64,000 bases of DNA, taken from NCBI RefSeq assembly GCF_003410055.1, contig NZ_QUZK01000041.1, positions 1 through 64,000 on the forward strand, in the 5' to 3' direction. The stretch comes from Wenzhouxiangella sediminis (GTDB taxonomy: Bacteria > Pseudomonadota > Gammaproteobacteria > Xanthomonadales > Wenzhouxiangellaceae). Under the pieces are notes generated by a model, which was not told the DNA's origin, did no database searches, and saw only the letters and a program-made list of their open reading frames with translations. Below are positions 1 to 64,000 of the stretch, piece after piece (position 1 is the stretch's first letter; the number at the start of each line of letters is the position of its first letter). A program made the position numbers and the translations under genes.

Positions 1-115
1 GTCACTCGGGTCGCACCACACGATCTGCGGCTTTTCCGACTGAAACGCGCTCCGCGCAGACTTCTTCAGAGGGTCCCTAGACTTCCGAAGTAGCCGATCC
101 AGCGGAGACACTCCC

Positions 116-370
116 TTGGCCAAACTCAAGCTCGACCTGCACGACATCTACAACTGCGGCACCGCCATCGACCGCGAGCTCGAGCGGGTGATCCACGAGG
201 CGGTGGACAAGAAGATCAAGGAGGTCGAGATCATCCCGGGTCGGGGCTCCGGGCAGCTCAAGAAGCGGGTCTTGAAATTCCTGGAGCGCCCGGACATCAA
301 GCCGCTCTATCACCGCGTGGACAAGGACTCGAAGAACCCGGGGCGCTTGTTCGTGTATTTTCGGTTCTGA
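116..370 (+). CDS. Smr-domain protein
   Basis: An 84-residue protein that is essentially a single Smr (small MutS-related) domain. The LDLH motif is at residues 6-9 and the GRGSGQLKK loop at 42-50; both are hallmarks of the family, whose members bind or nick nucleic acid. It is a stand-alone domain with no MutS2 portion. Translation starts at TTG 116, the only plausible start, with GGAG about ten bases upstream. A methyltransferase gene follows 34 bases later on the same strand. The substrate (DNA repair or RNA/ribosome rescue) cannot be told from sequence. Confidence 0.85.
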   Translation: MAKLKLDLHDIYNCGTAIDRELERVIHEAVDKKIKEVEIIPGRGSGQLKKRVLKFLERPDIKPLYHRVDKDSKNPGRLFVYFRF

Positions 371-404
371 TGGCCTGCGGGCCGGCTGCCGAGGGTGAGT
401 GACC

Positions 405-989
405 ATGCGGGGCGTCGAGCAGATTCCCTGGCTGTATGACCTGATGATGCGCCTGGCGCCGCGGATTGCGCGTTGGCGCAGCGAGCTGGTGGCCGGCGCG
501 CACGGACGGGTGCTGGAGGTCGGTTGCGGGACGGGCCTGGGCCTGACGAGCTACGGTGCCGATGTCGAGTTGTTCGCGCTCGAGCCCAATTTTGAGGCCC
601 TGTGCTGGGCTCGCAGGCGGGATGATCATGACGCGAGACTGGTCTGCGCCACGGCCGAGGCGATTCCCTTTCCCGACGATGCTTTCGACTGCGTGGTCTC
701 CTCGCTGGTGTTCTGCAGCGTGCCGGACGCCGATCGGGGCTTGGGCGAGATCAAGCGGGTGTTGCGGCCGGGTGGCCGGCTGCTGATGCTCGAGCATGTG
801 CAGGCGCGCTCGAGGTTGGGCGCGCGGGTGCTCGATTGGATCCAGCCGGCCTGGACGCTGGTCAGCGGCGGCTGCCATCCCAATCGCGACACCGTGGCCG
901 CGGTCGAGCGCGCCGGGTTCGTGATCGAGGCCGATTCGTTTCGCGCCCGCGGGGTGATGCGTCGCTTCTCGGCCCGCCCGGGTGAGTGA
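405..989 (+). CDS. class I SAM-dependent methyltransferase
   Basis: A 194-residue Rossmann-fold methyltransferase of the Methyltransf_11/UbiE-like type. Motif I (VLEVGCGTG, residues 36-44) binds S-adenosylmethionine. An acidic strand end follows, then a motif near FDCVVSSLVF and the post-motif LRPGGRLLMLEH typical of small-molecule or lipid methyltransferases. ATG 405 is chosen because GAGGGTGA lies about seven bases upstream; an in-frame GTG at 399 would add two residues. The substrate is unknown. The gene closely follows the Smr gene and may share its transcript. Confidence 0.85.
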   Translation: MRGVEQIPWLYDLMMRLAPRIARWRSELVAGAHGRVLEVGCGTGLGLTSYGADVELFALEPNFEALCWARRRDDHDARLVCATAEAIPFPDDAFDCVVSSLVFCSVPDADRGLGEIKRVLRPGGRLLMLEHVQARSRLGARVLDWIQPAWTLVSGGCHPNRDTVAAVERAGFVIEADSFRARGVMRRFSARPGE

Positions 990-1008
990 CCGAGGCGTGA
1001 GCCCTCAC

Positions 1009-1037
1009 TTGACGTACAGATTTCTGTACAATAAGAT
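1009..1037 (+). promoter_or_regulatory. yefM-yoeB promoter with overlapping operator
   Basis: A -35 box TTGACG (1009-1014) is followed after exactly 17 bases by a -10 box TAAGAT (1032-1037). The spacer carries a perfect inverted repeat, GTACAGA-TT-TCTGTAC (1014-1029), ending in TGTACA. TGTACA is the core recognised by YefM and YefM-YoeB repressors in E. coli. The expected transcription start falls at about 1044, the A of the yefM ATG, so the mRNA is predicted to be leaderless. Confidence 0.8.
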
Positions 1038-1043
1038 TCGCGC

Positions 1044-1295
1044 ATGTCCACCATCAGTTATACCGACCTGCGCCGTCGCCTGGCCGGCGCCATGGACCAA
1101 GTCAACGAGGACCACGCGCCCCTGTACATCACCCGCCAAAAGGGCAAGGGGGCCGTGCTGCTTTCGGCGGACGACTACGCCTCGATCGAGGAAACCCTGT
1201 ATCTGATGTCGAGCCCGCGCAATGCGGCACGCTTGACCGAAGCGATCGAGGGCTTGCGGCGGGGCGAAGGCGAAGCGCGTGAACTGATCGAGTGA
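1044..1295 (+). CDS. yefM: YefM-family antitoxin
   Basis: An 83-residue Phd/YefM antitoxin. The N-terminal half (MSTISYTDLRRRL, then an ITRQKGKGAVLLSADDY segment) is the DNA-binding and dimerisation fold. The acidic C-terminal tail (residues about 60-83) is expected to wrap the toxin. It neutralises the YoeB toxin encoded next and should repress its own promoter through the palindrome at 1014-1029. No Shine-Dalgarno is visible, and the predicted transcript start coincides with the ATG, so initiation may be leaderless. The stop codon overlaps the toxin start (GTGA). Confidence 0.93.
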   Translation: MSTISYTDLRRRLAGAMDQVNEDHAPLYITRQKGKGAVLLSADDYASIEETLYLMSSPRNAARLTEAIEGLRRGEGEARELIE

Positions 1296-1546
1296 AGATC
1301 TGCTTTCACGAGCACGCCTGGGCCGATTACCGCTATTGGCAGAAAGCCGACCCCAAGAAACTCAAGCGCATCAACGATCTGATCCGGGCCATTCAGCGCG
1401 ACCCGTTCCAGGGCGTAGGCAAGCCGGAACCATTGCGGGGCAACTGGACCGGTTTCTGGTCGCGTCGGATCGATCGGGCACATCGACTGGTCTATGCGGT
1501 GGAGGGTGACGCTCTCTTGATCGCCCAGTGCCGGTTCCACTACTGA
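1292..1546 (+). CDS. yoeB: YoeB-family mRNA interferase toxin
   Basis: An 84-residue Txe/YoeB toxin that cleaves translating mRNA in the ribosomal A site. It matches E. coli YoeB nearly end to end: WADYRYWQ at the start, KPEPL (catalytic Glu), FWSRRI (catalytic Arg), HRLVY, and a C-terminal CRFHY carrying the His-Tyr pair. All known active-site positions are present, so it should be functional. The start is GTG 1292, overlapping the antitoxin stop by four bases, as expected for translational coupling. Confidence 0.95.
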   Translation: MKICFHEHAWADYRYWQKADPKKLKRINDLIRAIQRDPFQGVGKPEPLRGNWTGFWSRRIDRAHRLVYAVEGDALLIAQCRFHY

Positions 1547-1572
1547 GCGCCGCACCAAATACCCAACGTTCT

Positions 1573-2046
1573 TCAGGCCTTCGGCGGCTTCTCCGAGACG
1601 TAGAGCATGATCGTGCCCTGCACCACGACGGTGTCGTCGGCGCGATAGGCGGTGACTTTCACCGGCAGGTCGCCGGGTTTCCAGTCTTCCGGGTTCGTCT
1701 CGGCGGTGACGCGGATGTCGGAATCGGCCTTGGCGGTGTAGTCGACCTGCATGCCGCGCGGGATCCAGCGCAGGTGTTTGGGGATGGTGGCTTCGGCCAG
1801 GCCGCCCATGGCCATTTCCAGGGCGTTGCAGATGGCGATGACGTGGACGGTGCCGATGTGGTTTTCCACCTTGCGGCGCTTGGCAAAGCGCACTTCGCAG
1901 AAATTGGGACGCAGTTCGGTGACCCGGGGCCCGATGGTGGCGAAGTACGGCGCCTTGCGGGCGAACAGGCGCGAGAACAGCGCCTGCCCGAACGGCCAGC
2001 GCGCACAGCGATCGTAGAGATCGATCAGGTAGTTGGATTGGGACAT
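1573..2046 (-). CDS. DUF4442 hotdog-fold thioesterase-like protein
   Basis: A 157-residue protein with the hotdog thioesterase fold of the DUF4442 type. Recognisable pieces are the conserved segment ending in ENHIGTVHVIAICNALEMAMG, which forms the hotdog helix, and a late GTIMLYVSEKP strand. Family members are thought to hydrolyse acyl-CoA thioesters, but the substrate is unknown. The start is the ATG at 2046 (MSQSNYL), not the in-frame extension further upstream, which would run into the divergent gene. It shares the intergenic region 2047-2185 with the metallo-hydrolase. Confidence 0.82.
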   Translation of the reverse strand: MSQSNYLIDLYDRCARWPFGQALFSRLFARKAPYFATIGPRVTELRPNFCEVRFAKRRKVENHIGTVHVIAICNALEMAMGGLAEATIPKHLRWIPRGMQVDYTAKADSDIRVTAETNPEDWKPGDLPVKVTAYRADDTVVVQGTIMLYVSEKPPKA

Positions 2047-2185
2047 GGATTCCTGTGGGGCGGCCGATGGGCTTGTCCATACGCTACAGTATGGTCGAGC
2101 CCCGCACAAGCGCCCCGGACCGCCGGGATGCTGGTCGAAAACCGCCCGGCCAGTGATACGCTGAACGGATAACCGAGGAGACGAC

Positions 2186-3142
2186 ATGACCGGCATCCAC
2201 ACCATCGACACGCACTATCTCGACCGGCCCGAGATCGCCGCGGCTTACCTGATCGTCGAGGGCGAGCGTGCGGCCTTCGTGGACAACAACACGAACTTTG
2301 CCGTGCCGCGGCTGCTGGCCGCGCTCGAGGAACAGGGGCTTTCGCCCGATCAGGTCGAGTACCTGATCATCACGCATGTGCACCTGGATCACGCCGGCGG
2401 CACCTCGAAGCTGGCGAAAGCCTGCCCGAACGCGACCGTCCTGGCCCATCCGCGCGCCGCACCTCACGTGATCGATCCTTCCAAGCTGGTGGCCAGCGCC
2501 TCGGCGGTGTACGGCGAAGAGACTTTCAGGAAGCTCTACGGCACGATCGAGCCGGTGGCCGAGGAGCGCGTGCGGGTCATGGACGATGAAGAGACCCTGC
2601 CATTCGGCAGCCGCGAGCTGCGCTTCCTGCACACGCGCGGCCACGCCAATCATCATTTTTGCATCGTCGACAGCGCCTCGGGCGCCATCTTTGCCGGGGA
2701 TGCCTTCGGGCTGGTCTATCCCATGCTGCAGGGCGAGGGCACCTTCGCCTTCCCCTCGACCAGCCCGACCGACTTCGAGCCCGAGCTCGCGCGCGAGTCG
2801 ATCCGCCGCCTGGTCGACGAAAATCCAAGCTGCATCTACGTGACGCACTTCGGGGCCGTGACCGATATCGAAACGGCGGCCGAGCAGCTCATCCGCCACC
2901 TGGATTTCGCCGAGCGCCTGCGCGACGACGCCGAGGCCAGCGACCTGCCCGACGAGGAACTGGAAGCCTACTGCCGCCCTCGCCTCTACGACTATGTCGC
3001 CGGCCTGCTCGACGGCCACGGCAACCTCGGCCGCAACGAACACGTGTGGTCCCACTTGAAGCTCGACCTCGACATCAACGCCCAGGGCATCGCGTTCGCC
3101 GCCAACAAGCGCCGGCGCAAGGCGCGGGCGGCCGAGGGCTGA
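2186..3142 (+). CDS. MBL-fold metallo-hydrolase
   Basis: A 318-residue metallo-beta-lactamase-fold hydrolase. The signature THVHLDHAGG supplies metal ligands H64, H66, D68 and H69. Later ligands fit H153 (TRGHANHH), D172 (FAGDAF) and H221 (VTHFG). The full ligand set is present, so it should bind two metals. No signal peptide is seen, so it is cytoplasmic. GAGGAG precedes ATG 2186. Lactonases, glyoxalase-II-like and other hydrolases all share this fold; the substrate is not predictable here. Confidence 0.88.
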   Translation: MTGIHTIDTHYLDRPEIAAAYLIVEGERAAFVDNNTNFAVPRLLAALEEQGLSPDQVEYLIITHVHLDHAGGTSKLAKACPNATVLAHPRAAPHVIDPSKLVASASAVYGEETFRKLYGTIEPVAEERVRVMDDEETLPFGSRELRFLHTRGHANHHFCIVDSASGAIFAGDAFGLVYPMLQGEGTFAFPSTSPTDFEPELARESIRRLVDENPSCIYVTHFGAVTDIETAAEQLIRHLDFAERLRDDAEASDLPDEELEAYCRPRLYDYVAGLLDGHGNLGRNEHVWSHLKLDLDINAQGIAFAANKRRRKARAAEG

Positions 3143-3176
3143 TTCACCCGCGCCAGGCGCTTGGGCGCTCGGGCGT

Positions 3177-5381
3177 CTAGGCCGCGCCGCCGGAGCGTGA
3201 CTGCGCAGGGGCTTGCGCTGCCCGGCGGGCGGTGTCGGAGCGGTTTTCCTGGTGGGCCTCGTTGAGGCGGTGGACGAAGGTGTTGGCGTCCTTGTCCTGG
3301 TCGGTGTCGAAGCCGACGGCGGTGACGGTGCAGGTGAGCGTGTACTCGCCGCTGTCGAGGCGGAAGGGAAACTCGGCCAGCACGTCGAGCAGGCGCTGGC
3401 GGAAGATCCTCGCGCCCTCTTGCTCGGTCATGGGCAGGATGATGAAGGGCACGGCGCGCTGGGATTTCTCCAGCGAGCCGACCAGGTCGAGGTCGCGGGC
3501 CAGGCGCACGATGCGGAAATAGAGTTCGGGCAGCAGCTCGCCGATGTCGCTCTTGCGCGGGCGCCGGGGCGGGCCGCCGTCGTTGGGCACCAGCCATTCG
3601 ACCAGCACCTTGATGACCGAAAACGGGTTGCCGTAGCGCTGCGCGGCCTTGACCTGGTGCTTGAGGAACAGCGCGGTGTTGTTGACGCTGAGTACAGTCG
3701 GTGGCAGCTTCGGCGGCTCCTCGTCGCCGTCGAGCCGCTCGACGAGTTCGTCGATCAGGCGGGCGGCCTGCTGCGGCGAGTAGCCGTGGCGCTTGAGCCG
3801 ATCGGTGATCGCCTCGCTGAGCTCGTCGAGTTCGTCGCGGCTTTCGACCTGCTTTTCGAGCCAGTCGAGCACCAGGGTGTCGGTGAGCTGTTCGCTGCCG
3901 CCGAGCATGCGCTCGAACAGTTCCATCTTGCTCGACTCGCGCAGCTGCGGCATGCGCTGTTCCAGCTCCTGCTCGAGCTGCCGCGAGGCTTCCGGCGACA
4001 TGCCGCCCTCGCCCATGCGCTCGATCAGCTCCTTCTGCACGCGCGAGATCTGGTCGCCCAGGGTGCCCGGGTCGAGCGGTTCGCCGTGCGAGAAGCGGCT
4101 GAGCGCGAGCTTCTGGCTGACGCGCTCGATGTAGTCGGTGAACGCCGCGGAAAGCTGGTTCTGGTCGCTGACCCCGCCCTGGCGCAGCTCGCCGGCCAGC
4201 ACCACCAGTCGCGCGGCCTCGGTGGGATCGTCCTGGATCTTCTGGACGATCTCCTCGACGTCCATGCCGACGTTTTCGGCGCCTGCTTCCAGCGCGCTGA
4301 CCAGGTGCTCGCCGCGCAGTTCGTTGGACAGTTCGTGGACCAGCTGGGTGTACTTGTCGAGCGGCATGCCTTCTTCGATCAGCCCCTTGCGCAGCCGGGG
4401 CAGCAGGCGCTTGAGATCGCCCGCGTCGGGCAGCATGCGGTTGATGATCTGGGCCATGCGCTTGACCGAGAAATTGCCGCCGCGGTATTCCTCGCGCACC
4501 AGGTTGACCAGGGTGGAGTAGGTCAGTTCGTCGACCTCGCTGACCACGCCGCCGCCGTCGGCCATGATGCGGTCGACGTCCTCGTGGGCCGAAACCGACT
4601 TGTGCAGGCGCTGGCGCAGCGTGCTCATGGCCGTGAACAGTTCTTCCGGCGACAGGCCTTCGATGTCGCCGCCGCCCATCTCGACTTCGCGAACCAGTCG
4701 CTTGAGATGTTCGACCAGCCGGGTGCGATTGTCGTTGTTCCCGCCGCTCGATTCGGTCAGCCGCTGCGCGGCGGCGTCGGGATCGCCGGCGAGCTGGCCG
4801 AGCGAGAAGTAGGACTCGAGCTGGCCGAGTACGCGCTCGCTTGCTGCCGAGACCTGTTCCTTCGGCTTCTTGCGCCTGACCGACTCGCCGCGGTCGATGC
4901 CGGAGTCCTCGCTGCTGACGACCTTCTGGTCGGAGGTGACCTTGCGGTAGACGATGTAGTTGAACTGGATGGCGCCGGACTGGCGCGGTCTCAGCTCCGC
5001 CTCGGCGGCGTCGAGCGAGGGATACTCCAGCAGCTTGGCCAGCACGGTGACCAGCGCCTTGGCGTCGGACTCGCTGAAGCCCTTGCTGAAGGTAATCGAC
5101 TCAAGGCCCATCTCGTTGAAGGAGTCGACCATGCGCTTGGGGTTGAAGCGCGCGCCGACCGGGTGTTTCTCGACGAACAGGGTGCCGCGGTCGAGGATGA
5201 GCGACAACGAGCGATCCTTGTTCAGGGCGGCCCCGAGCGTGCCGTGGAAGGTTTCCAGGGCCCGTGCGGTGGTCGGGTGGTCCATGCCGAAGCCGCAGGC
5301 GTTCATGTAGGCGGAGTTGAGCTGGCGGGCGATCAACTCGGCCGTGCGCGCGTCCAGGTTGTGGGCGCTGGGCTGGTTCAC
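3177..5381 (-). CDS. large kinase-coupled protein with degenerate GGDEF-like C-terminus
   Basis: A 734-residue protein I do not recognise as a named family. The first ~130 residues (HPTTARALETFHGTL, a GTLFVEKHPVG turn, then an LESITFSKGFSESDAKALV segment) resemble the accessory module placed before HD or HEAT regions in some bacterial signalling proteins. The middle is long, acidic and helical. The last ~150 residues look like a GGDEF fold (YGNPFSVIKVL, then FIILPMTEQEGARIFRQRLLD), but the GGDEF signature is replaced by RAVPF, so it cannot be a diguanylate cyclase. The GTG start at 5381 overlaps the kinase stop (GTGA), so the two are translationally coupled and this may be the kinase's substrate or partner. 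Confidence 0.7.
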   Translation of the reverse strand: MNQPSAHNLDARTAELIARQLNSAYMNACGFGMDHPTTARALETFHGTLGAALNKDRSLSLILDRGTLFVEKHPVGARFNPKRMVDSFNEMGLESITFSKGFSESDAKALVTVLAKLLEYPSLDAAEAELRPRQSGAIQFNYIVYRKVTSDQKVVSSEDSGIDRGESVRRKKPKEQVSAASERVLGQLESYFSLGQLAGDPDAAAQRLTESSGGNNDNRTRLVEHLKRLVREVEMGGGDIEGLSPEELFTAMSTLRQRLHKSVSAHEDVDRIMADGGGVVSEVDELTYSTLVNLVREEYRGGNFSVKRMAQIINRMLPDAGDLKRLLPRLRKGLIEEGMPLDKYTQLVHELSNELRGEHLVSALEAGAENVGMDVEEIVQKIQDDPTEAARLVVLAGELRQGGVSDQNQLSAAFTDYIERVSQKLALSRFSHGEPLDPGTLGDQISRVQKELIERMGEGGMSPEASRQLEQELEQRMPQLRESSKMELFERMLGGSEQLTDTLVLDWLEKQVESRDELDELSEAITDRLKRHGYSPQQAARLIDELVERLDGDEEPPKLPPTVLSVNNTALFLKHQVKAAQRYGNPFSVIKVLVEWLVPNDGGPPRRPRKSDIGELLPELYFRIVRLARDLDLVGSLEKSQRAVPFIILPMTEQEGARIFRQRLLDVLAEFPFRLDSGEYTLTCTVTAVGFDTDQDKDANTFVHRLNEAHQENRSDTARRAAQAPAQSRSGGAA

Positions 5382-6289
5382 GGCGCGGCCCGGTCGCGTT
5401 GCAGGTTGGCGTCCGCCCAGCGCCTGATGGCCTGCCCGAAGGCGCGTGCACTCACATAGCGCTTGCTGCGCTCGCTGGCGGTGGCCTTGAGAATGATGCC
5501 CTCCATGACCGGATCGATCCACGGTGAGCAGGCGGCCGGGGGTTGCGTGAAGAAAGTGTCGGGCTGCTTGATCTTGCGCACCACGGTCTGCTTGCCCGAT
5601 TCGTCGCGGATGGGCAGCCGGCCGGCCAGCAGTTCGAACAGGATCACCCCCATCGAGTAGATGTCGGTGCGCCGGTCGGTGTCCTTGGCCGCGGCCTGTT
5701 CGGGCGAGAGGTACTGCGGCGTGCCCACCACCAGGCCGCGGGCGTAAAACTCGATCTGGCGCGTCTTGGCGATGCCGAAGTCGGCGATCAGCGCCCGCCC
5801 GCTGCGGTTGTCGACCAGAATGTTGGCGGGCTTGAGGTCCTGGTGGATCACGCCTTCCTCGTGCGCGAACTCCAGCCCGTCGAGCACCTCGCCGACCAGG
5901 CGAACGGTGTGGTGCAGCGGCAGGATGCGGCGCGTCGGCACAGGGTGACGTCGCAGCTTGGCCAGGATGCGGGCGAGGTCCTGGCCCTCGACCAGCTGCA
6001 TCACCTGGTAGAAGTACTCGTCGTCTTCGCCGCTGTCGAAGATGGTGATGATATGCGGGTGGTTGAGCACCGCGATGGTCTCGGCCTCGTCGCGGAACTG
6101 CTGGCGCGCCGACTCGCTGCGGGCCAGGGCCTTGGGCAGCAGTTTGATGGCCACCTGGCGCTTGAGCGTCTTCTGGTAGCCGATGAACACCGCGCCCATG
6201 GCGCCGCGGCCGAGCTCGCGCACGACGATGAAGTTGCCGAACGCGCGACCGATGACGCTGGTGTAGTCGTGGGTGCTGATTTCGCCCAA
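5378..6289 (-). CDS. Ser/Thr protein kinase, soluble, HQD type
   Basis: A 303-residue Hanks-type kinase with no membrane segment. It has the Gly loop GRGAMG (27-32), Lys49 in VAIK, a helix-C Glu near 68-70, the catalytic loop HQDLKPAN (149-156), DFG (170-172) and SPE (195-197). All catalytic residues are present, but the Arg of HRD is Gln, so it is a non-RD kinase that may not need activation-loop phosphorylation. After the kinase fold there is only a short tail. It lies upstream of and overlaps the 734-residue partner gene on the same strand. Confidence 0.92.
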   Translation of the reverse strand: MGEISTHDYTSVIGRAFGNFIVVRELGRGAMGAVFIGYQKTLKRQVAIKLLPKALARSESARQQFRDEAETIAVLNHPHIITIFDSGEDDEYFYQVMQLVEGQDLARILAKLRRHPVPTRRILPLHHTVRLVGEVLDGLEFAHEEGVIHQDLKPANILVDNRSGRALIADFGIAKTRQIEFYARGLVVGTPQYLSPEQAAAKDTDRRTDIYSMGVILFELLAGRLPIRDESGKQTVVRKIKQPDTFFTQPPAACSPWIDPVMEGIILKATASERSKRYVSARAFGQAIRRWADANLQRDRAAP

Positions 6290-6367
6290 GAACGCCCCCT
6301 GAAAAGGCAGTCTATTAGCGCGATCTTAACCCAGCCGTTTTGGGAAATAAATCACACTTTACAGGGG

Positions 6368-8659
6368 TCAGGCCGATTCCGTCCCGTTGCCCGTCTCGCC
6401 GGAACCGGACAGGGCTTCACTGGGTGGACGCGCGTCGGCCGCCAGCACGGCGAGCAACCATGCGGCGGCGTGAAAGGCGTCGGGCAGGCCGTGCCAGTCG
6501 CTCGCCCTGCAAACCGCTCCGTCGGAATGCAGGCCCAGCGCGGCGCCGCGATCGTGGACGGCCTGCTGGACGGCCACGGCGTCGCCGTCGGCGGCGATGA
6601 CCTGGAATTCGGCCGCCGCCCGGGCCGTCAGTTGCGCTGCCAGTCCCGCGTCGGCCACCACGGCCGGTTCTTCGGTCTGTTCGGCGAGGTCGCCGGCCAG
6701 CAGGGCGCTCAGGCGCGCCGGATCGACCGCCTTGCCCTCGGGCACGACGACGCGCAGCCGACTGCCGGTGCGGTCGAAGGCCAGGCCCAGGTCGGCGGCG
6801 AAGTTGTCGACGCAGAGCTTGAGGTCCTGGGCGCGCTCCTCGCTGTCGAAGGCGGCCACCTGGTCGGCGCGGGTCTCGGCGTCGGCGTTGAGCCCGATGA
6901 CGTCGACGTCCATCGACTCGAACAGCGCCGGTGCCAGCGCGCCGTTGACCGCGTTGCCGCAGTCGAGCACCACGCGCAGCGGCCGCTGCAGGCGATGGTT
7001 GGCGGCCAGCTGTTCGCCGTAGGACGCCAGTTCGTCACCGCGGGTTCGCTCGCCGGCGCCGGTGGCGTATTCCTGGTTGCGGATGCGGTCGAGCAGGTTG
7101 CGGCGCTCCTCGCGCCCGAGCCAGCGACCGTCGAAAACGATCTCCACGCCGTTGATGTCTTCCTCGCGCTCGCCGCCGGTGACCATCACGCCGCCGGCCT
7201 GCTGCATGCGCATGGCCGCGAACCAGGCCACCGGCGCGGGCACGGCGCCCAGGTCGATCACGTCCACGCCGCTCACGCTCAGGCCCTGGCTCAGGCCTTC
7301 GAGCAACTCGGGGCCGGACTCGCGGCCGTCGTGGCCCAGGCAGATGCGCCGCAGGCCCCGCTCGGCCGCTTCCGAGCCGATGGCCTGGCCCAGGATCACC
7401 ATGTCGGAGACGGTCAGATCCTTGTCCACCCGGCCGTAGAAGCCGTCCGGCCGGAACAGGGAGGGGTCGACGCCCTGGTAGGTATCGAAGTCTTCCAGCA
7501 GCTCGTCGTCAGGGTCGCTGCCCTGTTCGGAAAAGGGCAGGCCGGCGGCCGGCTGGGTGGCTTCCAGTTCCGAGTCCGCCCGCGCCAGTTCCTCGAGGTC
7601 GGCCTCGACGTCGCCGCGCAGCCACTCGGGCAGGTCCGGCGACGGTGCAACCACCGTGGGCGGTTCGTCGTCTTCGGCATCGAATGCCGCGCGGGCCGGC
7701 GCAGGAGCCGGCTCGGGGTCGAGCACCATGGTCTTGCGCGCCTGGCGCGGCGAATTCCGGCGGGGCTTCGCGACCCGCTCGGGCTCGGGAGCGGTGGCCG
7801 GCTCGGCTCCCTGCGTCGCGGCGCCGAGATAGCGCGCCAGGCGCGTGCGGCGGCGCAGCAGCAGGCCGATCATCAGCACGATCACGCCCGAGCTGCCCAG
7901 GATCACGGCGTCGCGGTTGGTCAGCGGCGCCTGGACCACCGCCCGGCTCCACTGCAGCACCAGGCCGCTGCCGGCGATGGGGATCTCGCGGATGCGTGCG
8001 GCGGTTGATCCGCCGGTGGCGCCCAGCAAAGTGTGATTGCGGTTCCCGCGCTGGGCCAGCGCCATGAAGTCCAGCGATTCGGCGGGCTCGATCAGGCTGG
8101 TGATCACGCTCACCGTCAGGCGCAGCAGCAGCACGCCGCTCTCGCCCGGCAGGGTCTGAGCGAAAGCCAGGCTCTCGGAAGGGGTGCCCGGCTGCAGCAC
8201 GCGGATTTCGGCACGTCCGTTGCGGATCGCCTCGATGACGATCTCGGTAGCGGCGAAGTCCAGCCCGTTGTCGCCATTCACGGCAAAAGCGTCGATCTCG
8301 CCGGGCAGCACCCGGGCGTCGAGAATGCTCACCACGCCGCGGTCGCGCAGGGCGGCTCGCAGGGCGTCGTTCGAGGCGGAGCCGTTGGCGGTGGCCGAAC
8401 GGGCAGCATCGACAACGCTGGCGTCGCGCAGGCTGGTCTGGATGTCGGAAAGCGCCTCGCCGATGCGGTCGGCCTGTTGCGAGGCGACCCGGTCGGAGCG
8501 CTCCAGCTCGAGTTGCGCGGTGAGGTTGAGATAGACCATCACGCCGCCGGAGGTCATGGCGAACAGCCCGACGGCGATGGCGATCAGGCTGCCCACCCTG
8601 AGAATGTTGGCAAGCGCGTCGCGAATCAGGAAGGATTGTTCCCTTTGCGGCTTGTTCAC
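6368..8659 (-). CDS. membrane-anchored phosphomannomutase-like pseudoenzyme
   Basis: A 763-residue protein with the architecture of a membrane-anchored AlgC. It has TM 1 at 22-45, an extracytoplasmic region, TM 2 at about 250-270, an acidic linker and an alpha-D-phosphohexomutase region from about 405. The active-site loops are gone. The phosphoserine loop is TGGERE at 494-499 with Gly496 where Ser is needed. The metal loop is DRTGSR at 629-634 instead of DGDADR. The sugar-phosphate loop is also unrecognisable. The intact paralogue is at 36544-39693. It starts at GTG 8659 with AGGGA upstream. It is probably a structural or sensory protein rather than an enzyme. Confidence 0.85.
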   Translation of the reverse strand: MNKPQREQSFLIRDALANILRVGSLIAIAVGLFAMTSGGVMVYLNLTAQLELERSDRVASQQADRIGEALSDIQTSLRDASVVDAARSATANGSASNDALRAALRDRGVVSILDARVLPGEIDAFAVNGDNGLDFAATEIVIEAIRNGRAEIRVLQPGTPSESLAFAQTLPGESGVLLLRLTVSVITSLIEPAESLDFMALAQRGNRNHTLLGATGGSTAARIREIPIAGSGLVLQWSRAVVQAPLTNRDAVILGSSGVIVLMIGLLLRRRTRLARYLGAATQGAEPATAPEPERVAKPRRNSPRQARKTMVLDPEPAPAPARAAFDAEDDEPPTVVAPSPDLPEWLRGDVEADLEELARADSELEATQPAAGLPFSEQGSDPDDELLEDFDTYQGVDPSLFRPDGFYGRVDKDLTVSDMVILGQAIGSEAAERGLRRICLGHDGRESGPELLEGLSQGLSVSGVDVIDLGAVPAPVAWFAAMRMQQAGGVMVTGGEREEDINGVEIVFDGRWLGREERRNLLDRIRNQEYATGAGERTRGDELASYGEQLAANHRLQRPLRVVLDCGNAVNGALAPALFESMDVDVIGLNADAETRADQVAAFDSEERAQDLKLCVDNFAADLGLAFDRTGSRLRVVVPEGKAVDPARLSALLAGDLAEQTEEPAVVADAGLAAQLTARAAAEFQVIAADGDAVAVQQAVHDRGAALGLHSDGAVCRASDWHGLPDAFHAAAWLLAVLAADARPPSEALSGSGETGNGTESA

Positions 8660-8944
8660 GGTGTCCCTGTCCCCCCTGGCAAGCCCTGGCCCTTCGGCCG
8701 GGCGCTACCTGAAAAAAGCGATGAAAATCACGGTCCGCAATCCCCATTGCGAACTGCCTACAAGCCGCATTATGCCAGTGTCGCTGCCCGGGCTCTACTC
8801 CGCCCCCGGCGATGAACGGCATATGGGGGTCGGGCGGCATCGCCTTCGGCCTTGATCTGAAGCAAGAGCGCTCGGGCGGCATCGTCCTAAGATCGCAGTG
8901 AATCGATTCGATGGGCGCCGCTGGACGGCGCGGGAGTGACCCGA

Positions 8945-10513
8945 ATGATGCGTTTTGTTCCCAAGGCCCTGCTCAAGCGCCTCTACAACCGTGCGAGCCT
9001 GCGCAACACCGAGGCCGGCGTGGTCTTCTCGATCAAGAACCGGCTCAGCCCGGCGCGGCTCGAAGCCGTCGAGCAGGTGCGCATCGACGGCGAGGTCATC
9101 GCGCCCGAGCGCATCCTGATGTCGGTCGACGGTCGGCCGGGCGCGCCGCTGCCCGAGCTGCTCTCCGGCGACGGGCTCGATTTCCCGCTGGGCACCCTGC
9201 TGGTGCTGGAGCTGGCGATCGACCGGCTTGCCGAGGGCGAGCACGAGATCGAGCTGGCGTTTCGCGCCTCGCCTTTCGGCAAGCTTTCGGTGAAGGTGAG
9301 CGACCGGCTGCAGTCGGGCGAGCGTGCCCCGGACACGATTCCGCGCGATCCCGAGGACGACTACGGCGAGGCGATCATCCGGGCCCGGCAGGATTTCGTG
9401 AAGCAGCGAACCGGCGCCGACATCGAGCACATCACCCGCTACGCTTTCGACCCGAAGATCACGCGCGGCAACATCGAGCACTTCACCGGTGCCGCCCAGA
9501 TTCCGCTGGGGGTAGCCGGCCCCTTGCTGGTCCACGGCGAGCACGCGCAGGGCGAGTTCTACGTGCCGCTGGCGACCACCGAAGGCACGCTGGTGGCGTC
9601 CTACAACCGCGGCATGCGCGTCATTCGCGAGTCCGGCGGGGTCAAGAGCACGGTGGTCGGCGATAACATGCAGCGCGCGCCGGTGTTCGGCTTCGAGGAC
9701 GCGGCCGCCGCGCGTCGCTTTGCCGACTGGCTGAAAGAGCGCACCGAGACCCTGCGCGAGGTGTGCAGCGAGTCCGACCGCTTCGTGTCGCTGAAGTACG
9801 TCGACTACTACCTGGCCAGCCGTTTCTGCTACACCCGCTTCAACTTCATCACCGGTGACGCGGCCGGCATGAACATGGTCGGCAAGGCGACGTTTGCGGC
9901 CAGCAACTGGATCCTGCAGAACTACACCGGCGACGAGGTCAAGGAGTTCTACCTCGAGTCCAACTTTGCCACCGACAAGAAGGCCTCGCAGATCAACGCC
10001 ATGCGCACGCGCGGCAAGCGGGTGACCGCCGAGTGCACGGTCAAGCGCGACGTGCTGCGCGACGTCATGGATGCCGATACAGAACAGCTCTACACGCACT
10101 CGAAGATCGCCAACATCGGCTCGATGCTCTCGGGCGCGAACAACAACGGCTGCCATGCCGCCAACGCGATCACCGCGATCTTCATCGCGACGGGACAGGA
10201 CGTGGCCAACGTGGCCGAGTCCTCGGCCGGCATTCTCTACACCGAGCTGACCGAAGAGAAGGACCTCTATATCTCGATCACCCTGCCGTCGCTGATCGTC
10301 GGCACCATCGGCGGCGGTACCGGCCTGGCCACGCAATCCGAAAGCCTGGCCATCATGAACTGCCAGGGCCCCGGCAAGGTGATGCAGTTCGCCGAGATCA
10401 TCGCCGGCACGGTACTCGCCGGCGAGATCTCGCTGGGCGCGGCGATTTCGTCGCTCGACTGGGTCTCCAGCCACGACCAGTACGGGCGCAACGATCCGAC
10501 GCGGCAGGGATAA
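8945..10513 (+). CDS. class I hydroxymethylglutaryl-CoA reductase
   Basis: A 522-residue HMG-CoA reductase (HMG-CoA plus NADPH to mevalonate). The catalytic domain carries ATTEGTLVAS (catalytic Glu), TGDAAGMNM, DKK with the catalytic Lys, a Gly-rich VGTIGGGTG motif and a C-terminal catalytic His (SSHDQYGRN, His510), the class I pattern. There is no N-terminal membrane anchor. Instead the first ~115 residues form a beta-rich region (NTEAGVVFSIKNRL, then VRIDGEVIAPERILMSVDG) not found in classical class I enzymes. ATG 8945 is preferred over GTG 8936 because GGGAG lies eight bases upstream. No other mevalonate genes are in the window. Confidence 0.92.
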   Translation: MMRFVPKALLKRLYNRASLRNTEAGVVFSIKNRLSPARLEAVEQVRIDGEVIAPERILMSVDGRPGAPLPELLSGDGLDFPLGTLLVLELAIDRLAEGEHEIELAFRASPFGKLSVKVSDRLQSGERAPDTIPRDPEDDYGEAIIRARQDFVKQRTGADIEHITRYAFDPKITRGNIEHFTGAAQIPLGVAGPLLVHGEHAQGEFYVPLATTEGTLVASYNRGMRVIRESGGVKSTVVGDNMQRAPVFGFEDAAAARRFADWLKERTETLREVCSESDRFVSLKYVDYYLASRFCYTRFNFITGDAAGMNMVGKATFAASNWILQNYTGDEVKEFYLESNFATDKKASQINAMRTRGKRVTAECTVKRDVLRDVMDADTEQLYTHSKIANIGSMLSGANNNGCHAANAITAIFIATGQDVANVAESSAGILYTELTEEKDLYISITLPSLIVGTIGGGTGLATQSESLAIMNCQGPGKVMQFAEIIAGTVLAGEISLGAAISSLDWVSSHDQYGRNDPTRQG

Positions 10514-10592
10514 CGGCAGGCCTTGACGCCCGCTTGCCGGGTCAGGATGGATGATCGCGAATGGTTGTGATCTCTCCCGGACGCCAATCGTC

Positions 10593-11315
10593 ATGATCGA
10601 ACCCAAGGACGCCAAGCCCTTTCCCGCCGAGGGCGTTGCCGTGGTCGCCGGTGCCAGCGGCGGCATCGGGGCGGCGCTTCGTGCCCAGCTCGAATCGCAT
10701 TCCGACCGCTTGCGGGTCATCGGCCTGTCGCGGCGCGGCGACCCGCCGCTGGACGTCACAGACGAGGACAGCATTCGTGCGGCTGCCGAATGGGTTGATC
10801 GCGAGGCCGGCGAGGTCCGGCTGGTGATCGACGCCACGGGCTTTCTGCACAACGACGAGTTCGGACCGGAGAAGACCTGGTCGCAGCTCGATCCGGATCA
10901 CCTGGCCAAGGCATTCGCCGTCAACGCTTCGGGTCCGGCGCTGTTGATGAAGCACTTCCTGCCCCTGCTGCCGAAGAAGGGCAAGTCGGTTTTCGCGACC
11001 CTGTCGGCCCGCGTCGGTTCGATCGGCGACAACCGCCTCGGCGGCTGGTACAGCTACCGTGCATCGAAGGCGGCGCTCAACCAGTTCGTGCGCACTGCAA
11101 GCATCGAGCTGCGCCGCAGCGCGAAGGACGCCGTTTGCGTGGCGCTGCATCCGGGCACGGTCGATACCGGCCTGTCGGCGCCGTTCGGGAAGCAGGGATT
11201 GAAAGTGCGTGCACCCGACATTGCCGCGCGTGAATTGCTGGCCGTGATCTCGGATCTCGAGGCGGCCGATTCCGGTGCATTCCTCGATTATCGGGGTGAG
11301 ACCGTTCCCTGGTGA
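10593..11315 (+). CDS. SDR-family oxidoreductase, CsgA-like
   Basis: A 240-residue short-chain dehydrogenase. It has the NAD(P) loop GASGGIG (20-26), an AVNASGP segment, the catalytic Tyr-x-x-x-Lys in SYRASK, and a downstream HPGTVDTGLS loop. The set resembles the CsgA/C-factor group. The substrate is unknown. The start is taken at ATG 10593 (MIEPKDAK), since the upstream in-frame extension has poor composition and no clear ribosome site. It follows the HMG-CoA reductase by 79 bases and could be co-transcribed with it, although a metabolic link is only inferred. Confidence 0.85.
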   Translation: MIEPKDAKPFPAEGVAVVAGASGGIGAALRAQLESHSDRLRVIGLSRRGDPPLDVTDEDSIRAAAEWVDREAGEVRLVIDATGFLHNDEFGPEKTWSQLDPDHLAKAFAVNASGPALLMKHFLPLLPKKGKSVFATLSARVGSIGDNRLGGWYSYRASKAALNQFVRTASIELRRSAKDAVCVALHPGTVDTGLSAPFGKQGLKVRAPDIAARELLAVISDLEAADSGAFLDYRGETVPW

Positions 11316-11332
11316 GCCGAACAGGAAGGGAA

Positions 11333-11409
11333 TGGCGCGCCCGGGAGGACTTGAACCCCCAACCCTCAGGTTCGAAGCCTGATGCTCTATCCAATTGAGC
11401 TACGGGCGC
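11333..11409 (-). tRNA. tRNA-Arg (UCG anticodon)
   Basis: The reverse strand folds as a complete tRNA of 77 nt. The acceptor stem GCGCCCG (11403-11409) pairs with 11337-11343. The anticodon arm TCAGG-CTTCGAA-CCTGA gives anticodon TCG, which reads CGA Arg codons. A TpsiC arm with GTTCAAGTC is present, the discriminator is G, and the 3' CCA is encoded (11333-11335). A long perfect hairpin sits directly upstream on its strand. Confidence 0.96.
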
Positions 11410-11721
11410 TTTTCGGAGGCGCTGAGAGCTACTGCGCGGCCGCTCTCAGCGCCTCCTCTGAAACTTTCACTGAGTGCGAGCCAGAGGTCTCCGGCGGTAC
11501 TCGCGATCCTCATGTACTTAAACGTACACGCGCGACGGCTCCAGTCCGGCGCTTCTTGCGCTTCGCGCAAACCGCACCGGCCATTCCACCTGCGCTCCGG
11601 TCGCTCCGTTCCGGCGGCCACTGTCAGCCACAAGCTCGCTACGCTCTCAGTCGCTCCTTAACAACGTAGCATTCATTGCAGTCATTTTGCGAGCGAGTTC
11701 TGGCAGCATGAGCGGCGGACA
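11410..11721. other. gene-free, hairpin-rich spacer next to tRNA-Arg
   Basis: No convincing coding region in about 310 bases. It contains a 15-bp perfect inverted repeat (11415-11429 with 11442-11456). A GCGAG...CTCGC hairpin enclosing CCAGAG/CTCCGG lies near 11477-11505. There is a TGTAC-TTAAAC-GTACA hairpin near 11513-11528 and a TTGCGC-TTC-GCGCAA hairpin near 11557-11571. The word CTGAGAGC, or its complement, recurs. This could be a dispersed repeat, a structured RNA, or the regulatory region of the tRNA. Confidence 0.6.
11415..11456. repeat. 15-bp perfect inverted repeat upstream of tRNA-Arg
   Basis: Arms GGAGGCGCTGAGAGC and its exact complement enclose a 12-base loop. On the tRNA strand it ends five bases before the tRNA 5' end. 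It lacks a T run, so it is not an obvious intrinsic terminator. Confidence 0.85.
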
Positions 11722-12108
11722 CTAGCGGTCCTCCGGGGATGGCTCGTCTCGTTGGGAGATCAGGCGGAGTTCGAGGCGGGCGATTTCGCGTAGGACGCGG
11801 TTGGCTTCGAAGTGGTCGCCCATGAAGCCTCTCAGGAAGGTCATGATCTGTACCAGGATGACGGCGATCACGCCGGACTGGATGGCTTCCACGGGATCCT
11901 GGGCGTGGAAGAGCGACCAGAGGGTGAACACGGCGGCGACGAAGACGATGAGCTGGCCGCTCATCACCACCCACATCACCCAGCCGAGCTTGCCGCGGAA
12001 CAGGCCGAAGGCCTGCTTGAAATAGCCGGGTTCCCGGTTCAGTTCGGCCATCAGGGCTTCGTCGCGTTCGGACAGCGATTCCTGGATCAGGTCGTCGATC
12101 TTGCTCAT
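11722..12108 (-). CDS. DUF6768-type membrane protein, sigma-factor partner
   Basis: A 128-residue protein with two transmembrane segments (about 44-66 and 77-97). A conserved N-terminus (MSKIDDLIQESLSERDEAL) and a GLFRGKLGW motif before the first helix resemble DUF6768. The end (RLELRLISQRDE) is charged and helical. Its ATG overlaps the stop of the upstream ECF sigma factor gene (ATGA), so the two are coupled. A membrane protein in this position often controls sigma activity, but no zinc-binding anti-sigma motif is present, so its role is unproven. Confidence 0.75.
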   Translation of the reverse strand: MSKIDDLIQESLSERDEALMAELNREPGYFKQAFGLFRGKLGWVMWVVMSGQLIVFVAAVFTLWSLFHAQDPVEAIQSGVIAVILVQIMTFLRGFMGDHFEANRVLREIARLELRLISQRDEPSPEDR

Positions 12109-12662
12109 GTCGTTTCTCCTTCGAGTCGGGCACGCAACTTGTTTCGCGCGTGCATCAGTCGGGTCTTGACGGTGCCGGGGGCGATGTCCATGGCCGCGGC
12201 GATCTCGGCAACGCGCAGGCCCTCGGTGTAGAACAGCGCCAGCACGGCACGCTGCCGGCGGGGTAGCTCGTCGATGGCGCGGCCGATGGTGGCCATCTCG
12301 GACTGCGTTTCCGGCTCGTTGTCCGTTTCCGCGCCGTGGCGTTCTTCCCGCGCCAGGGCGGCCTCGCCGGCACGGTGGCGCTGGCGGCCGCGGATCGAGC
12401 GGGCGCAGCGCCTCGAAACAATGCGCAAGGCCCAGGCGGGGAAGGCTGCCGCATTGTCGAGCGAAGGTAGATCGCGAAGAATGTCGGTCCAGGCCTCCTG
12501 CGCCGTGTCGGCGGCCAGTTGCTTCTCGCCGGTCAGCCGATAGGCGTGTGCAAGCAGCCTGGGGTGCCAGCGTTCGGCCAGCCGGCCCAGGGCCTGGCGG
12601 TCGCCGGTCCGGGCGGCGGCTGCCAGGTAGGTGTCCAGGGCTTTTTCCTTCTCGGTTCGCAA
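12105..12662 (-). CDS. ECF-family RNA polymerase sigma factor
   Basis: A 185-residue ECF sigma factor. Region 2 includes ADTAQEAWTDILRDLPSL and FPAWALRIVSRRCARSIRG. A divergent acidic linker follows, and then region 4 with DELPRRQRAVLALFYTEG and the helix-turn-helix VAEIAAAMDIAPGTVKTRLMHAR. It begins at TTG 12662, the only start at the expected N-terminus. The gene is first in an operon with the DUF6768 membrane protein. The EF-hand gene is divergent, so 12663-12782 should hold both promoters. The target regulon is unknown. Confidence 0.9.
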   Translation of the reverse strand: MRTEKEKALDTYLAAAARTGDRQALGRLAERWHPRLLAHAYRLTGEKQLAADTAQEAWTDILRDLPSLDNAAAFPAWALRIVSRRCARSIRGRQRHRAGEAALAREERHGAETDNEPETQSEMATIGRAIDELPRRQRAVLALFYTEGLRVAEIAAAMDIAPGTVKTRLMHARNKLRARLEGETT

Positions 12663-12782
12663 CGAAACGCCGCCTTTGTTTTTCGTTCTTGCCCCTACAG
12701 TGTCCCGATTGGCGGAAACGGTTCAATCGAAGAGTGTTATCTTTGCCCGAAAACCACCCCAGATACACGGAGCAGGACGGGC

Positions 12783-13001
12783 ATGAAACGCGAAGAACTG
12801 GTCGACGAGATGTTCAAGCAGGTCGACACCAACAACGACGGCGTACTTTCCAGGGGCGAGTTCGTCGAACTGGTGCGCTGCCTGACCGGCGAACACGGGG
12901 TGGGTGTGAGTTCGAAGATCTTCGACGAGTTCGATGCCAACCAGGACGGCGTCATTTCCCGTGACGAAGCCCTGGAGATGATCATCCAGTTCGCCTTGTA
13001 G
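12783..13001 (+). CDS. small two-EF-hand calcium-binding protein
   Basis: A 72-residue protein made of two canonical EF-hand loops: residues 15-26 (Asp15, Asn17, Asp19, Gly20, Ser23, Glu26) and 51-62 (Asp51, Asn53, Asp55, Gly56, Ser59, Glu62). Every calcium-coordinating position is filled. There is no signal peptide or membrane segment, so it should be a cytoplasmic calmodulin-like sensor or buffer. ATG 12783 has AGGACGGG just upstream. The DUF2235 hydrolase gene follows after 97 bases. A regulatory partner cannot be named. Confidence 0.88.
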   Translation: MKREELVDEMFKQVDTNNDGVLSRGEFVELVRCLTGEHGVGVSSKIFDEFDANQDGVISRDEALEMIIQFAL

Positions 13002-13098
13002 TTGAGCGCCGGGGTTTGGCGCCGACCCGCTTGATCGCACGGATTGATGCGCTGAGGCCAGGCGCGTAGCATTTCCCCGGGGCACCGGGGAATGCGGC

Positions 13099-14136
13099 AT
13101 GAAACGAATCGTCGTCTGTTGTGACGGAACCTGGAGTTCGGCCGATCGCGAGCGCGACGGCGAGCCGGCTCCGACGAGCGTTCCGCGACTGGCCGAAGCC
13201 GTGGCCGGGGGCGATTCGCTGGGCGTCGAGCAGCGCGTCTACTACGGTCCCGGCGTGGGCGCCGACGGCAACTGGCTCTACCGATGGTTCGCCGGCGCGA
13301 CCGGATGGGGCTTGTCGGACAACCTCAAGGACGCTTACCGCTTCGTCGTCGAGCACTACGAGCCCGGCGACGAGCTCTTCCTTTTCGGCTACAGCCGCGG
13401 TGCGTTCACCGTGCGCAGCCTCGGCGGCCTGATCTACAACGCCGGCATCCTCAAGCGCGAGTTCTCCGACCACGTCGACGAGGCATTCGAACTGTACAAG
13501 TCCCGCTCGCCGCTCAAGCACCCCGACGGGTCGAAAGCCGTGCGCTTCCGCGAGCGCCTGAGCTGGGAACATCGCACGCCGATCCACTTCATCGGGGTTT
13601 GGGACACGGTCGGCGCGCTGGGCAATCCGCTGCTGCTGCACAGCAGCCCGCTGAGCCGGCGGGTGCAGTTTCACGACACCCAGCTCGGGCCGACCGTGCG
13701 CTTCGCCTATCACGCCCTGGCCATCGACGAAAAGCGCCGGCACTTCAAGGCCACGCGCTGGCAGCGGCATCCTGAGGCGAGCGGCCAGGCCATGGAGCAG
13801 CGCTGGTTCGTCGGCGTGCACGGCGATGTCGGCGGCGGCAGTCCCCACGACGGGCTATCCGATCTGGCCTTCGACTGGATGGTGCGCCAGGCCCGCCTGT
13901 GCGGACTGGCCGTCGAGGGCGTCGATGCCGCACCGGACGTGTTCCAGGGGCCGGCGCGCAGCCGCCGCGGACTGTTTCGCTTGATCCCGCCCTGGCACCG
14001 CCCGATCGCGGCGGCCGATGAGTATCGATCGGGGGAGGTGGTTGACGAGTCCGCCCAACGCCGCTGGCGCGACGACGACGAGTACCGGCCACCGAACCTG
14101 GGCGCCCACTTCAGGCGCCGGGGCGACGAGGGCTGA
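13099..14136 (+). CDS. DUF2235 alpha/beta-hydrolase (Tle1-like)
   Basis: A 345-residue DUF2235 protein. The N-terminal CDGTW (8-12) and the nucleophile elbow GYSRGAF (97-103, Ser99) are the family signature, with VGVHGDVGGG later as the Asp/His region. Some DUF2235 proteins are type VI secretion phospholipase effectors (Tle1), but no secretion genes, VgrG or immunity gene are adjacent and there is no signal peptide, so a housekeeping hydrolase is equally likely. Start ATG 13099. Confidence 0.85.
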   Translation: MKRIVVCCDGTWSSADRERDGEPAPTSVPRLAEAVAGGDSLGVEQRVYYGPGVGADGNWLYRWFAGATGWGLSDNLKDAYRFVVEHYEPGDELFLFGYSRGAFTVRSLGGLIYNAGILKREFSDHVDEAFELYKSRSPLKHPDGSKAVRFRERLSWEHRTPIHFIGVWDTVGALGNPLLLHSSPLSRRVQFHDTQLGPTVRFAYHALAIDEKRRHFKATRWQRHPEASGQAMEQRWFVGVHGDVGGGSPHDGLSDLAFDWMVRQARLCGLAVEGVDAAPDVFQGPARSRRGLFRLIPPWHRPIAAADEYRSGEVVDESAQRRWRDDDEYRPPNLGAHFRRRGDEG

Positions 14137-14233
14137 GCCGGCGGCTTGCCCCGGGGCCGCGCTGCCCGCACCTGTTAGTCCTTAAGAGAGCGGCAACACG
14201 CCTGCTTGGCGGGCTTGATGGCAAACTAGCGAT

Positions 14234-15097
14234 ATGAACGAAGAAACCGAAGCATCCCGAGCAACCCGGAACAAAGGGCCGAGGCTGGCGCCGCGCCAGC
14301 CGTCGCGCTGGGCAAGCGAGGGCGTGGTGGTGTTGGCGATCGTCCTGGTCGCCGGCTATGCGCTGCTGCGCCCGGCGCCCGAGACTCTGCCCGACTTCAA
14401 TGCGTTCGAGCGCGTCGAAGAGCGCAAGCAGGCCTTCTTCGGATTCCTGGCGCCCATCGTGGTCTCGGAGAACGAGCGCGTGCTCGAACAGCGCCGGCAG
14501 CTGCTCGAGATCGCGCCCCGGGTCGCCGACGGCGAGCGCCTGCCCTTCCTGGACCGGCGCTGGATGAAGAACCTGGCGGCCGAGTACGAGCTGGCCTGGC
14601 CCGGCGAATCACGCGAGGAGACCCTGGCGCTGCTGCTTCGCCGGGTCGACACCGTGCCGGCTCCGCTGGCGCTGGTGCAGGCGGCCAAGGAATCGGGCTG
14701 GGGGCGGTCGCGATTCGCCCGCCAGGGCAACAATCTGTTTGGCCACTGGTGCTATGCGCGCGGCTGCGGCATCGTGCCCTCGCGGCGTAATACCGACGCC
14801 GCCCACGAAGTCGCCGCCTTCGATTCCGTGCGTGAGTCGGTGCGGCGCTACATCAACAACCTCAACACCCATCCGTCTTACCTGCCCCTGCGGCGCATCC
14901 GGCTGGACGAGCGCGAGGCCGGTCGCCGGCCGCAAGCGCTGAGCCTGGCCGACGGCCTGATCCGCTATTCGGAGCGGCGCGAAGCCTACGTCGAGGAAAT
15001 CAAGCAGATCATCCGCGCCAACCGCGAGCTCATCGGGCAGGCGATGAACGACGACTCGGCCGCGAGCGCTTCGGCGGCGGCTGCCGGGGCGCCATGA
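14234..15097 (+). CDS. Bax-type glucosaminidase, membrane-anchored
   Basis: A 287-residue protein with one N-terminal transmembrane segment (29-46) and an extracytoplasmic glucosaminidase (GH73-like) domain of the Bax family. LVQAAKESGWGRSRFA carries the catalytic Glu153, followed by QGNNLFGHWC and a late YINNLNTHPSY motif. It should cut N-acetylglucosamine linkages in peptidoglycan. An Ala/Ser-rich tail ends the protein. The stop overlaps the start of the deacetylase gene (ATGA), suggesting coupled expression of two envelope-glycan enzymes. Confidence 0.87.
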   Translation: MNEETEASRATRNKGPRLAPRQPSRWASEGVVVLAIVLVAGYALLRPAPETLPDFNAFERVEERKQAFFGFLAPIVVSENERVLEQRRQLLEIAPRVADGERLPFLDRRWMKNLAAEYELAWPGESREETLALLLRRVDTVPAPLALVQAAKESGWGRSRFARQGNNLFGHWCYARGCGIVPSRRNTDAAHEVAAFDSVRESVRRYINNLNTHPSYLPLRRIRLDEREAGRRPQALSLADGLIRYSERREAYVEEIKQIIRANRELIGQAMNDDSAASASAAAAGAP

Positions 15098-16158
15098 TGA
15101 TGGCGCGCGTGATTGCCATGGTGCTGGTCGTCGTCGGGGCGGCTTCGCCGGCCGCGGCGCAGGAGCCCCACGGCGTCGTCCTGCTCTACCACCACGCCAG
15201 CGCGGACACGCCGCCGTCGACAAGCGTCACGCCCGAGCGCTTCGAGGCGCATCTCGATTATCTCGAGGCCCACGATTACCGCGTCTGGCCCGTCGACCGG
15301 CTGCTCGCCGCGGTCATCGGCGGCGAAGAGGCGGTGCCGGCGAACGTGGTTGCCATCACCTTCGACGATGCCTACGAGTCGGTCTACACCCAGGCGCGGC
15401 CGATGCTGCGCGAGCGCGGCTGGCCTTTCGCGGTGTTCGTCAACACCGATGCGATCGATGCCGGCCATTCGCCCTACATGAGCTGGGACCAGCTTCGCGA
15501 CCTGCACGCCGAAGGGGTGCTCATCGGCAATCACAGCGCCAGCCATGCCCACCTGATCGCCCGCGAGGAAGGCGAAAGCCGGGAGGCCTGGAAGCAGCGC
15601 GTGGCCGCGGACCTCGAGCGCGCGGGACGCCGGATCGACGAGGCGATCGGCGTGCAGCCGGACATTTTCGCCTACCCCTACGGCGAGGATTCGGCCGAGC
15701 TCGCCGGGCTCGTCGGCGACGACCACGCCTTCGGCCTGGCGCAGCGTTCCGGCGCTGTCGGACCGGGTACCGACCCGCTGTCGGTGCCGCGTTTTCCGAT
15801 GGCCAGCGGTTTCGACGGCATGGACCGTTTCGAGCTCGCCGTGCGTACGCGCCCCCTGCCCGTCGTCGAGGCCGAACCCGAGCCGCCCGGCGACGGCGTG
15901 CGCGGTCCCTTGCGCTCGCTGCGGCTGGCGCTGGAAGACGGCACTTACCGCGCGGCCCAGCTGGCCTGTTATTCGGCCGGCGGGGAGCGGTTGCAGGCGT
16001 CTTTCGAAGAAGGCCCGCCGCATCGCGTCGACATCCGGGTCGACGGGCGCGGCTCGACCGGGCGCAACAAGATCAACTGCACTGCGCCGGCAAGCGACGG
16101 CAGCGGCGACTATTTCTGGTATGCCTTTCAGTGGGTGCAGGATGCCGTGCGCGACTGA
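15094..16158 (+). CDS. secreted polysaccharide deacetylase
   Basis: A 354-residue NodB-homology deacetylase with a signal peptide (cleavage near 22, after PAAAA). Key motifs are TFDDAY (metal/catalytic Asp91-Asp92), GNHSASHAHL (His pair binding metal) and FAYPYGE. The last ~90 residues form a separate domain of unknown role. It likely removes acetyl groups from an envelope polysaccharide. It overlaps the glucosaminidase stop by four bases; ATG 15094 is immediately followed by two more ATG codons, so the exact start is uncertain by a residue or two. Confidence 0.88.
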   Translation: MMMARVIAMVLVVVGAASPAAAQEPHGVVLLYHHASADTPPSTSVTPERFEAHLDYLEAHDYRVWPVDRLLAAVIGGEEAVPANVVAITFDDAYESVYTQARPMLRERGWPFAVFVNTDAIDAGHSPYMSWDQLRDLHAEGVLIGNHSASHAHLIAREEGESREAWKQRVAADLERAGRRIDEAIGVQPDIFAYPYGEDSAELAGLVGDDHAFGLAQRSGAVGPGTDPLSVPRFPMASGFDGMDRFELAVRTRPLPVVEAEPEPPGDGVRGPLRSLRLALEDGTYRAAQLACYSAGGERLQASFEEGPPHRVDIRVDGRGSTGRNKINCTAPASDGSGDYFWYAFQWVQDAVRD

Positions 16159-16171
16159 CGGCGCGCGGCGG

Positions 16172-16510
16172 TCATTCCTGCGGCAGCGCGGTCTGGGCCT
16201 TGCGGTTGACGATCCGCACCCAGGGCGCGCCGTGCACCAGGCCCGGCGGCAGCACCTGGATGGCCAGGACGATCAGGCCGGCCAGCGCGAAGCCCAGCCA
16301 TTCGGGCGGGTCGTTGCCCATCAGGCTGTCGACCAGCGGGATCATGGCCACCGCGGTCTGGGTAAGGAAGCCCAGGTGACCCTGCGCGCGGGCCTTCAAC
16401 GGCGCCGTGCAGTACCAGCAGTCGAGCTTGCTGCCGCTGAAAAGCGCTTCGAGTTCCTGCGGGTGGAGCTTGTGTCCGCAGTCGGGACAGTGATCGCGTG
16501 CTTCGGTCAT
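16172..16510 (-). CDS. zinc-ribbon membrane protein
   Basis: A 112-residue protein with an N-terminal zinc ribbon (CPDCGHKL, then CWYC) and two predicted transmembrane segments (roughly residues 48-63 and 70-90). I do not recognise a named family. The start at ATG 16510 puts the ribbon at the N-terminus; an in-frame ATG at 16543 would add 11 residues, and neither has a strong ribosome site. It is convergent with the deacetylase gene and divergent from mtfA. Confidence 0.65.
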   Translation of the reverse strand: MTEARDHCPDCGHKLHPQELEALFSGSKLDCWYCTAPLKARAQGHLGFLTQTAVAMIPLVDSLMGNDPPEWLGFALAGLIVLAIQVLPPGLVHGAPWVRIVNRKAQTALPQE

Positions 16511-16593
16511 CGCGGTGCCCGTACTTGCCTTGCCCGCCTTCATTCTATTGATACGGCAGCGTCTGTTCCAGACATCGGCGGGGCCACGACCTG

Positions 16594-17424
16594 ATGGAGA
16601 TCCTTCTCGCCGTCGCCCTTGCCGCGCTGGGCTGGTGGCTGTGGGGCCGCTGGCGCCGCAAGCGGCGTCGCGCCATTGCCGAGACACCGCTGCCGGAGCG
16701 GTGGCGCGAGATCCTCGAGCGCAACGTCCCGCTCTACCGCGGGCTGCCCGAGCACCTCAAGCGGGAACTGCACGGCCACGTCCAGTTGTTCCTGAACGAC
16801 AAGACCTTCGAGGGCTTCCAGGGCCTGGAGGTCACCGACGAGATGCGCGTGACCATCGCCGGCAACGCCTGCATCCTGCTGCTCAACCGGCCGCACGACC
16901 AGTACGCCAACTTCTCGACGATCTACCTCTACCCGAGCACCTTCGTGTCCCAGCACCAAAGTTACGACGGTCTGGTGCAGTCGGTGGGGCGGCAGGCCCG
17001 GCTGGGGGAGTCCTGGCACCGGGGGCCGGTGGTGCTTTCCTGGGATTCCGCCCTGGCCGGCAGTCGCGACATCAAGGACGGGCACAACGTGATCCTGCAC
17101 GAGTTCGCCCACAAGCTCGACGACGCCGACGGCACGGTCGACGGTGCGCCCATGCTGCACCAGCGTTCGCAGTACACCAGCTGGGCGCGGGTGATGCGAC
17201 GCGAGTTCGAGCAGCTGCAGCGCCGGGCAAGTCACGGCGCGCGAACCCTGCTGGACCACTACGGCGCCAGCGCACCCGAGGAGTTCTTCGCGGTGCTGGT
17301 CGAGACCTTCTACGAGAAACCGCGCCAGCTCAGGGACAGGCATCCCGAGCTGTACGAAGAGATGCGCAAATGTTTCCGAGTCGACCCGCTCGCCTGGCAC
17401 GAGTCGATCCGGAAACGGCGGTAG
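16594..17424 (+). CDS. mtfA: MtfA-family zinc metallopeptidase
   Basis: A 276-residue M90/MtfA peptidase with a short N-terminal membrane anchor (about 3-17) followed by a basic stretch. The zinc site is HEFAH (169-173) with EEFFAVLVETFY supplying the downstream acidic ligand. In E. coli, MtfA is a peptidase that binds the glucose-PTS repressor Mlc; whether Mlc exists here is unknown. Homologues in other proteobacteria often have this N-terminal anchor. ATG 16594 begins 84 bases from the divergent zinc-ribbon gene. Confidence 0.9.
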   Translation: MEILLAVALAALGWWLWGRWRRKRRRAIAETPLPERWREILERNVPLYRGLPEHLKRELHGHVQLFLNDKTFEGFQGLEVTDEMRVTIAGNACILLLNRPHDQYANFSTIYLYPSTFVSQHQSYDGLVQSVGRQARLGESWHRGPVVLSWDSALAGSRDIKDGHNVILHEFAHKLDDADGTVDGAPMLHQRSQYTSWARVMRREFEQLQRRASHGARTLLDHYGASAPEEFFAVLVETFYEKPRQLRDRHPELYEEMRKCFRVDPLAWHESIRKRR

Positions 17425-17443
17425 CCCGACCGATCCCGAGCGT

Positions 17444-19165
17444 TCAGGCCGGCGAAGATTCGGCCGGCTCGACCAACCAGGTTCGCGCGAATTCCTCTGC
17501 AGCAACCGGATGCCCGAAGTGGAAACCCTGGACGGAGTCGCAACCGAGTTCCTTGAGCATTTCGACCTGTTCGGCGGTTTCCACGCCTTCGGCCAGGGTT
17601 TCCAGCCCCAGCGTGCGGGCCATGCCGATGATCGTCGCCACGATGGCGCGCTCGCTCTCGGACTCGACCATCTTCTGGATGAAGGAGCCGTCGATCTTGA
17701 GTTTGTGAACGTTGAACTGGCGCAGGTAGGTCAGCGAGGAGTAGCCCATGCCGAAGTCGTCCAGCGCCAGGCCCATGCCCATCTCGCGCATGGCATGCAG
17801 GACTTCCCTCGCGCGCCGGGGGTCGACCGCGACGCTGTTTTCGGTCAGCTCGATCTCGAACAATTCCGGCTCGATGCCGGCCGTGTCGAGGATGTCTGTC
17901 ATGCGCAGGATGAACTCGGGGTGGTCGAACTGCTGGGCGGAAACGTTGATTGCCAGCCGTCCGGGCAGTGCCAGACCGGCCGCACGCCATTCCCGGATCT
18001 GCTGGCAGGCATGGCGAGTGACCCATTCGCCCACCCGGGTCATCATGCCCCGCCTTTCGGCCACGGGAATGAATTCGGCCGGCGAGATCCATCCGCGCGT
18101 GGGGTGCTGCCAGCGCAGCAGGGTTTCGGCGCCATTGATGCGGCCGCTCGACAGGTCGAACTGGGGCTGGAAGGCCAGGTGCAGGTCGCCGTTGCCGAGT
18201 GCGAGATCGAGGTCGCGCGCGAGGTTCAGGCGTTCCTCGACCTGCCGCCCCATATCCGCGTTGTAGAAGCTGTACTGGTTGCGCCGGGACTTGGCCCGCG
18301 TCATGGCGATGTCGGCGTGGCGCAGCAGCTCCTCGGCATCCTGGCCGTCTTCGGGGAAACAGGCCACGCCGATGCTGGCCGAAATCGAGAGCCGCCCGGT
18401 GGCCGTCTCGACCGGCAGGCAGACGGTCTCGAGGACTTGGCGGGCCAGCGCGGCCGGATCGCTCGCCGGGGCCGCGAGGAAGAACTCGTCGCCACTGAAG
18501 CGCGCCAGCACGTCGTTCTGGCCGGCCAGCTCCTTCAGGCGCGCGGCCGTCAGCTGGAGCAGGTGGTCACCGGTGGCGTGCCCCAGCGACTCGTTAATCT
18601 CCCGGAACTTGTCCAGGTCCAGGTGCAGCGCGGCGACCTGTTCGCCGTGGCGACACGCCGAACGGAGGAGCTGGTCGAGCAGGTCCAGGCAGAGCGTGTG
18701 GTTGGGCAGTTCGGTCAAGGCATCGTGGAGCGCCAGGCGCTGGATCTGGCGACTGGCATCGACGAGGTCGGAGACGTTGACGTAGGCGATCACCACGCCG
18801 ACGCCGTCGCGCAGGACCGGCGAGGCGCTGACCGAAAGCCAGACCGTGCGACCGTCGGGGCGGCGGACCTCCATCAGCTGATCGCGGATCTCCACGCCCT
18901 CGGTGAGGGCGCGCACGCTGGCGAAGCGTTCCGGCGGCATGGGTTGGCCGTCTTCGTCGAAGATCTCCCAGCCCTTGTCGTAGCGTCGGGTCAGGTGTTC
19001 TTCGCGCGTGACGCCCAGCAACTCTTCCGATGCCGGGTTGCAGTCGATGATCTGCCCGTCGGTGTCGGTGATCGTGATGCCGATCGGCACGACGTCGTAG
19101 ATGGCCTGCAAGCGGGTCCGGACGGCCTCCGCTTCGCTCGACTCGCTTTCGTTGTTCTGGCCCAA
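17444..19165 (-). CDS. PAS-GGDEF-EAL cyclic-di-GMP signalling protein
   Basis: About 573 residues. A PAS sensor (VPIGITITDTDG, then NPASEELLGVTREEH) is followed by GGDEF with signature ARFSGDEFF (SGDEF variant, potentially active) and EAL with ETLLRWQHP (EAL reads ETL), ELTEN, LDDFGMGYSSL, KIDGSF and AEGVE. The EAL metal and catalytic positions look intact, so phosphodiesterase activity is likely and cyclase activity possible. No ATG lies near the N-terminus; TTG 19165 with GGGGA upstream is chosen, and sequence further upstream in this frame looks non-coding. Confidence 0.88.
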   Translation of the reverse strand: MGQNNESESSEAEAVRTRLQAIYDVVPIGITITDTDGQIIDCNPASEELLGVTREEHLTRRYDKGWEIFDEDGQPMPPERFASVRALTEGVEIRDQLMEVRRPDGRTVWLSVSASPVLRDGVGVVIAYVNVSDLVDASRQIQRLALHDALTELPNHTLCLDLLDQLLRSACRHGEQVAALHLDLDKFREINESLGHATGDHLLQLTAARLKELAGQNDVLARFSGDEFFLAAPASDPAALARQVLETVCLPVETATGRLSISASIGVACFPEDGQDAEELLRHADIAMTRAKSRRNQYSFYNADMGRQVEERLNLARDLDLALGNGDLHLAFQPQFDLSSGRINGAETLLRWQHPTRGWISPAEFIPVAERRGMMTRVGEWVTRHACQQIREWRAAGLALPGRLAINVSAQQFDHPEFILRMTDILDTAGIEPELFEIELTENSVAVDPRRAREVLHAMREMGMGLALDDFGMGYSSLTYLRQFNVHKLKIDGSFIQKMVESESERAIVATIIGMARTLGLETLAEGVETAEQVEMLKELGCDSVQGFHFGHPVAAEEFARTWLVEPAESSPA

Positions 19166-19399
19166 ACGCGTTCCCCAGGTTCCCTCGCCTGGCAATCCCC
19201 TGGCCCCTTCAGCCGCCTCCTTTTCGGACTCTAGCCGATTCCGGGGAGGACTGCCAGCGGCGGCTGCGCCGGCGCGTTCTATCGTTCTTTCGTTCCGACG
19301 CGTCTTGTTTTGCGGCTTGGATGAGATCGGTGGCACCAATCTCACCGACGCCCTCGACGCGATGCGCGCCGAACCAAAAAACCAAAGAACCAAAAAACT

Positions 19400-19437
19400 A
19401 AAAAACTTAAACAAAGAGCGCCCGCCGAAGCGGGCGC
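19400..19437 (-). terminator. intrinsic terminator after the fasciclin gene
   Basis: On the reverse strand an 8-bp GC stem (19418-19425 with 19430-19437, loop TTCG) is followed by TCTTTGTTTAAGTTTTTT. It closes the fasciclin transcript and separates it from the downstream signalling gene. Confidence 0.88.
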
Positions 19438-19475
19438 CCGTTCTACCATCCCGTGGAGGAGATTGGATGGAAGTC

Positions 19476-19982
19476 TTACGGCATGATGACGGTGTCGATC
19501 ACGTGAATGACGCCGTTCGAGGTCATGATGTCGGTCTGGATGACCCGGGCGTTGTCGATCATCACCGTGTCGCCTTCGACCTTGATGTCGACCGTCGAGC
19601 CCTGGACGGTTTCGGCTTCGGACAGGTTGACCACGTCGGCGGCCTTCACCTTGCCGGCGACCACGTGGTAGGTGAGCACGCTGGTCAGGGCTTCCTTGTC
19701 GGCCAGCAGCGCGTTGAGGTCGGCCTCGGGAATCTTGGCGAAAGCTTCGTCGGTCGGCGCGAAGACCGTGAACGGGCCTTCGCCCGACAGCGTTTCGACC
19801 AGGCCGGCTTCCTGCACGGCCGTGACCAGGGTGTTGAACTGGCCGGCGGCGATGGCGGTCTCGACGATGTTCTTCTGTTCGGCCATGCCCTTGTCCTTGC
19901 CGTGGTCGTCGGCCAGCGCGGCCGTCGCGGTGGCCAGGAGCAGGGTGGCGCCCATCAGGGTCGTCATCTTGGCAATCTTCAT
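19476..19982 (-). CDS. secreted fasciclin (FAS1) domain protein
   Basis: A 168-residue exported protein: a signal peptide (cleavage near TAALA-DD) and one FAS1 domain. The H1 box is [13 protein letters not shown], the H2-like segment is [10 protein letters not shown], and the end [13 protein letters not shown] is the usual domain terminus. Such proteins mediate adhesion or surface interactions. GGAG stands just before ATG 19982. An intrinsic terminator follows the stop, so it is monocistronic. Confidence 0.93.
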
Positions 19983-20104
19983 GTTTGATCTCCGGTTGGT
20001 TTGAGTCACTCGCCTCGGTCGGCGATGGACGCATCATGCGCCTGGGGCATCAACGCGGAATCAACCAAAAATGAAGGACTTGTGTGGTCCGTGTGAGGAT
20101 AGGG

Positions 20105-22651
20105 TCAACGCCCGGCGTCGATCCTTGCGAGCAGCTGCCTGGTGTCGGCCACTGCCGGGTGCGAAGCGTCTTCGTGGAGCAGGCGGTAGGTTTCGAGCGC
20201 CTGCCGCGCGTAATCGGCCGCTTGTTCGAAGTTGTGGCTCTGGAGGTGCAGTTCCGCCAGGGTCCGCAGGTTGTCGGCCACATGGTGGTGGCGCTCGCCC
20301 AGTTCGGCGCGGTTCATCGACAGGGCGCGTTGCAGCAGTTCGACGGCGCGCTCGAAATCGCCCAGCACCATGTGCGTGGCGCCGAGGTTGCCGAGCACCA
20401 GCGCAATGTCGTGGTGTGATTCGCCGTAACTGTTGCGGTAGATGTCGAGCGCTTTCTCCAGCAGGTTCAGCGCTTCGGCGTGCTGGCCGTCGGCACGCGC
20501 GACGCTGGCCATGGCGTTGTAGAGCACGGCCACGGACGGGTGTTTGTCGCCCATCACGCCGCGACGGATGGCCAGGGCCTGTTGGTAGTAGTCCCTTGCC
20601 TGCTCGAAGCGTTCGAGATTGGCGTTGGCCCAACCCATCTGGTAGAGCACGCTGGCCACGGCCGGATGCTCCGGCCCGAAGGCATTGCGGCGGATGGCGA
20701 GCGCTTCGCGGAAGGCCGGCATGGCCTCCTCGGCCTGGCCGGTCTGGACCAGCAGCGAGGCGAGGTTGGTCAGCGAGAAGCTGGTGGTCGGATGGTCCTC
20801 GCCCAGCACGCGCCGGCGCAGGACGATGGCGCGATCGTAGTGATCGCGAGCGATTTCGTGGCGATCGATCGTGGCGTAGAGCAGGGCCAGGTTGTTGTAG
20901 GACTCGGCCAGTTCGGCGCTGTCGGGACTGTGCTCGGATCGGATGGCCAGGGCGCGCTCGAGCAGTTTCCCCGCTTCCTCGAGGTGGCCCAGCGAGTAGA
21001 GGGTCAGGCCCAGGCCGTTCATGAACCGCGCGCGAACCGGCGGGGCCTCGTCTTCGACCAGGGCCAGCGCCCGGCGGTGGGCCTGCTCGGCCTCGCGGTA
21101 GCGGCCCTGCGACCCGAGGGTCTCGGCGCGCATCGCCCAGGCTTCGGCGCGGGCGACAGGCGGCGCGTCGGGGTCGTTTTCCAGTACCTCGACGGCCTCG
21201 CTGGCCAGCCGGCCCGCCTGCTCATAGTCGGCCAGGCCGCGGTGGACCCGCGCCAGCAGCCGGTACATCTCCGCCTGCACCTGGGGCGTCTCGCGCAACA
21301 CGCGGATGCGTTCGGCGCCCCGATCGACCAGGTCCCGGGCGGTGAGTTCGCGGTTGCGCGCCAGCCAGGGATCGGCTTGTTCGAACAGGCTGACCAGGAA
21401 CTCGCTGACGCGTTCGGTCTTGCTGGCCTCCAGTCGTGCGCGGTCGCGTTCCAGCGCCGCCTGGCGGGCCTGCCAGCTGGTGCCGGCAAGGCCGAGTACC
21501 AGCAGTAGGCCGGCCAGGGCGCTCAAGCCCACGGCAAAGGGATTGCGCTGCATGAAGCGGGTGGCCAGGTAGCGGCGCGTGGGCTCGCGCGCCAGCACCG
21601 GTTCGCAGCGACGATAGCGTTCGATGTCGCGGATCAGGTCGGCGGCCGACGGGTAACGATCTTCCGGGGAGAGCGCTGCGGCGGTCGCGATGATCGCGGC
21701 CAGGTCTTCGTTCCGTGCGCGGTCCGAGAGCCGCACGGCCAGAGACTGCGCATCGTCGGCAAACGCGGGGTCGAATCGTTCTCCGGTCAACATCCAGTAC
21801 AGGAGGGCGCCCAGCGACCACAGGTCCGATTGCATGGAAACCGGTTCCCCGGCTCGCAGTTCGGGCGCCGACCAGGCGGGGGTAAGCGCGCGGATGCGGT
21901 TGTTCGGCTCCTCTTCTTCGCCGGCGAGCAGGCGCGCGACGCCGAAATCGAGCAGGCGCACGCGCCCGTCCTCGCCCACGCGCACGTTGGCCGGCTTGAT
22001 GTCGCCGTGCACGACCCGGCGCTGGTGGGCATGGTTGACCGCCTCGGCCAGCCGCAGGAACTGCGCCAGGCAGGCCTGCGGATCATCGTGGTGCTCGTCA
22101 CGGCAGCGGTTGAGGTCGCGACCGCTGATCCACTCCATGACCAGCCAGGCCTGGCCGTCGTCGGTGGTGCCCCCGTCGAGGATGCGCGCGATGTTCGGGT
22201 GGTCCAGGCGGGCCAGGAGCTGGCGTTCGACCGTCAGGCGGCTGCGCAGTCGGCGATCACGGCGGACGCGAATGACCTTGACCGCGGCATCCATGCGGAA
22301 GGCGCCGTCAGCCCGCTCGGCCCGATAGACGTGACCCATGCCGCCACGGCCGACCAGGCCCGTCAGACGCCACGGCCCCAGCCGCGTACCCGGGGAAAGC
22401 TCGGGATCTTCACCGTCGAGCTCGCTGACGGCCGAATCGGCCACCTCGCGAATCATGGCCTCGAGGTGTTCGGCCTTGTCGGAAAGGGCCTCGAGCAGCG
22501 GGCCCAGCCATTGCGTCAGTCTCGGACAGCGCCGCGCCAGGCGCCGCAAGCGTTCAGCACGCGCTTCCTCGTCGAGTTCCAGCAGGCGCTCGAACTCTGC
22601 GTCGAGAACGCGGCGTCGCAGCGGTGTGAGTCGCCCGGCCCGGTGATTCAT
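20105..22651 (-). CDS. Ser/Thr kinase with C-terminal TPR array
   Basis: An 848-residue protein with an N-terminal helical region (1-75), a Hanks-type kinase (about 92-345), a transmembrane helix (372-392) and a long series of TPR repeats (about 440-830). The kinase has GRGGMG, Lys125, the catalytic loop HGDIKPAN (215-222), DFG (235-237) and SAPE. As in the kinase at 5378-6289, HRD Arg is replaced, here by Gly. Because of the single helix, the TPRs should lie on the opposite side of the membrane, in the periplasm, where they could sense ligands. Confidence 0.92.
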   Translation of the reverse strand: MNHRAGRLTPLRRRVLDAEFERLLELDEEARAERLRRLARRCPRLTQWLGPLLEALSDKAEHLEAMIREVADSAVSELDGEDPELSPGTRLGPWRLTGLVGRGGMGHVYRAERADGAFRMDAAVKVIRVRRDRRLRSRLTVERQLLARLDHPNIARILDGGTTDDGQAWLVMEWISGRDLNRCRDEHHDDPQACLAQFLRLAEAVNHAHQRRVVHGDIKPANVRVGEDGRVRLLDFGVARLLAGEEEEPNNRIRALTPAWSAPELRAGEPVSMQSDLWSLGALLYWMLTGERFDPAFADDAQSLAVRLSDRARNEDLAAIIATAAALSPEDRYPSAADLIRDIERYRRCEPVLAREPTRRYLATRFMQRNPFAVGLSALAGLLLVLGLAGTSWQARQAALERDRARLEASKTERVSEFLVSLFEQADPWLARNRELTARDLVDRGAERIRVLRETPQVQAEMYRLLARVHRGLADYEQAGRLASEAVEVLENDPDAPPVARAEAWAMRAETLGSQGRYREAEQAHRRALALVEDEAPPVRARFMNGLGLTLYSLGHLEEAGKLLERALAIRSEHSPDSAELAESYNNLALLYATIDRHEIARDHYDRAIVLRRRVLGEDHPTTSFSLTNLASLLVQTGQAEEAMPAFREALAIRRNAFGPEHPAVASVLYQMGWANANLERFEQARDYYQQALAIRRGVMGDKHPSVAVLYNAMASVARADGQHAEALNLLEKALDIYRNSYGESHHDIALVLGNLGATHMVLGDFERAVELLQRALSMNRAELGERHHHVADNLRTLAELHLQSHNFEQAADYARQALETYRLLHEDASHPAVADTRQLLARIDAGR

Positions 22652-22675
22652 GGACAGAGCCTTCCCCTTCGAGCG

Positions 22676-22975
22676 TCAGTCCAGGATGCGCTGGAACGAC
22701 CCGACCGCCCGGTTTCCGGGGGCGATCAGGCGGTTCTCGCGAAGATCCTGCGTGTGCCGCCAGGCGGAGATGTCCGGGCCCGGCAGGGTCGGGGAATCGA
22801 TTCCGAAGGTGATGTGGACGCCGCTCAAACCGCATTCCTCCCCGAATGGCTTGTGAGTGCAGGCACCAGGTGCCAACCGATTGGCTTCGATCGCCCCCTC
22901 CTGACGGATCTCCGGATAGTAGCACGCCGGTTTGTTTTGAGCGCTGGCTTGACAAGCTTCGCCTAATATGCGCAA
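22676..22975 (-). CDS. hypothetical small protein upstream of the kinase-TPR gene
   Basis: A reading frame of up to 99 residues ending 24 bases before the kinase start. Its last ~80 residues (from EIRQEGAIEANRLA to SFQRILD) have balanced composition and G/C-biased third positions like real genes here. Four Cys are seen after the N-terminus. No family is recognised. The start is unclear: TTG 22975 lacks a ribosome site, and a terminator-like hairpin lies just upstream. It could be a small secreted or regulatory protein, or the remnant of a longer gene. Confidence 0.4.
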   Translation of the reverse strand: MRILGEACQASAQNKPACYYPEIRQEGAIEANRLAPGACTHKPFGEECGLSGVHITFGIDSPTLPGPDISAWRHTQDLRENRLIAPGNRAVGSFQRILD

Positions 22976-22984
22976 GGTAAAAAG

Positions 22985-23012
22985 ATGCGCTGTTTCACGA
23001 AGAACAGCGCAT
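22985..23012. terminator. hairpin with T runs on both strands
   Basis: A 10-bp perfect stem, ATGCGCTGTT (22985-22994) with its complement (23003-23012). It is followed by TCGTTTT on the forward strand and CTTTTT on the reverse strand. It is consistent with a bidirectional intrinsic terminator, though no convincing gene is known to end here. Confidence 0.55.
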
Positions 23013-23068
23013 TCGTTTTGAATGGCCGCAAAAAATTGTCCTTTTCGTTCATCAATAGCGATTTCGTG

Positions 23069-23090
23069 CGACGCCGCCGCGGCGGCGTCG
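23069..23090. repeat. 22-bp perfect GC palindrome
   Basis: The block from 23069 to 23090 is its own reverse complement (CGACGCCGCCG then its mirror complement). It lies about 100 bases upstream of the subtilase start, and could be an operator, a transcript hairpin in the leader, or chance in GC-rich DNA. Confidence 0.6.
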
Positions 23091-23191
23091 GCTCGTGATG
23101 AACGCGATTGCCGCCCCAAGGGGACCGGAAGGGGTAGCGGGATGCGAGGGCGGAGGCCATTCCGATCAAACCGCATAGTGGAGGAAGTTTC

Positions 23192-25252
23192 ATGAAACAT
23201 CGTTCTTCGCGACTGGCCGCGCTCGCGGGCGCGGCCGGTCTGCTCCTGTCCGCGACCGCCATGGCGGCGGACGGCCGATACATCATCCAGTTCGCCCCCG
23301 GCGCGGCCGGACAGGGCAAGGCGGCCGTCAAGGCCATGGGTGGCGATATCAAGGTCGATCTGTCGAATCGCAGCATCAACGCAGTCGCCGTGTCGATTCC
23401 CGAGCAGGCGCTCAACGGCCTTCGCAACAATCCCAACGTGATCAGCGTCGAGGAAGACGCCCGCGTTTACCCGATGGCCGAGACGGTCCCCTACGGCATC
23501 ACGATGGTCCAGGCCGATCAGCTCAGCGATTCGAATGCCGGCGGCATCAACGTCTGCATCATCGACTCGGGCTACCACGCCGGTCACTTCGACCTGCAGG
23601 CCAACCCGGTCAACGGCCTGAATCTCAGCGGCAGCGGCGACCCGTTCATCGACAGCTGTGGGCACGGCACGCACGTTGCCGGCACCATTGCGGCGGTCAA
23701 CAACGGCGACGGCGTCATCGGTGTGATGCCCGGCGCCAACGTCAACCTGACCATCGCCAAGATCTTTGGCGACGACGACTGGACCTCGGGTTCCTGCGGC
23801 TACAGCTACACGTCCAGCACCATCCAGGCCGCCTATGACTGTGCCGATGCCGGTGCCGACGTGATCAACATGAGTCTCGGCGGCAGCCAGGCTTCCAGCA
23901 CGGCCGAACAGGGTTTCCAGGACCTGCTCGACAACTACAACGTGCTGTCCATCGCCGCGGCCGGTAACGACGGCACCACCGGCTACAGCTACCCGGCCAG
24001 CTATCCGTCCGTCGTGTCGGTCGCGGCCATCGACGACACCAAAACGGTGGCCGACTTCTCCCAGAAGAACGACCAGGTCGAGCTTTCCGGTCCCGGCGTG
24101 GCGGTCCTGAGCACCGTTCCGACCATCAGCGCCACGGCGGAAGTCGCGGGCACCAGCTACGTCGTTTCGGTGCTCGACGGGGCCGCCAGTGCGACTGCTT
24201 CCGGCACGCTGGTCGATGGCGGTCTCTGTGACAGCGCCGGAAACTGGTCCGGTGACATCGTGCTTTGCCAGCGCGGCTCCATCGCCTTCGGCGACAAGGT
24301 CGCCAACGTGGAAGCCGGCGGTGGTTCCGGTGCCATCATCTACAACAACGAGTCCGGCGGGTTCCTGGGCGTGATCGAGTGCAACGGCCCGTCCTGGCGT
24401 GCCTGCTCGGCCATTCCCGCCGTCAGCACCAGCGATACCGCGGGCGCCGACATGCTGACCCAGTTGGGCGCGAGCGCCACCGTCTCCACCCAGGCTACCG
24501 CCCCGGCCGACGGCTACGATTCCTACAACGGCACGTCGATGGCCACGCCGCACGTGGCCGGTGTTGCCGCCCTGGTCTGGAGCCAGGTGCCGACGGCCAC
24601 CGCTGCCGACATCCGTGCCGCCCTGGTGGCCACCGCCGAAGATCTTGGTTCCTCCGGGCGCGATAACAGCTACGGCTATGGCCTGGTCCAGGCTGCCGAT
24701 GCAGTCGCCTATCTCGGCGGCGATGGCGGCGGTGGTGGTGACACCAACGTTGCGCCTTCGGCCGCGTTCACATATAGCTGCGCCGAGCTGGCTTGCGACT
24801 TCGACGGCACCGGCTCGATCGACAGTGACGGTACGATCGCTTCCTACAGCTGGAGCTTCGGAGACGGAAACAGCGCGAGCGGCTCGAGCGCCAGCCACAC
24901 CTACGGCGGCGACGGTAGCTACACCGTGACCCTGACCGTGACCGACGATGCCGGCGCCACCGACAGCACGAGCCAGGTGGTCACGGTGGAAGCTTCGACC
25001 GGCGGCGGTGGCGACATCTCGCTCAGCGCCAACGGCTACAAGAACAAGGGTCGCTGGACGACCGACCTGAGTTGGAGCGGCGCTACCAGCAGCGATGTCG
25101 ACATCTATCGCGACGGATCGCTGCTGACGACCGTGTCCAATTCCGGTAGCTACACTGACGCCACCAGCTTCAAGGGTGGCGGCAGCCTGACCTACCAGGT
25201 ATGTGAGGCCGGCAGCACCACCTGCTCCGACAGCGTGACCGTCGTCTTCTGA
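23192..25252 (+). CDS. secreted subtilisin-like serine protease
   Basis: A 686-residue S8 peptidase preproprotein. It has a signal peptide (cleavage near 25), an I9-type propeptide (about 28-95) and a catalytic domain with Asp125 (IIDSG), His158 (GHGTH), the oxyanion Asn in AAGND, and Ser449 (GTSMATPHVAG). A PA domain is inserted between Asn and Ser. A Gly-rich linker leads to a PKD domain (SFGDGNSASG), and the protein ends in a ~75-residue beta-sandwich seen in other gammaproteobacterial subtilases. Active residues are complete. A strong terminator follows. Confidence 0.95.
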   Translation: MKHRSSRLAALAGAAGLLLSATAMAADGRYIIQFAPGAAGQGKAAVKAMGGDIKVDLSNRSINAVAVSIPEQALNGLRNNPNVISVEEDARVYPMAETVPYGITMVQADQLSDSNAGGINVCIIDSGYHAGHFDLQANPVNGLNLSGSGDPFIDSCGHGTHVAGTIAAVNNGDGVIGVMPGANVNLTIAKIFGDDDWTSGSCGYSYTSSTIQAAYDCADAGADVINMSLGGSQASSTAEQGFQDLLDNYNVLSIAAAGNDGTTGYSYPASYPSVVSVAAIDDTKTVADFSQKNDQVELSGPGVAVLSTVPTISATAEVAGTSYVVSVLDGAASATASGTLVDGGLCDSAGNWSGDIVLCQRGSIAFGDKVANVEAGGGSGAIIYNNESGGFLGVIECNGPSWRACSAIPAVSTSDTAGADMLTQLGASATVSTQATAPADGYDSYNGTSMATPHVAGVAALVWSQVPTATAADIRAALVATAEDLGSSGRDNSYGYGLVQAADAVAYLGGDGGGGGDTNVAPSAAFTYSCAELACDFDGTGSIDSDGTIASYSWSFGDGNSASGSSASHTYGGDGSYTVTLTVTDDAGATDSTSQVVTVEASTGGGGDISLSANGYKNKGRWTTDLSWSGATSSDVDIYRDGSLLTTVSNSGSYTDATSFKGGGSLTYQVCEAGSTTCSDSVTVVF

Positions 25253-25285
25253 TCGATCGGTCGCGACAGTCCTGAAGCACGGACG

Positions 25286-25318
25286 GGCCCGGTCACCCAA
25301 GGTGGCCGGGCCTTTTTC
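25286..25318 (+). terminator. intrinsic terminator after the subtilase gene
   Basis: A 12-bp GC-rich stem (25286-25297 with 25301-25312, one G-T wobble, CAA loop) followed by TTTTTCTT. Confidence 0.93.
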
Positions 25319-25411
25319 TTGTCCCGCCCCGGCGTGACCTTTGGCGCATGCGCCTACACGCACAATGGGTTAGTTTGGCGAGCCACTGTCCACCATTTTT
25401 CGGGGTATTAG

Positions 25412-28400
25412 ATGAAAACGATCCTTAAACGCGCGGCGGCCTTCGCGCTGCTTTGCGGTGCCGTGGCCACCACGGCCAACGCGGCCGACGAGCCCACCCG
25501 CCTGCTCAGCCACCCCGCCGTTTCGGCCGATCACCTGGCTTTCGTCTATGCCGGGGACCTGTGGGTGAGCGACCGCGACGGTAACGATGCCCGCCGCCTG
25601 ACGACCGCGGCGGCCGAAGAGAACAATCCGTATTTCTCGCCCGATGGTGAGCGCATTGCCTTCGCCGCCGAGTACGAGGGCAACATCGACGTCTACGTCA
25701 TTTCAGCCGCCGGCGGTCAGCCGCTGCGCCTGACCTGGCATCCGGGCGCCGACATTCCGGTGGGCTGGAGCGCCGACGGTGAGTCGGTGGCCTTCGCCTC
25801 GCGCCGGGAAACCGACCACGGCCGCTCGGCCCAGCTCTGGCACGTGCCGGTCGACGGCGGCGCCCCGGCCAGGCAGATGGAAGCGCGTTTCTTCCGCGGT
25901 CGTTGGGATGCCGCCGGCGAGCGCCTGGCCTACATCGATCACGGCCCGGCCTACAACGGCCTCTACGGCGGCTCGGCCGGCTGGCGCGGCTATCGCGGCG
26001 GCACGACCCCGTCGGTCCGCATCATCGAGCCCGGCGACGGCGAGGTGATCGACATTCCCGGCGAGCGCGTCAACGACATCCAGCCCTTCTGGATGGGCGA
26101 GAAGGTGGTGTTCATTTCCGATCGCCACGAAAAGCGCCTGAACCTGCATGCCTTCGATACCGAAAGCGGCGAAATCGAGCGCCTGACCGACCAGGCCGAC
26201 TGGGACGTACACTGGGCCGACGGCCACGGCGATCAGGTCGTGTTCGAAGCCGGCGGCGAACTGCACGAACTGGATGTGGAAAGCGGCGAACGCCGCACCC
26301 TGGCGATCTCGATCAGCCCCGACCTGCCCCAGCAGCGCACGGAGTGGACGAGCGTACAGGGCAATATCGAAAGAGTCGGCATCTCACCCAACGGCAAGCG
26401 TGTGCTGGTCACCGCCCGCGGCGAAGTGTTCACGGTGCCGGTCGAACACGGTTCGACCCGCAACCTGACCGTCACCGACGGTCAGCGCGAGTACCCGGCC
26501 CTGTGGTCGCCCGAGGGCACCGAAATCGCCTGGATCGTCGAGTCGCTCGATGGCCAGGAGCTGGTCGTCGCCGACCAGCACGGCGAGGAAATCACGCGCC
26601 ACGAACTCGGTCCGGACTTCTACTCGCTCGAGGCCTGGGACGCCGAGCAGGGACGCATCGCCTATTCGGACAACGGCATCAGCCTGTTCACGATCGACCT
26701 CGAAGACGGCGATCGCACGCGCGTCGACCGGTCGGCCCGCATGGCCGGCTTTGACGTCGCCTTCTCCCCCGACGGTCGCTGGCTGGCCTATACGCTGAGC
26801 GGTGACAACTATCTGAGCGACCTGATGGTGCACGACTTCGAGTCGGGCGACTCGACGCGCGTCAGCGACGGCATGGCCGACGTGGCCTCGCCGGCCTTCA
26901 GCCGCGACGGCAAGTACCTGTTCATGGCCGCCTCGACCAACGCCGGCCCGGTGCAGTTCGGGCTGGACATGTCGACCCAGGAGCGACCCTACCGGGCCGG
27001 CATCTACGCCCTGGTGCTCGCCGAAGGCGATGATTCGCCGCTGGCGCCGCGCACTGGCGACGAGGAAGTCTCCGAGGAGAACGGCGAGGGCGACAACGGC
27101 GACAACGGCGACAACGGCAAGGAAGAGAAAGAAGAGACGATCGAGGTTCGCATCGACTTCGACGGCCTGGCCGGGCGCATGGTCGCCCTGCCGGTGGCCA
27201 AGGGCAACTATCGCGACCTGCAGGTGGCCGGCGACGGCAGCCTGTTCTGGATGCGTTACCCGCAGCCGGGTTCGACGGTGGAAATGCCCGGTGAGAGCAA
27301 TACCGACGAGAATCGCCTGATGCGCTTCGATTTCGACAAGCGCGAGGCCTCGACGGTCCACAGCGGTCTCAACGGCTTCGACATCAGCGCCGCCGGCAGT
27401 CACCTGCTGATCTATACCAACGGCTCCGTTCAGGTGGCCGAGGCCGGCGAGAACATCGAGCCCGAAGCCGTCGACCTGTCGGGCCTGCGCATGCAGATCG
27501 ATCCCGAACGGGAGTGGGCGCAGATCTTCAACGAGGGCTGGCGGATGCAGAAGGAGTACTTCTACGCCGACAACCTGCACGGCCTCGACTGGGATGCCGT
27601 CTACGAGCAGTACCGCCCGCTGGTCGACCACGTCGGCCGCCGCGAGGACCTCAACGCCCTGATGGTCGAGATGATCGCCGAACTGCACGCCGGCCACAAT
27701 CGCGTCGGCGGCGGCGATGTCCACAGCGAGTCCGGGCCGGGTGCCGGCCTGCTCGGCGCCAACTACGCCGTCGACGACGACCGCTGGCGCATCGAGCGCA
27801 TCTACACGGGCGAGTCCTGGAATGCCTTCCTGCAGGGGCCGCTGGCCCAGCCGGGCAACGAGGCCCGTGAAGGCGAGTACATCCTGGAAGTGAATGGCCG
27901 CGAGGTGACCGCCGAGGACAACCTCCACGAGCACCTCTACAACACCGTCGGCGAGCAGGTGATCCTGACCGTGGGTCCGGATGCCGACGGCGACGACTCG
28001 CGCGAGATCGTCGTCGAACCGGTCGACAGCGAGTACGAGCTGCGCCTGTGGGCCTGGGTGGAAGCCAACCGCAAGGCCGTCGACGAGGCCACCGACGGTC
28101 GCGTGGGCTACGTCTACCTGCCCAACACGGCCGGCGCCGGTTACACCTTCTTCAACCGCATGTTCTTCGCCCAGCTCGACCGCGAGGCGATCATCATCGA
28201 CGAGCGCGGCAACGGCGGCGGCCAGGCGGCCGACTACATCGTCGAAGTGCTCTCGCGCCCGCACCTGTCCAACTGGGTGTATCGCCACGGCGAGATGTCG
28301 CGCACGCCTTTCGGCACCCTGCACGGTCCGAAACTGATGATGATCGACCAGGACGCCGGCTCCGGCGGCGACTACCTGCCCTACGCCTTCCGCGAGCTGG

Positions 28401-28708
28401 GCATCGGCCCGCTGCTGGGCACCCGCACCTGGGGTGGGTTGATCGGCATCTACGCCAACCCCGGCTTCGTCGACGGCGGCACCATGACCGTGCCGCACTT
28501 CCGCTTCGTCGATGCCGACAACCAGTGGTCGGTGGAAAACGAGGGCGTGGCGCCCGACATCGAGGTCGACCTTGATCCGGTGGCGACCAACAACGGCACC
28601 GACAGCCAGCTTCAGGCCGCCATCGAGCAGATCCTGGCGATGCTGGAAGACTACTCCGACGACATCCCGGACGAGGCGCCGCCGCTGCCGACCGAGCTCG
28701 GGCAGTAG
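25412..28708 (+). CDS. secreted tricorn-like S41 protease
   Basis: A 1098-residue tricorn-family peptidase. A signal peptide (cleavage near NAADE) precedes beta-propeller repeats with WD40-like SPDGERIAFAAEYEG and SPDGRWLAYTLSG motifs. Then comes an acidic low-complexity loop (GDNGDNGDNG, about residue 560), a second propeller part, a PDZ (about 770-860) and the S41 core. Catalytic Ser984 lies in DQDAGSGGD, preceded by GNGGGQAADYIVE. It probably degrades peptides in the periplasm, perhaps those released by the neighbouring subtilase; that link is inferred. Confidence 0.94.
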   Translation: MKTILKRAAAFALLCGAVATTANAADEPTRLLSHPAVSADHLAFVYAGDLWVSDRDGNDARRLTTAAAEENNPYFSPDGERIAFAAEYEGNIDVYVISAAGGQPLRLTWHPGADIPVGWSADGESVAFASRRETDHGRSAQLWHVPVDGGAPARQMEARFFRGRWDAAGERLAYIDHGPAYNGLYGGSAGWRGYRGGTTPSVRIIEPGDGEVIDIPGERVNDIQPFWMGEKVVFISDRHEKRLNLHAFDTESGEIERLTDQADWDVHWADGHGDQVVFEAGGELHELDVESGERRTLAISISPDLPQQRTEWTSVQGNIERVGISPNGKRVLVTARGEVFTVPVEHGSTRNLTVTDGQREYPALWSPEGTEIAWIVESLDGQELVVADQHGEEITRHELGPDFYSLEAWDAEQGRIAYSDNGISLFTIDLEDGDRTRVDRSARMAGFDVAFSPDGRWLAYTLSGDNYLSDLMVHDFESGDSTRVSDGMADVASPAFSRDGKYLFMAASTNAGPVQFGLDMSTQERPYRAGIYALVLAEGDDSPLAPRTGDEEVSEENGEGDNGDNGDNGKEEKEETIEVRIDFDGLAGRMVALPVAKGNYRDLQVAGDGSLFWMRYPQPGSTVEMPGESNTDENRLMRFDFDKREASTVHSGLNGFDISAAGSHLLIYTNGSVQVAEAGENIEPEAVDLSGLRMQIDPEREWAQIFNEGWRMQKEYFYADNLHGLDWDAVYEQYRPLVDHVGRREDLNALMVEMIAELHAGHNRVGGGDVHSESGPGAGLLGANYAVDDDRWRIERIYTGESWNAFLQGPLAQPGNEAREGEYILEVNGREVTAEDNLHEHLYNTVGEQVILTVGPDADGDDSREIVVEPVDSEYELRLWAWVEANRKAVDEATDGRVGYVYLPNTAGAGYTFFNRMFFAQLDREAIIIDERGNGGGQAADYIVEVLSRPHLSNWVYRHGEMSRTPFGTLHGPKLMMIDQDAGSGGDYLPYAFRELGIGPLLGTRTWGGLIGIYANPGFVDGGTMTVPHFRFVDADNQWSVENEGVAPDIEVDLDPVATNNGTDSQLQAAIEQILAMLEDYSDDIPDEAPPLPTELGQ

Positions 28709-28740
28709 GTCGCGTTCACCGCCGCGATTACACGAAAAAA

Positions 28741-28765
28741 GGCCCCGGATTCCGGGGCCTTTTTC
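28741..28765 (+). terminator. intrinsic terminator after the tricorn-like gene
   Basis: A GGCCCCGG hairpin (28741-28759) followed by TTTTTCTT. An A run precedes the stem, so it could also act on the reverse strand. Confidence 0.93.
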
Positions 28766-28873
28766 TTGGGGTGCGGGAATCTCCCGGGCGGGCTTCTCAC
28801 TGTCACTTTTTCCTTGCGATTAACGTTAAGTAAAGGGCAAGGCCGACAGGTCGCCGTTTCGAGAGGGTTTGGC

Positions 28874-29629
28874 ATGCCAAGGCCGGGGTTCGCCGTGATG
28901 ATCCTGCTTCTGGGCTGTTCTTCGCTCGCCCTGGGGCAGCGCGATGAGCGGCAGACTCGGGGGCGCGCTACGGATACGGATGTCACGAGCGAGGGCGATC
29001 GCGCCGCCCCATCCACTCGGCCGGCGGGCAACAGTCCTCCTTTGGCCGTCGATGACAGCTACACCACGGGCTTCGGCGAGTCGCTGACGGTAACGGCGAG
29101 CGCCGGACTGCTGAGCAACGACTTCGATCCCGACGGTGACTCGATCAACGTGCAATCAATCGAGGCGCCCTCGTTCGGCACGCTGAATATCGCTACCGAC
29201 GGAAGTTTCACTTACACGCCCGATCCGGGTGCCAGCGGCGCAGAGGAATTGACCTACACGATTTCCGACGGATTCGAGACCGACCAGGGCGTGGTCACGA
29301 TTACCGTCGAGGCCAACAATCCGCCGGTGGCTGTCGATGACAGCTACACGACCGGCTTCGGCGAGGTGTTGAACGTGCCGGGCACCCAGGGCTTGCTGGT
29401 CAATGATCTCGACCCCGACGGCGACTCGATCAACGTGCAATCAATCGAGGCGCCCTCGTTCGGCACGCTGAATATCGCTACTGACGGAAGTTTCACTTAC
29501 ACGCCCGATCCGGGTTTCAGCGGCACTGAAACGCTCACTTACAGCATCACGGACGGATTTTCCTCTGTTCAGGGTGAAGTCAGGATCGCCGTCCCGGCAG
29601 CCATATTCAGCGACCGCTTCGAGCCGTGA
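28874..29629 (+). CDS. secreted protein with two tandem Ig/cadherin-like repeats
   Basis: A 251-residue exported protein with a signal peptide ending near ALGQ. It has a short linker and two ~95-residue tandem beta-sandwich repeats (PPLAVDDSYTTGFGE..., PPVAVDDSYTTGFGE...) of the VCBS/Big_9 adhesin kind with acidic NDFDPDGDS calcium-type motifs. A 93-bp block is almost identical in both repeats (29138-29230 and 29423-29515). The protein ends IFSDRFEP, resembling the short C-terminal motif seen on many secreted proteins of related bacteria. The start ATG 28874 is chosen because it begins the signal peptide. Confidence 0.85.
   Translation: MPRPGFAVMILLLGCSSLALGQRDERQTRGRATDTDVTSEGDRAAPSTRPAGNSPPLAVDDSYTTGFGESLTVTASAGLLSNDFDPDGDSINVQSIEAPSFGTLNIATDGSFTYTPDPGASGAEELTYTISDGFETDQGVVTITVEANNPPVAVDDSYTTGFGEVLNVPGTQGLLVNDLDPDGDSINVQSIEAPSFGTLNIATDGSFTYTPDPGFSGTETLTYSITDGFSSVQGEVRIAVPAAIFSDRFEP
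29138..29230 (+). repeat. 93-bp direct repeat, copy 1 (copy 2 at 29423-29515)
   Basis: Two 93-bp blocks 285 bp apart differ at only one position, with a more diverged remainder of each repeat. The near identity implies recent duplication or gene conversion within the repeat protein. Confidence 0.9.
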
Positions 29630-29662
29630 GCGGCCCCGATGATCGTGGCCGCCCAGGGCGTA

Positions 29663-30043
29663 TTAGCCCAGGGGTCGGCCGGTCAGGTCGGTCCAGGCGG
29701 CCTCTCCCCATCCGACCAGCATGCCGTCGCGGAAGATCAGCGGCGTGGTCTCGTCACGGGTGGTCATGCCGTCGGCCTCGCGGCGCTGAGTGCGGTAGAA
29801 CAGCACGCGGTAGTCGCCGTCGTCGAATTCCATCGACTCCGAGAACTCCGGCGTGCCCAGGCGCGAGCGCACCGTCTCGAGGGTCATGCCGGTCTCCAGC
29901 CGCGAGATCGCCTCGCGATTGCTGCGTTCCATTTCCTGCCAGTCGGCTTCGCGGTCGGCCTTGACGTCGCCCATGGCGACCACGCAGCCGCTCAGGGCAG
30001 GAACGGCCAGGGCCAGCGCGACGGCCGTAAGGGTCTTGTTCAT
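29663..30043 (-). CDS. DUF3192 lipoprotein
   Basis: A 126-residue lipoprotein with lipobox LSGC near residue 19. The body ISRLETGMTLETVRSRLGTPEFSE is the conserved DUF3192 segment, with VLFYRTQRR and TTPLIFRDGMLVGWG following, a BamE/SmpA-like fold. GGAGG lies before ATG 30043. The function is unknown; the fold is common in outer-membrane lipoproteins. Confidence 0.88.
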   Translation of the reverse strand: MNKTLTAVALALAVPALSGCVVAMGDVKADREADWQEMERSNREAISRLETGMTLETVRSRLGTPEFSESMEFDDGDYRVLFYRTQRREADGMTTRDETTPLIFRDGMLVGWGEAAWTDLTGRPLG

Positions 30044-30246
30044 GCATTCCTCCAGTCTGGTGTTTGCATCGGGACAGTGCGCATTGTTCCCGCGCAAGCC
30101 GCCGCGCACCAGAGCCAGAAGTCATGCCCTTGGGTCGTTGCGGTGTCGACTGTATGTTCATGGCAGGGCCGCGTCGAGTGCTTACCAACTGCACTCCCCA
30201 AACCTCTTGCGGCGTGAGTGATCGGTTCGGCGGGCAGGGTGACGAA

Positions 30247-30672
30247 TCAGGCGCCCAGTTCGATCAGGACGGCCAGGATCAGCAGCGTGATCACGGACGC
30301 CGTGATGCCCATGCGCATGCGCCGGTACCATCCGGGCTGGGCCTGCCGGACCCAAAGGGACTCGGCCGTCCAGTGCAGCGCGAACAGCACGGCGAGCAGC
30401 AGGGCCGCGGAAATTGCCGGCAGCAGAAAGGCCGGCAGCGCGGCGAGCACGAGCACGATGCTGGCCACCAGCGGCGCTTCGGATTCCTGAGGCTTGTCGA
30501 GCGCCGCCACCCAGAGCGTGCCGCCCATGAAAGCCAGGATGAGCACGCCGTAGCCGATCAGCAGTTCGACCAGCCACTCCGGCGCGCCGGTCCAGGCCAC
30601 CAGGGTCCAGGCGGCGAAGGGCAGCACGCCGGCCCAGCCCAGGATTCTTGCCGTTTGTTGTCTGTTTCTCAT
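30247..30672 (-). CDS. DUF3429 membrane protein
   Basis: A 141-residue protein with five predicted transmembrane helices, matching DUF3429 (LGWAGVLPFAAWTLVAW, then YGVLILAFMGGTLW and SLWVRQAQPGWYRRMR). ATG 30672 is preferred because GGAGGG lies about nine bases upstream; ATG 30681 would place it with no spacer. The function is unknown. It is divergent from the oxidase-assembly cluster, with about 240 bases between them in which I see nothing definite. Confidence 0.83.
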   Translation of the reverse strand: MRNRQQTARILGWAGVLPFAAWTLVAWTGAPEWLVELLIGYGVLILAFMGGTLWVAALDKPQESEAPLVASIVLVLAALPAFLLPAISAALLLAVLFALHWTAESLWVRQAQPGWYRRMRMGITASVITLLILAVLIELGA

Positions 30673-30914
30673 GGAACTCATCCCTCCTGTGATGACACCG
30701 GGCAAATCCGACAGGATGTCGTCGTGGTCGGGTCATTCCTTTCACCGCATGTTCGGCGAGGGGCTGCACGGGGTCAAGCAGCAGAAGGTGATTGCTCTGA
30801 CGATGAACCGCGGTGCTCCGGCGCCGCCGTTGCCGACGTGAACGGCCGCAATCGGTCGCGGCGCGCTCACCGCCTTCGATTAGAATAAGCGGTTGCTCAT
30901 GCAGTCTGATCGCG

Positions 30915-31766
30915 GTGTCCGAGTTCCTCGCCTTTTTCGTGCCCTGGGAGTTCAGCTGGCTGGTCCAGATCAGCGTCTGGGGCGCCCTGCTGCTGTACTT
31001 CAACGGCCTGCGCAAGACCCCGGCTGGAGAGCTGCCGGGCTATGCGCCGATCATCGGTTTCGTGCTGGGCGTGGTGCTGATGTACCTGGTCACGCAGACG
31101 CGCTTCGACTACTGGTCGCAGTACATGTTCTTCGTCCACCGCGGCCAGCATCTGGTGCTGCACCATCTCGCGCCGTTCCTGATCGCGCTGGCCATGCCCG
31201 CGCCGGTGCTCGCCCGCGGCTTGCCCGCCGGCGTGCGCGAATGGTTCGCGCGGCAGGCCTGGCTGCGGGCGGCCTGGGTGCCGATCTACCGCTGGCTGCA
31301 GCAGCCGGCGATCGCCTGCATCCTGTTCGTGGGCCTGATCGCCTTCTGGCTCACACCCGAGATCCATTTCGACGCCATGCTCAACGTGACCCTCTACTGG
31401 GTCATGAACTGGTCGATGGCGCTCGATGGCCTGCTGTTCTGGTGGCTGATGTTCGAGCGCGGGCGCGGCGGGATCACGCCGCGGCTCGGCTACGGCACGC
31501 GCGTGTTGCTGCTGTTTGCGGTGATGGTGCCCCAGATCATCATCGGCGCGAGCATCACTTTTGCCGACGCCAACTGGTTCGAGGTCTATGCCGTGTGCGG
31601 TCGCGCCTGGCCGCTCGACCCGATGACCGACCAGCACATCGGCGGCCTGATTACCTGGATTCCGGCGGCGATGATGAGCGTCATCGGTGCGCTGGTGATC
31701 CTGCGATTCTGGATTTACGACGACGCGGCGCGCAACGCCGCCCGCCCGGCCGCCGCCCGGGCCTGA
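30915..31766 (+). CDS. ctaG: CtaG-type cytochrome c oxidase assembly protein (caa3 family)
   Basis: About 283 residues, seven membrane helices, matching the caa3-type CtaG family. Typical segments include FVHRGQHLVLHHLAPFLIAL, with conserved His, and LYWVMNWSMALDGLLFWW. It probably helps insert copper into an oxidase. No ATG is available at the N-terminus; GTG 30915 (VSEFLAFF) is taken. It heads a cluster with a PCu(A)C chaperone and an SCO protein, which strongly supports a CuA/CuB assembly role; the oxidase subunits themselves are not here. Confidence 0.85.
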   Translation: MSEFLAFFVPWEFSWLVQISVWGALLLYFNGLRKTPAGELPGYAPIIGFVLGVVLMYLVTQTRFDYWSQYMFFVHRGQHLVLHHLAPFLIALAMPAPVLARGLPAGVREWFARQAWLRAAWVPIYRWLQQPAIACILFVGLIAFWLTPEIHFDAMLNVTLYWVMNWSMALDGLLFWWLMFERGRGGITPRLGYGTRVLLLFAVMVPQIIIGASITFADANWFEVYAVCGRAWPLDPMTDQHIGGLITWIPAAMMSVIGALVILRFWIYDDAARNAARPAAARA

Positions 31767-31791
31767 CCGAATGAATGAAAGGAGTGCCTGA

Positions 31792-32253
31792 ATGAAGATA
31801 CTGTCCGGTGTTGTACTGGTGATCGCGCTGCTCGCCGGCGCACTCTGGTGGGTGGCCGACATGCAGCCCGCCGAGCCGATCGAGATCGACAATCCCCGCG
31901 TGCGCCTGGTACCCGGCGGCGCGCCCATGGCCGGCTACTTCACGCTCACCAACCACACCGATTCGCCGGTTCGCCTGGTGTCGGCCGCGTCGGAGGCCTT
32001 CGATCACGTGATGATCCACCGCACCGTGGTCTCCGCCGACGGCAACGCCCGCATGGCGCACCAGGACGACGGCGTGCTGGTCGGCGCCGGCGAGACCGTC
32101 GAGTTCAAGCCCAAGGGCCTGCACCTGATGCTCATGCGCGCCCAGCGCGAGCTGGAAGTCGGCGAGGCGGTCGAGATCGTGCTGGGCTTCGAGGGGCTCG
32201 AGCCCGCCGAGCGAACCGTGGTCTTCACCGTGGTGCCGGTGACTTCGTCATGA
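31792..32253 (+). CDS. PCu(A)C periplasmic copper chaperone
   Basis: A 153-residue exported protein with an N-terminal membrane anchor or signal segment (4-22). It carries the Cu(I) site of PCu(A)C proteins: His76, Met88 and the HLM pair at His111-Met113, spaced as in the H-x(10,11)-M-x(21,22)-H-x-M motif. It should deliver copper to the oxidase CuA centre in the periplasm together with the SCO protein encoded next. Its stop overlaps the SCO start (ATGA). Confidence 0.92.
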   Translation: MKILSGVVLVIALLAGALWWVADMQPAEPIEIDNPRVRLVPGGAPMAGYFTLTNHTDSPVRLVSAASEAFDHVMIHRTVVSADGNARMAHQDDGVLVGAGETVEFKPKGLHLMLMRAQRELEVGEAVEIVLGFEGLEPAERTVVFTVVPVTSS

Positions 32254-32855
32254 AGCCCGTGCGCCTGGCGCTGACGGCGTTGATGCTGCTCGGGCTGTCT
32301 GCCTGCGCCGACCAGGGCTGGAACGGCAAGTCCATCGAGGGCCTGATGCCGGAACTCGAGTTCGAGCTCACCGCCGAGACCGGCGAGACGGTCACCGAAT
32401 CGGTCTTCGCCGGCCGGCCGGTGGCGATGTATTTCGGTTTCACGCACTGCCCCGACATCTGCCCGACCACGCTCGCGCGCCTGGTCGCGGCCGTGCGCCG
32501 CTTGCCCGAGCCCCTTCAGGAGGAGTTGCAGCTTGCCTTCGTCAGTGTCGACCCCGGCCGTGACGGTCCGCAGCAACTCGCCGACTACACCGACGCCTTC
32601 AGCGAGCGCATGCTGGGCCTGACGGGCACGCAGCGCCAGCTCAAGGCGCTGACGCGGCGTTACCGCACCACCTACGGCTACGAAGACGAGCGCGCCGACG
32701 GCAGCTACAACGTCAGCCACAGCTCCGCGATCTTCGTCTTCGATGCCGCCGGCGAGCCGCAGCTGATGCTGCTCGACAGCCTCGGCGTGGCCGAAATTGC
32801 CGCCGACCTGGAGAAGCTGCTGGCCGAGCGGGCGGAAAACGCCGATAACGCTTGA
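32250..32855 (+). CDS. SCO1/SenC copper-delivery lipoprotein
   Basis: A 201-residue lipoprotein (LSAC, lipid Cys near 19) with a thioredoxin-like SCO domain. The copper and redox motif CPDIC (Cys67, Cys71) and the distal His in YNVSHSS are both present. It assembles the CuA centre or acts as its thiol reductant. It is the last gene of the ctaG-PCu(A)C-SCO cluster, and its stop codon lies inside the rpmB promoter. Confidence 0.93.
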
Positions 32856-32880
32856 TCTGCAGGCGATTCTGGGGTATAAA
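32852..32880 (+). promoter_or_regulatory. rpmB-rpmG promoter
   Basis: The -35 box TTGATC (32852-32857) includes the stop of the SCO gene. A 17-base spacer leads to TATAAA (32875-32880). Transcription should begin near 32887, about 37 bases before rpmB. Confidence 0.85.
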
Positions 32881-32923
32881 GTCCGGCTCGATTGCAACCA
32901 AACCAATTTCAGGAACATTCGTC

Positions 32924-33160
32924 ATGTCCCGAGTGTGTCAGGTGACCGGCAAGCGCCCGCTGGTCGGCAACAACGTCTCCCACGCCAACAACCGTACCCG
33001 CAAGCGGTCGCTGCCGAATCTGCACAGCCACCGGTTCTGGGTCGACAGCGAGAACCGCTGGGTCAAGCTTCGCGTCTCGGCGAAGGGTCTGCGCATCATC
33101 GACAAGAACGGCATCGACAAGGTCCTCGCCGACCTGCGAGCCCGCGGCGAACACGTTTAA
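32924..33160 (+). CDS. rpmB: 50S ribosomal protein L28
   Basis: A 78-residue L28 with the conserved [12 protein letters not shown] opening and [21 protein letters not shown]. It is a large-subunit protein. ATG 32924 matches family length exactly. It is co-transcribed with rpmG 11 bases downstream, and both lie between a promoter and an intrinsic terminator. Confidence 0.98.
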
Positions 33161-33171
33161 GGAGCGTCATC

Positions 33172-33339
33172 ATGGCCAACAGCGCGCGTGACAAGATTCG
33201 AATGGTTTCCAGTGCCGGCACCGGTCACTTCTACACCACCGACAAGAACAAGAAGAACACTCCGCACAAGCTGGAGATGAAGAAGTACGACCCGGTGGTG
33301 CGCAAGCACGTCATGTACAAGGAAGCCAAGATCAAGTAA
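33172..33339 (+). CDS. rpmG: 50S ribosomal protein L33
   Basis: A 55-residue L33, [20 protein letters not shown] to the end AKIK. It lacks the paired CxxC cysteines, so it is the zinc-free form (C-minus), as in most gammaproteobacteria. It follows rpmB, with GGAG before ATG 33172. Confidence 0.98.
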
Positions 33340-33371
33340 GCGGCTTTCCGCTCACTTCGATTTTGCCGAAG

Positions 33372-33395
33372 CGCCGGGCCCTGCCCGGCGTTTTT
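33372..33395 (+). terminator. intrinsic terminator of rpmB-rpmG
   Basis: An 8-bp stem CGCCGGGC (33372-33379) with 33383-33390, CCT loop, followed by TTTTT. Confidence 0.94.
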
Positions 33396-33493
33396 GCGTC
33401 TGGGCGGCTGGTGCAGCCGCTCGGACCGCGCAGGTGGGCACCCATCGGGTCGGGCGCTACAATGCCGGCTTCCCCACCCGCTTTCCCGAGACC

Positions 33494-34084
33494 ATGCCCG
33501 ACCACCTGATCCGCGGCAATCGCGCCTGGGCCGAGGCCATCCTGGCCGAGTGTCCCGACTATTTTCATCGCCTGGCGGCGGTCCAGAAGCCGGACTATTT
33601 CTGGATCGGTTGCGCCGACTCGCGCGTGCCGGCCAACGTGATCACCAACCGCGATCCCGGCGAGATCTTCGTGCACCGCAACGTAGCGAACGTGGTGCAC
33701 CCGGCCGACCTCAATTTCCTCTCCACGCTGGAGTTCGCGGTCGAGGTGCTGGGGATCGGCAAGATCATCGTGTGCGGGCACTACGGCTGCGCCGGGGTGA
33801 AGGCGGCTTCAGAAGATGTTGTCCACGGCCTGGCCGATCACTGGCTCGAACCCATTCGCCGCATTGCCCGGCGCAAGAGTGAGGAACTCGACGCCCTGGG
33901 CGAGGGCCATGCCCGGCTCGACCGTCTGGCCGAGCTCAACGTCGTCGACGGCGTCGGCCGCGTGGCCGAGTCACCCATCCTGCAGCGCGCCTGGCAGCGT
34001 GGCATGCACATCGAGATCCACGGTCTGATGTACGGGCTCGAGGACGGCCTCTTGAAGAACCTGGAGTGTTCGGTCGGTCACTGA
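33494..34084 (+). CDS. can: beta-class carbonic anhydrase
   Basis: A 196-residue beta carbonic anhydrase. Zinc ligands are Cys40, His96 and Cys99 (GCADSR and CGHYGC), with Asp42-Arg44 as the conserved dyad. It interconverts carbon dioxide and bicarbonate. ATG 33494 fits the family's start (MPDHLIRGN). It is cytoplasmic with no signal peptide, and convergent with radC. Confidence 0.96.
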   Translation: MPDHLIRGNRAWAEAILAECPDYFHRLAAVQKPDYFWIGCADSRVPANVITNRDPGEIFVHRNVANVVHPADLNFLSTLEFAVEVLGIGKIIVCGHYGCAGVKAASEDVVHGLADHWLEPIRRIARRKSEELDALGEGHARLDRLAELNVVDGVGRVAESPILQRAWQRGMHIEIHGLMYGLEDGLLKNLECSVGH

Positions 34085-34100
34085 GGCTGAGCCAGTCGCT

Positions 34101-34775
34101 TCAAACCAGGCCTCTTTCGGCCAGCGAAACGACCTCCCCGTCGCCGACGATGAAGTGGTCGAGCAGGCGGATGTCGACGAGCGCCAGTGCGTCGCGCAGT
34201 CTTCGCGTGATGGCGAGGTCGGCCTGGCTGGGTTCGGCGATGCCGGAAGGGTGGTTGTGGGCCACGATCAGCGCGGCCGCCCGGCGCGCCAGTGCTTTTT
34301 CCACCACCACGCGCGGGTGCACGTGGGCCGAGTCGATCGTGCCGGCGAACAACTCGTCGAAGGCGATCACGCGATGGCGGGTGTCCAGGTGAAGCGCGCA
34401 GAAGGCTTCGTGCGGGCGGTCGCGCAGTGCCGCGCGCAGGAATTCACGCGTGGCCTGCGGGCTGGTCAGCGGCTGACCGCGCTCGAGGTTCTCGCGCAGA
34501 TGCCGGCGCGCCATCTCCAGGGCCGCCTGAAGCTGGGCGTACTTTGCCGGGCCCAGTCCCGGGGTGTCGCAGAAGGCGTCGACGTCGGCTTCAAGCAGTC
34601 CCCGGAGTCCGCCGTGGCGGCTGATCAGGCTGCGCGCAAGGTCCAGCGCGGACAGGCCGCGGGCGCCGGTGCGCAGGAGTATGGCAAGCAGCTCGGCATC
34701 GCTCAGTCCTTCCGGGCCGCCGGCCAGCAGGCGCTCGCGCGGGCGTTCGGTCATGGGCCAGTCGGCGATTCGCAT
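34101..34775 (-). CDS. radC: RadC/JAB-domain protein
   Basis: A 224-residue RadC. An N-terminal helix-hairpin-helix region ([27 protein letters not shown]) is followed by the MPN+/JAMM zinc site HVHPR and AHNHPSG...PSQAD. All metal ligands are present. The molecular role of RadC is unsettled despite its DNA-repair name. It is divergent from coaBC, the classic arrangement in gammaproteobacteria. Confidence 0.96.
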
Positions 34776-34882
34776 GGCAGTTCTTCAAGTATGGTCACCG
34801 GGGCGTTATTCTGGTCGGCAAGCATGGGCCGATGAAATCGGCTCTTCTCCCGCTCCCGCGTAGGAAATCGACTCGACAATTC

Positions 34883-36115
34883 ATGAGCGCGCTCGAAGGA
34901 AAGAAGGTGCTGGTCGGCGTGACCGGGGGCATCGCCGCCTACAAGACGCCTGAATTGGTGCGGCGCCTGCGCGATGCTGGCGCCGACGTGCGCGTGGTCA
35001 TGAGCGCGGGCGCGGAAGCCTTCATCACGCCGCTGACCCTGCAGGCGGTCAGTGGCCATCGCGTTCGCACCCGGCTGCTCGACCCCGAAGCCGAGGCCGG
35101 CATGGGGCACATCGAGCTGGCCCGCTGGGCCGACGAGATCCTGGTGGCGCCGGCGACCGCGCACGCCATTGCCCGCTTCGCCGCCGGCCTGGCGGACGAT
35201 CTGCTCTCCACCCTCGTGGTCGCCACCGAAGCCCGAATCTGGCTGGCACCGGCGATGAACCGCGTGATGTGGGCTTCGCCTTCGGTGCGCGACAACTGCA
35301 AGCTGCTCGAATCGCGCGGCGTGCGCATCCTGGGGCCCGGCTCCGGATCGCAGGCCTGCGGCGAGCAGGGCCAGGGCCGGATGCTCGAGCCCGAGGAACT
35401 GGTGGCGGCCCTCGGCGGTGGCGAGGGGCCGCTTTCGGGCCGACGTTTCGTGGTGACCGCCGGGCCGACGCACGAGCCGCTCGATCCGGTGCGCTTCATC
35501 GGCAATCGCTCCTCGGGCCGGATGGGCTTTGCCGTGGCCGCCGCCCTGGCCGAGGCCGGCGCCGAAGTCGATCTTGTCGCCGGGCCCGTCCACCTGGCCA
35601 CCCCGCACGGCGTACGACGTCACGATGTCGGCACCGCCCGCGAGATGCACCGGGCCGTGATGGCCTGCATCGATGGCGCCGACGGCTTCGTGGGCGTGGC
35701 CGCGGTGGCCGATTATCGGCCGGCCAGCGAGGCGGGCGACAAGATCAAGAAGTCCGCGGAGTCGATGGCCGTGGAACTCGTGCCCAACCCCGATATCCTT
35801 GCCGACGTGGCCGCGAGGAACGACCGTCCGGCCGTGGTCGTGGGCTTCGCCGCCGAGACCCGCGACCTGGAGAACGCCGCCCGCGGTAAGCTCGAAGCCA
35901 AGAAGCTCGACCTGGTCGCGGCCAACCGGGTTGGCAAGGACCTGGGGTTCGACTCCGAAGACAATGCGCTTGAGGTTTTCAGTGCCGGGCGGCACTGGGC
36001 GCTGTCGCCGAAGGCCAAGACGGCCCTGGCGCGAGAACTGGTTGCTATCATCGCCGAACGAATGCTCGAGAGGGAAAGCCGATCCGATGAAAGACCTGAA
36101 AGTCAGGATTCTTGA
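34883..36115 (+). CDS. coaBC: bifunctional phosphopantothenoylcysteine decarboxylase / phosphopantothenate-cysteine ligase
   Basis: A 410-residue CoaBC that makes 4'-phosphopantetheine for coenzyme A. The N-terminal flavin half has VTGGIAAYK, a [18 protein letters not shown] segment, the PAMNRVMW substrate loop and [10 protein letters not shown] with the catalytic Cys. The C-terminal ligase half has [21 protein letters not shown] and KIKK. ATG 34883 fits family length. Its 3' end overlaps dut by 29 bases, so the coaBC-dut-algC genes are tightly linked. Confidence 0.96.
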
Positions 36116-36542
36116 CCCCCGTCTGGGGCGCGAATGGCCGCTGCCGGAGTACGCCACGTCCGGCTCGGCCGGCATGGACCTGCGTGCCTGCCTGGAGGAG
36201 TCAAAGACGCTGCAACCGGGTGAAACCGCCCTGCTGCCTTCGGGCATGGCGATTCACCTCGACGATCCCGGGCTGGCTGCCGTCCTGCTGCCCCGCTCCG
36301 GGCTGGGCCACAAGCAGGGTCTGGTTCTGGGCAACCTGGTAGGCCTGATCGACAGCGACTACCAGGGCGAGGTCAAGATTTCCTGCTGGAACCGGGGGGA
36401 TGCGGCCATCCACATCGAGCCGGGGCAGCGCATATGCCAGCTTGTCGTGGTTCCCGTCGTGCAGGTCCGACTCGACATCGTCGATTCGTTCGAGGCCAGC
36501 GAACGGGCCGAAGGGGGCATCGGGCACACGGGAGTGATCTGA
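36087..36542 (+). CDS. dut: dUTP diphosphatase
   Basis: A 151-residue dUTPase that hydrolyses dUTP to dUMP and keeps uracil out of DNA. The five motifs are visible: [40 protein letters not shown] and the C-terminal AEGGIGHTG. The start ATG 36087 lies inside coaBC, 29 bases before its stop. The algC homologue begins two bases after the dut stop. Confidence 0.96.
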
Positions 36543-36543
36543 C

Positions 36544-39693
<3,150 letters not shown>

Positions 39694-39728
39694 TTACATC
39701 CGGCCCCGAAAGCGGGGCCGGCCGCCAC

Positions 39729-41081
39729 TCAGTAGGCGTACTGCCGGAACAGGTGGCTGAGGTCGCCGCCCCACTCGCCTTCGAAGGCCGCGAGCTTGAC
39801 CTCGGCCGGGGTGGTGCCGCGGTCGACGACCTTCTGCAGCGATTCCAGGAAGCCGCCCTCGTGGTCGCCGCTGCCGCTGAGCCGTCGGCGTCTCGCCAGC
39901 CCGCCGTGAGCGAGCTCGAGCAACTCACCGGCGATCTCGTGCACGCTGCGGCCCTGGATTTCGGCCTTGAGACCGAAACGGGCCACGTCGCGGCGGAGCT
40001 GTTCGCGCTCGGCCGCACTCCAGGCTTTCGTCATTTCCAGGCAGGCGGCCAGGCTCCCGGAATCGTAGAGCAGGCCCACCCAGAACGCGGGCAGGGCGCA
40101 CAGGCGCCGCCAGGGGCCGCCGTCGGCGCCGCGCATCTCCAGGAAGCGCTTGAGGCGGACTTCCGGGAAGGCGGTGGTGAGGTGGTCTTCCCAGTCCTTG
40201 AGCGTCGGCCGCTCGCCGGGCAGCGCCGGCAGGCGCCCGGCCAGGAAGTCGCGGAAGCTCTGGCCCGCGCAGTCGATCATGCGCCCGTCGCGGACGGTGA
40301 AGTACATCGGCACATCGAGCATGTAGTCGACGTAGCGCTCGAAGCCCATGCCGGATTCGAACACCCAGGGCAGCATGCCGGTGCGGTCCGGGTCGGTATC
40401 GGTCCAGGCGTAGGAACGGTAGCTCAGGTAGCCGCTCGGCCGGCCCTCGACGAAGGGTGAGTTGGCGAACAGGGCGGTAGCGATCGGCTGCAGGGCGAGC
40501 GAGGCCCGGAACTTCGCGACCATGTCCGCCTCGCTGGAGAAATCCAGGTTGACCTGCACGGTGCAGGTGCGCTTCATCATGTCGTGGCCGTGCTCGCCGA
40601 CCTTCGGCATGTAGTTGCGCATGATCACGTAGCGGGCCTTGGGCATCCACTCGATCTCGTCGAGCCGGGCGGTGGGATGAAAGCCCATGCCCAGGAATCC
40701 GATACCCAGCGGCTCGGCCACCGCCCGCACCTGGGCGAGATGTGTGTTGACCTCGTCGCAGGTCTGGTGCAGGTTGTCGAGCAGTTCGCCCGAAAGCTCC
40801 AGCTGTCCGCCGGGTTCGAGCGTGATCGAACAGCCGTCCTTCTTCAGCGCGATCGGCAGGCCGTCCTCGCGGACCGTCTCCCAGCCGAAGTTGTCGGCCA
40901 GGCCCTCGAGCATGGCGCGCACGGAGCGCTCGCCGTCGTAGGGCAGCGGCTCGAGGGTTTCGGTGCAGAAGCCGAACTTCTCGTGTTCGGTGCCGATGCG
41001 CCATTCGGATTCCGGCTTGCATCCGGACTCCAGCCACTCGGTAAGCTGTCGCTTGTCGGTCAGGACGGTGTCGGGATTCAA
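39729..41081 (-). CDS. gshA: glutamate-cysteine ligase (plant-type GCS2 family)
   Basis: A 450-residue GCS of the alphaproteobacterial/plant/Xanthomonas type, the first step of glutathione synthesis. Landmarks are [52 protein letters not shown] and [10 protein letters not shown]. No ATG is near the N-terminus, so TTG 41081 ([13 protein letters not shown]) is taken as the start on family length. It is convergent with algC; only a GC hairpin without a T run (39699-39720) separates them. Confidence 0.92.
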
Positions 41082-41179
41082 AGCGGAACACCCGGATAGA
41101 ATGAGGCGCCGATTATCGCTTTTTTGTCCGGATGCTGCATGAAGTTCGGCTCTGCGGGCGCCGCTGTGGAAAACCCGGT

Positions 41180-41314
41180 AACCACGGAAGACACGGAATG
41201 CACGGAAAAACACAGGAATTCCAGGACGTGCGTTCGGTTCATGGCACGCCCGTTGCGGTCGCCGTGCCATCAAGAGCGCGTTCTTTTTCTTCTTCTTCCG
41301 TGCTTTCCGTGGTT
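41180..41314. repeat. 135-bp inverted-repeat element at the 5' end of a binding-protein gene
   Basis: Terminal arms AACCACGGAAGACACGGAA (41180-41198) and its reverse complement (41296-41314) match at 17 of 19 positions. Inside is a perfect 8-bp hairpin (ATGGCACG 41241-41248 with 41263-41270). CACGGAA words also recur at 41202-41207. It looks like a non-coding, MITE-like repeat that has become the start of the downstream gene. Confidence 0.7.
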
Positions 41315-42823
41315 CCATTGTTTTTGGTTTTCCTGCTCTCCGCGCCCCTCACGTTTGCCGCAACCCTGCATCGGGGTGTCGGGCCCGAGCCCGACTCGCT
41401 CGATATCCACACCGCCCAGAGCCTGTCGGCACTCAACGTGCTGCGCGACCTGCACGAGGGGCTGCTGACCTTCGACGCCGGGGCCGAGCTGATTTCCGGC
41501 GTGGCCCAGTCCTGGTCGGTGAGCGATGACGGTCGGGTCTGGACGTTCGAGCTGGATCCTTCGGCCCGCTGGTCGGACGGTAAGCGAATCGTCGCGCAGG
41601 ACTTCGTCACCGGCTGGCGGCGTGCCCTCGATCCGGCCACGGCCTCGCCCACGGCGGCGCTGCTCGACCCGGTCGAAAACGCCCGGGCGGTTCGTTCGGG
41701 CCGGGCGCAACCCGGTGCGCTGGGCGTCGGCGCGCCGTCGCCGCATCGCCTGGTGGTTCGTCTCGAGCGTCCCACGCCCTGGTTCGGCGAGCTGCTCACG
41801 CACCCGGTGACCTATCCCTGGCCGGGCGAGGGCACAAGTCGTTACAGCGGCGCATTCGTCCTCGACGGTCAGGTGCCCGGCGCCCGTCTCGAACTGCTGC
41901 CCAACGAGCATTACCGGGCGGCCGGCGAGGTCTCGCTGGACGCGGTGACCTGGCACGTGATCGAGCAGCCCAACGTCGAATTGACCCGCTACCGTGCCGG
42001 CCAGCTGCATGTCACCGAGACCATCCCGCCCGGGCGCGTCGACTGGCTGCGCGAGCGCTTCGGCGACGAACTCAGGATTTCACCCTACCTGGGCAGCTTC
42101 TTCCTGGCCTTCAACCTGCAGCGCGAGCCCTTCGCCGACGCCGCGAAGCTGCGCCGGGCGCTGAGCCTGGCCGTCGATCGCGACATCCTGGTCGAGCGGG
42201 TGCTCGGCTCCGGCGAGATACCGGCCTGGGGCCTGCTGCCGCCAGGCATGCCCGGCTGGCCCGAGGGCCGCGAGCCGCCCCTGGCGCCCGGCGAGCGACT
42301 GGTCGAGGCCGAGCGCCTCTACCGCGAGGCCGGCTACGGCGACGACCGGCCGCTGGAGGTCGAGTTGCGCTTCAACACGTCCCTGACCCATCGCCGTATG
42401 GCCGCAGCGATCGCCGCGATGTGGAAGCTCCACCTGGGCGTGCGCACGCGCCTGGTCAACGAGGAGTGGAAGGTGTTCATCACCAATCGCCGGCAGGGCC
42501 GCATTACCGAGGTGTTCCGCGGCGGCTGGATCGCCGACTGGCGCGATGCGGCCAACTTCCTGCAACTGTTCGCCGGCGACAGCCCGGGCAACTACACCTT
42601 TTTCGACGACCCGGTCTTTGACGGGCTGATGCGGCGGGCGGCGAGAGAGCGCGGCGACGAGCGGCTCCGCATCCTGCGCGAGGCCGAAGCCCGCCTGCTC
42701 GACGAACAGGTCATCGTGCCGCTGTACTACTATGTCTCCAGGCATCTCGTGGACCCGGACGTGCGCGGATTCGAGGACAACCCCATGGATATTCACCTGT
42801 CGCGCTGGATGTCGTTGCCGTGA
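41300..42823 (+). CDS. peptide ABC transporter substrate-binding protein 1 (family 5)
   Basis: About 507 residues, extracytoplasmic peptide-binding protein of the OppA/SBP_bac_5 family. The opening [19 protein letters not shown] and [22 protein letters not shown] are characteristic. GTG 41300 starts a clean signal peptide ([13 protein letters not shown], cleavage near TFA), but no ribosome site is seen; the frame stays open back to ATG 41132 with repeat-derived, poor-quality sequence. Its signal peptide is partly encoded by the inverted repeat at 41180-41314. Its stop overlaps the second binding-protein gene (GTGA). Confidence 0.88.
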
Positions 42824-44532
42824 AGCGTCTGGGCGCACTCTGCCTGCTCTTTGCGCTGGCCGGCTGCGGCGAGCGCGAGGCCCATGCGCCAGAGGCAGTG
42901 CCGGCCCTGGCCGAGCCGGTCGACGTGGTCTTCGGCGAAGACGGCCGCCCGCTGCCCGAAGTGCTCGCCGAATCGCAGGTCGTCCATCGCGGCAACGGCG
43001 AAGAGCCGCAAACCCTGGACCCGCACTTGGCCGAGGGCGTGCCGTCCAGCAATATCCTGCGCGACCTGTTCGAAGGCCTGACGACGACCGCGCCGGACGG
43101 TCGGATCGTTCCGGGCGCCGCCCGCCACTGGGACATCAGTCGCGACGGCCTGACCTATACCTTCTTTCTCGATCCGGACGGACGATGGAGCAACGGCGAA
43201 CCCGTTACCGCCGATGATTTCGTCTGGTCGTGGCGGCGCGCGGTTGACCCGGCCACCGGTGCTTCCTACAGCCGCATGCTCTCGCCGATCGTCAACGCCG
43301 AGGCGATCCTGGCCGGCGAATCGCCGCCCGAGGCGCTCGGTGTGGAGGCGCTCAACGACATGACTTTCCAGGTCGAGCTCAAGGATCCCACGCCCTACTT
43401 TCTTGGCCTGCTGACCCATCCCACCAGCTATCCCGTGCACCGTCCCACGGTCGAACAGCACGGCGACAGTCACGTACGCCCGGGCAACCTGGTCTCCAAC
43501 GGCGCCTTCATGCTCGACGACTGGCGGGTGCGCTCCAGTATCGAACTGGTCAGGAATCCGCACTACCGGGACGCTGACGACGTGCTGGTCGAGCGCGTCG
43601 TCTTCTATCCCTTCGAAGACGAGAACACCGAGTTCAACCGATTCCGGGCCGGCGACCTGCACTGGACCTACCAGGTGCCGAACAACCAGTTTCAGTGGCT
43701 CAGGAAGAACATGCCCCAGGCCTTGATGGTCGCGCCCTGGTTCGGCACCTACTTCTTCTCCTTCAACCTCACGCGCGAGCCCTTCGAAGACAACCTGGCG
43801 TTGCGGCAGGCGCTCAACCTGGCCGTCGATCGCGAGATCCTCACCGAGCAGGTCAGCCGTTTCGGGGAGATCCCGACGTTCAACCTGGTGCCGCCGGGCC
43901 TGCCGGAGTACGAGTCACCGGAGACTCCCTGGGCCGGCATGACTCAGGAAGAACGCGAGGCCGAGGCAAAGCGCCTCTACCGCGAAGCCGGTTACAGCGA
44001 GCAGCGGCCGCTGGAGGTCGAGCTGCGCTACAACACCTCGGAGAACCATCGAAAGATCGCCGTGGCCGTGGCCGCCATGTGGAAACAGGTCCTGGGCGTG
44101 CGCACCCGCCTGATCAACGAGGAGTTCCGCGTCTTCCTGCAGAACCGCGCCCAGCGCCGCGTCACCGAGGTGTTCCGTTCGGGCTGGATCGGCGACTACC
44201 AGGATGCCTTCACCTTCCTGGAGCTGTTCCACTCCGAGCACGGCCGCAACGACGCCGGCTACGACAGCGAACGCTACGACCGCCTGCTTCAACGCATCGC
44301 CGCCGAACGCATCCCGGCCAGCCGACGCAACCTGATGGCCGAGGCCGAACGCATGATCCTCGCCGACCAGGTCATCCTGCCCGTCTACAACTACGTCACA
44401 AAACGCCTCATCGACCCCCGCCTGAAAGGCTGGGAAGAAAACGTCATGGACCACCACCTGACGCGCCATATGTTCCTGGTCAAAGCCAAGTCGGCAATCG
44501 AGGCGTCGGAGGAGGCTGATGGTGGGGAGTAA
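42820..44532 (+). CDS. peptide ABC transporter substrate-binding lipoprotein 2 (family 5)
   Basis: A 570-residue lipoprotein of the same family as its upstream neighbour. Lipobox LAGC gives a lipid Cys near residue 16. It has GNGEEPQTLDPHLAEG and WSNGEPVTADDFVWSWRRAVDP. A shared C-terminal half (YREAGY...[11 protein letters not shown], then GVRTRLINEEFRVFLQNR) shows that the pair arose by duplication. It should bind oligopeptides for the permease encoded downstream. The GTG start overlaps the previous stop. The 3' end abuts the GxxExxY element. Confidence 0.93.
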   Translation: MKRLGALCLLFALAGCGEREAHAPEAVPALAEPVDVVFGEDGRPLPEVLAESQVVHRGNGEEPQTLDPHLAEGVPSSNILRDLFEGLTTTAPDGRIVPGAARHWDISRDGLTYTFFLDPDGRWSNGEPVTADDFVWSWRRAVDPATGASYSRMLSPIVNAEAILAGESPPEALGVEALNDMTFQVELKDPTPYFLGLLTHPTSYPVHRPTVEQHGDSHVRPGNLVSNGAFMLDDWRVRSSIELVRNPHYRDADDVLVERVVFYPFEDENTEFNRFRAGDLHWTYQVPNNQFQWLRKNMPQALMVAPWFGTYFFSFNLTREPFEDNLALRQALNLAVDREILTEQVSRFGEIPTFNLVPPGLPEYESPETPWAGMTQEEREAEAKRLYREAGYSEQRPLEVELRYNTSENHRKIAVAVAAMWKQVLGVRTRLINEEFRVFLQNRAQRRVTEVFRSGWIGDYQDAFTFLELFHSEHGRNDAGYDSERYDRLLQRIAAERIPASRRNLMAEAERMILADQVILPVYNYVTKRLIDPRLKGWEENVMDHHLTRHMFLVKAKSAIEASEEADGGE

Positions 44533-44962
44533 TGTCGGTTCTCGCAATGGCGCAAAGGCGCTAAGGACGCAAGGAAGATCGGAGAATGAGTTGTCGGCGC
44601 TTGTGGTGGAGGAAGCAATGAGACTCCACCGCGGCCTGGGGCCAGGCTTGCTGGAAAATGTGTATGAGACCATTCTTGCCAAAAAGCTCGAAGAGCGCGG
44701 GGTGTCGGTGAGAAAGCAGGTGCAGGTACCCCTGATCTACGAGGGAATTGCCTCCGATGCTGCGTTTCGCGCTGATATCGTCGCTGACGACAAGCTGATC
44801 CTCGAGATCAAGGCTGTCGAAAAACTCAATAACGCGCACAGGAAGCAGGTTCTGACCTATTTGAAACTAACGGGCATGCGACTCGGCATGATCCTGAATT
44901 TCAGCTCCGAATTGATGAAGCACGGAATCGTCCGAGTGGCAAACGAACTTGATGATGATTAG
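44519..44962 (+). CDS. GxxExxY-family protein
   Basis: A 147-residue member of the GxxExxY family. The name motif is GLLENVY (43-49) after a typical ELSALVVEEAMRLHRGLGPG lead. Asp86, then Glu96-x-Lys98 (LILEIKAV), and Gln110 match a PD-(D/E)xK nuclease core, so nuclease activity is an inference. ATG 44519 lies within the end of the binding-protein gene and reads through the left terminal repeat; family members usually start near residue 22 here, so the true start is uncertain. The gene fills a 469-bp element with inverted ends (44539-45007). Confidence 0.85.
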   Translation: MVGSNVGSRNGAKALRTQGRSENELSALVVEEAMRLHRGLGPGLLENVYETILAKKLEERGVSVRKQVQVPLIYEGIASDAAFRADIVADDKLILEIKAVEKLNNAHRKQVLTYLKLTGMRLGMILNFSSELMKHGIVRVANELDDD

Positions 44963-45007
44963 TTCAATAAACTTTGTGCCCTTTGCGCCTTCGCGCCATT
45001 GCGAGAA
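44539..45007. mobile_element. small GxxExxY element with terminal inverted repeats
   Basis: The ends 44539-44572 and 44974-45007 are inverted copies matching at 30 of 34 positions, starting TTCTCGCAATGGCGC. They enclose only the GxxExxY gene. The element sits exactly between a binding-protein gene and its permease gene in an otherwise continuous peptide-transport operon. The repeat words (GGCGCAAAGG) are of the type seen around such genes in other genomes. No transposase and no clear target duplication were seen. Confidence 0.7.
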
Positions 45008-45040
45008 ATGCTCTATGCTCCGGCTCGATCGGAGGCTATC

Positions 45041-45979
45041 GTGCTGAAGTATTCGCTTCGGCGGCTGGGGTCGGCGATTCCGACGCTGTTTTTGCTGATC
45101 ACTTTCGCGTTTTTCCTGATTCGCATCGCGCCGGGTGGGCCGTTCGATTCGGAGCGGGCCTTGCCGGCGGATATCGAGGCCAACCTGGCGGCGAAGTATC
45201 ATCTCGACGAGCCGCTGGTGTTCCAGTACGCGCGCTATCTCTGGCAGATCGCCCGCGGCGACCTGGGGCCGTCGTTCCACTACCGCGATTGGACGGTCAA
45301 CGACCTGATCATCCAGGGCGCACCGGTGTCGTTTCTGTTGGGTGCGGCGGCATTGTTGCTGGCCCTGGTCATCGGGGTGATCACCGGCGCCTGGGCGGCA
45401 TTGCGGCAGAACCGGCCGGCCGACTACACGGTGATGAGCATCGCGATGGTCGGCATCTCGATTCCCAACTTCGTCATGGCGCCGCTGCTGATCCTGCTGT
45501 TCGCCATCGTGCTCGGCTGGGTACCGGCCGGCGGCTGGGCCTTCAGCTTCGACCGCATGGTGCTGCCGGTGGTCACGCTCGCGCTGCCGATGATCGCCTA
45601 CATCGCGCGCATCACCCGCGGGTCGATGATCGAGGTGCTGCACTCGAGCTATATCCGCACGGTGCGGGCCAAGGGCATGCCCGAAAAGGAAGTCATCCTG
45701 CGCCACGCCCTCAAGCCTGCGCTGTTGCCGGTGATTTCCTACCTCGGCCCGGCCGCCGCGGCCATCCTGACCGGCTCGGTGGTGGTCGAGCGCATCTTCA
45801 CCATCCCGGGCATCGGCTCGTACTTCGTGCAGGGCGCGCTCAACCGCGACTACACGCTGGTGATGGGCGTGGTCATCCTCTATGGTGTGCTCATCATCCT
45901 GTTCAACTTCCTGGTCGACCTGATCTATGCCTTCCTGGATCCGCGCATTCGCTATGACGACGGGGAGACCGAGACGTGA
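45041..45979 (+). CDS. oppB: peptide ABC transporter permease, OppB type
   Basis: A 312-residue permease with six membrane helices. The N-terminal signature YSLRRLGSAIPTLFLLI, the ASHLGTP-like IARGDLGPSF region, and the EAA loop RAKGMPEKEVILRHALKPAL contacting the ATPases are all present. GTG 45041 follows GGAGG at the proper spacing. The stop overlaps oppC (GTGA). The ribosome site lies just outside the right end of the GxxExxY element, so the insertion did not damage the gene. Confidence 0.94.
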   Translation: MLKYSLRRLGSAIPTLFLLITFAFFLIRIAPGGPFDSERALPADIEANLAAKYHLDEPLVFQYARYLWQIARGDLGPSFHYRDWTVNDLIIQGAPVSFLLGAAALLLALVIGVITGAWAALRQNRPADYTVMSIAMVGISIPNFVMAPLLILLFAIVLGWVPAGGWAFSFDRMVLPVVTLALPMIAYIARITRGSMIEVLHSSYIRTVRAKGMPEKEVILRHALKPALLPVISYLGPAAAAILTGSVVVERIFTIPGIGSYFVQGALNRDYTLVMGVVILYGVLIILFNFLVDLIYAFLDPRIRYDDGETET

Positions 45980-46884
45980 ATACCGAAGCCACTCGCGACG
46001 CCTTCGAGCAGGCCCTCGATACGCGAGAAGTCCGCGGGCGTTCGCTCTACGTCGACGCCTGGCACCGCCTGCTGAAGAACCGTGCGGCGGTGGCCGCGCT
46101 GGGCATCCTGGTGCTGATGATCGCGCTGGTGACCTTCGGCCCCATGCTCTCGGAATGGGACCACGAGATTCCCGACTGGGAGAACTACTCCTCGCCGCCG
46201 TCGCTCGAGGAAGGCCACATCTTCGGCACCGACGCGCTCGGTCGCGACCTGTTCGTGCGCACCATGATCGGCGGGCGGATCTCGCTGCTGGTCGGACTGG
46301 TCGCCACCCTGGTGTCGTTGCTCATCGGCGTGACCTGGGGCGCCTTTGCCGGCTACGTCGGCGGCAGGGTCGACAACGTGATGATGCGCATCGTCGACGC
46401 GGTCTACGCCATGCCCTTCATGTTCTTCGTGATCCTGCTCATGGTCGTGTTCGGGCGCAACATCTTCCTGATCTTCGTGGCCATCGGTGCAATCAACTGG
46501 CTCGACATGGCGCGCATCGTCCGGGGCCAGACGCTGAGCCTGAAGAACAAGGACTTCGTCGAAGCCGCGCGCGCCTGCGGCGCGACCGAGTGGCAGATCA
46601 TCCGCCGCCACATCGTTCCCAACCTGCTCGGCGTGGTGATCGTCTACGTGACCCTGACCATTCCACAAGTGATATTGGTCGAGAGCTTCCTGAGCTTCCT
46701 CGGCCTGGGCGTGCAGGAGCCGCTGACCTCCTGGGGCGCACTGGTCAACGAGGGCGCCCAGGAAATGGAGACCGCGCCCTGGTCCCTGCTCTACCCGGCC
46801 ACGTTCCTGGCCGTGACCCTGTTCGCGTTCAACTTCCTGGGCGACGGGTTGAGGGATGCGCTGGATCCGAAGGATCGCTTATGA
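45976..46884 (+). CDS. oppC: peptide ABC transporter permease, OppC type
   Basis: A 302-residue permease. It has the N-terminal SLYVDAWHRLLKNRAAVAALGILV helix, HIFGTDALGRDLFVR and the EAA loop EAARACGATEWQIIRRHIVPNL. It pairs with OppB to form the channel. GTG 45976 overlaps the oppB stop. Downstream, a short spacer with four 7-bp repeats separates it from oppD. Confidence 0.95.
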   Translation: MNTEATRDAFEQALDTREVRGRSLYVDAWHRLLKNRAAVAALGILVLMIALVTFGPMLSEWDHEIPDWENYSSPPSLEEGHIFGTDALGRDLFVRTMIGGRISLLVGLVATLVSLLIGVTWGAFAGYVGGRVDNVMMRIVDAVYAMPFMFFVILLMVVFGRNIFLIFVAIGAINWLDMARIVRGQTLSLKNKDFVEAARACGATEWQIIRRHIVPNLLGVVIVYVTLTIPQVILVESFLSFLGLGVQEPLTSWGALVNEGAQEMETAPWSLLYPATFLAVTLFAFNFLGDGLRDALDPKDRL

Positions 46885-46893
46885 CATCACAAA

Positions 46894-46921
46894 GGTTTCA
46901 GGTTTCAGGTTTCAGGTTTCA
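46894..46921 (+). repeat. four tandem GGTTTCA heptamers
   Basis: Four perfect copies of GGTTTCA in the 84-base oppC-oppD spacer. A 33-codon frame overlapping the oppC stop runs through it, and copy-number change would shift that frame. Confidence 0.95.
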
Positions 46922-46968
46922 GGAAGAGCACCGGGTAGAAGGCTCGGAGTGGTCTTTGAGAGGTTGTC

Positions 46969-47949
46969 ATGGCGTTGCTTGAGGTGCGGGATCTGACGGT
47001 GTCGTTCGATACGCCCGACGGCGTGGTGCATGCCGTCAACGGGATCAGTTTCGACCTGGAGCCCGGCGAGACGCTGGGGCTCGTGGGCGAGTCGGGGTCC
47101 GGCAAGACGCAGACGGCGCTGGCGTTGATGGGCCTGCTGGCGGAAAACGGCCGGGCGACCGGCTCGGTGAAGTTTCGCGGGCAGGAGTTGCTGGGCATGT
47201 CGCTGTCGGAATTGACCCGGGTCCGGGGCTCGAAGATCTCGATGATCTTCCAGGACCCGGTCAGCTCGCTCAATCCCTATCTCACCGTCGGCGACCAGCT
47301 CGTCGAGGTGCTCACGCATCACCGCAATCTCAAGAAGAAGCCGGCCAGGGAACGCGCCATCGAGATGCTGCGCCTGGTGCAGCTCAGCGACCCGGAACAA
47401 CGCATGAAGCAGTATCCGCACGAGCTATCCGGCGGCATGTGCCAGCGCGTGATGATCGCCATGGGGCTGCTGTGCCAGCCCGACCTGCTGATCGCCGACG
47501 AGCCGACCACCGCGCTCGACGTCACGGTGCAGTCGCAGATCAACTCACTGATGGGCGAGCTCTCCGAACAGTCGTCGACGGCGATCCTGCTGATCACCCA
47601 CGACCTGGGCGTGGTTGCCGGCTTGTGCGACCGCGTGCTGGTGATGTACGCCGGCAAGGAGATGGAGATGGCCGGCATCGAGGAATTGTTCGCCGACCCG
47701 CAGCATCCCTACACCGAGGGCCTGCTGGCCTCGGTGCCGCGGCTGGACCGTCACGACTCGGGCATCCTGCACGCCATTCCGGGCAATCCGCCCAACCTTC
47801 TGGAGGTGCCCGAAGGCTGTCCCTTCCGCGACCGCTGCCCCTACGCCTGGGACAAGTGCCATGCGCTGCCGGAGTTCGAGGAAATCGGCGAGGGCCGTTT
47901 CAAGCGTTGCCATCTTGAGTCGCTGCCGCCGAAAGAGGAGGCCGGCTGA
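46969..47949 (+). CDS. oppD: peptide ABC transporter ATPase, OppD type
   Basis: A 326-residue ATPase. Walker A is GESGSGKT, the signature LSGGMCQRV, Walker [14 protein letters not shown] and the switch His HDLG. The C-terminal oligopeptide domain ([20 protein letters not shown]...C...RFKRCH) carries the Cys set known to hold an iron-sulfur cluster in Opp/Dpp ATPases. It powers peptide import with OppF. The A of its stop is the first base of the oppF start. Confidence 0.96.
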
Positions 47950-48995
47950 TGCGCAACCCAGTGCTCCAGGTTCGAAACCTCGAGGTGAGCTTCCGGGTCG
48001 ATGCCGGCACCCTGTTTCGCCACGACTACCGCAGCATTCGCGCCGTCGACGGCGTGAGCTTCGACGTCTATTCGGCCGAAACCCTCGGTATCGTCGGCGA
48101 GTCCGGCTGCGGTAAATCCACCCTGGCCCGGGCGCTGCTGGGCCTGCAGCGACCCAGGCGCGGCGAGATCCTGTGGCTGGGCGAAGACCTGGTGCAGCTC
48201 AGCGAGGAGGCCCTGCGCCGCAAGCGTCGCGAGATCCAGCTGATTTTCCAGGACCCGCAGGGCTCGCTCGACCCGCGCATGACTGTCGGCGACATCATCG
48301 CCGAGCCGCTGAAGACCTTCTTCCCGTCGATGTCGCGCCTGCAGATCCGCGAGCGCGTGACCGGCATTCTCAAACTGGTGGGCCTGCGGCCGGACCAGAT
48401 CAATCGCTACCCGCACGAATTCTCCGGCGGGCAGTGCCAGCGCGTCGGCATCGCCCGGGCGCTGGTGGTCAATCCGCGCCTGGTCGTCTGCGACGAGCCG
48501 GTGAGCGCGCTCGACGTGTCCATCCAGGCGCAGATCGTCAACCTGCTGAAAGACCTGCAGAAGAAGCTGCAGCTGTCGCTGATCTTCATCGCCCACGACC
48601 TGTCGATCGTGCGCCACGTCTCCGACCGGATTCTGGTCATGTACATGGGCAAGGTCATGGAGATGGCCGACCGCTCCAAGATCTATCGCGAGCCGCGCCA
48701 CCCCTACACCCGCGCCCTGATCGAGTCGGTGCCGATTCCCGACCCGGTGCGCGAGCGCAAGCGCGCGCGGCGCTCGCTCAAGGGCGACATGCCCTCGCCG
48801 CTGAACCCGCCGTCGGGCTGCGTGTTCCGCACCCGCTGCCCCTTCGCCACCGAGCTGTGCGCCGAGAAGGTGCCCGAGCTGGAGAAGCTCGACAACGGTC
48901 ACCAGGTCGCTTGCCATCACCACCGCGACCTGCCGGCGCCGCCGGTGCCCGGTGAAGCGAGCGAGGCCGACACCGGGGAGACCAGCGAATCGTGA
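47949..48995 (+). CDS. oppF: peptide ABC transporter ATPase, OppF type
   Basis: A 348-residue ATPase. Walker A GESGCGKST, signature FSGGQCQRV, Walker B LVVCDEPVSALDV and HDLS are present, with the C-terminal NPPSGCVFRTRCPFATELC cluster motif and an acidic tail. It forms the heterodimer with OppD. Its stop overlaps rsmG (GTGA), so the transporter operon runs directly into rsmG-parA-parB. Confidence 0.96.
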   Translation: MRNPVLQVRNLEVSFRVDAGTLFRHDYRSIRAVDGVSFDVYSAETLGIVGESGCGKSTLARALLGLQRPRRGEILWLGEDLVQLSEEALRRKRREIQLIFQDPQGSLDPRMTVGDIIAEPLKTFFPSMSRLQIRERVTGILKLVGLRPDQINRYPHEFSGGQCQRVGIARALVVNPRLVVCDEPVSALDVSIQAQIVNLLKDLQKKLQLSLIFIAHDLSIVRHVSDRILVMYMGKVMEMADRSKIYREPRHPYTRALIESVPIPDPVRERKRARRSLKGDMPSPLNPPSGCVFRTRCPFATELCAEKVPELEKLDNGHQVACHHHRDLPAPPVPGEASEADTGETSES

Positions 48996-49621
48996 ACGCC
49001 CAGGCACTGCGCGCCAGGCTGGATGAGGGCCTGGCGGGGCTCGGACTGACGCTCGACGACGCACGAAAGGACCGCCTGCTCGACTATCTGGCCCTGCTCT
49101 CGCGCTGGAATCGCGCCTATAATCTCACGGCGGTCGACGAGCCGGCTGCGATGGTGGACCGTCACCTGGTCGACAGCCTGAGCATCCTGCCCTGGATCGA
49201 CGGCGAGCAGATCGTCGACGCCGGCACCGGCGCCGGCCTGCCGGGCGTGCCGCTGGCCATCGCCTGCCCCGAGCGGCACTTCGTGCTGGTCGACAGCAAC
49301 GGCAAGAAGGTGCGGTTCCTGCGCCAGGTGCGGCGCGAACTGGGACTGGACAACATCGAGCCCGTTCACGCCCGCCTGGAGGAATTCGCGCCCGAGCGGG
49401 CGCCCGACCAGGTGGTCGCGCGGGCCCTGGCGCCCCTGCCGCGCCTGGTCGAACAGCTCGGTCACCTGCTGGCCGGCGGGGCGACCCTGCTGGCCATGAA
49501 GGGCCGGCTTGAAGACGACGAGTGCGCCGCCGTGGCGGATGCGTACAATGTCGAGAGAATCGAACTGAACGTGCCCGGCGCGGGCGGTGCCCGCAGCCTG
49601 GCCATCCTGAGGAAGTCATGA
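48992..49621 (+). CDS. rsmG: 16S rRNA m7G527 methyltransferase
   Basis: A 209-residue RsmG (GidB). It has LSRWNRAYNLTAV, HLVDSLSILPWI, the SAM motif IVDAGTGAGLPGVPLAI and FVLVDSNGKKVRFLRQV. It methylates G527 of 16S rRNA. GTG 48992 overlaps the oppF stop, and its own stop overlaps parA (ATGA). rsmG before parAB is conserved in proteobacteria and usually lies near the replication origin; mnmG is not present upstream here. Confidence 0.96.
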   Translation: MNAQALRARLDEGLAGLGLTLDDARKDRLLDYLALLSRWNRAYNLTAVDEPAAMVDRHLVDSLSILPWIDGEQIVDAGTGAGLPGVPLAIACPERHFVLVDSNGKKVRFLRQVRRELGLDNIEPVHARLEEFAPERAPDQVVARALAPLPRLVEQLGHLLAGGATLLAMKGRLEDDECAAVADAYNVERIELNVPGAGGARSLAILRKS

Positions 49622-50454
49622 CACAGCGACGGGCCCGAATCGTGGCCGTAACCAACCAGAAGGGCGGCGTGGGCAAGACCACGACGGCGCTCAACCTCGC
49701 CGCCGGCCTGGCCGAACTCGAGCGCCGCGTTCTGCTGATCGACATCGATCCGCAGGGCAATGCCACGACCGGCTCGGGCGTCGAACTCGAGGACGAGCAG
49801 AACACCCTGTGCGAGGTGCTGATGGGCGATTGCGCCCTCTCGGAAGCGGTCGTCCACGTCGAGGCGATGGGTTTCGACCTGGTGCCGGCCAACGGCGACC
49901 TGACCGCCGCCGAGGTGGCGCTGATGGACGAAGATGACCGCGCCACGGTGCTGCGCGGGGCGCTGGCCAACGCGGCATCGCGCTATCACCACATCATCAT
50001 CGACTGCCCGCCGTCGCTGAACGTGCTCACCCTCAACGCCCTGACGGCGGCCGACTCGGTGCTGATCCCGATGCAGTGCGAGTACTACGCGCTCGAGGGG
50101 CTGACCGCGCTGCTGGGCACCATCGAGCAGATCCAGAACTCGGTGAACCCGGAGCTCGAGATCGAGGGCCTGGTCCGCACCATGTTCGATATTCGCAACA
50201 ACCTCTCCGGTGCCGTCTCGCGCCAGTTGTCCGAGCATTTCGGCGACAAGCTCTACGCCACCGTCGTGCCGCGCAACGTGCGCGTGGCCGAGGCGCCGAG
50301 CTACGGCCAGTCGGTGATCCACTACGACCGTGATTCGCGCGGCGCTGTGGCCTACCTGGGCCTGGCCGGCGAATACCTGCGACGCATGGGCGAGGCCGCG
50401 CGTGCGCCCTCGGCTACCGCGCAGGACCTGGCCGCCGAAGAACAACGCCTGTAG
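49618..50454 (+). CDS. parA: chromosome-partitioning ATPase ParA
   Basis: A 278-residue ParA/Soj. The deviant Walker A is KGGVGKTT (15-22), and Walker B is YHHIIIDCPPSLN. It binds DNA non-specifically and cycles ATP to move ParB-parS complexes. ATG 49618 overlaps the rsmG stop, a better start than the upstream in-frame sequence. parB follows after 13 bases. Confidence 0.97.
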   Translation: MTQRRARIVAVTNQKGGVGKTTTALNLAAGLAELERRVLLIDIDPQGNATTGSGVELEDEQNTLCEVLMGDCALSEAVVHVEAMGFDLVPANGDLTAAEVALMDEDDRATVLRGALANAASRYHHIIIDCPPSLNVLTLNALTAADSVLIPMQCEYYALEGLTALLGTIEQIQNSVNPELEIEGLVRTMFDIRNNLSGAVSRQLSEHFGDKLYATVVPRNVRVAEAPSYGQSVIHYDRDSRGAVAYLGLAGEYLRRMGEAARAPSATAQDLAAEEQRL

Positions 50455-50467
50455 GAATTCTGAGCCG

Positions 50468-51355
50468 ATGGCCGCATCCCGTAAGAAGAAACCCCTGGGC
50501 CGCAACCTCGACGCCCTGCTCGGCAAGACCCGGGCGGCGGCCGAGCAGGAAAGTCCCGACGGCGAATTGCACGGTTTGAAGGAGCTGCCGGTCGATGTCA
50601 TCGAGCCCGGCCGCTACCAGCCGCGCTCGGCCATGGACCCCGATCGGTTGCAGGAGCTGTCGGACTCGATCAAGGAACAGGGCCTGGTCCAGCCCGTGGT
50701 GGTGCGCCCGTTGGCAAAGCAGGGCCGCTACGAACTGATTGCCGGCGAGCGACGCTGGCGTGCCTGCCAGATGGCGGGCATGACCACCATACCGGCGCTG
50801 GTGCGCGAGATCGCCGACGAGGCCACCCTGGCCCTGGCGCTGATCGAGAACATCCAGCGCGAGGACCTCAATCCGCTCGAGGAAGCCGTCGCGCTCCGCC
50901 GCCTGATCGAGGAATTCGGTCTCACCCACGAACAGGCCGCGCGCAGCGTCGGTCGCTCCCGCACGTCGGTGACCAACCTGCTGCGCCTGATGGAGCTGGC
51001 GCCGGAAGTGCGCGAGCTGGTCGACCAGAAACAGCTCGACATGGGCCATGCCCGCGCCCTGCTCACGCTGGAGCGCCCCGATCAGATCCGCGCCGCGCGC
51101 CAGGTCGTCGACCAGGATCTGTCGGTTCGCCAGACCGAAGCGCTGGTGCGGCGCATGCGCGAGGGCAGGCCCGAGTCGAAGAAATCCAAGGGCGAGCACA
51201 AGTCCGCCGACATCCAGCGCCTGGAACAGGAACTCACCGAAACCCTGTGCGCCCCGGTCAGCGTCAAGCACTCCAACTCCGGCAAGGGCCAGGTCACCAT
51301 CAGGTACACCAGCCTCGACGAGCTCGACGGCCTGCTGGAGCGTTTCAAGCGCTAG
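50468..51355 (+). CDS. parB: chromosome-partitioning protein ParB
   Basis: A 295-residue ParB/Spo0J. It has the N-terminal ParA-contact stretch LGRNLDALLGK, the CTPase ParB/Srx domain (GERRWRACQMAG and ALIENIQREDLNPLEEA), the helix-turn-helix (LTHEQAARSVGRSRTSVTNLLRL) and the C-terminal dimerisation domain. It spreads from parS sites; no good parS is seen in this window. Confidence 0.97.
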   Translation: MAASRKKKPLGRNLDALLGKTRAAAEQESPDGELHGLKELPVDVIEPGRYQPRSAMDPDRLQELSDSIKEQGLVQPVVVRPLAKQGRYELIAGERRWRACQMAGMTTIPALVREIADEATLALALIENIQREDLNPLEEAVALRRLIEEFGLTHEQAARSVGRSRTSVTNLLRLMELAPEVRELVDQKQLDMGHARALLTLERPDQIRAARQVVDQDLSVRQTEALVRRMREGRPESKKSKGEHKSADIQRLEQELTETLCAPVSVKHSNSGKGQVTIRYTSLDELDGLLERFKR

Positions 51356-51362
51356 CTGACGC

Positions 51363-52193
51363 TTAGCCGCCTGGTCGTTTTTCCCGCTTCAGCCGCGCCT
51401 TGGTGCGCGCGCCCTTTTTCTCCAGCATGGGTCGCAGCGCGCGTCCGATGCGTGGGAACAGATAGCTGATGGTGGTCAGGTAGCCGCTGGCTTTCGGCAT
51501 CGGGTAGTCGCCCGGACCGTCGTCGACGGCCCTGACGATGACCGCCGCCACCTGCTCGGCCGTCGAGACCGGCTGGGAGAAGGTCAGGTCGGTGGCGCCG
51601 TCGATGTCGTCCATGATGAAGCCGGTGTCGATCGGGCCCGGCGAGACGCTGGCAAAGCGAATGCCTTCGCCGAGCAACTCCTCTTTCAGGGCCAGGGTGA
51701 ACGCGCGCAGTCCGAACTTGGTGGCCGAGTAAGTCGCCGACCCCGGAACCGGGGTGCGCCCGGCCAGCGAGGCGACGTTGATCACCGCCGCGCGCCTGGA
51801 CTTCCTCAGGTGGGGCAGCGCCAGTCGGGTGGCCACCAGGGGCGCCTTGAGGTTGACGTCGACCATGCGGGCCACATCGTCGGCGCTGATGTTCTCGAAT
51901 GGCCCCCTTGCGTGGTAACCGGCGTTGTTGACCAGGACGTCGATCGTGCCGAAACGCTGCTCGGCCTCGGCCAGCATGGCGGCGAAGGCGTCGCTGTCGG
52001 TGATGTCCATCGGGGCGATCCGGGCCCGCTCGCCGATATCGAGCTGGTCGGCGAACTCGCGCAGCTTCTCCTCGCCGCGGGCGATCAGGACCAGGTTGGC
52101 GCCGCGCTCGGCGAAGGCGCGTGCGGCGGCCGCGCCCACGCCCATCGAGGCACCGGTGATGACGACGGTCACGCCACGAAAGTCCTGGGTCAT
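51363..52193 (-). CDS. SDR-family oxidoreductase
   Basis: A 276-residue classical short-chain dehydrogenase. It has TGASMGVG (13-20), NNAG, the catalytic YSATK and a SPGPIDTGF loop. The C-terminus is long and basic (EKKGARTKARLKREKR), suggesting a peripheral membrane or nucleic-acid contact. The substrate is unknown. It is convergent with parB, separated by seven bases, and opens a block of accessory genes inserted between parB and the atp operon. Confidence 0.88.
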   Translation of the reverse strand: MTQDFRGVTVVITGASMGVGAAAARAFAERGANLVLIARGEEKLREFADQLDIGERARIAPMDITDSDAFAAMLAEAEQRFGTIDVLVNNAGYHARGPFENISADDVARMVDVNLKAPLVATRLALPHLRKSRRAAVINVASLAGRTPVPGSATYSATKFGLRAFTLALKEELLGEGIRFASVSPGPIDTGFIMDDIDGATDLTFSQPVSTAEQVAAVIVRAVDDGPGDYPMPKASGYLTTISYLFPRIGRALRPMLEKKGARTKARLKREKRPGG

Positions 52194-52257
52194 GCTGATA
52201 CTCCGGTGAATTGCACCCTTCGTGCGGGACTATAACCGAGCCCGGGCGGCGACGCGC

Positions 52258-52476
52258 TCACTCGGGCTCGTCCGACAGTCGGAACACGGTTTCCACCGGC
52301 TGGCCGAACGTCCATGCGATCTTCAGCGCGACTTCGAGCGACGGGCTGTAGCGCCCGCGCTCGATCGCGATGATCGTCTGCCGCGAAACGCCCACGGCCG
52401 CGGCGAGGTCCTGTTGGGTCATGCCGTCGCCGGCCTGGCGTAGTTCGCGCACGCGGTTGTTGATGGCGGCGCCCAC
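52258..52476 (-). CDS. XRE-family small transcriptional regulator
   Basis: A 72-residue HTH_3 regulator of the kind paired with small membrane proteins. The helix-turn-helix is MTQQDLAAAVGVSRQTIIAIERGRYSPS (about 19-46). The end PVETVFRLSD is typical of the group. It starts at GTG 52476, one base after the membrane-protein stop, so the two are an operon. It probably binds the three operators at 52957-53016 and represses its own transcription. Confidence 0.9.
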   Translation of the reverse strand: MGAAINNRVRELRQAGDGMTQQDLAAAVGVSRQTIIAIERGRYSPSLEVALKIAWTFGQPVETVFRLSDEPE

Positions 52477-52477
52477 C

Positions 52478-52924
52478 TCAGATGCCCCGCCGGTGGAACC
52501 AGATGGTCAGCGCCAGTTCGACCACGGTGGACAGGAACACGCCCGCCATCAGGGCGTTGGCGATGATGACCGGCTGCTGCCAGAAACTCGCGCCGACCAT
52601 GCCGCCGCCGATGATCATCAGCACGATCGAGACCACGCAGAAGCCCAGCACGAGCCCGCTGGTGTTGCCGGAACGCCAGGCGATCAGGCGATCGCGCTCG
52701 TCTTCGTTCTCGGCGCCGGAGATGGCAGCCACGAGGATATGGAAGCCAACCAGGATGATCACGAGCAGGATCGTGAAGCCGACCGACAGGCCGAACATCG
52801 CGGCCATGTGCAGCTGTTCGGCGCGCCAGAGATTGATGACCGATGAGAAATACAGCGCGCCGATGACCAGCAGGCTAACGAGGGTGCCCCAGGCGCTTTT
52901 TTCCTGAAAAGACATCGAAGACAT
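52478..52924 (-). CDS. four-helix membrane protein paired with the XRE regulator
   Basis: A 148-residue protein with four predicted transmembrane helices (about 14-30, 42-65, 86-108 and 118-138) and a charged middle loop (GAENEDERDRLIAWRSG). The ERDR-x(6)-G pattern is seen in small membrane proteins encoded with YozG/HTH_3-like regulators. AAGGAG lies nine bases before ATG 52924, better than the GTG at 52945. The function is unknown. It is the first gene of the operon controlled by the 52957-53016 region. Confidence 0.82.
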   Translation of the reverse strand: MSSMSFQEKSAWGTLVSLLVIGALYFSSVINLWRAEQLHMAAMFGLSVGFTILLVIILVGFHILVAAISGAENEDERDRLIAWRSGNTSGLVLGFCVVSIVLMIIGGGMVGASFWQQPVIIANALMAGVFLSTVVELALTIWFHRRGI

Positions 52925-52956
52925 GATTCGCGGCTCCTTGTTCACCGACGGATTGA

Positions 52957-53016
52957 TGTAAAGCAGGTTTTACATAATGTAAAGTCCGCTTTACCTGAAG
53001 TCAAGTCAACTTTACA
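52957..53016 (-). promoter_or_regulatory. promoter with three 21-bp-phased operator repeats
   Basis: Three 18-bp dyads of form TGTAAA-N6-TTTACA lie at 52957-52974 (perfect), 52978-52995 (one change) and 52999-53016 (two changes), exactly 21 bp apart. On the reverse strand, TTGACT (52999-53004) and TACATT (52976-52981) form a -35/-10 pair with a 17-base spacer. Boxes 2 and 3 cover the promoter and box 1 lies just downstream. Autorepression by the XRE protein is the simplest reading. Confidence 0.82.
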
Positions 53017-53089
53017 TGTCGGCGGCCCGGGTGCTCCGGCACAATCGAGTCTGCGACCTTTTCCCGCGCCCGGGCGTCTATACACCGAC

Positions 53090-53632
53090 ATGAGCCTCTC
53101 GAGCCCCATCGACGATCTGGCCCTGGCCGCCCTGAAGCGACGCTGTCGTCGCACCCAGGAACGCGTCTATCGCCGGTATTCGCAGCCGGCCTGGACCCTG
53201 GCGGTCCGGCTGAGCGGCTGCGAGGCGCGCGCCTGGGATGCGGTCCAGCAGGCCTTCGTGCTGGCTTTCGAGCGAATCGGCCAGCTCAGGAAGGCCGAGC
53301 AATTCGGTTTCTGGCTGCGCCGCATCCTGGTCAACCAGGTGATGGACCAGCACCGGCGCCAGGCCGCCGAGCGGCCGGAAATCGACGAATGCGGGGAATT
53401 CCGCGATCACGACTCGGCGCTGGACCTGGAGCGGGCCTTCGCCGAGCTCGACGCACTCGACCGCCAGGTGGTCTGGCTGCACGACGCCGAGGGCATGAAA
53501 CACGCCGAGATCGCCGAACTGGCCGGGCAGACCGTGTCCTGGTCGAAGTCCCGGCTGGCGCGGGCGCGCGAAAAGCTCAGGAACCGATTGACGGCCGACG
53601 AAGTAGCGGCCAGGAGCATGGAACATGGATGA
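53090..53632 (+). CDS. ECF-family RNA polymerase sigma factor
   Basis: A 180-residue ECF sigma factor. Region 2 runs about 25-92 (RVYRRYSQPAWTLAVRLSG, AWDAVQQAFVLAFERIGQL, FGFWLRRILVNQVMDQHR). Region 4 runs about 122-172 with the helix-turn-helix MKHAEIAELAGQTVSWSKSRLARAREKL. Its stop lies inside the next gene (8-base overlap). The cluster resembles an ECF plus membrane-anchored regulator plus envelope PDZ protein. Confidence 0.9.
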   Translation: MSLSSPIDDLALAALKRRCRRTQERVYRRYSQPAWTLAVRLSGCEARAWDAVQQAFVLAFERIGQLRKAEQFGFWLRRILVNQVMDQHRRQAAERPEIDECGEFRDHDSALDLERAFAELDALDRQVVWLHDAEGMKHAEIAELAGQTVSWSKSRLARAREKLRNRLTADEVAARSMEHG

Positions 53633-54104
53633 CGCCATCGACTTCACCCGGATGAACCGCTCCGGTCCGCCCGACGATCTGTGGCCGGCCATCGCCGGCG
53701 AGCTGGACCGGCACAGGAAGCACCGCCTCGTGCGGCGCGTCTCGGCCCTGGCGGCGATGGTCACCGTGGTCGTGCTGGCCAGCGTGTTCGTGCAGATGCC
53801 GGAACCGACCTCGGAGCCCGGAACGCCATCGACCGGCTCGGAAATGATGTCGCTGGCGGATCTGCGCGCCGCTTCGGCGCGGCTCGAAAACCGTCTGGCC
53901 GATCATCGGCAACGACCGGTCGGCGGCCTGGAACTCGAGTCCCTGCTCTGGCTGGAGACGGAGCTTGCCTGGCTCGACCAGCAGCTGGCCGAGGCGCCCG
54001 CCGACCCCGATCTCTGGCGGCAGCGCATCGAACTGCTGGCTGAACTCAATCGGCGCTACGCCGACGGCGACTGGCGGCGCGAGATGCTGCTGGCCAGCGT
54101 CTGA
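53625..54104 (+). CDS. single-pass membrane protein, likely sigma-factor regulator
   Basis: A 159-residue protein with an N-terminal cytoplasmic part (PPDDLWPAIAGELDRHRKHR), one transmembrane helix (about 38-58) and an extracytoplasmic, helical C-terminal part (LADLRAASARLENRLADH, WLDQQLAEAP). The layout and its 8-base overlap with the sigma gene suggest an anti-sigma factor. No zinc-binding HxxxCxxC motif is present, so this is inferred from context only. Confidence 0.72.
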   Translation: MDDAIDFTRMNRSGPPDDLWPAIAGELDRHRKHRLVRRVSALAAMVTVVVLASVFVQMPEPTSEPGTPSTGSEMMSLADLRAASARLENRLADHRQRPVGGLELESLLWLETELAWLDQQLAEAPADPDLWRQRIELLAELNRRYADGDWRREMLLASV

Positions 54105-54152
54105 ACGAGACGACCGAATACTGACACGGAATACTCCAAGGAGGAGTTGGAC

Positions 54153-55211
54153 ATGAGAGTAATGCTGATTGCACTGACCATCCTGACGCTGATGGCGCCC
54201 CAGTGGGCGGCTGCGCAGGACGAAGCGGGCGGCGCGGATGCGGCCGAGGAAGCCGCCAAACGCGAAGCCCTGCGCGCCGAACTCGAGCAGGCTCGCAACG
54301 AAGTGGCCGAGGCCGCCCGCAAGCTGGCCCGGATCCAGCGTGAACTGGCCGACGTGGACGTCGAAGCCATGCGCTTCGAGCGGCTCGAAGCCCTGGAAGA
54401 GATGGAGCATCTCAAGGGGTTCGAGGGCGAGATGGCGGGCATGGAAGAGCGCATCCACCGCGAAGTGATCCGCGGCCTGCGCATGACCCGGCCGCGCCTG
54501 GGCGTCCTGCTCGGTGGCGAGGACGATCCCAACGAGATCGTCGGCGTCACCCCCGGCAGCGGCGCCGAGAAGGCCGGCATCGAGTCCGGTGACCGACTGA
54601 TCGCCATTGACGGGCAGGCCGTCGATGCCGCCGACCCCGACAGCCTGCGTGCCCCGATGGAGGGCGTCGAGGCCGGCGACAGCGTACCGGTCGAGATCGA
54701 ACGCAACGGCGAACGAATGACCCTGGACGTCACGGTGTCCTCGCCGGCCCGCAACTTCCACGTGATCACGCACGACATCAAGGGGCCGCCGCCGGCGCCG
54801 GATGCGCCCGATGCCCCCCGAATCGACCGGGAGGTGATCGTCATCGATGGCGACCGGAAGTGGGTCCCCGAGCCGCCCCTGCCTCCGCGTCTCGCCGGAC
54901 TCGGCCGCCACAGCGACATGATCAGCAACCACGCCGGGCTCGAGCCCTATTTCGGAACCGCCGAGGGCGTGGTCGTCCTGCGCATCGATCCCGACAATCC
55001 CCTCCGGCTCGAGGACGGCGACGTCGTGCTGAGCATAGACGGTGAGGCCGTCGACCGGCCGGTCGAAATCGGCCGGGTCCTGCTCGGCCGGGGCGGCGAG
55101 ACGGTCAGCCTCGAGGTCATGCGCGCCGGCGAGCGCATCACGATCGACGCCGAGCTGCCCGCCTCGAAAGCGGTCTCCGCGTTGCTGCGGCAGTTCCATC
55201 CCGGCCTGTGA
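54153..55211 (+). CDS. periplasmic double-PDZ protein
   Basis: A 352-residue exported protein: a signal peptide (cleavage near AAAQ), a coiled coil (about 30-90, rich in Ala/Glu/Arg), PDZ 1 (about 110-200, RLGVLLGGED, GAEKAGIESGDRLIAIDG) and PDZ 2 (about 260-345, LRLEDGDVVLSIDGEAV). No protease domain is attached. GGAGG precedes ATG 54153. It may scaffold or sense envelope stress for the upstream sigma/regulator pair. A terminator follows. Confidence 0.85.
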   Translation: MRVMLIALTILTLMAPQWAAAQDEAGGADAAEEAAKREALRAELEQARNEVAEAARKLARIQRELADVDVEAMRFERLEALEEMEHLKGFEGEMAGMEERIHREVIRGLRMTRPRLGVLLGGEDDPNEIVGVTPGSGAEKAGIESGDRLIAIDGQAVDAADPDSLRAPMEGVEAGDSVPVEIERNGERMTLDVTVSSPARNFHVITHDIKGPPPAPDAPDAPRIDREVIVIDGDRKWVPEPPLPPRLAGLGRHSDMISNHAGLEPYFGTAEGVVVLRIDPDNPLRLEDGDVVLSIDGEAVDRPVEIGRVLLGRGGETVSLEVMRAGERITIDAELPASKAVSALLRQFHPGL

Positions 55212-55219
55212 TCCGGGCC

Positions 55220-55250
55220 GCGGGCGGCACACGGCTTGCCGCCCGCTTTT
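55220..55250 (+). terminator. intrinsic terminator between the PDZ gene and atp operon
   Basis: A 10-bp stem GCGGGCGGCA (55220-55229) with 55237-55246, followed by TTTT. The atp promoter -35 box (55236-55241) lies inside its right arm. Confidence 0.85.
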
Positions 55251-55265
55251 CTCCCCTGCTATAAT
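55236..55265 (+). promoter_or_regulatory. atp operon promoter
   Basis: TTGCCG (55236-55241), an 18-base spacer and a perfect TATAAT (55260-55265). Transcription should start near 55272, giving a leader of about 110 bases before atpI. Confidence 0.85.
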
Positions 55266-55279
55266 TCTCTGGATTTGTG

Positions 55280-55318
55280 GCCACCGGTGATGCCTTAAGC
55301 GTCGGCGGTGGCATTTTT
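55280..55318 (+). promoter_or_regulatory. terminator-like hairpin in the atp leader
   Basis: GCCACCG (55280-55286) can pair with CGGTGGC (55306-55312), followed by ATTTTT. GATGCC (55289-55294) can instead pair with GGCATT (55310-55315), an exclusive alternative. This is consistent with attenuation but not proved. Confidence 0.5.
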
Positions 55319-55383
55319 GTCGATGCGCATCGACGTTTCGACAGGCCCGACATCGAAGCAGGACAGTGGCGAGGGACGGACAG

Positions 55384-55761
55384 GTGCAGGAGAGATTCGC
55401 GCACACCGTGGTCTGGCTGCTTCGCCTGCAGGCGGTGCTCAGCGTGATCGGAGCGCTCGCCTTCGGCCTGCTGGCCGGCGTCCCGCAGGGGCTGGCCGTG
55501 CTGGTGGGCGGCGGCATCGGCATCGTGCTCACGGCCGTCAGCGCGCTGCGCGCCGGAGCGGTCTCGAGCGGCGCCGAGCCGTCGCAGATGATGGGGGCCT
55601 TCTACAGAGCCATGGCGCTGAAGCTGGCCCTGGCGGTGGTGCTGTTCGTCATCGTCGCCAAGTGGTTTGCCGGTTTCTTCGCGCCGGTGCTGACAGGATA
55701 CGTGGCCACCGTACTGGCCTACTGGTTTGCGCTGTTGCGCCTCGGGCGCGCGGCTTCGTGA
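55384..55761 (+). CDS. atpI: ATP synthase accessory protein I
   Basis: A 125-residue membrane protein with four helices, the AtpI/UncI type that opens most gammaproteobacterial atp operons and helps c-ring assembly. The family LKLALAVVLFVIVAKWF segment and a basic C-terminus are present. GTG 55384 is preferred because AGGGA lies about eight bases upstream; GTG 55366 would add six residues. atpB begins 27 bases later. Confidence 0.88.
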   Translation: MQERFAHTVVWLLRLQAVLSVIGALAFGLLAGVPQGLAVLVGGGIGIVLTAVSALRAGAVSSGAEPSQMMGAFYRAMALKLALAVVLFVIVAKWFAGFFAPVLTGYVATVLAYWFALLRLGRAAS

Positions 55762-55764
55762 TGA

Positions 55765-56574
<810 letters not shown>

Positions 56575-56605
56575 TTCGATTAACCCGTAACCCAAGCTCA
56601 AGTAG

Positions 56606-56893
<288 letters not shown>

Positions 56894-56948
56894 TCGGCGC
56901 GAGTAACCGTTTACTGAAACCAAACGCGAATTACTGCAGGGGAATGCT

Positions 56949-57422
56949 ATGGATGTCTCGCTAGGCACCCTGGTTGGCCAGGCCGGCACCTTCCTGGTGC
57001 TGGTCCTGGTCACGATGAAGTACGTCTGGCCGCCTCTGACCCAGGCCATGGAAGAGCGTCGGCGCAAGATCGCCGAAGGCCTGGCCCAGTCCGAGGAAGC
57101 CGAACAGGCGCTCGACAAGGCCAATGCCGAAGCCGACGAGATCATCCGCGAGGCCCGTCGCAAGGCCGGCGAGATCATCGAGCAGGCCAGCCAGCGCGGT
57201 AACCAGCTCGTCGAGCAGGCCAAGGAAGAGGCCATCGCCGAGCGCGACCGCCAGGTGCAGGCGGCCGAAGCGGAAATCCGCCAGGCCACCAACCAGGCCC
57301 GCGAGGCGCTACGCGAGCGCGTCGCCGAACTGGCCATCGCTGGCGCCGGACGCGTGATCGAGTCCGAGATCGACGACAAGCGGCATCGCGAGATGCTCGA
57401 CAAGCTGGCCGCGGAACTGTAA
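56949..57422 (+). CDS. atpF: ATP synthase Fo subunit b
   Basis: A 157-residue stator stalk protein: one N-terminal membrane helix (about 6-24) and a long Ala/Glu/Arg-rich coiled coil, ending with the delta-binding region. Gamma-proteobacterial b forms a homodimer, and only one b gene is present. It lies four bases before atpH. Confidence 0.96.
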   Translation: MDVSLGTLVGQAGTFLVLVLVTMKYVWPPLTQAMEERRRKIAEGLAQSEEAEQALDKANAEADEIIREARRKAGEIIEQASQRGNQLVEQAKEEAIAERDRQVQAAEAEIRQATNQAREALRERVAELAIAGAGRVIESEIDDKRHREMLDKLAAEL

Positions 57423-57425
57423 GCC

Positions 57426-57962
57426 ATGCTCAACCGGACCACACTCGCCCGACCCTACGCCCGTGCCGCCTTCGAGGCGGCGCGTGACGCCGACACGCTG
57501 TCTCGCTGGAGCGAAGCGCTGGAACTCGCGTCCGAGATCGCCGGCACCGAGGAGATGCACTACCTCTCCGGCGATCCGCGCATGGGCGGCGACCGCCTGC
57601 TCGAGCTGATCACCGACATCGGCGGGGAGCGCTTCGACGAGTCGTTCACCAACTTTCTCAAGGTGGTGATCATGAACGGCCGCCTGGAGCTCCTTCCCGA
57701 GATTGCCGTTCAATACGAGCAATACCGGCGCGAAGCCGAGCAGCGCATCCGCGTCGAGGTGTACTCCGCGAAGCCGATGGACGACAAGGAGTCCGGCGAT
57801 CTGGCCGAGCGCCTCAAGGCGCGCTTCGGGCGCGAAGTGGACATGCACGTCGAGGTCGACGAATCCCTGATCGGCGGGGCGGTAATCCGCGCCGGCGACA
57901 AGGTCATCGACGGCAGCGTGCGCGGTCGTCTCGAACAGCTGGGCCGACGAATCAACGCTTAA
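57426..57962 (+). CDS. atpH: ATP synthase F1 subunit delta
   Basis: A 178-residue delta subunit. It has the opening LARPYARAAFEAAR, then FTNFLKVVIMNGRLELLPEI and the C-terminal GGAVIRAGDKVIDGSVRGRLEQL. It links the b dimer to the top of F1. Confidence 0.97.
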   Translation: MLNRTTLARPYARAAFEAARDADTLSRWSEALELASEIAGTEEMHYLSGDPRMGGDRLLELITDIGGERFDESFTNFLKVVIMNGRLELLPEIAVQYEQYRREAEQRIRVEVYSAKPMDDKESGDLAERLKARFGREVDMHVEVDESLIGGAVIRAGDKVIDGSVRGRLEQLGRRINA

Positions 57963-58029
57963 AACGGATCGGTCGCGACAGGTATCGGGTCGGCGACCGG
58001 AATGAATTGAATGTTCAAGGATTGCAATC

Positions 58030-59577
<1,548 letters not shown>

Positions 59578-59628
59578 ACGACCATCGATCGGACTGCAGT
59601 CAGTAACCACTAGGACACTGAGAGACAT

Positions 59629-60492
59629 ATGAGCGGATCAAGAGAAATCGTCGGTCAGATCAAGAGCGTGAAGAACACGCGCAAGGTCACCAGTGCGCTC
59701 GAGATGGTCTCGGCCAGCAAGATCCGAAAGGCCCAGGATCGCATGGAGGCCTCGCGGCCCTATGCGCGAATGATGCGCCAGGTGATTGGTCACCTCGCCC
59801 ATGCCAACCCAGAGTATCGCCATCCATTCACCGTCGAGCGAGAGAATGTCAAGCGAGTGGCGTATGTGGTGATCGCGACCGACCGTGGTCTCTGCGGTGG
59901 TTTGAACACCAACCTGTTCCGCACCCTGCTGAGTGAGTTCCGGCGGTGGCAGGAACAGGGCGTTGAAGTGACCACCGTACTGATCGGCCGGAAGGCTTCG
60001 CAGTTTTTCCGTCGATTGAAGATCGACGTTTCCGCTGCAACCCAGGATCTCGGTGAGAGGCCGCGACTGGAAGACCTGATCGGATCGATCAAGGTTGTGC
60101 TCGACGGCTACAAGGAAGGCGAAATTGATCAGGTCTTCCTCTGTTATAACGATTTCATCAATACGATGACGCAGAGGGCGACAGCCGAGCAGGTCCTGCC
60201 GCTGCCGCCGACCGAGGACGAGCCCATGTTGCAGTACTGGGACTACCTCTACGAGCCCGACGCCGAGCAACTGCTCGACGATGTGCTTACGCGTTATGTG
60301 GAATCGCTGATCTACCAGGCGGCGCTGGAAAACGTGGCCAGTGAGCAGGCCGCCCGCATGGTTGCCATGAAGAGCGCTTCGGACAACGCCAGCGACCTGA
60401 TCGACGACCTGCAGCTGGCCTACAACAAGGCCCGCCAGGCCTCGATTACGCAGGAAATTTCCGAGATTGTCAGCGGCGCCGCCGCGGTCTGA
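59629..60492 (+). CDS. atpG: ATP synthase F1 subunit gamma
   Basis: A 287-residue gamma subunit, the central rotor shaft. The N-terminal coiled coil ([23 protein letters not shown]), [10 protein letters not shown] and the C-terminal [28 protein letters not shown] are conserved. Its nucleotide composition is slightly less GC-rich than its neighbours. Confidence 0.97.
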
Positions 60493-60563
60493 TCGACCGC
60501 TCGCGCCTGAAACGAATTGAAAAACCGGCTGCGGACGGACGTTTGCCGCCAAACCAACACTGA

Positions 60564-61964
<1,401 letters not shown>

Positions 61965-62024
61965 TCGACCGCGCCCAATCGCAACTCGCCCACGTGCAAT
62001 CGCCGGGTACGGAGTAGTTAAGGA

Positions 62025-62450
62025 ATGGCATCGACAATTCATTGCGACATCGTCAGCGCCGAGGCCGAGATCTTCTCGGGCGAGGCCGCCATGGTCGTGG
62101 TCACCGGCGAGGAGGGTGAACTCGGCATCGCGCCGCGGCACGCCCCGCTGCTGACCCGGCTCAAGCCCGGCCAGGTGCGCGTCATGCTGCCCGAGGGCGG
62201 CGAGGAGTTCTACTACATCTCCGGCGGGCTGCTGGAAGTGCAGCCGCACGTGGTCACCGTCCTGTCGGACACGGCCGCGCGCGCCAGCGACCTGGACGAA
62301 GCCGCCGCCGTCAAGGCCAAGGAAGAAGCTGAACGGGCGCTTGCCGACCGCTCTGCCGACATGGAAGTGGCCCAGGCCCAGGCCCAGCTGGCCGAGGCCA
62401 TGGCGCAGCTGGCTGCCCTCGAGCGCCTTAGGAAGTCACTGAAGCGTTGA
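62025..62450 (+). CDS. atpC: ATP synthase F1 subunit epsilon
   Basis: A 141-residue epsilon subunit: a beta-barrel N-terminal domain ([29 protein letters not shown]) and two C-terminal helices that can inhibit rotation. It is the last gene of the operon and is followed by an intrinsic terminator. Confidence 0.97.
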
Positions 62451-62493
62451 CCGAAGTCGGCCGCGACCGGCGGCCCCGATCGCATCGTTCGAG

Positions 62494-62523
62494 AATGCCC
62501 CGGCCAGTCCGGGGCATTTTTTT
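62494..62523 (+). terminator. intrinsic terminator of the atp operon
   Basis: A 10-bp stem AATGCCCCGG (62494-62503) with 62509-62518, loop CCAGT, followed by a T run. Confidence 0.95.
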
Positions 62524-62586
62524 GCCTTGATGCGGTCTATAAGGAAAATCTGGTATCGTGAAACGACAAAAGGGAAGGAGAAGGCC

Positions 62587-63000
62587 ATGGCAACACACAC
62601 CCGTGTGCTCATGATCATGGTATTCGTCATCGGGGTAGCGGGCTGCGGCGGCGGAGACGCCCTGCCCGACAACGAGCGTCTTCTGAACGCTTTCCAACAG
62701 GGGCGGACAGGAGTCTGGGTCAGCGGCCACGGCACCGTGGCACAGCTGATCGGCGACGTAACCATTGCGGGCGAAGCCCATCAACGAGTCGTCGTGAATG
62801 TCGACGACAGCCTGGACCTGATCGTCAGGCATTCCGTCGAAGCCTCCGAACGGGTTCCGTTTGCCCAGGGCGACCCAGTCGCCTTTCAGGGTCGCTACGA
62901 ATGGAACGGTCGAGGCGGGGTTCTGGGCTATACGCACCATGATCCCGAACAGCCCGGCGAGGGCGGCTGGATCCGCCACGACGGAACGACCTACGACTAG
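62587..63000 (+). CDS. DUF3465 lipoprotein
   Basis: A 137-residue lipoprotein with lipobox VAGC (lipid Cys near residue 20). The body matches DUF3465, an OB-fold-like domain: SGHGTVAQLIGDV, HQRVVVNV, VAFQGRYEWNGRGGVLGYTHHDP and GGWIRHDG. The function is unknown. GGAGAAGG precedes ATG 62587. It is separated from the atp operon by the terminator and is convergent with the next gene. Confidence 0.9.
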   Translation: MATHTRVLMIMVFVIGVAGCGGGDALPDNERLLNAFQQGRTGVWVSGHGTVAQLIGDVTIAGEAHQRVVVNVDDSLDLIVRHSVEASERVPFAQGDPVAFQGRYEWNGRGGVLGYTHHDPEQPGEGGWIRHDGTTYD

Positions 63001-63061
63001 AGCCGGTACCGTACGGGGTCGCCCGAGCCCGGCGCGGGACCGCGACCGGGTTCTCCCGCTG

Positions 63062-63748
63062 TCAGGGCGAGTCACCGCTGTAGCGCTGCGGTTCGGCGCC
63101 TTCCACGTCGCCGATCTCGGCGCTGTCGTGAACGAAAAGATTCACCGGGCGCTCGAAAACGAGCGGGCCGTCGACCTTGCTGTCCGCGCCGATGACGACG
63201 CGGACGGGATCATGCTCGCCGAACGAGAAGCCCTGGGGCTTGGCCACTTTGAGGCGGCCCTTGACGTGGCTCCCTTCGAGAATCTCGATGTTTCCATTCG
63301 TCGTTCCGATCGCCGAGGCTTCCGCGCCGGTCAGCTTGATCCGGCCGTTGACCGTCGACACCGTGCCCTCGGCCACCGCGCCGGATTCGAGGTTGATGCT
63401 GCCGTTGACCGTGCTGACCGACCCGGCGACCCGGCTTCGCTCTCCGACAGACACCCGGCCGTTGACGTTTTCCAGGGTGCCGTTGACCACGATTGCCTCG
63501 GCCAGGCTGATGCTGCCATTGACGGCACTCAGCTCGCCGACGACCGAATTCGCGCCGACCTCGACCGACCCGTTCACCGACGAGACCTCGCCGTTGACCT
63601 GACAGTCGCTGCCGATGCTGATCGAGCCGTTCACCACCGAGATGTCGTCATCGTGGACCGAGCCGTCGGCCAGGGAAAAGTCTCCCACGACCGAACCGCA
63701 GCCGGCCAGCAGGAGGAGGGCAAACAGGACTAGGAAAGTGCGCTTCAT
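63062..63748 (-). CDS. repetitive lipoprotein, bactofilin/DUF4097-like beta-helix
   Basis: A 228-residue lipoprotein (LLAGC, lipid Cys near 17). The mature part is built of short repeats of about 22 residues centred on VNGSI/VNGSV/VNGRV (at least six copies), a right- or left-handed beta-helix pattern like bactofilin or DUF4097 adhesin-like proteins. A VFERPVNLFVHDSAEIGDVEGAE end follows. ATG 63748 starts the signal. It may be a surface or periplasmic structural protein. Confidence 0.82.
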   Translation of the reverse strand: MKRTFLVLFALLLLAGCGSVVGDFSLADGSVHDDDISVVNGSISIGSDCQVNGEVSSVNGSVEVGANSVVGELSAVNGSISLAEAIVVNGTLENVNGRVSVGERSRVAGSVSTVNGSINLESGAVAEGTVSTVNGRIKLTGAEASAIGTTNGNIEILEGSHVKGRLKVAKPQGFSFGEHDPVRVVIGADSKVDGPLVFERPVNLFVHDSAEIGDVEGAEPQRYSGDSP

Positions 63749-63824
63749 GGCTTGGACTCCTCGAAATGGGGCGACAAAAGGTTCATGATGCACCCGGCCA
63801 GCCCGGCCGCGCCAGTGTCTTAAG

Positions 63825-64000
63825 TCACGAGCGATCCAGCGCCAGGCCGGCGAAATCGAACAGTTCCCGGTCGCATAGTTGCGAGGGGGCCACGTTTCCC
63901 AGTGCCCGGAAAATCGACATCTTCCGGCCCGGCTGGGCTCGTTCCCACTCGGCGAGCATGCGTTTGATGTTCTGACGCTCGAGGTTGGGCTGACTGCCGC
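63825..64000 (-). CDS. 3' end of an unidentified gene (partial)
   Basis: The reverse strand is open from the window edge to TGA at 63825-63827 and encodes 58 residues (including [48 protein letters not shown]). Composition and third-position bias fit a real gene. The rest lies beyond the window and I do not recognise the family. Confidence 0.6.

Follow-up and report, generated by a model that had tools for sequence, protein, structure and literature searches.

The window analysed here is a 64-kb stretch of DNA from Wenzhouxiangella sediminis (genome G000), and it carries a 469-bp unit at positions 44539–45007 whose single enclosed gene belongs to the GxxExxY family (TIGR04256/PF13366). The unit is bounded by two arms of 34 nt, the left one at 44539–44572 on the forward strand and the right one, its inverted copy, at 44974–45007 on the reverse strand. 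The arms are complementary at 30 of 34 positions (88%) and spaced by 401 nt, and their local score of 48, against a maximum of 29 among 30 shuffles, bears out the initial annotation, which had described a GxxExxY gene inside a 469-bp element with inverted ends. They are built of an outer TTCTCGC followed by the short direct repeats CGCAATGG, CGCAAAGG, CGCTAAGGA and CGCAAGG. As had also been stated, the unit lies between a binding-protein gene (stop at 44532) and oppB, and the latter starts with GTG at 45041, the position from which relatives align to it in BLAST. The longest open reading frame of the GxxExxY gene runs from an ATG at 44519 to 44962 and starts outside the left arm, so that the arm would be translated. 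The profile match in it spans 44591–44935. Since it begins at a TTG codon preceded by GGAG, the gene proper probably occupies 44591–44962 on the forward strand, with TTG as its start, and lies entirely between the arms. Elsewhere in the window, CACGGAA-type iterons form what may be an inverted doublet with no gene at 41168–41333, inside the 5' part of ORF 41132–42823 (the first binding-protein ORF), whose real start may be further downstream; the candidate rests on iteron words recognised by eye, and at its score of 32 the block-shuffled window also gave 3 hits. Four consecutive AGGTTTC heptamers can be read in the printed sequence at 46893–46923 on the forward strand, between oppC and oppD, and the same heptamer is the arm word of a four-helix-bundle gene of G000 (L099 at C19).

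The window protein exceeds the cut-offs of both family profiles, with 127.2 bits (E 3.7e-37) against a curated cut-off of 35 for TIGR04256 and 126.5 bits (E 8.4e-37) against 22 for PF13366 (PDDEXK_3). It belongs to these entries, which as shown name the protein only and mention neither arms nor doublets. In a 21-row alignment, the invariant residues comprise G43, E46 and Y49 of GxxExxY, D86, E96-x-K98 and Q110, and likewise G41, Y114 and N127; together with the family matches, E46, D86, E96, K98 and Q110 uphold the earlier reading of the sole enclosed gene as carrying GxxExxY, D-x9-E-x-K and Gln motifs. With the D, the ExK and the supporting E and Q all in place, its sequence marks the protein as a predicted nuclease of the PD-(D/E)xK type. 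The AlphaFold model (pLDDT 89.5, pTM 0.80) has weak best matches among solved structures in Foldseek, namely Cas4-like SSO0001 (4ic1, E 7.5e-4) and the LHK and lambda exonucleases, and the top 8 rows show TM-scores of 0.44–0.51 by query length and identities of 14–19%. QxxxY after ExK is a meaningful motif of Cas4/RecB-type nucleases, and it is present in the window protein. Cas4 nucleases carry an FeS cluster, but such a cluster is ruled out in the window protein because it has 0 cysteines, which sets it apart from Cas4-like SSO0001. A PDB sequence search with the GxxExxY alignment gave no match at E up to 1. The dN/dS values of the gene in three pairs (0.022, 0.052 and 0.091) point to strong purifying selection on the protein. 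Furthermore, none of the four GxxExxY proteins searched matched the PADLOC defence models or the PHROGs phage families (0/4 each), and a defence or phage family was rejected on these results.

GxxExxY genes of many phyla sit between comparable arms. Arms scoring at least 32 are found at 36 of 40 GxxExxY loci in relatives (L012 being doubtful), at 22 of 27 loci of a phylum sample and at 55 of 77 loci in a set of named genomes that covers many phyla. Of 283 shifted control windows, 3 reach this score, and two of these three are iteron arrays themselves. The loci below the threshold number 4/40, 5/27 and 22/77, respectively. Flanks of 400 bp were scored for the relatives and for the four-helix-bundle loci of the genus discussed below, and flanks of 300 bp for the named genomes, the phylum samples and the pooled set; 77 of 80 named-genome loci were testable, and 27 of 29 phylum loci were read, the other 2 being without protein. 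Loci whose translated stretch was interrupted by a stop had been removed before pooling; of the 127 loci in the pooled set, the 93 whose arms were strong and shorter than 70 nt were selected (42 from named genomes, 30 from relatives and 21 from the phylum sample). At least three CRCNRAK motifs occur in 83 of the 93 selected arm pairs and in 0/93 shuffled ones, and the control windows and these shuffles together make chance low-complexity repeats unlikely. One clear period of 8–10 bp is present in only 28 of the 93 left arms (8 bp in 13, 9 bp in 7, 10 bp in 8), with 12 bp in 1 and none in 64 at the cut used. Moreover, arm-word similarity follows protein identity (Mantel r 0.48, and 0.35 between sets), with 0/2000 permutations as high. 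When GC is controlled, the values are 0.482 and 0.349 with 0/999 permutations as high, host kinship beyond GC being left in.

A sibling arrangement surrounds four-helix-bundle genes (TIGR02436), which have arms at 22 of 28 loci within the genus. In a phylum sample, 24 of 29 loci were scored, partial genes being left out, and 16 of the 24 have arms, versus 0/47 controls. A 7-bp period is seen in 12 of 18 strongly matching left arms of the genus loci. Many of these genes (L095–L122, L262–L290) lie between inverted heptamer arrays whose word varies by locus, including GTAGGCA, GGTGAAA, AGGTTTC, GGGACTC and others. Some gene-less doublets read in G010 and G016 at orthologous gaps resemble, by eye, the arms that flank L121 and L109, the four-helix-bundle genes of these two genomes. 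The S23 protein is also a four-helix-bundle. The excerpted text of PMC4990558 describes the 23S rRNA intervening sequence as a 428-nt selfish unit that holds the S23 protein gene and is removed from RNA by RNase III. This intervening sequence is comparable as a selfish unit with one small gene, but it sits in rRNA and, as far as the excerpt goes, encodes S23 and no nuclease (PMC4990558).

The likeness of the two arrangements makes a shared outside machinery conceivable, in which case the arms could form a MITE-like family moved by an enzyme encoded elsewhere, with GxxExxY as a cargo caught between two of them. This explanation would also accommodate the doublets that persist with no cognate gene detected in G010, G021, G016, G009 and G001. 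It appears unlikely nonetheless, as arms enclose genes of this one family across many phyla and the arm word follows the protein sequence, also between sets. Additionally, no target duplication accompanies the elements, and Y1 transposase (PF01797), the only transposase family sought, has no match in G000, although the search finds matches in 5 of 14 control genomes. A RAYT as the mobiliser was rejected, none being found in G000.

Copies of the arms are scattered over the genome of W. sediminis. A search of G000 with the 469-bp unit gave 32 matches, one of them the unit itself and the others arm-sized. Reading of 16 stretches yielded 39 arm copies, arranged as 19 inverted doublets (84–254 bp) and 1 single arm; 15 of the doublets have the TTCTCGC-type word and 4 an older TTCACGCC-type word. 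With at most one mismatch allowed, the end pattern has 37 matches in G000 and its reversed-pattern control 0. Most of the 37 matches belong to 17 gene-less doublets; the rest come from the gene-bearing unit and from one arm paired with a partner of the other word. The end-sequence search through genome and relatives, which had been suggested earlier, thus found many copies at home and 0 matches in the four nearest relatives examined (G009, G016, G010 and G024); there are 19 in G028, 7 in G011, 6 in G001, 5 in G022 and no more than 2 in any of the 25 remaining genomes. A TCTCGC-armed gene is present in 4 of the 5 genomes with at least five matches and in 0/25 others (Fisher p 1.8e-4, with cut and arm scoring chosen post hoc and the arms of G013 unreadable), and in G001, with its 6 matches, no GxxExxY gene was found. 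G028 (L020) and G011 (L022) have additional forward and reverse arms stacked upstream of their GxxExxY gene, at about 416–670 of these loci, and the number of these arms is not the same in the two species. G000 itself holds two further GxxExxY genes, at C45 and C50, away from these doublets, and its three GxxExxY units have three different arm words.

The gene-less doublets (minis) are mostly extragenic, with 3 of 35 crossed by a long open frame. Strong folding is predicted for them, with a mean z of -7.8 for 14 minis against base-shuffled copies, and a known RNA family was rejected as 5 loci gave no Rfam match. The interiors of these minis are barely more alike than shuffles (15.9 vs 14.0), and those of the second word described below give 15.3–15.8 vs 13.9–15.4, on which grounds recent copying of the minis from a single ancestor was rejected. 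Of 41 doublet interiors, 5–7 share a GAATTCA/AATTCAA motif.

The occupancy of the site varies among species. Across 13 readable species, the gap between the binding-protein gene and oppB holds, by eye, a GxxExxY gene in 4 (that of G004 being broken), gene-less arms of other types in 6 and none in 3; this count leaves out G027, G017, G019, G002, G012, G025, G023 and G006, along with G021 and G014, where contigs end. The gene is thus not at the opp site in all relatives read. Units with a gene occupy this opp site also in G024, G022, G014 and, from another genus, G034. GxxExxY units of different species fall at a few common sites, and at three further gaps other species have other arms or nothing.

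Two observations would fit a classical minimal transposon or a homing-type element that moves whole with its gene. The C45 unit of G000 is 94–98% identical to that of G016 while most flank windows are 81–94% identical, as after recent transfer into the same site. At one conserved site, two species (L060, L031) have a GxxExxY protein only about 31–38% identical to those of L055, L029, L026, L028, L057 and L058, and their arms carry a different word, CACCGAA, which looks like a replacement of the unit. Such an element is nevertheless very improbable. No target-site duplication was seen at 20 elements, where the longest adjacent direct repeat is 0–1 nt. Target duplications and palindromic targets were rejected by comparing flank pairs with mismatched pairs (inverted mean 9.65 vs 9.48, direct 8.55 vs 8.35). 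The three GxxExxY units of G000, with their three words, are not recent copies of each other, and the sites are common to species. Spread by plasmids was rejected as well, since tblastn with the window protein found only 8 of 72,556 plasmid records. Comparison of opp gaps had been proposed as a means of fixing the insertion boundaries and any target duplication, and it yielded neither, as no filled and empty pair with near-identical flanks was found to define an insertion. Of the initial suggestion of a minimal mobile or selfish nuclease element, the minimal unit, the inverted arms and the further end copies in G000 stand; simple jumping is not supported, in view of the lacking duplication, the shared opp sites and the rarity on plasmids.

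A comparison with G024 relates the scattered doublets to the gene at the opp site. The GxxExxY gene at the opp site of G024 has a protein identity of 65%, flanks of 80–85% identity and arms of the word CTCACGCCA. The corresponding arm pattern has, as expected beforehand, many matches in G024 (30, two being the arms of its own gene), and elsewhere 17 in G009, 11 in G000, 10 in G028, 4 in G011 and at most 1 in others; 13 of the 14 matches in G028 and G011 are of the TCTCGCC type at one mismatch. Opp-gene arms and scattered doublets share their word in two genomes, G000 and G024. Moreover, 7 of the 17 first-word doublet sites of G000 are orthologous to 7 of 15 sites of the other word in G024. At the telling positions of these seven sites, G000 arms have T in 14/14 and A in 13/14, and G024/G009 arms have A and C in 16/16, counts that are favoured by the patterns used in locus finding. 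As G000 keeps older-word doublets, one common to G024 (L350/L334) and one to G009 (L053/L349), TCACGCCA is probably the ancestral word. In G009, 17 matches of TCACGCCA are present and no cognate gene was found, the opp locus being absent from this 75%-complete assembly.

A far-reaching interpretation of this switch is that the nuclease would cut related arms anywhere, which would then be overwritten by the arm type of its own gene. A change of word would be copied in place into dozens of doublets, and the arms would constitute pan-bacterial selfish or domesticated repeats under concerted evolution. We consider this rather doubtful. Among 8 comparisons at word-switch sites, interior similarity is notable only for L054/L346 (0/200 shuffles as high) and L054/L328 (2/200). 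Interior homology was not accepted as proof of in-place rewriting, because the GAATTCA/AATTCAA motif recurs and one second-word site has different doublets in the nearest relatives.

The second word, CCACAGATGAACACAG (CCACAGATGAA), forms the arms of the GxxExxY unit of G000 at C50. It has 35 matches in G000, 31 in G010, 26 in G024, 14 in G021, 7 in G016, 5 in G018, 1 in G009, 1 in G014 and 0 in 22 genomes, a few of these matches being overlapping registers of one arm. Reading of 34 second-word doublets (14 in G000, 9 in G024 and 11 in G010) showed orthologs of the same word, among those read in G024 or G010, for 10 of the 14 G000 doublets. In 13 of 16 orthologous pairs, the arms are identical at 753/780 positions (96.5%), the interiors at 719/1264 (57%; shuffled 47%) and the flanks at 5177/6240 (83%), a comparison biased by the pattern, which demands conserved arms. 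The pairs left out are L296/L312, L297/L322 and L298/L314, of unequal length or with a badly placed end, whose arms agree at 29+30, 30+22 and 29+29 of 30+30 positions. No cognate second-word gene was found in G010 (99% complete, 31 matches) or in the less complete G021 (14) and G016 (7), and that of G024 is truncated. G009 has a CACAGATGAA gene, yet only 1 match of the second word. Arm copies do not need a present gene, since G010, G021, G016, G009 and G001 hold them with no cognate found.

Turnover of doublets at fixed gaps is real. When one second-word site is viewed free of the pattern's bias, the L045:568-711 gap holds CACAGATGAA doublets in G000, G024 and G010, CACCGAA arms in G009 and G016 and degraded ones of this kind in G027 (orthologous gaps L233–L237), and no clear arms in several others. 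Compared with G000, the interiors at this site are matched as well by only 2/300 shuffles for G024 and 5/300 for G010, as against 111/300 for G009 and 115/300 for G016. By DNA, G009 and G016 are the nearest relatives of G000, and because they hold other doublets here, doublet inheritance is not simply vertical. Whole doublets seem to have been replaced at this second-word site, rather than their arms rewritten. Gap b of L045 (L241, L247–L252) has single-sided heptamer arrays (GGGTTCA, GGTGACG, GGTCGGT, GGGACTC) in several species, with no obvious inverted partner.

The REPs between malE and malF are known for mRNA stabilisation. Intercistronic doublets could likewise be RNA hairpins that the host retains because they serve the stability or processing of its mRNA, and the gene would then be a resident that may or may not be present. 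The strong predicted folding of the minis, the arms of some kind seen by eye in the binding-protein/oppB gap of 10/13 readable species, the greater likeness of arms than flanks in orthologous pairs (with its selection bias) and the local arm duplications in G011 and G028 would all suit such a role. It is quite unlikely as the whole explanation, as hairpins of this kind leave unexplained the word that scattered doublets and opp-gene arms share within G000 and within G024, and the corresponding gaps are empty in several species.

The reading that we favour, at slightly better than even chances, is that iteron-armed inverted doublets form a family organised in the manner of REPIN-RAYT systems, with the unit as the member that carries the gene and with a PD-(D/E)xK nuclease as the cognate enzyme, which recognises the arms and spreads, maintains or replaces the doublets. 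The small nuclease would recognise its own arms, whose CRCNRAK repeats may pair as a hairpin or cruciform, and cut matching arms, with repair from another copy to follow. By cutting and repair, gene-less doublets would be spread, maintained or replaced in intergenic gaps, while the GxxExxY gene itself would stay at a few sites common to species, as in REPIN-RAYT. We infer the binding, cutting, copying or conversion by GxxExxY, as well as any use to the host.

The resemblance is to REPIN-RAYT rather than to an insertion sequence, because the gene-less doublet is the numerous form. As excerpts of the literature describe it, a RAYT gene is flanked by its own repeats, which also form extragenic inverted doublets that fold into hairpins (Bertels and Rainey 2011, PMC3116915; Nunvar et al. 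2013, PMC3686654). According to the excerpted part of PMC3686654, abundant REPs usually accompany a RAYT gene and sometimes outlive it, and Nunvar et al. 2013 called a change of repeat class at both gene and repeats an orthoswitch. On these accounts the two systems are alike in a gene flanked by matching repeats, extragenic hairpin-forming doublets, repeats outliving the gene and a word change at gene and repeats. That G010 keeps its copies although no cognate gene was found there speaks most clearly against the gene being strictly required, and it has a parallel in REPs outliving RAYT (excerpt of PMC3686654). The systems differ in that the GxxExxY enzyme is of the PD-(D/E)xK type and RAYT is a tyrosine transposase, so that membership fails on the enzyme. 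Furthermore, GxxExxY arms are arrays of short direct repeats over about 34–40 nt, and one gap may hold different words by species. No description of the arms or doublets, or of a GxxExxY function, was found in open-licence papers, preprints being outside the scope, and the arm words turned up only in unrelated contexts.

GxxExxY genes are widespread in bacterial phyla, and if they truly encode repeat-tending enzymes, a class of unexplained intergenic repeats would gain a cause. A second, unrelated enzyme class would then run a REPIN-like economy beside the tyrosine transposases. Specificity and arm exchange can be tested directly on the opp genes of these two genomes, G000 and G024, which differ in their arm word and each have minis to match.
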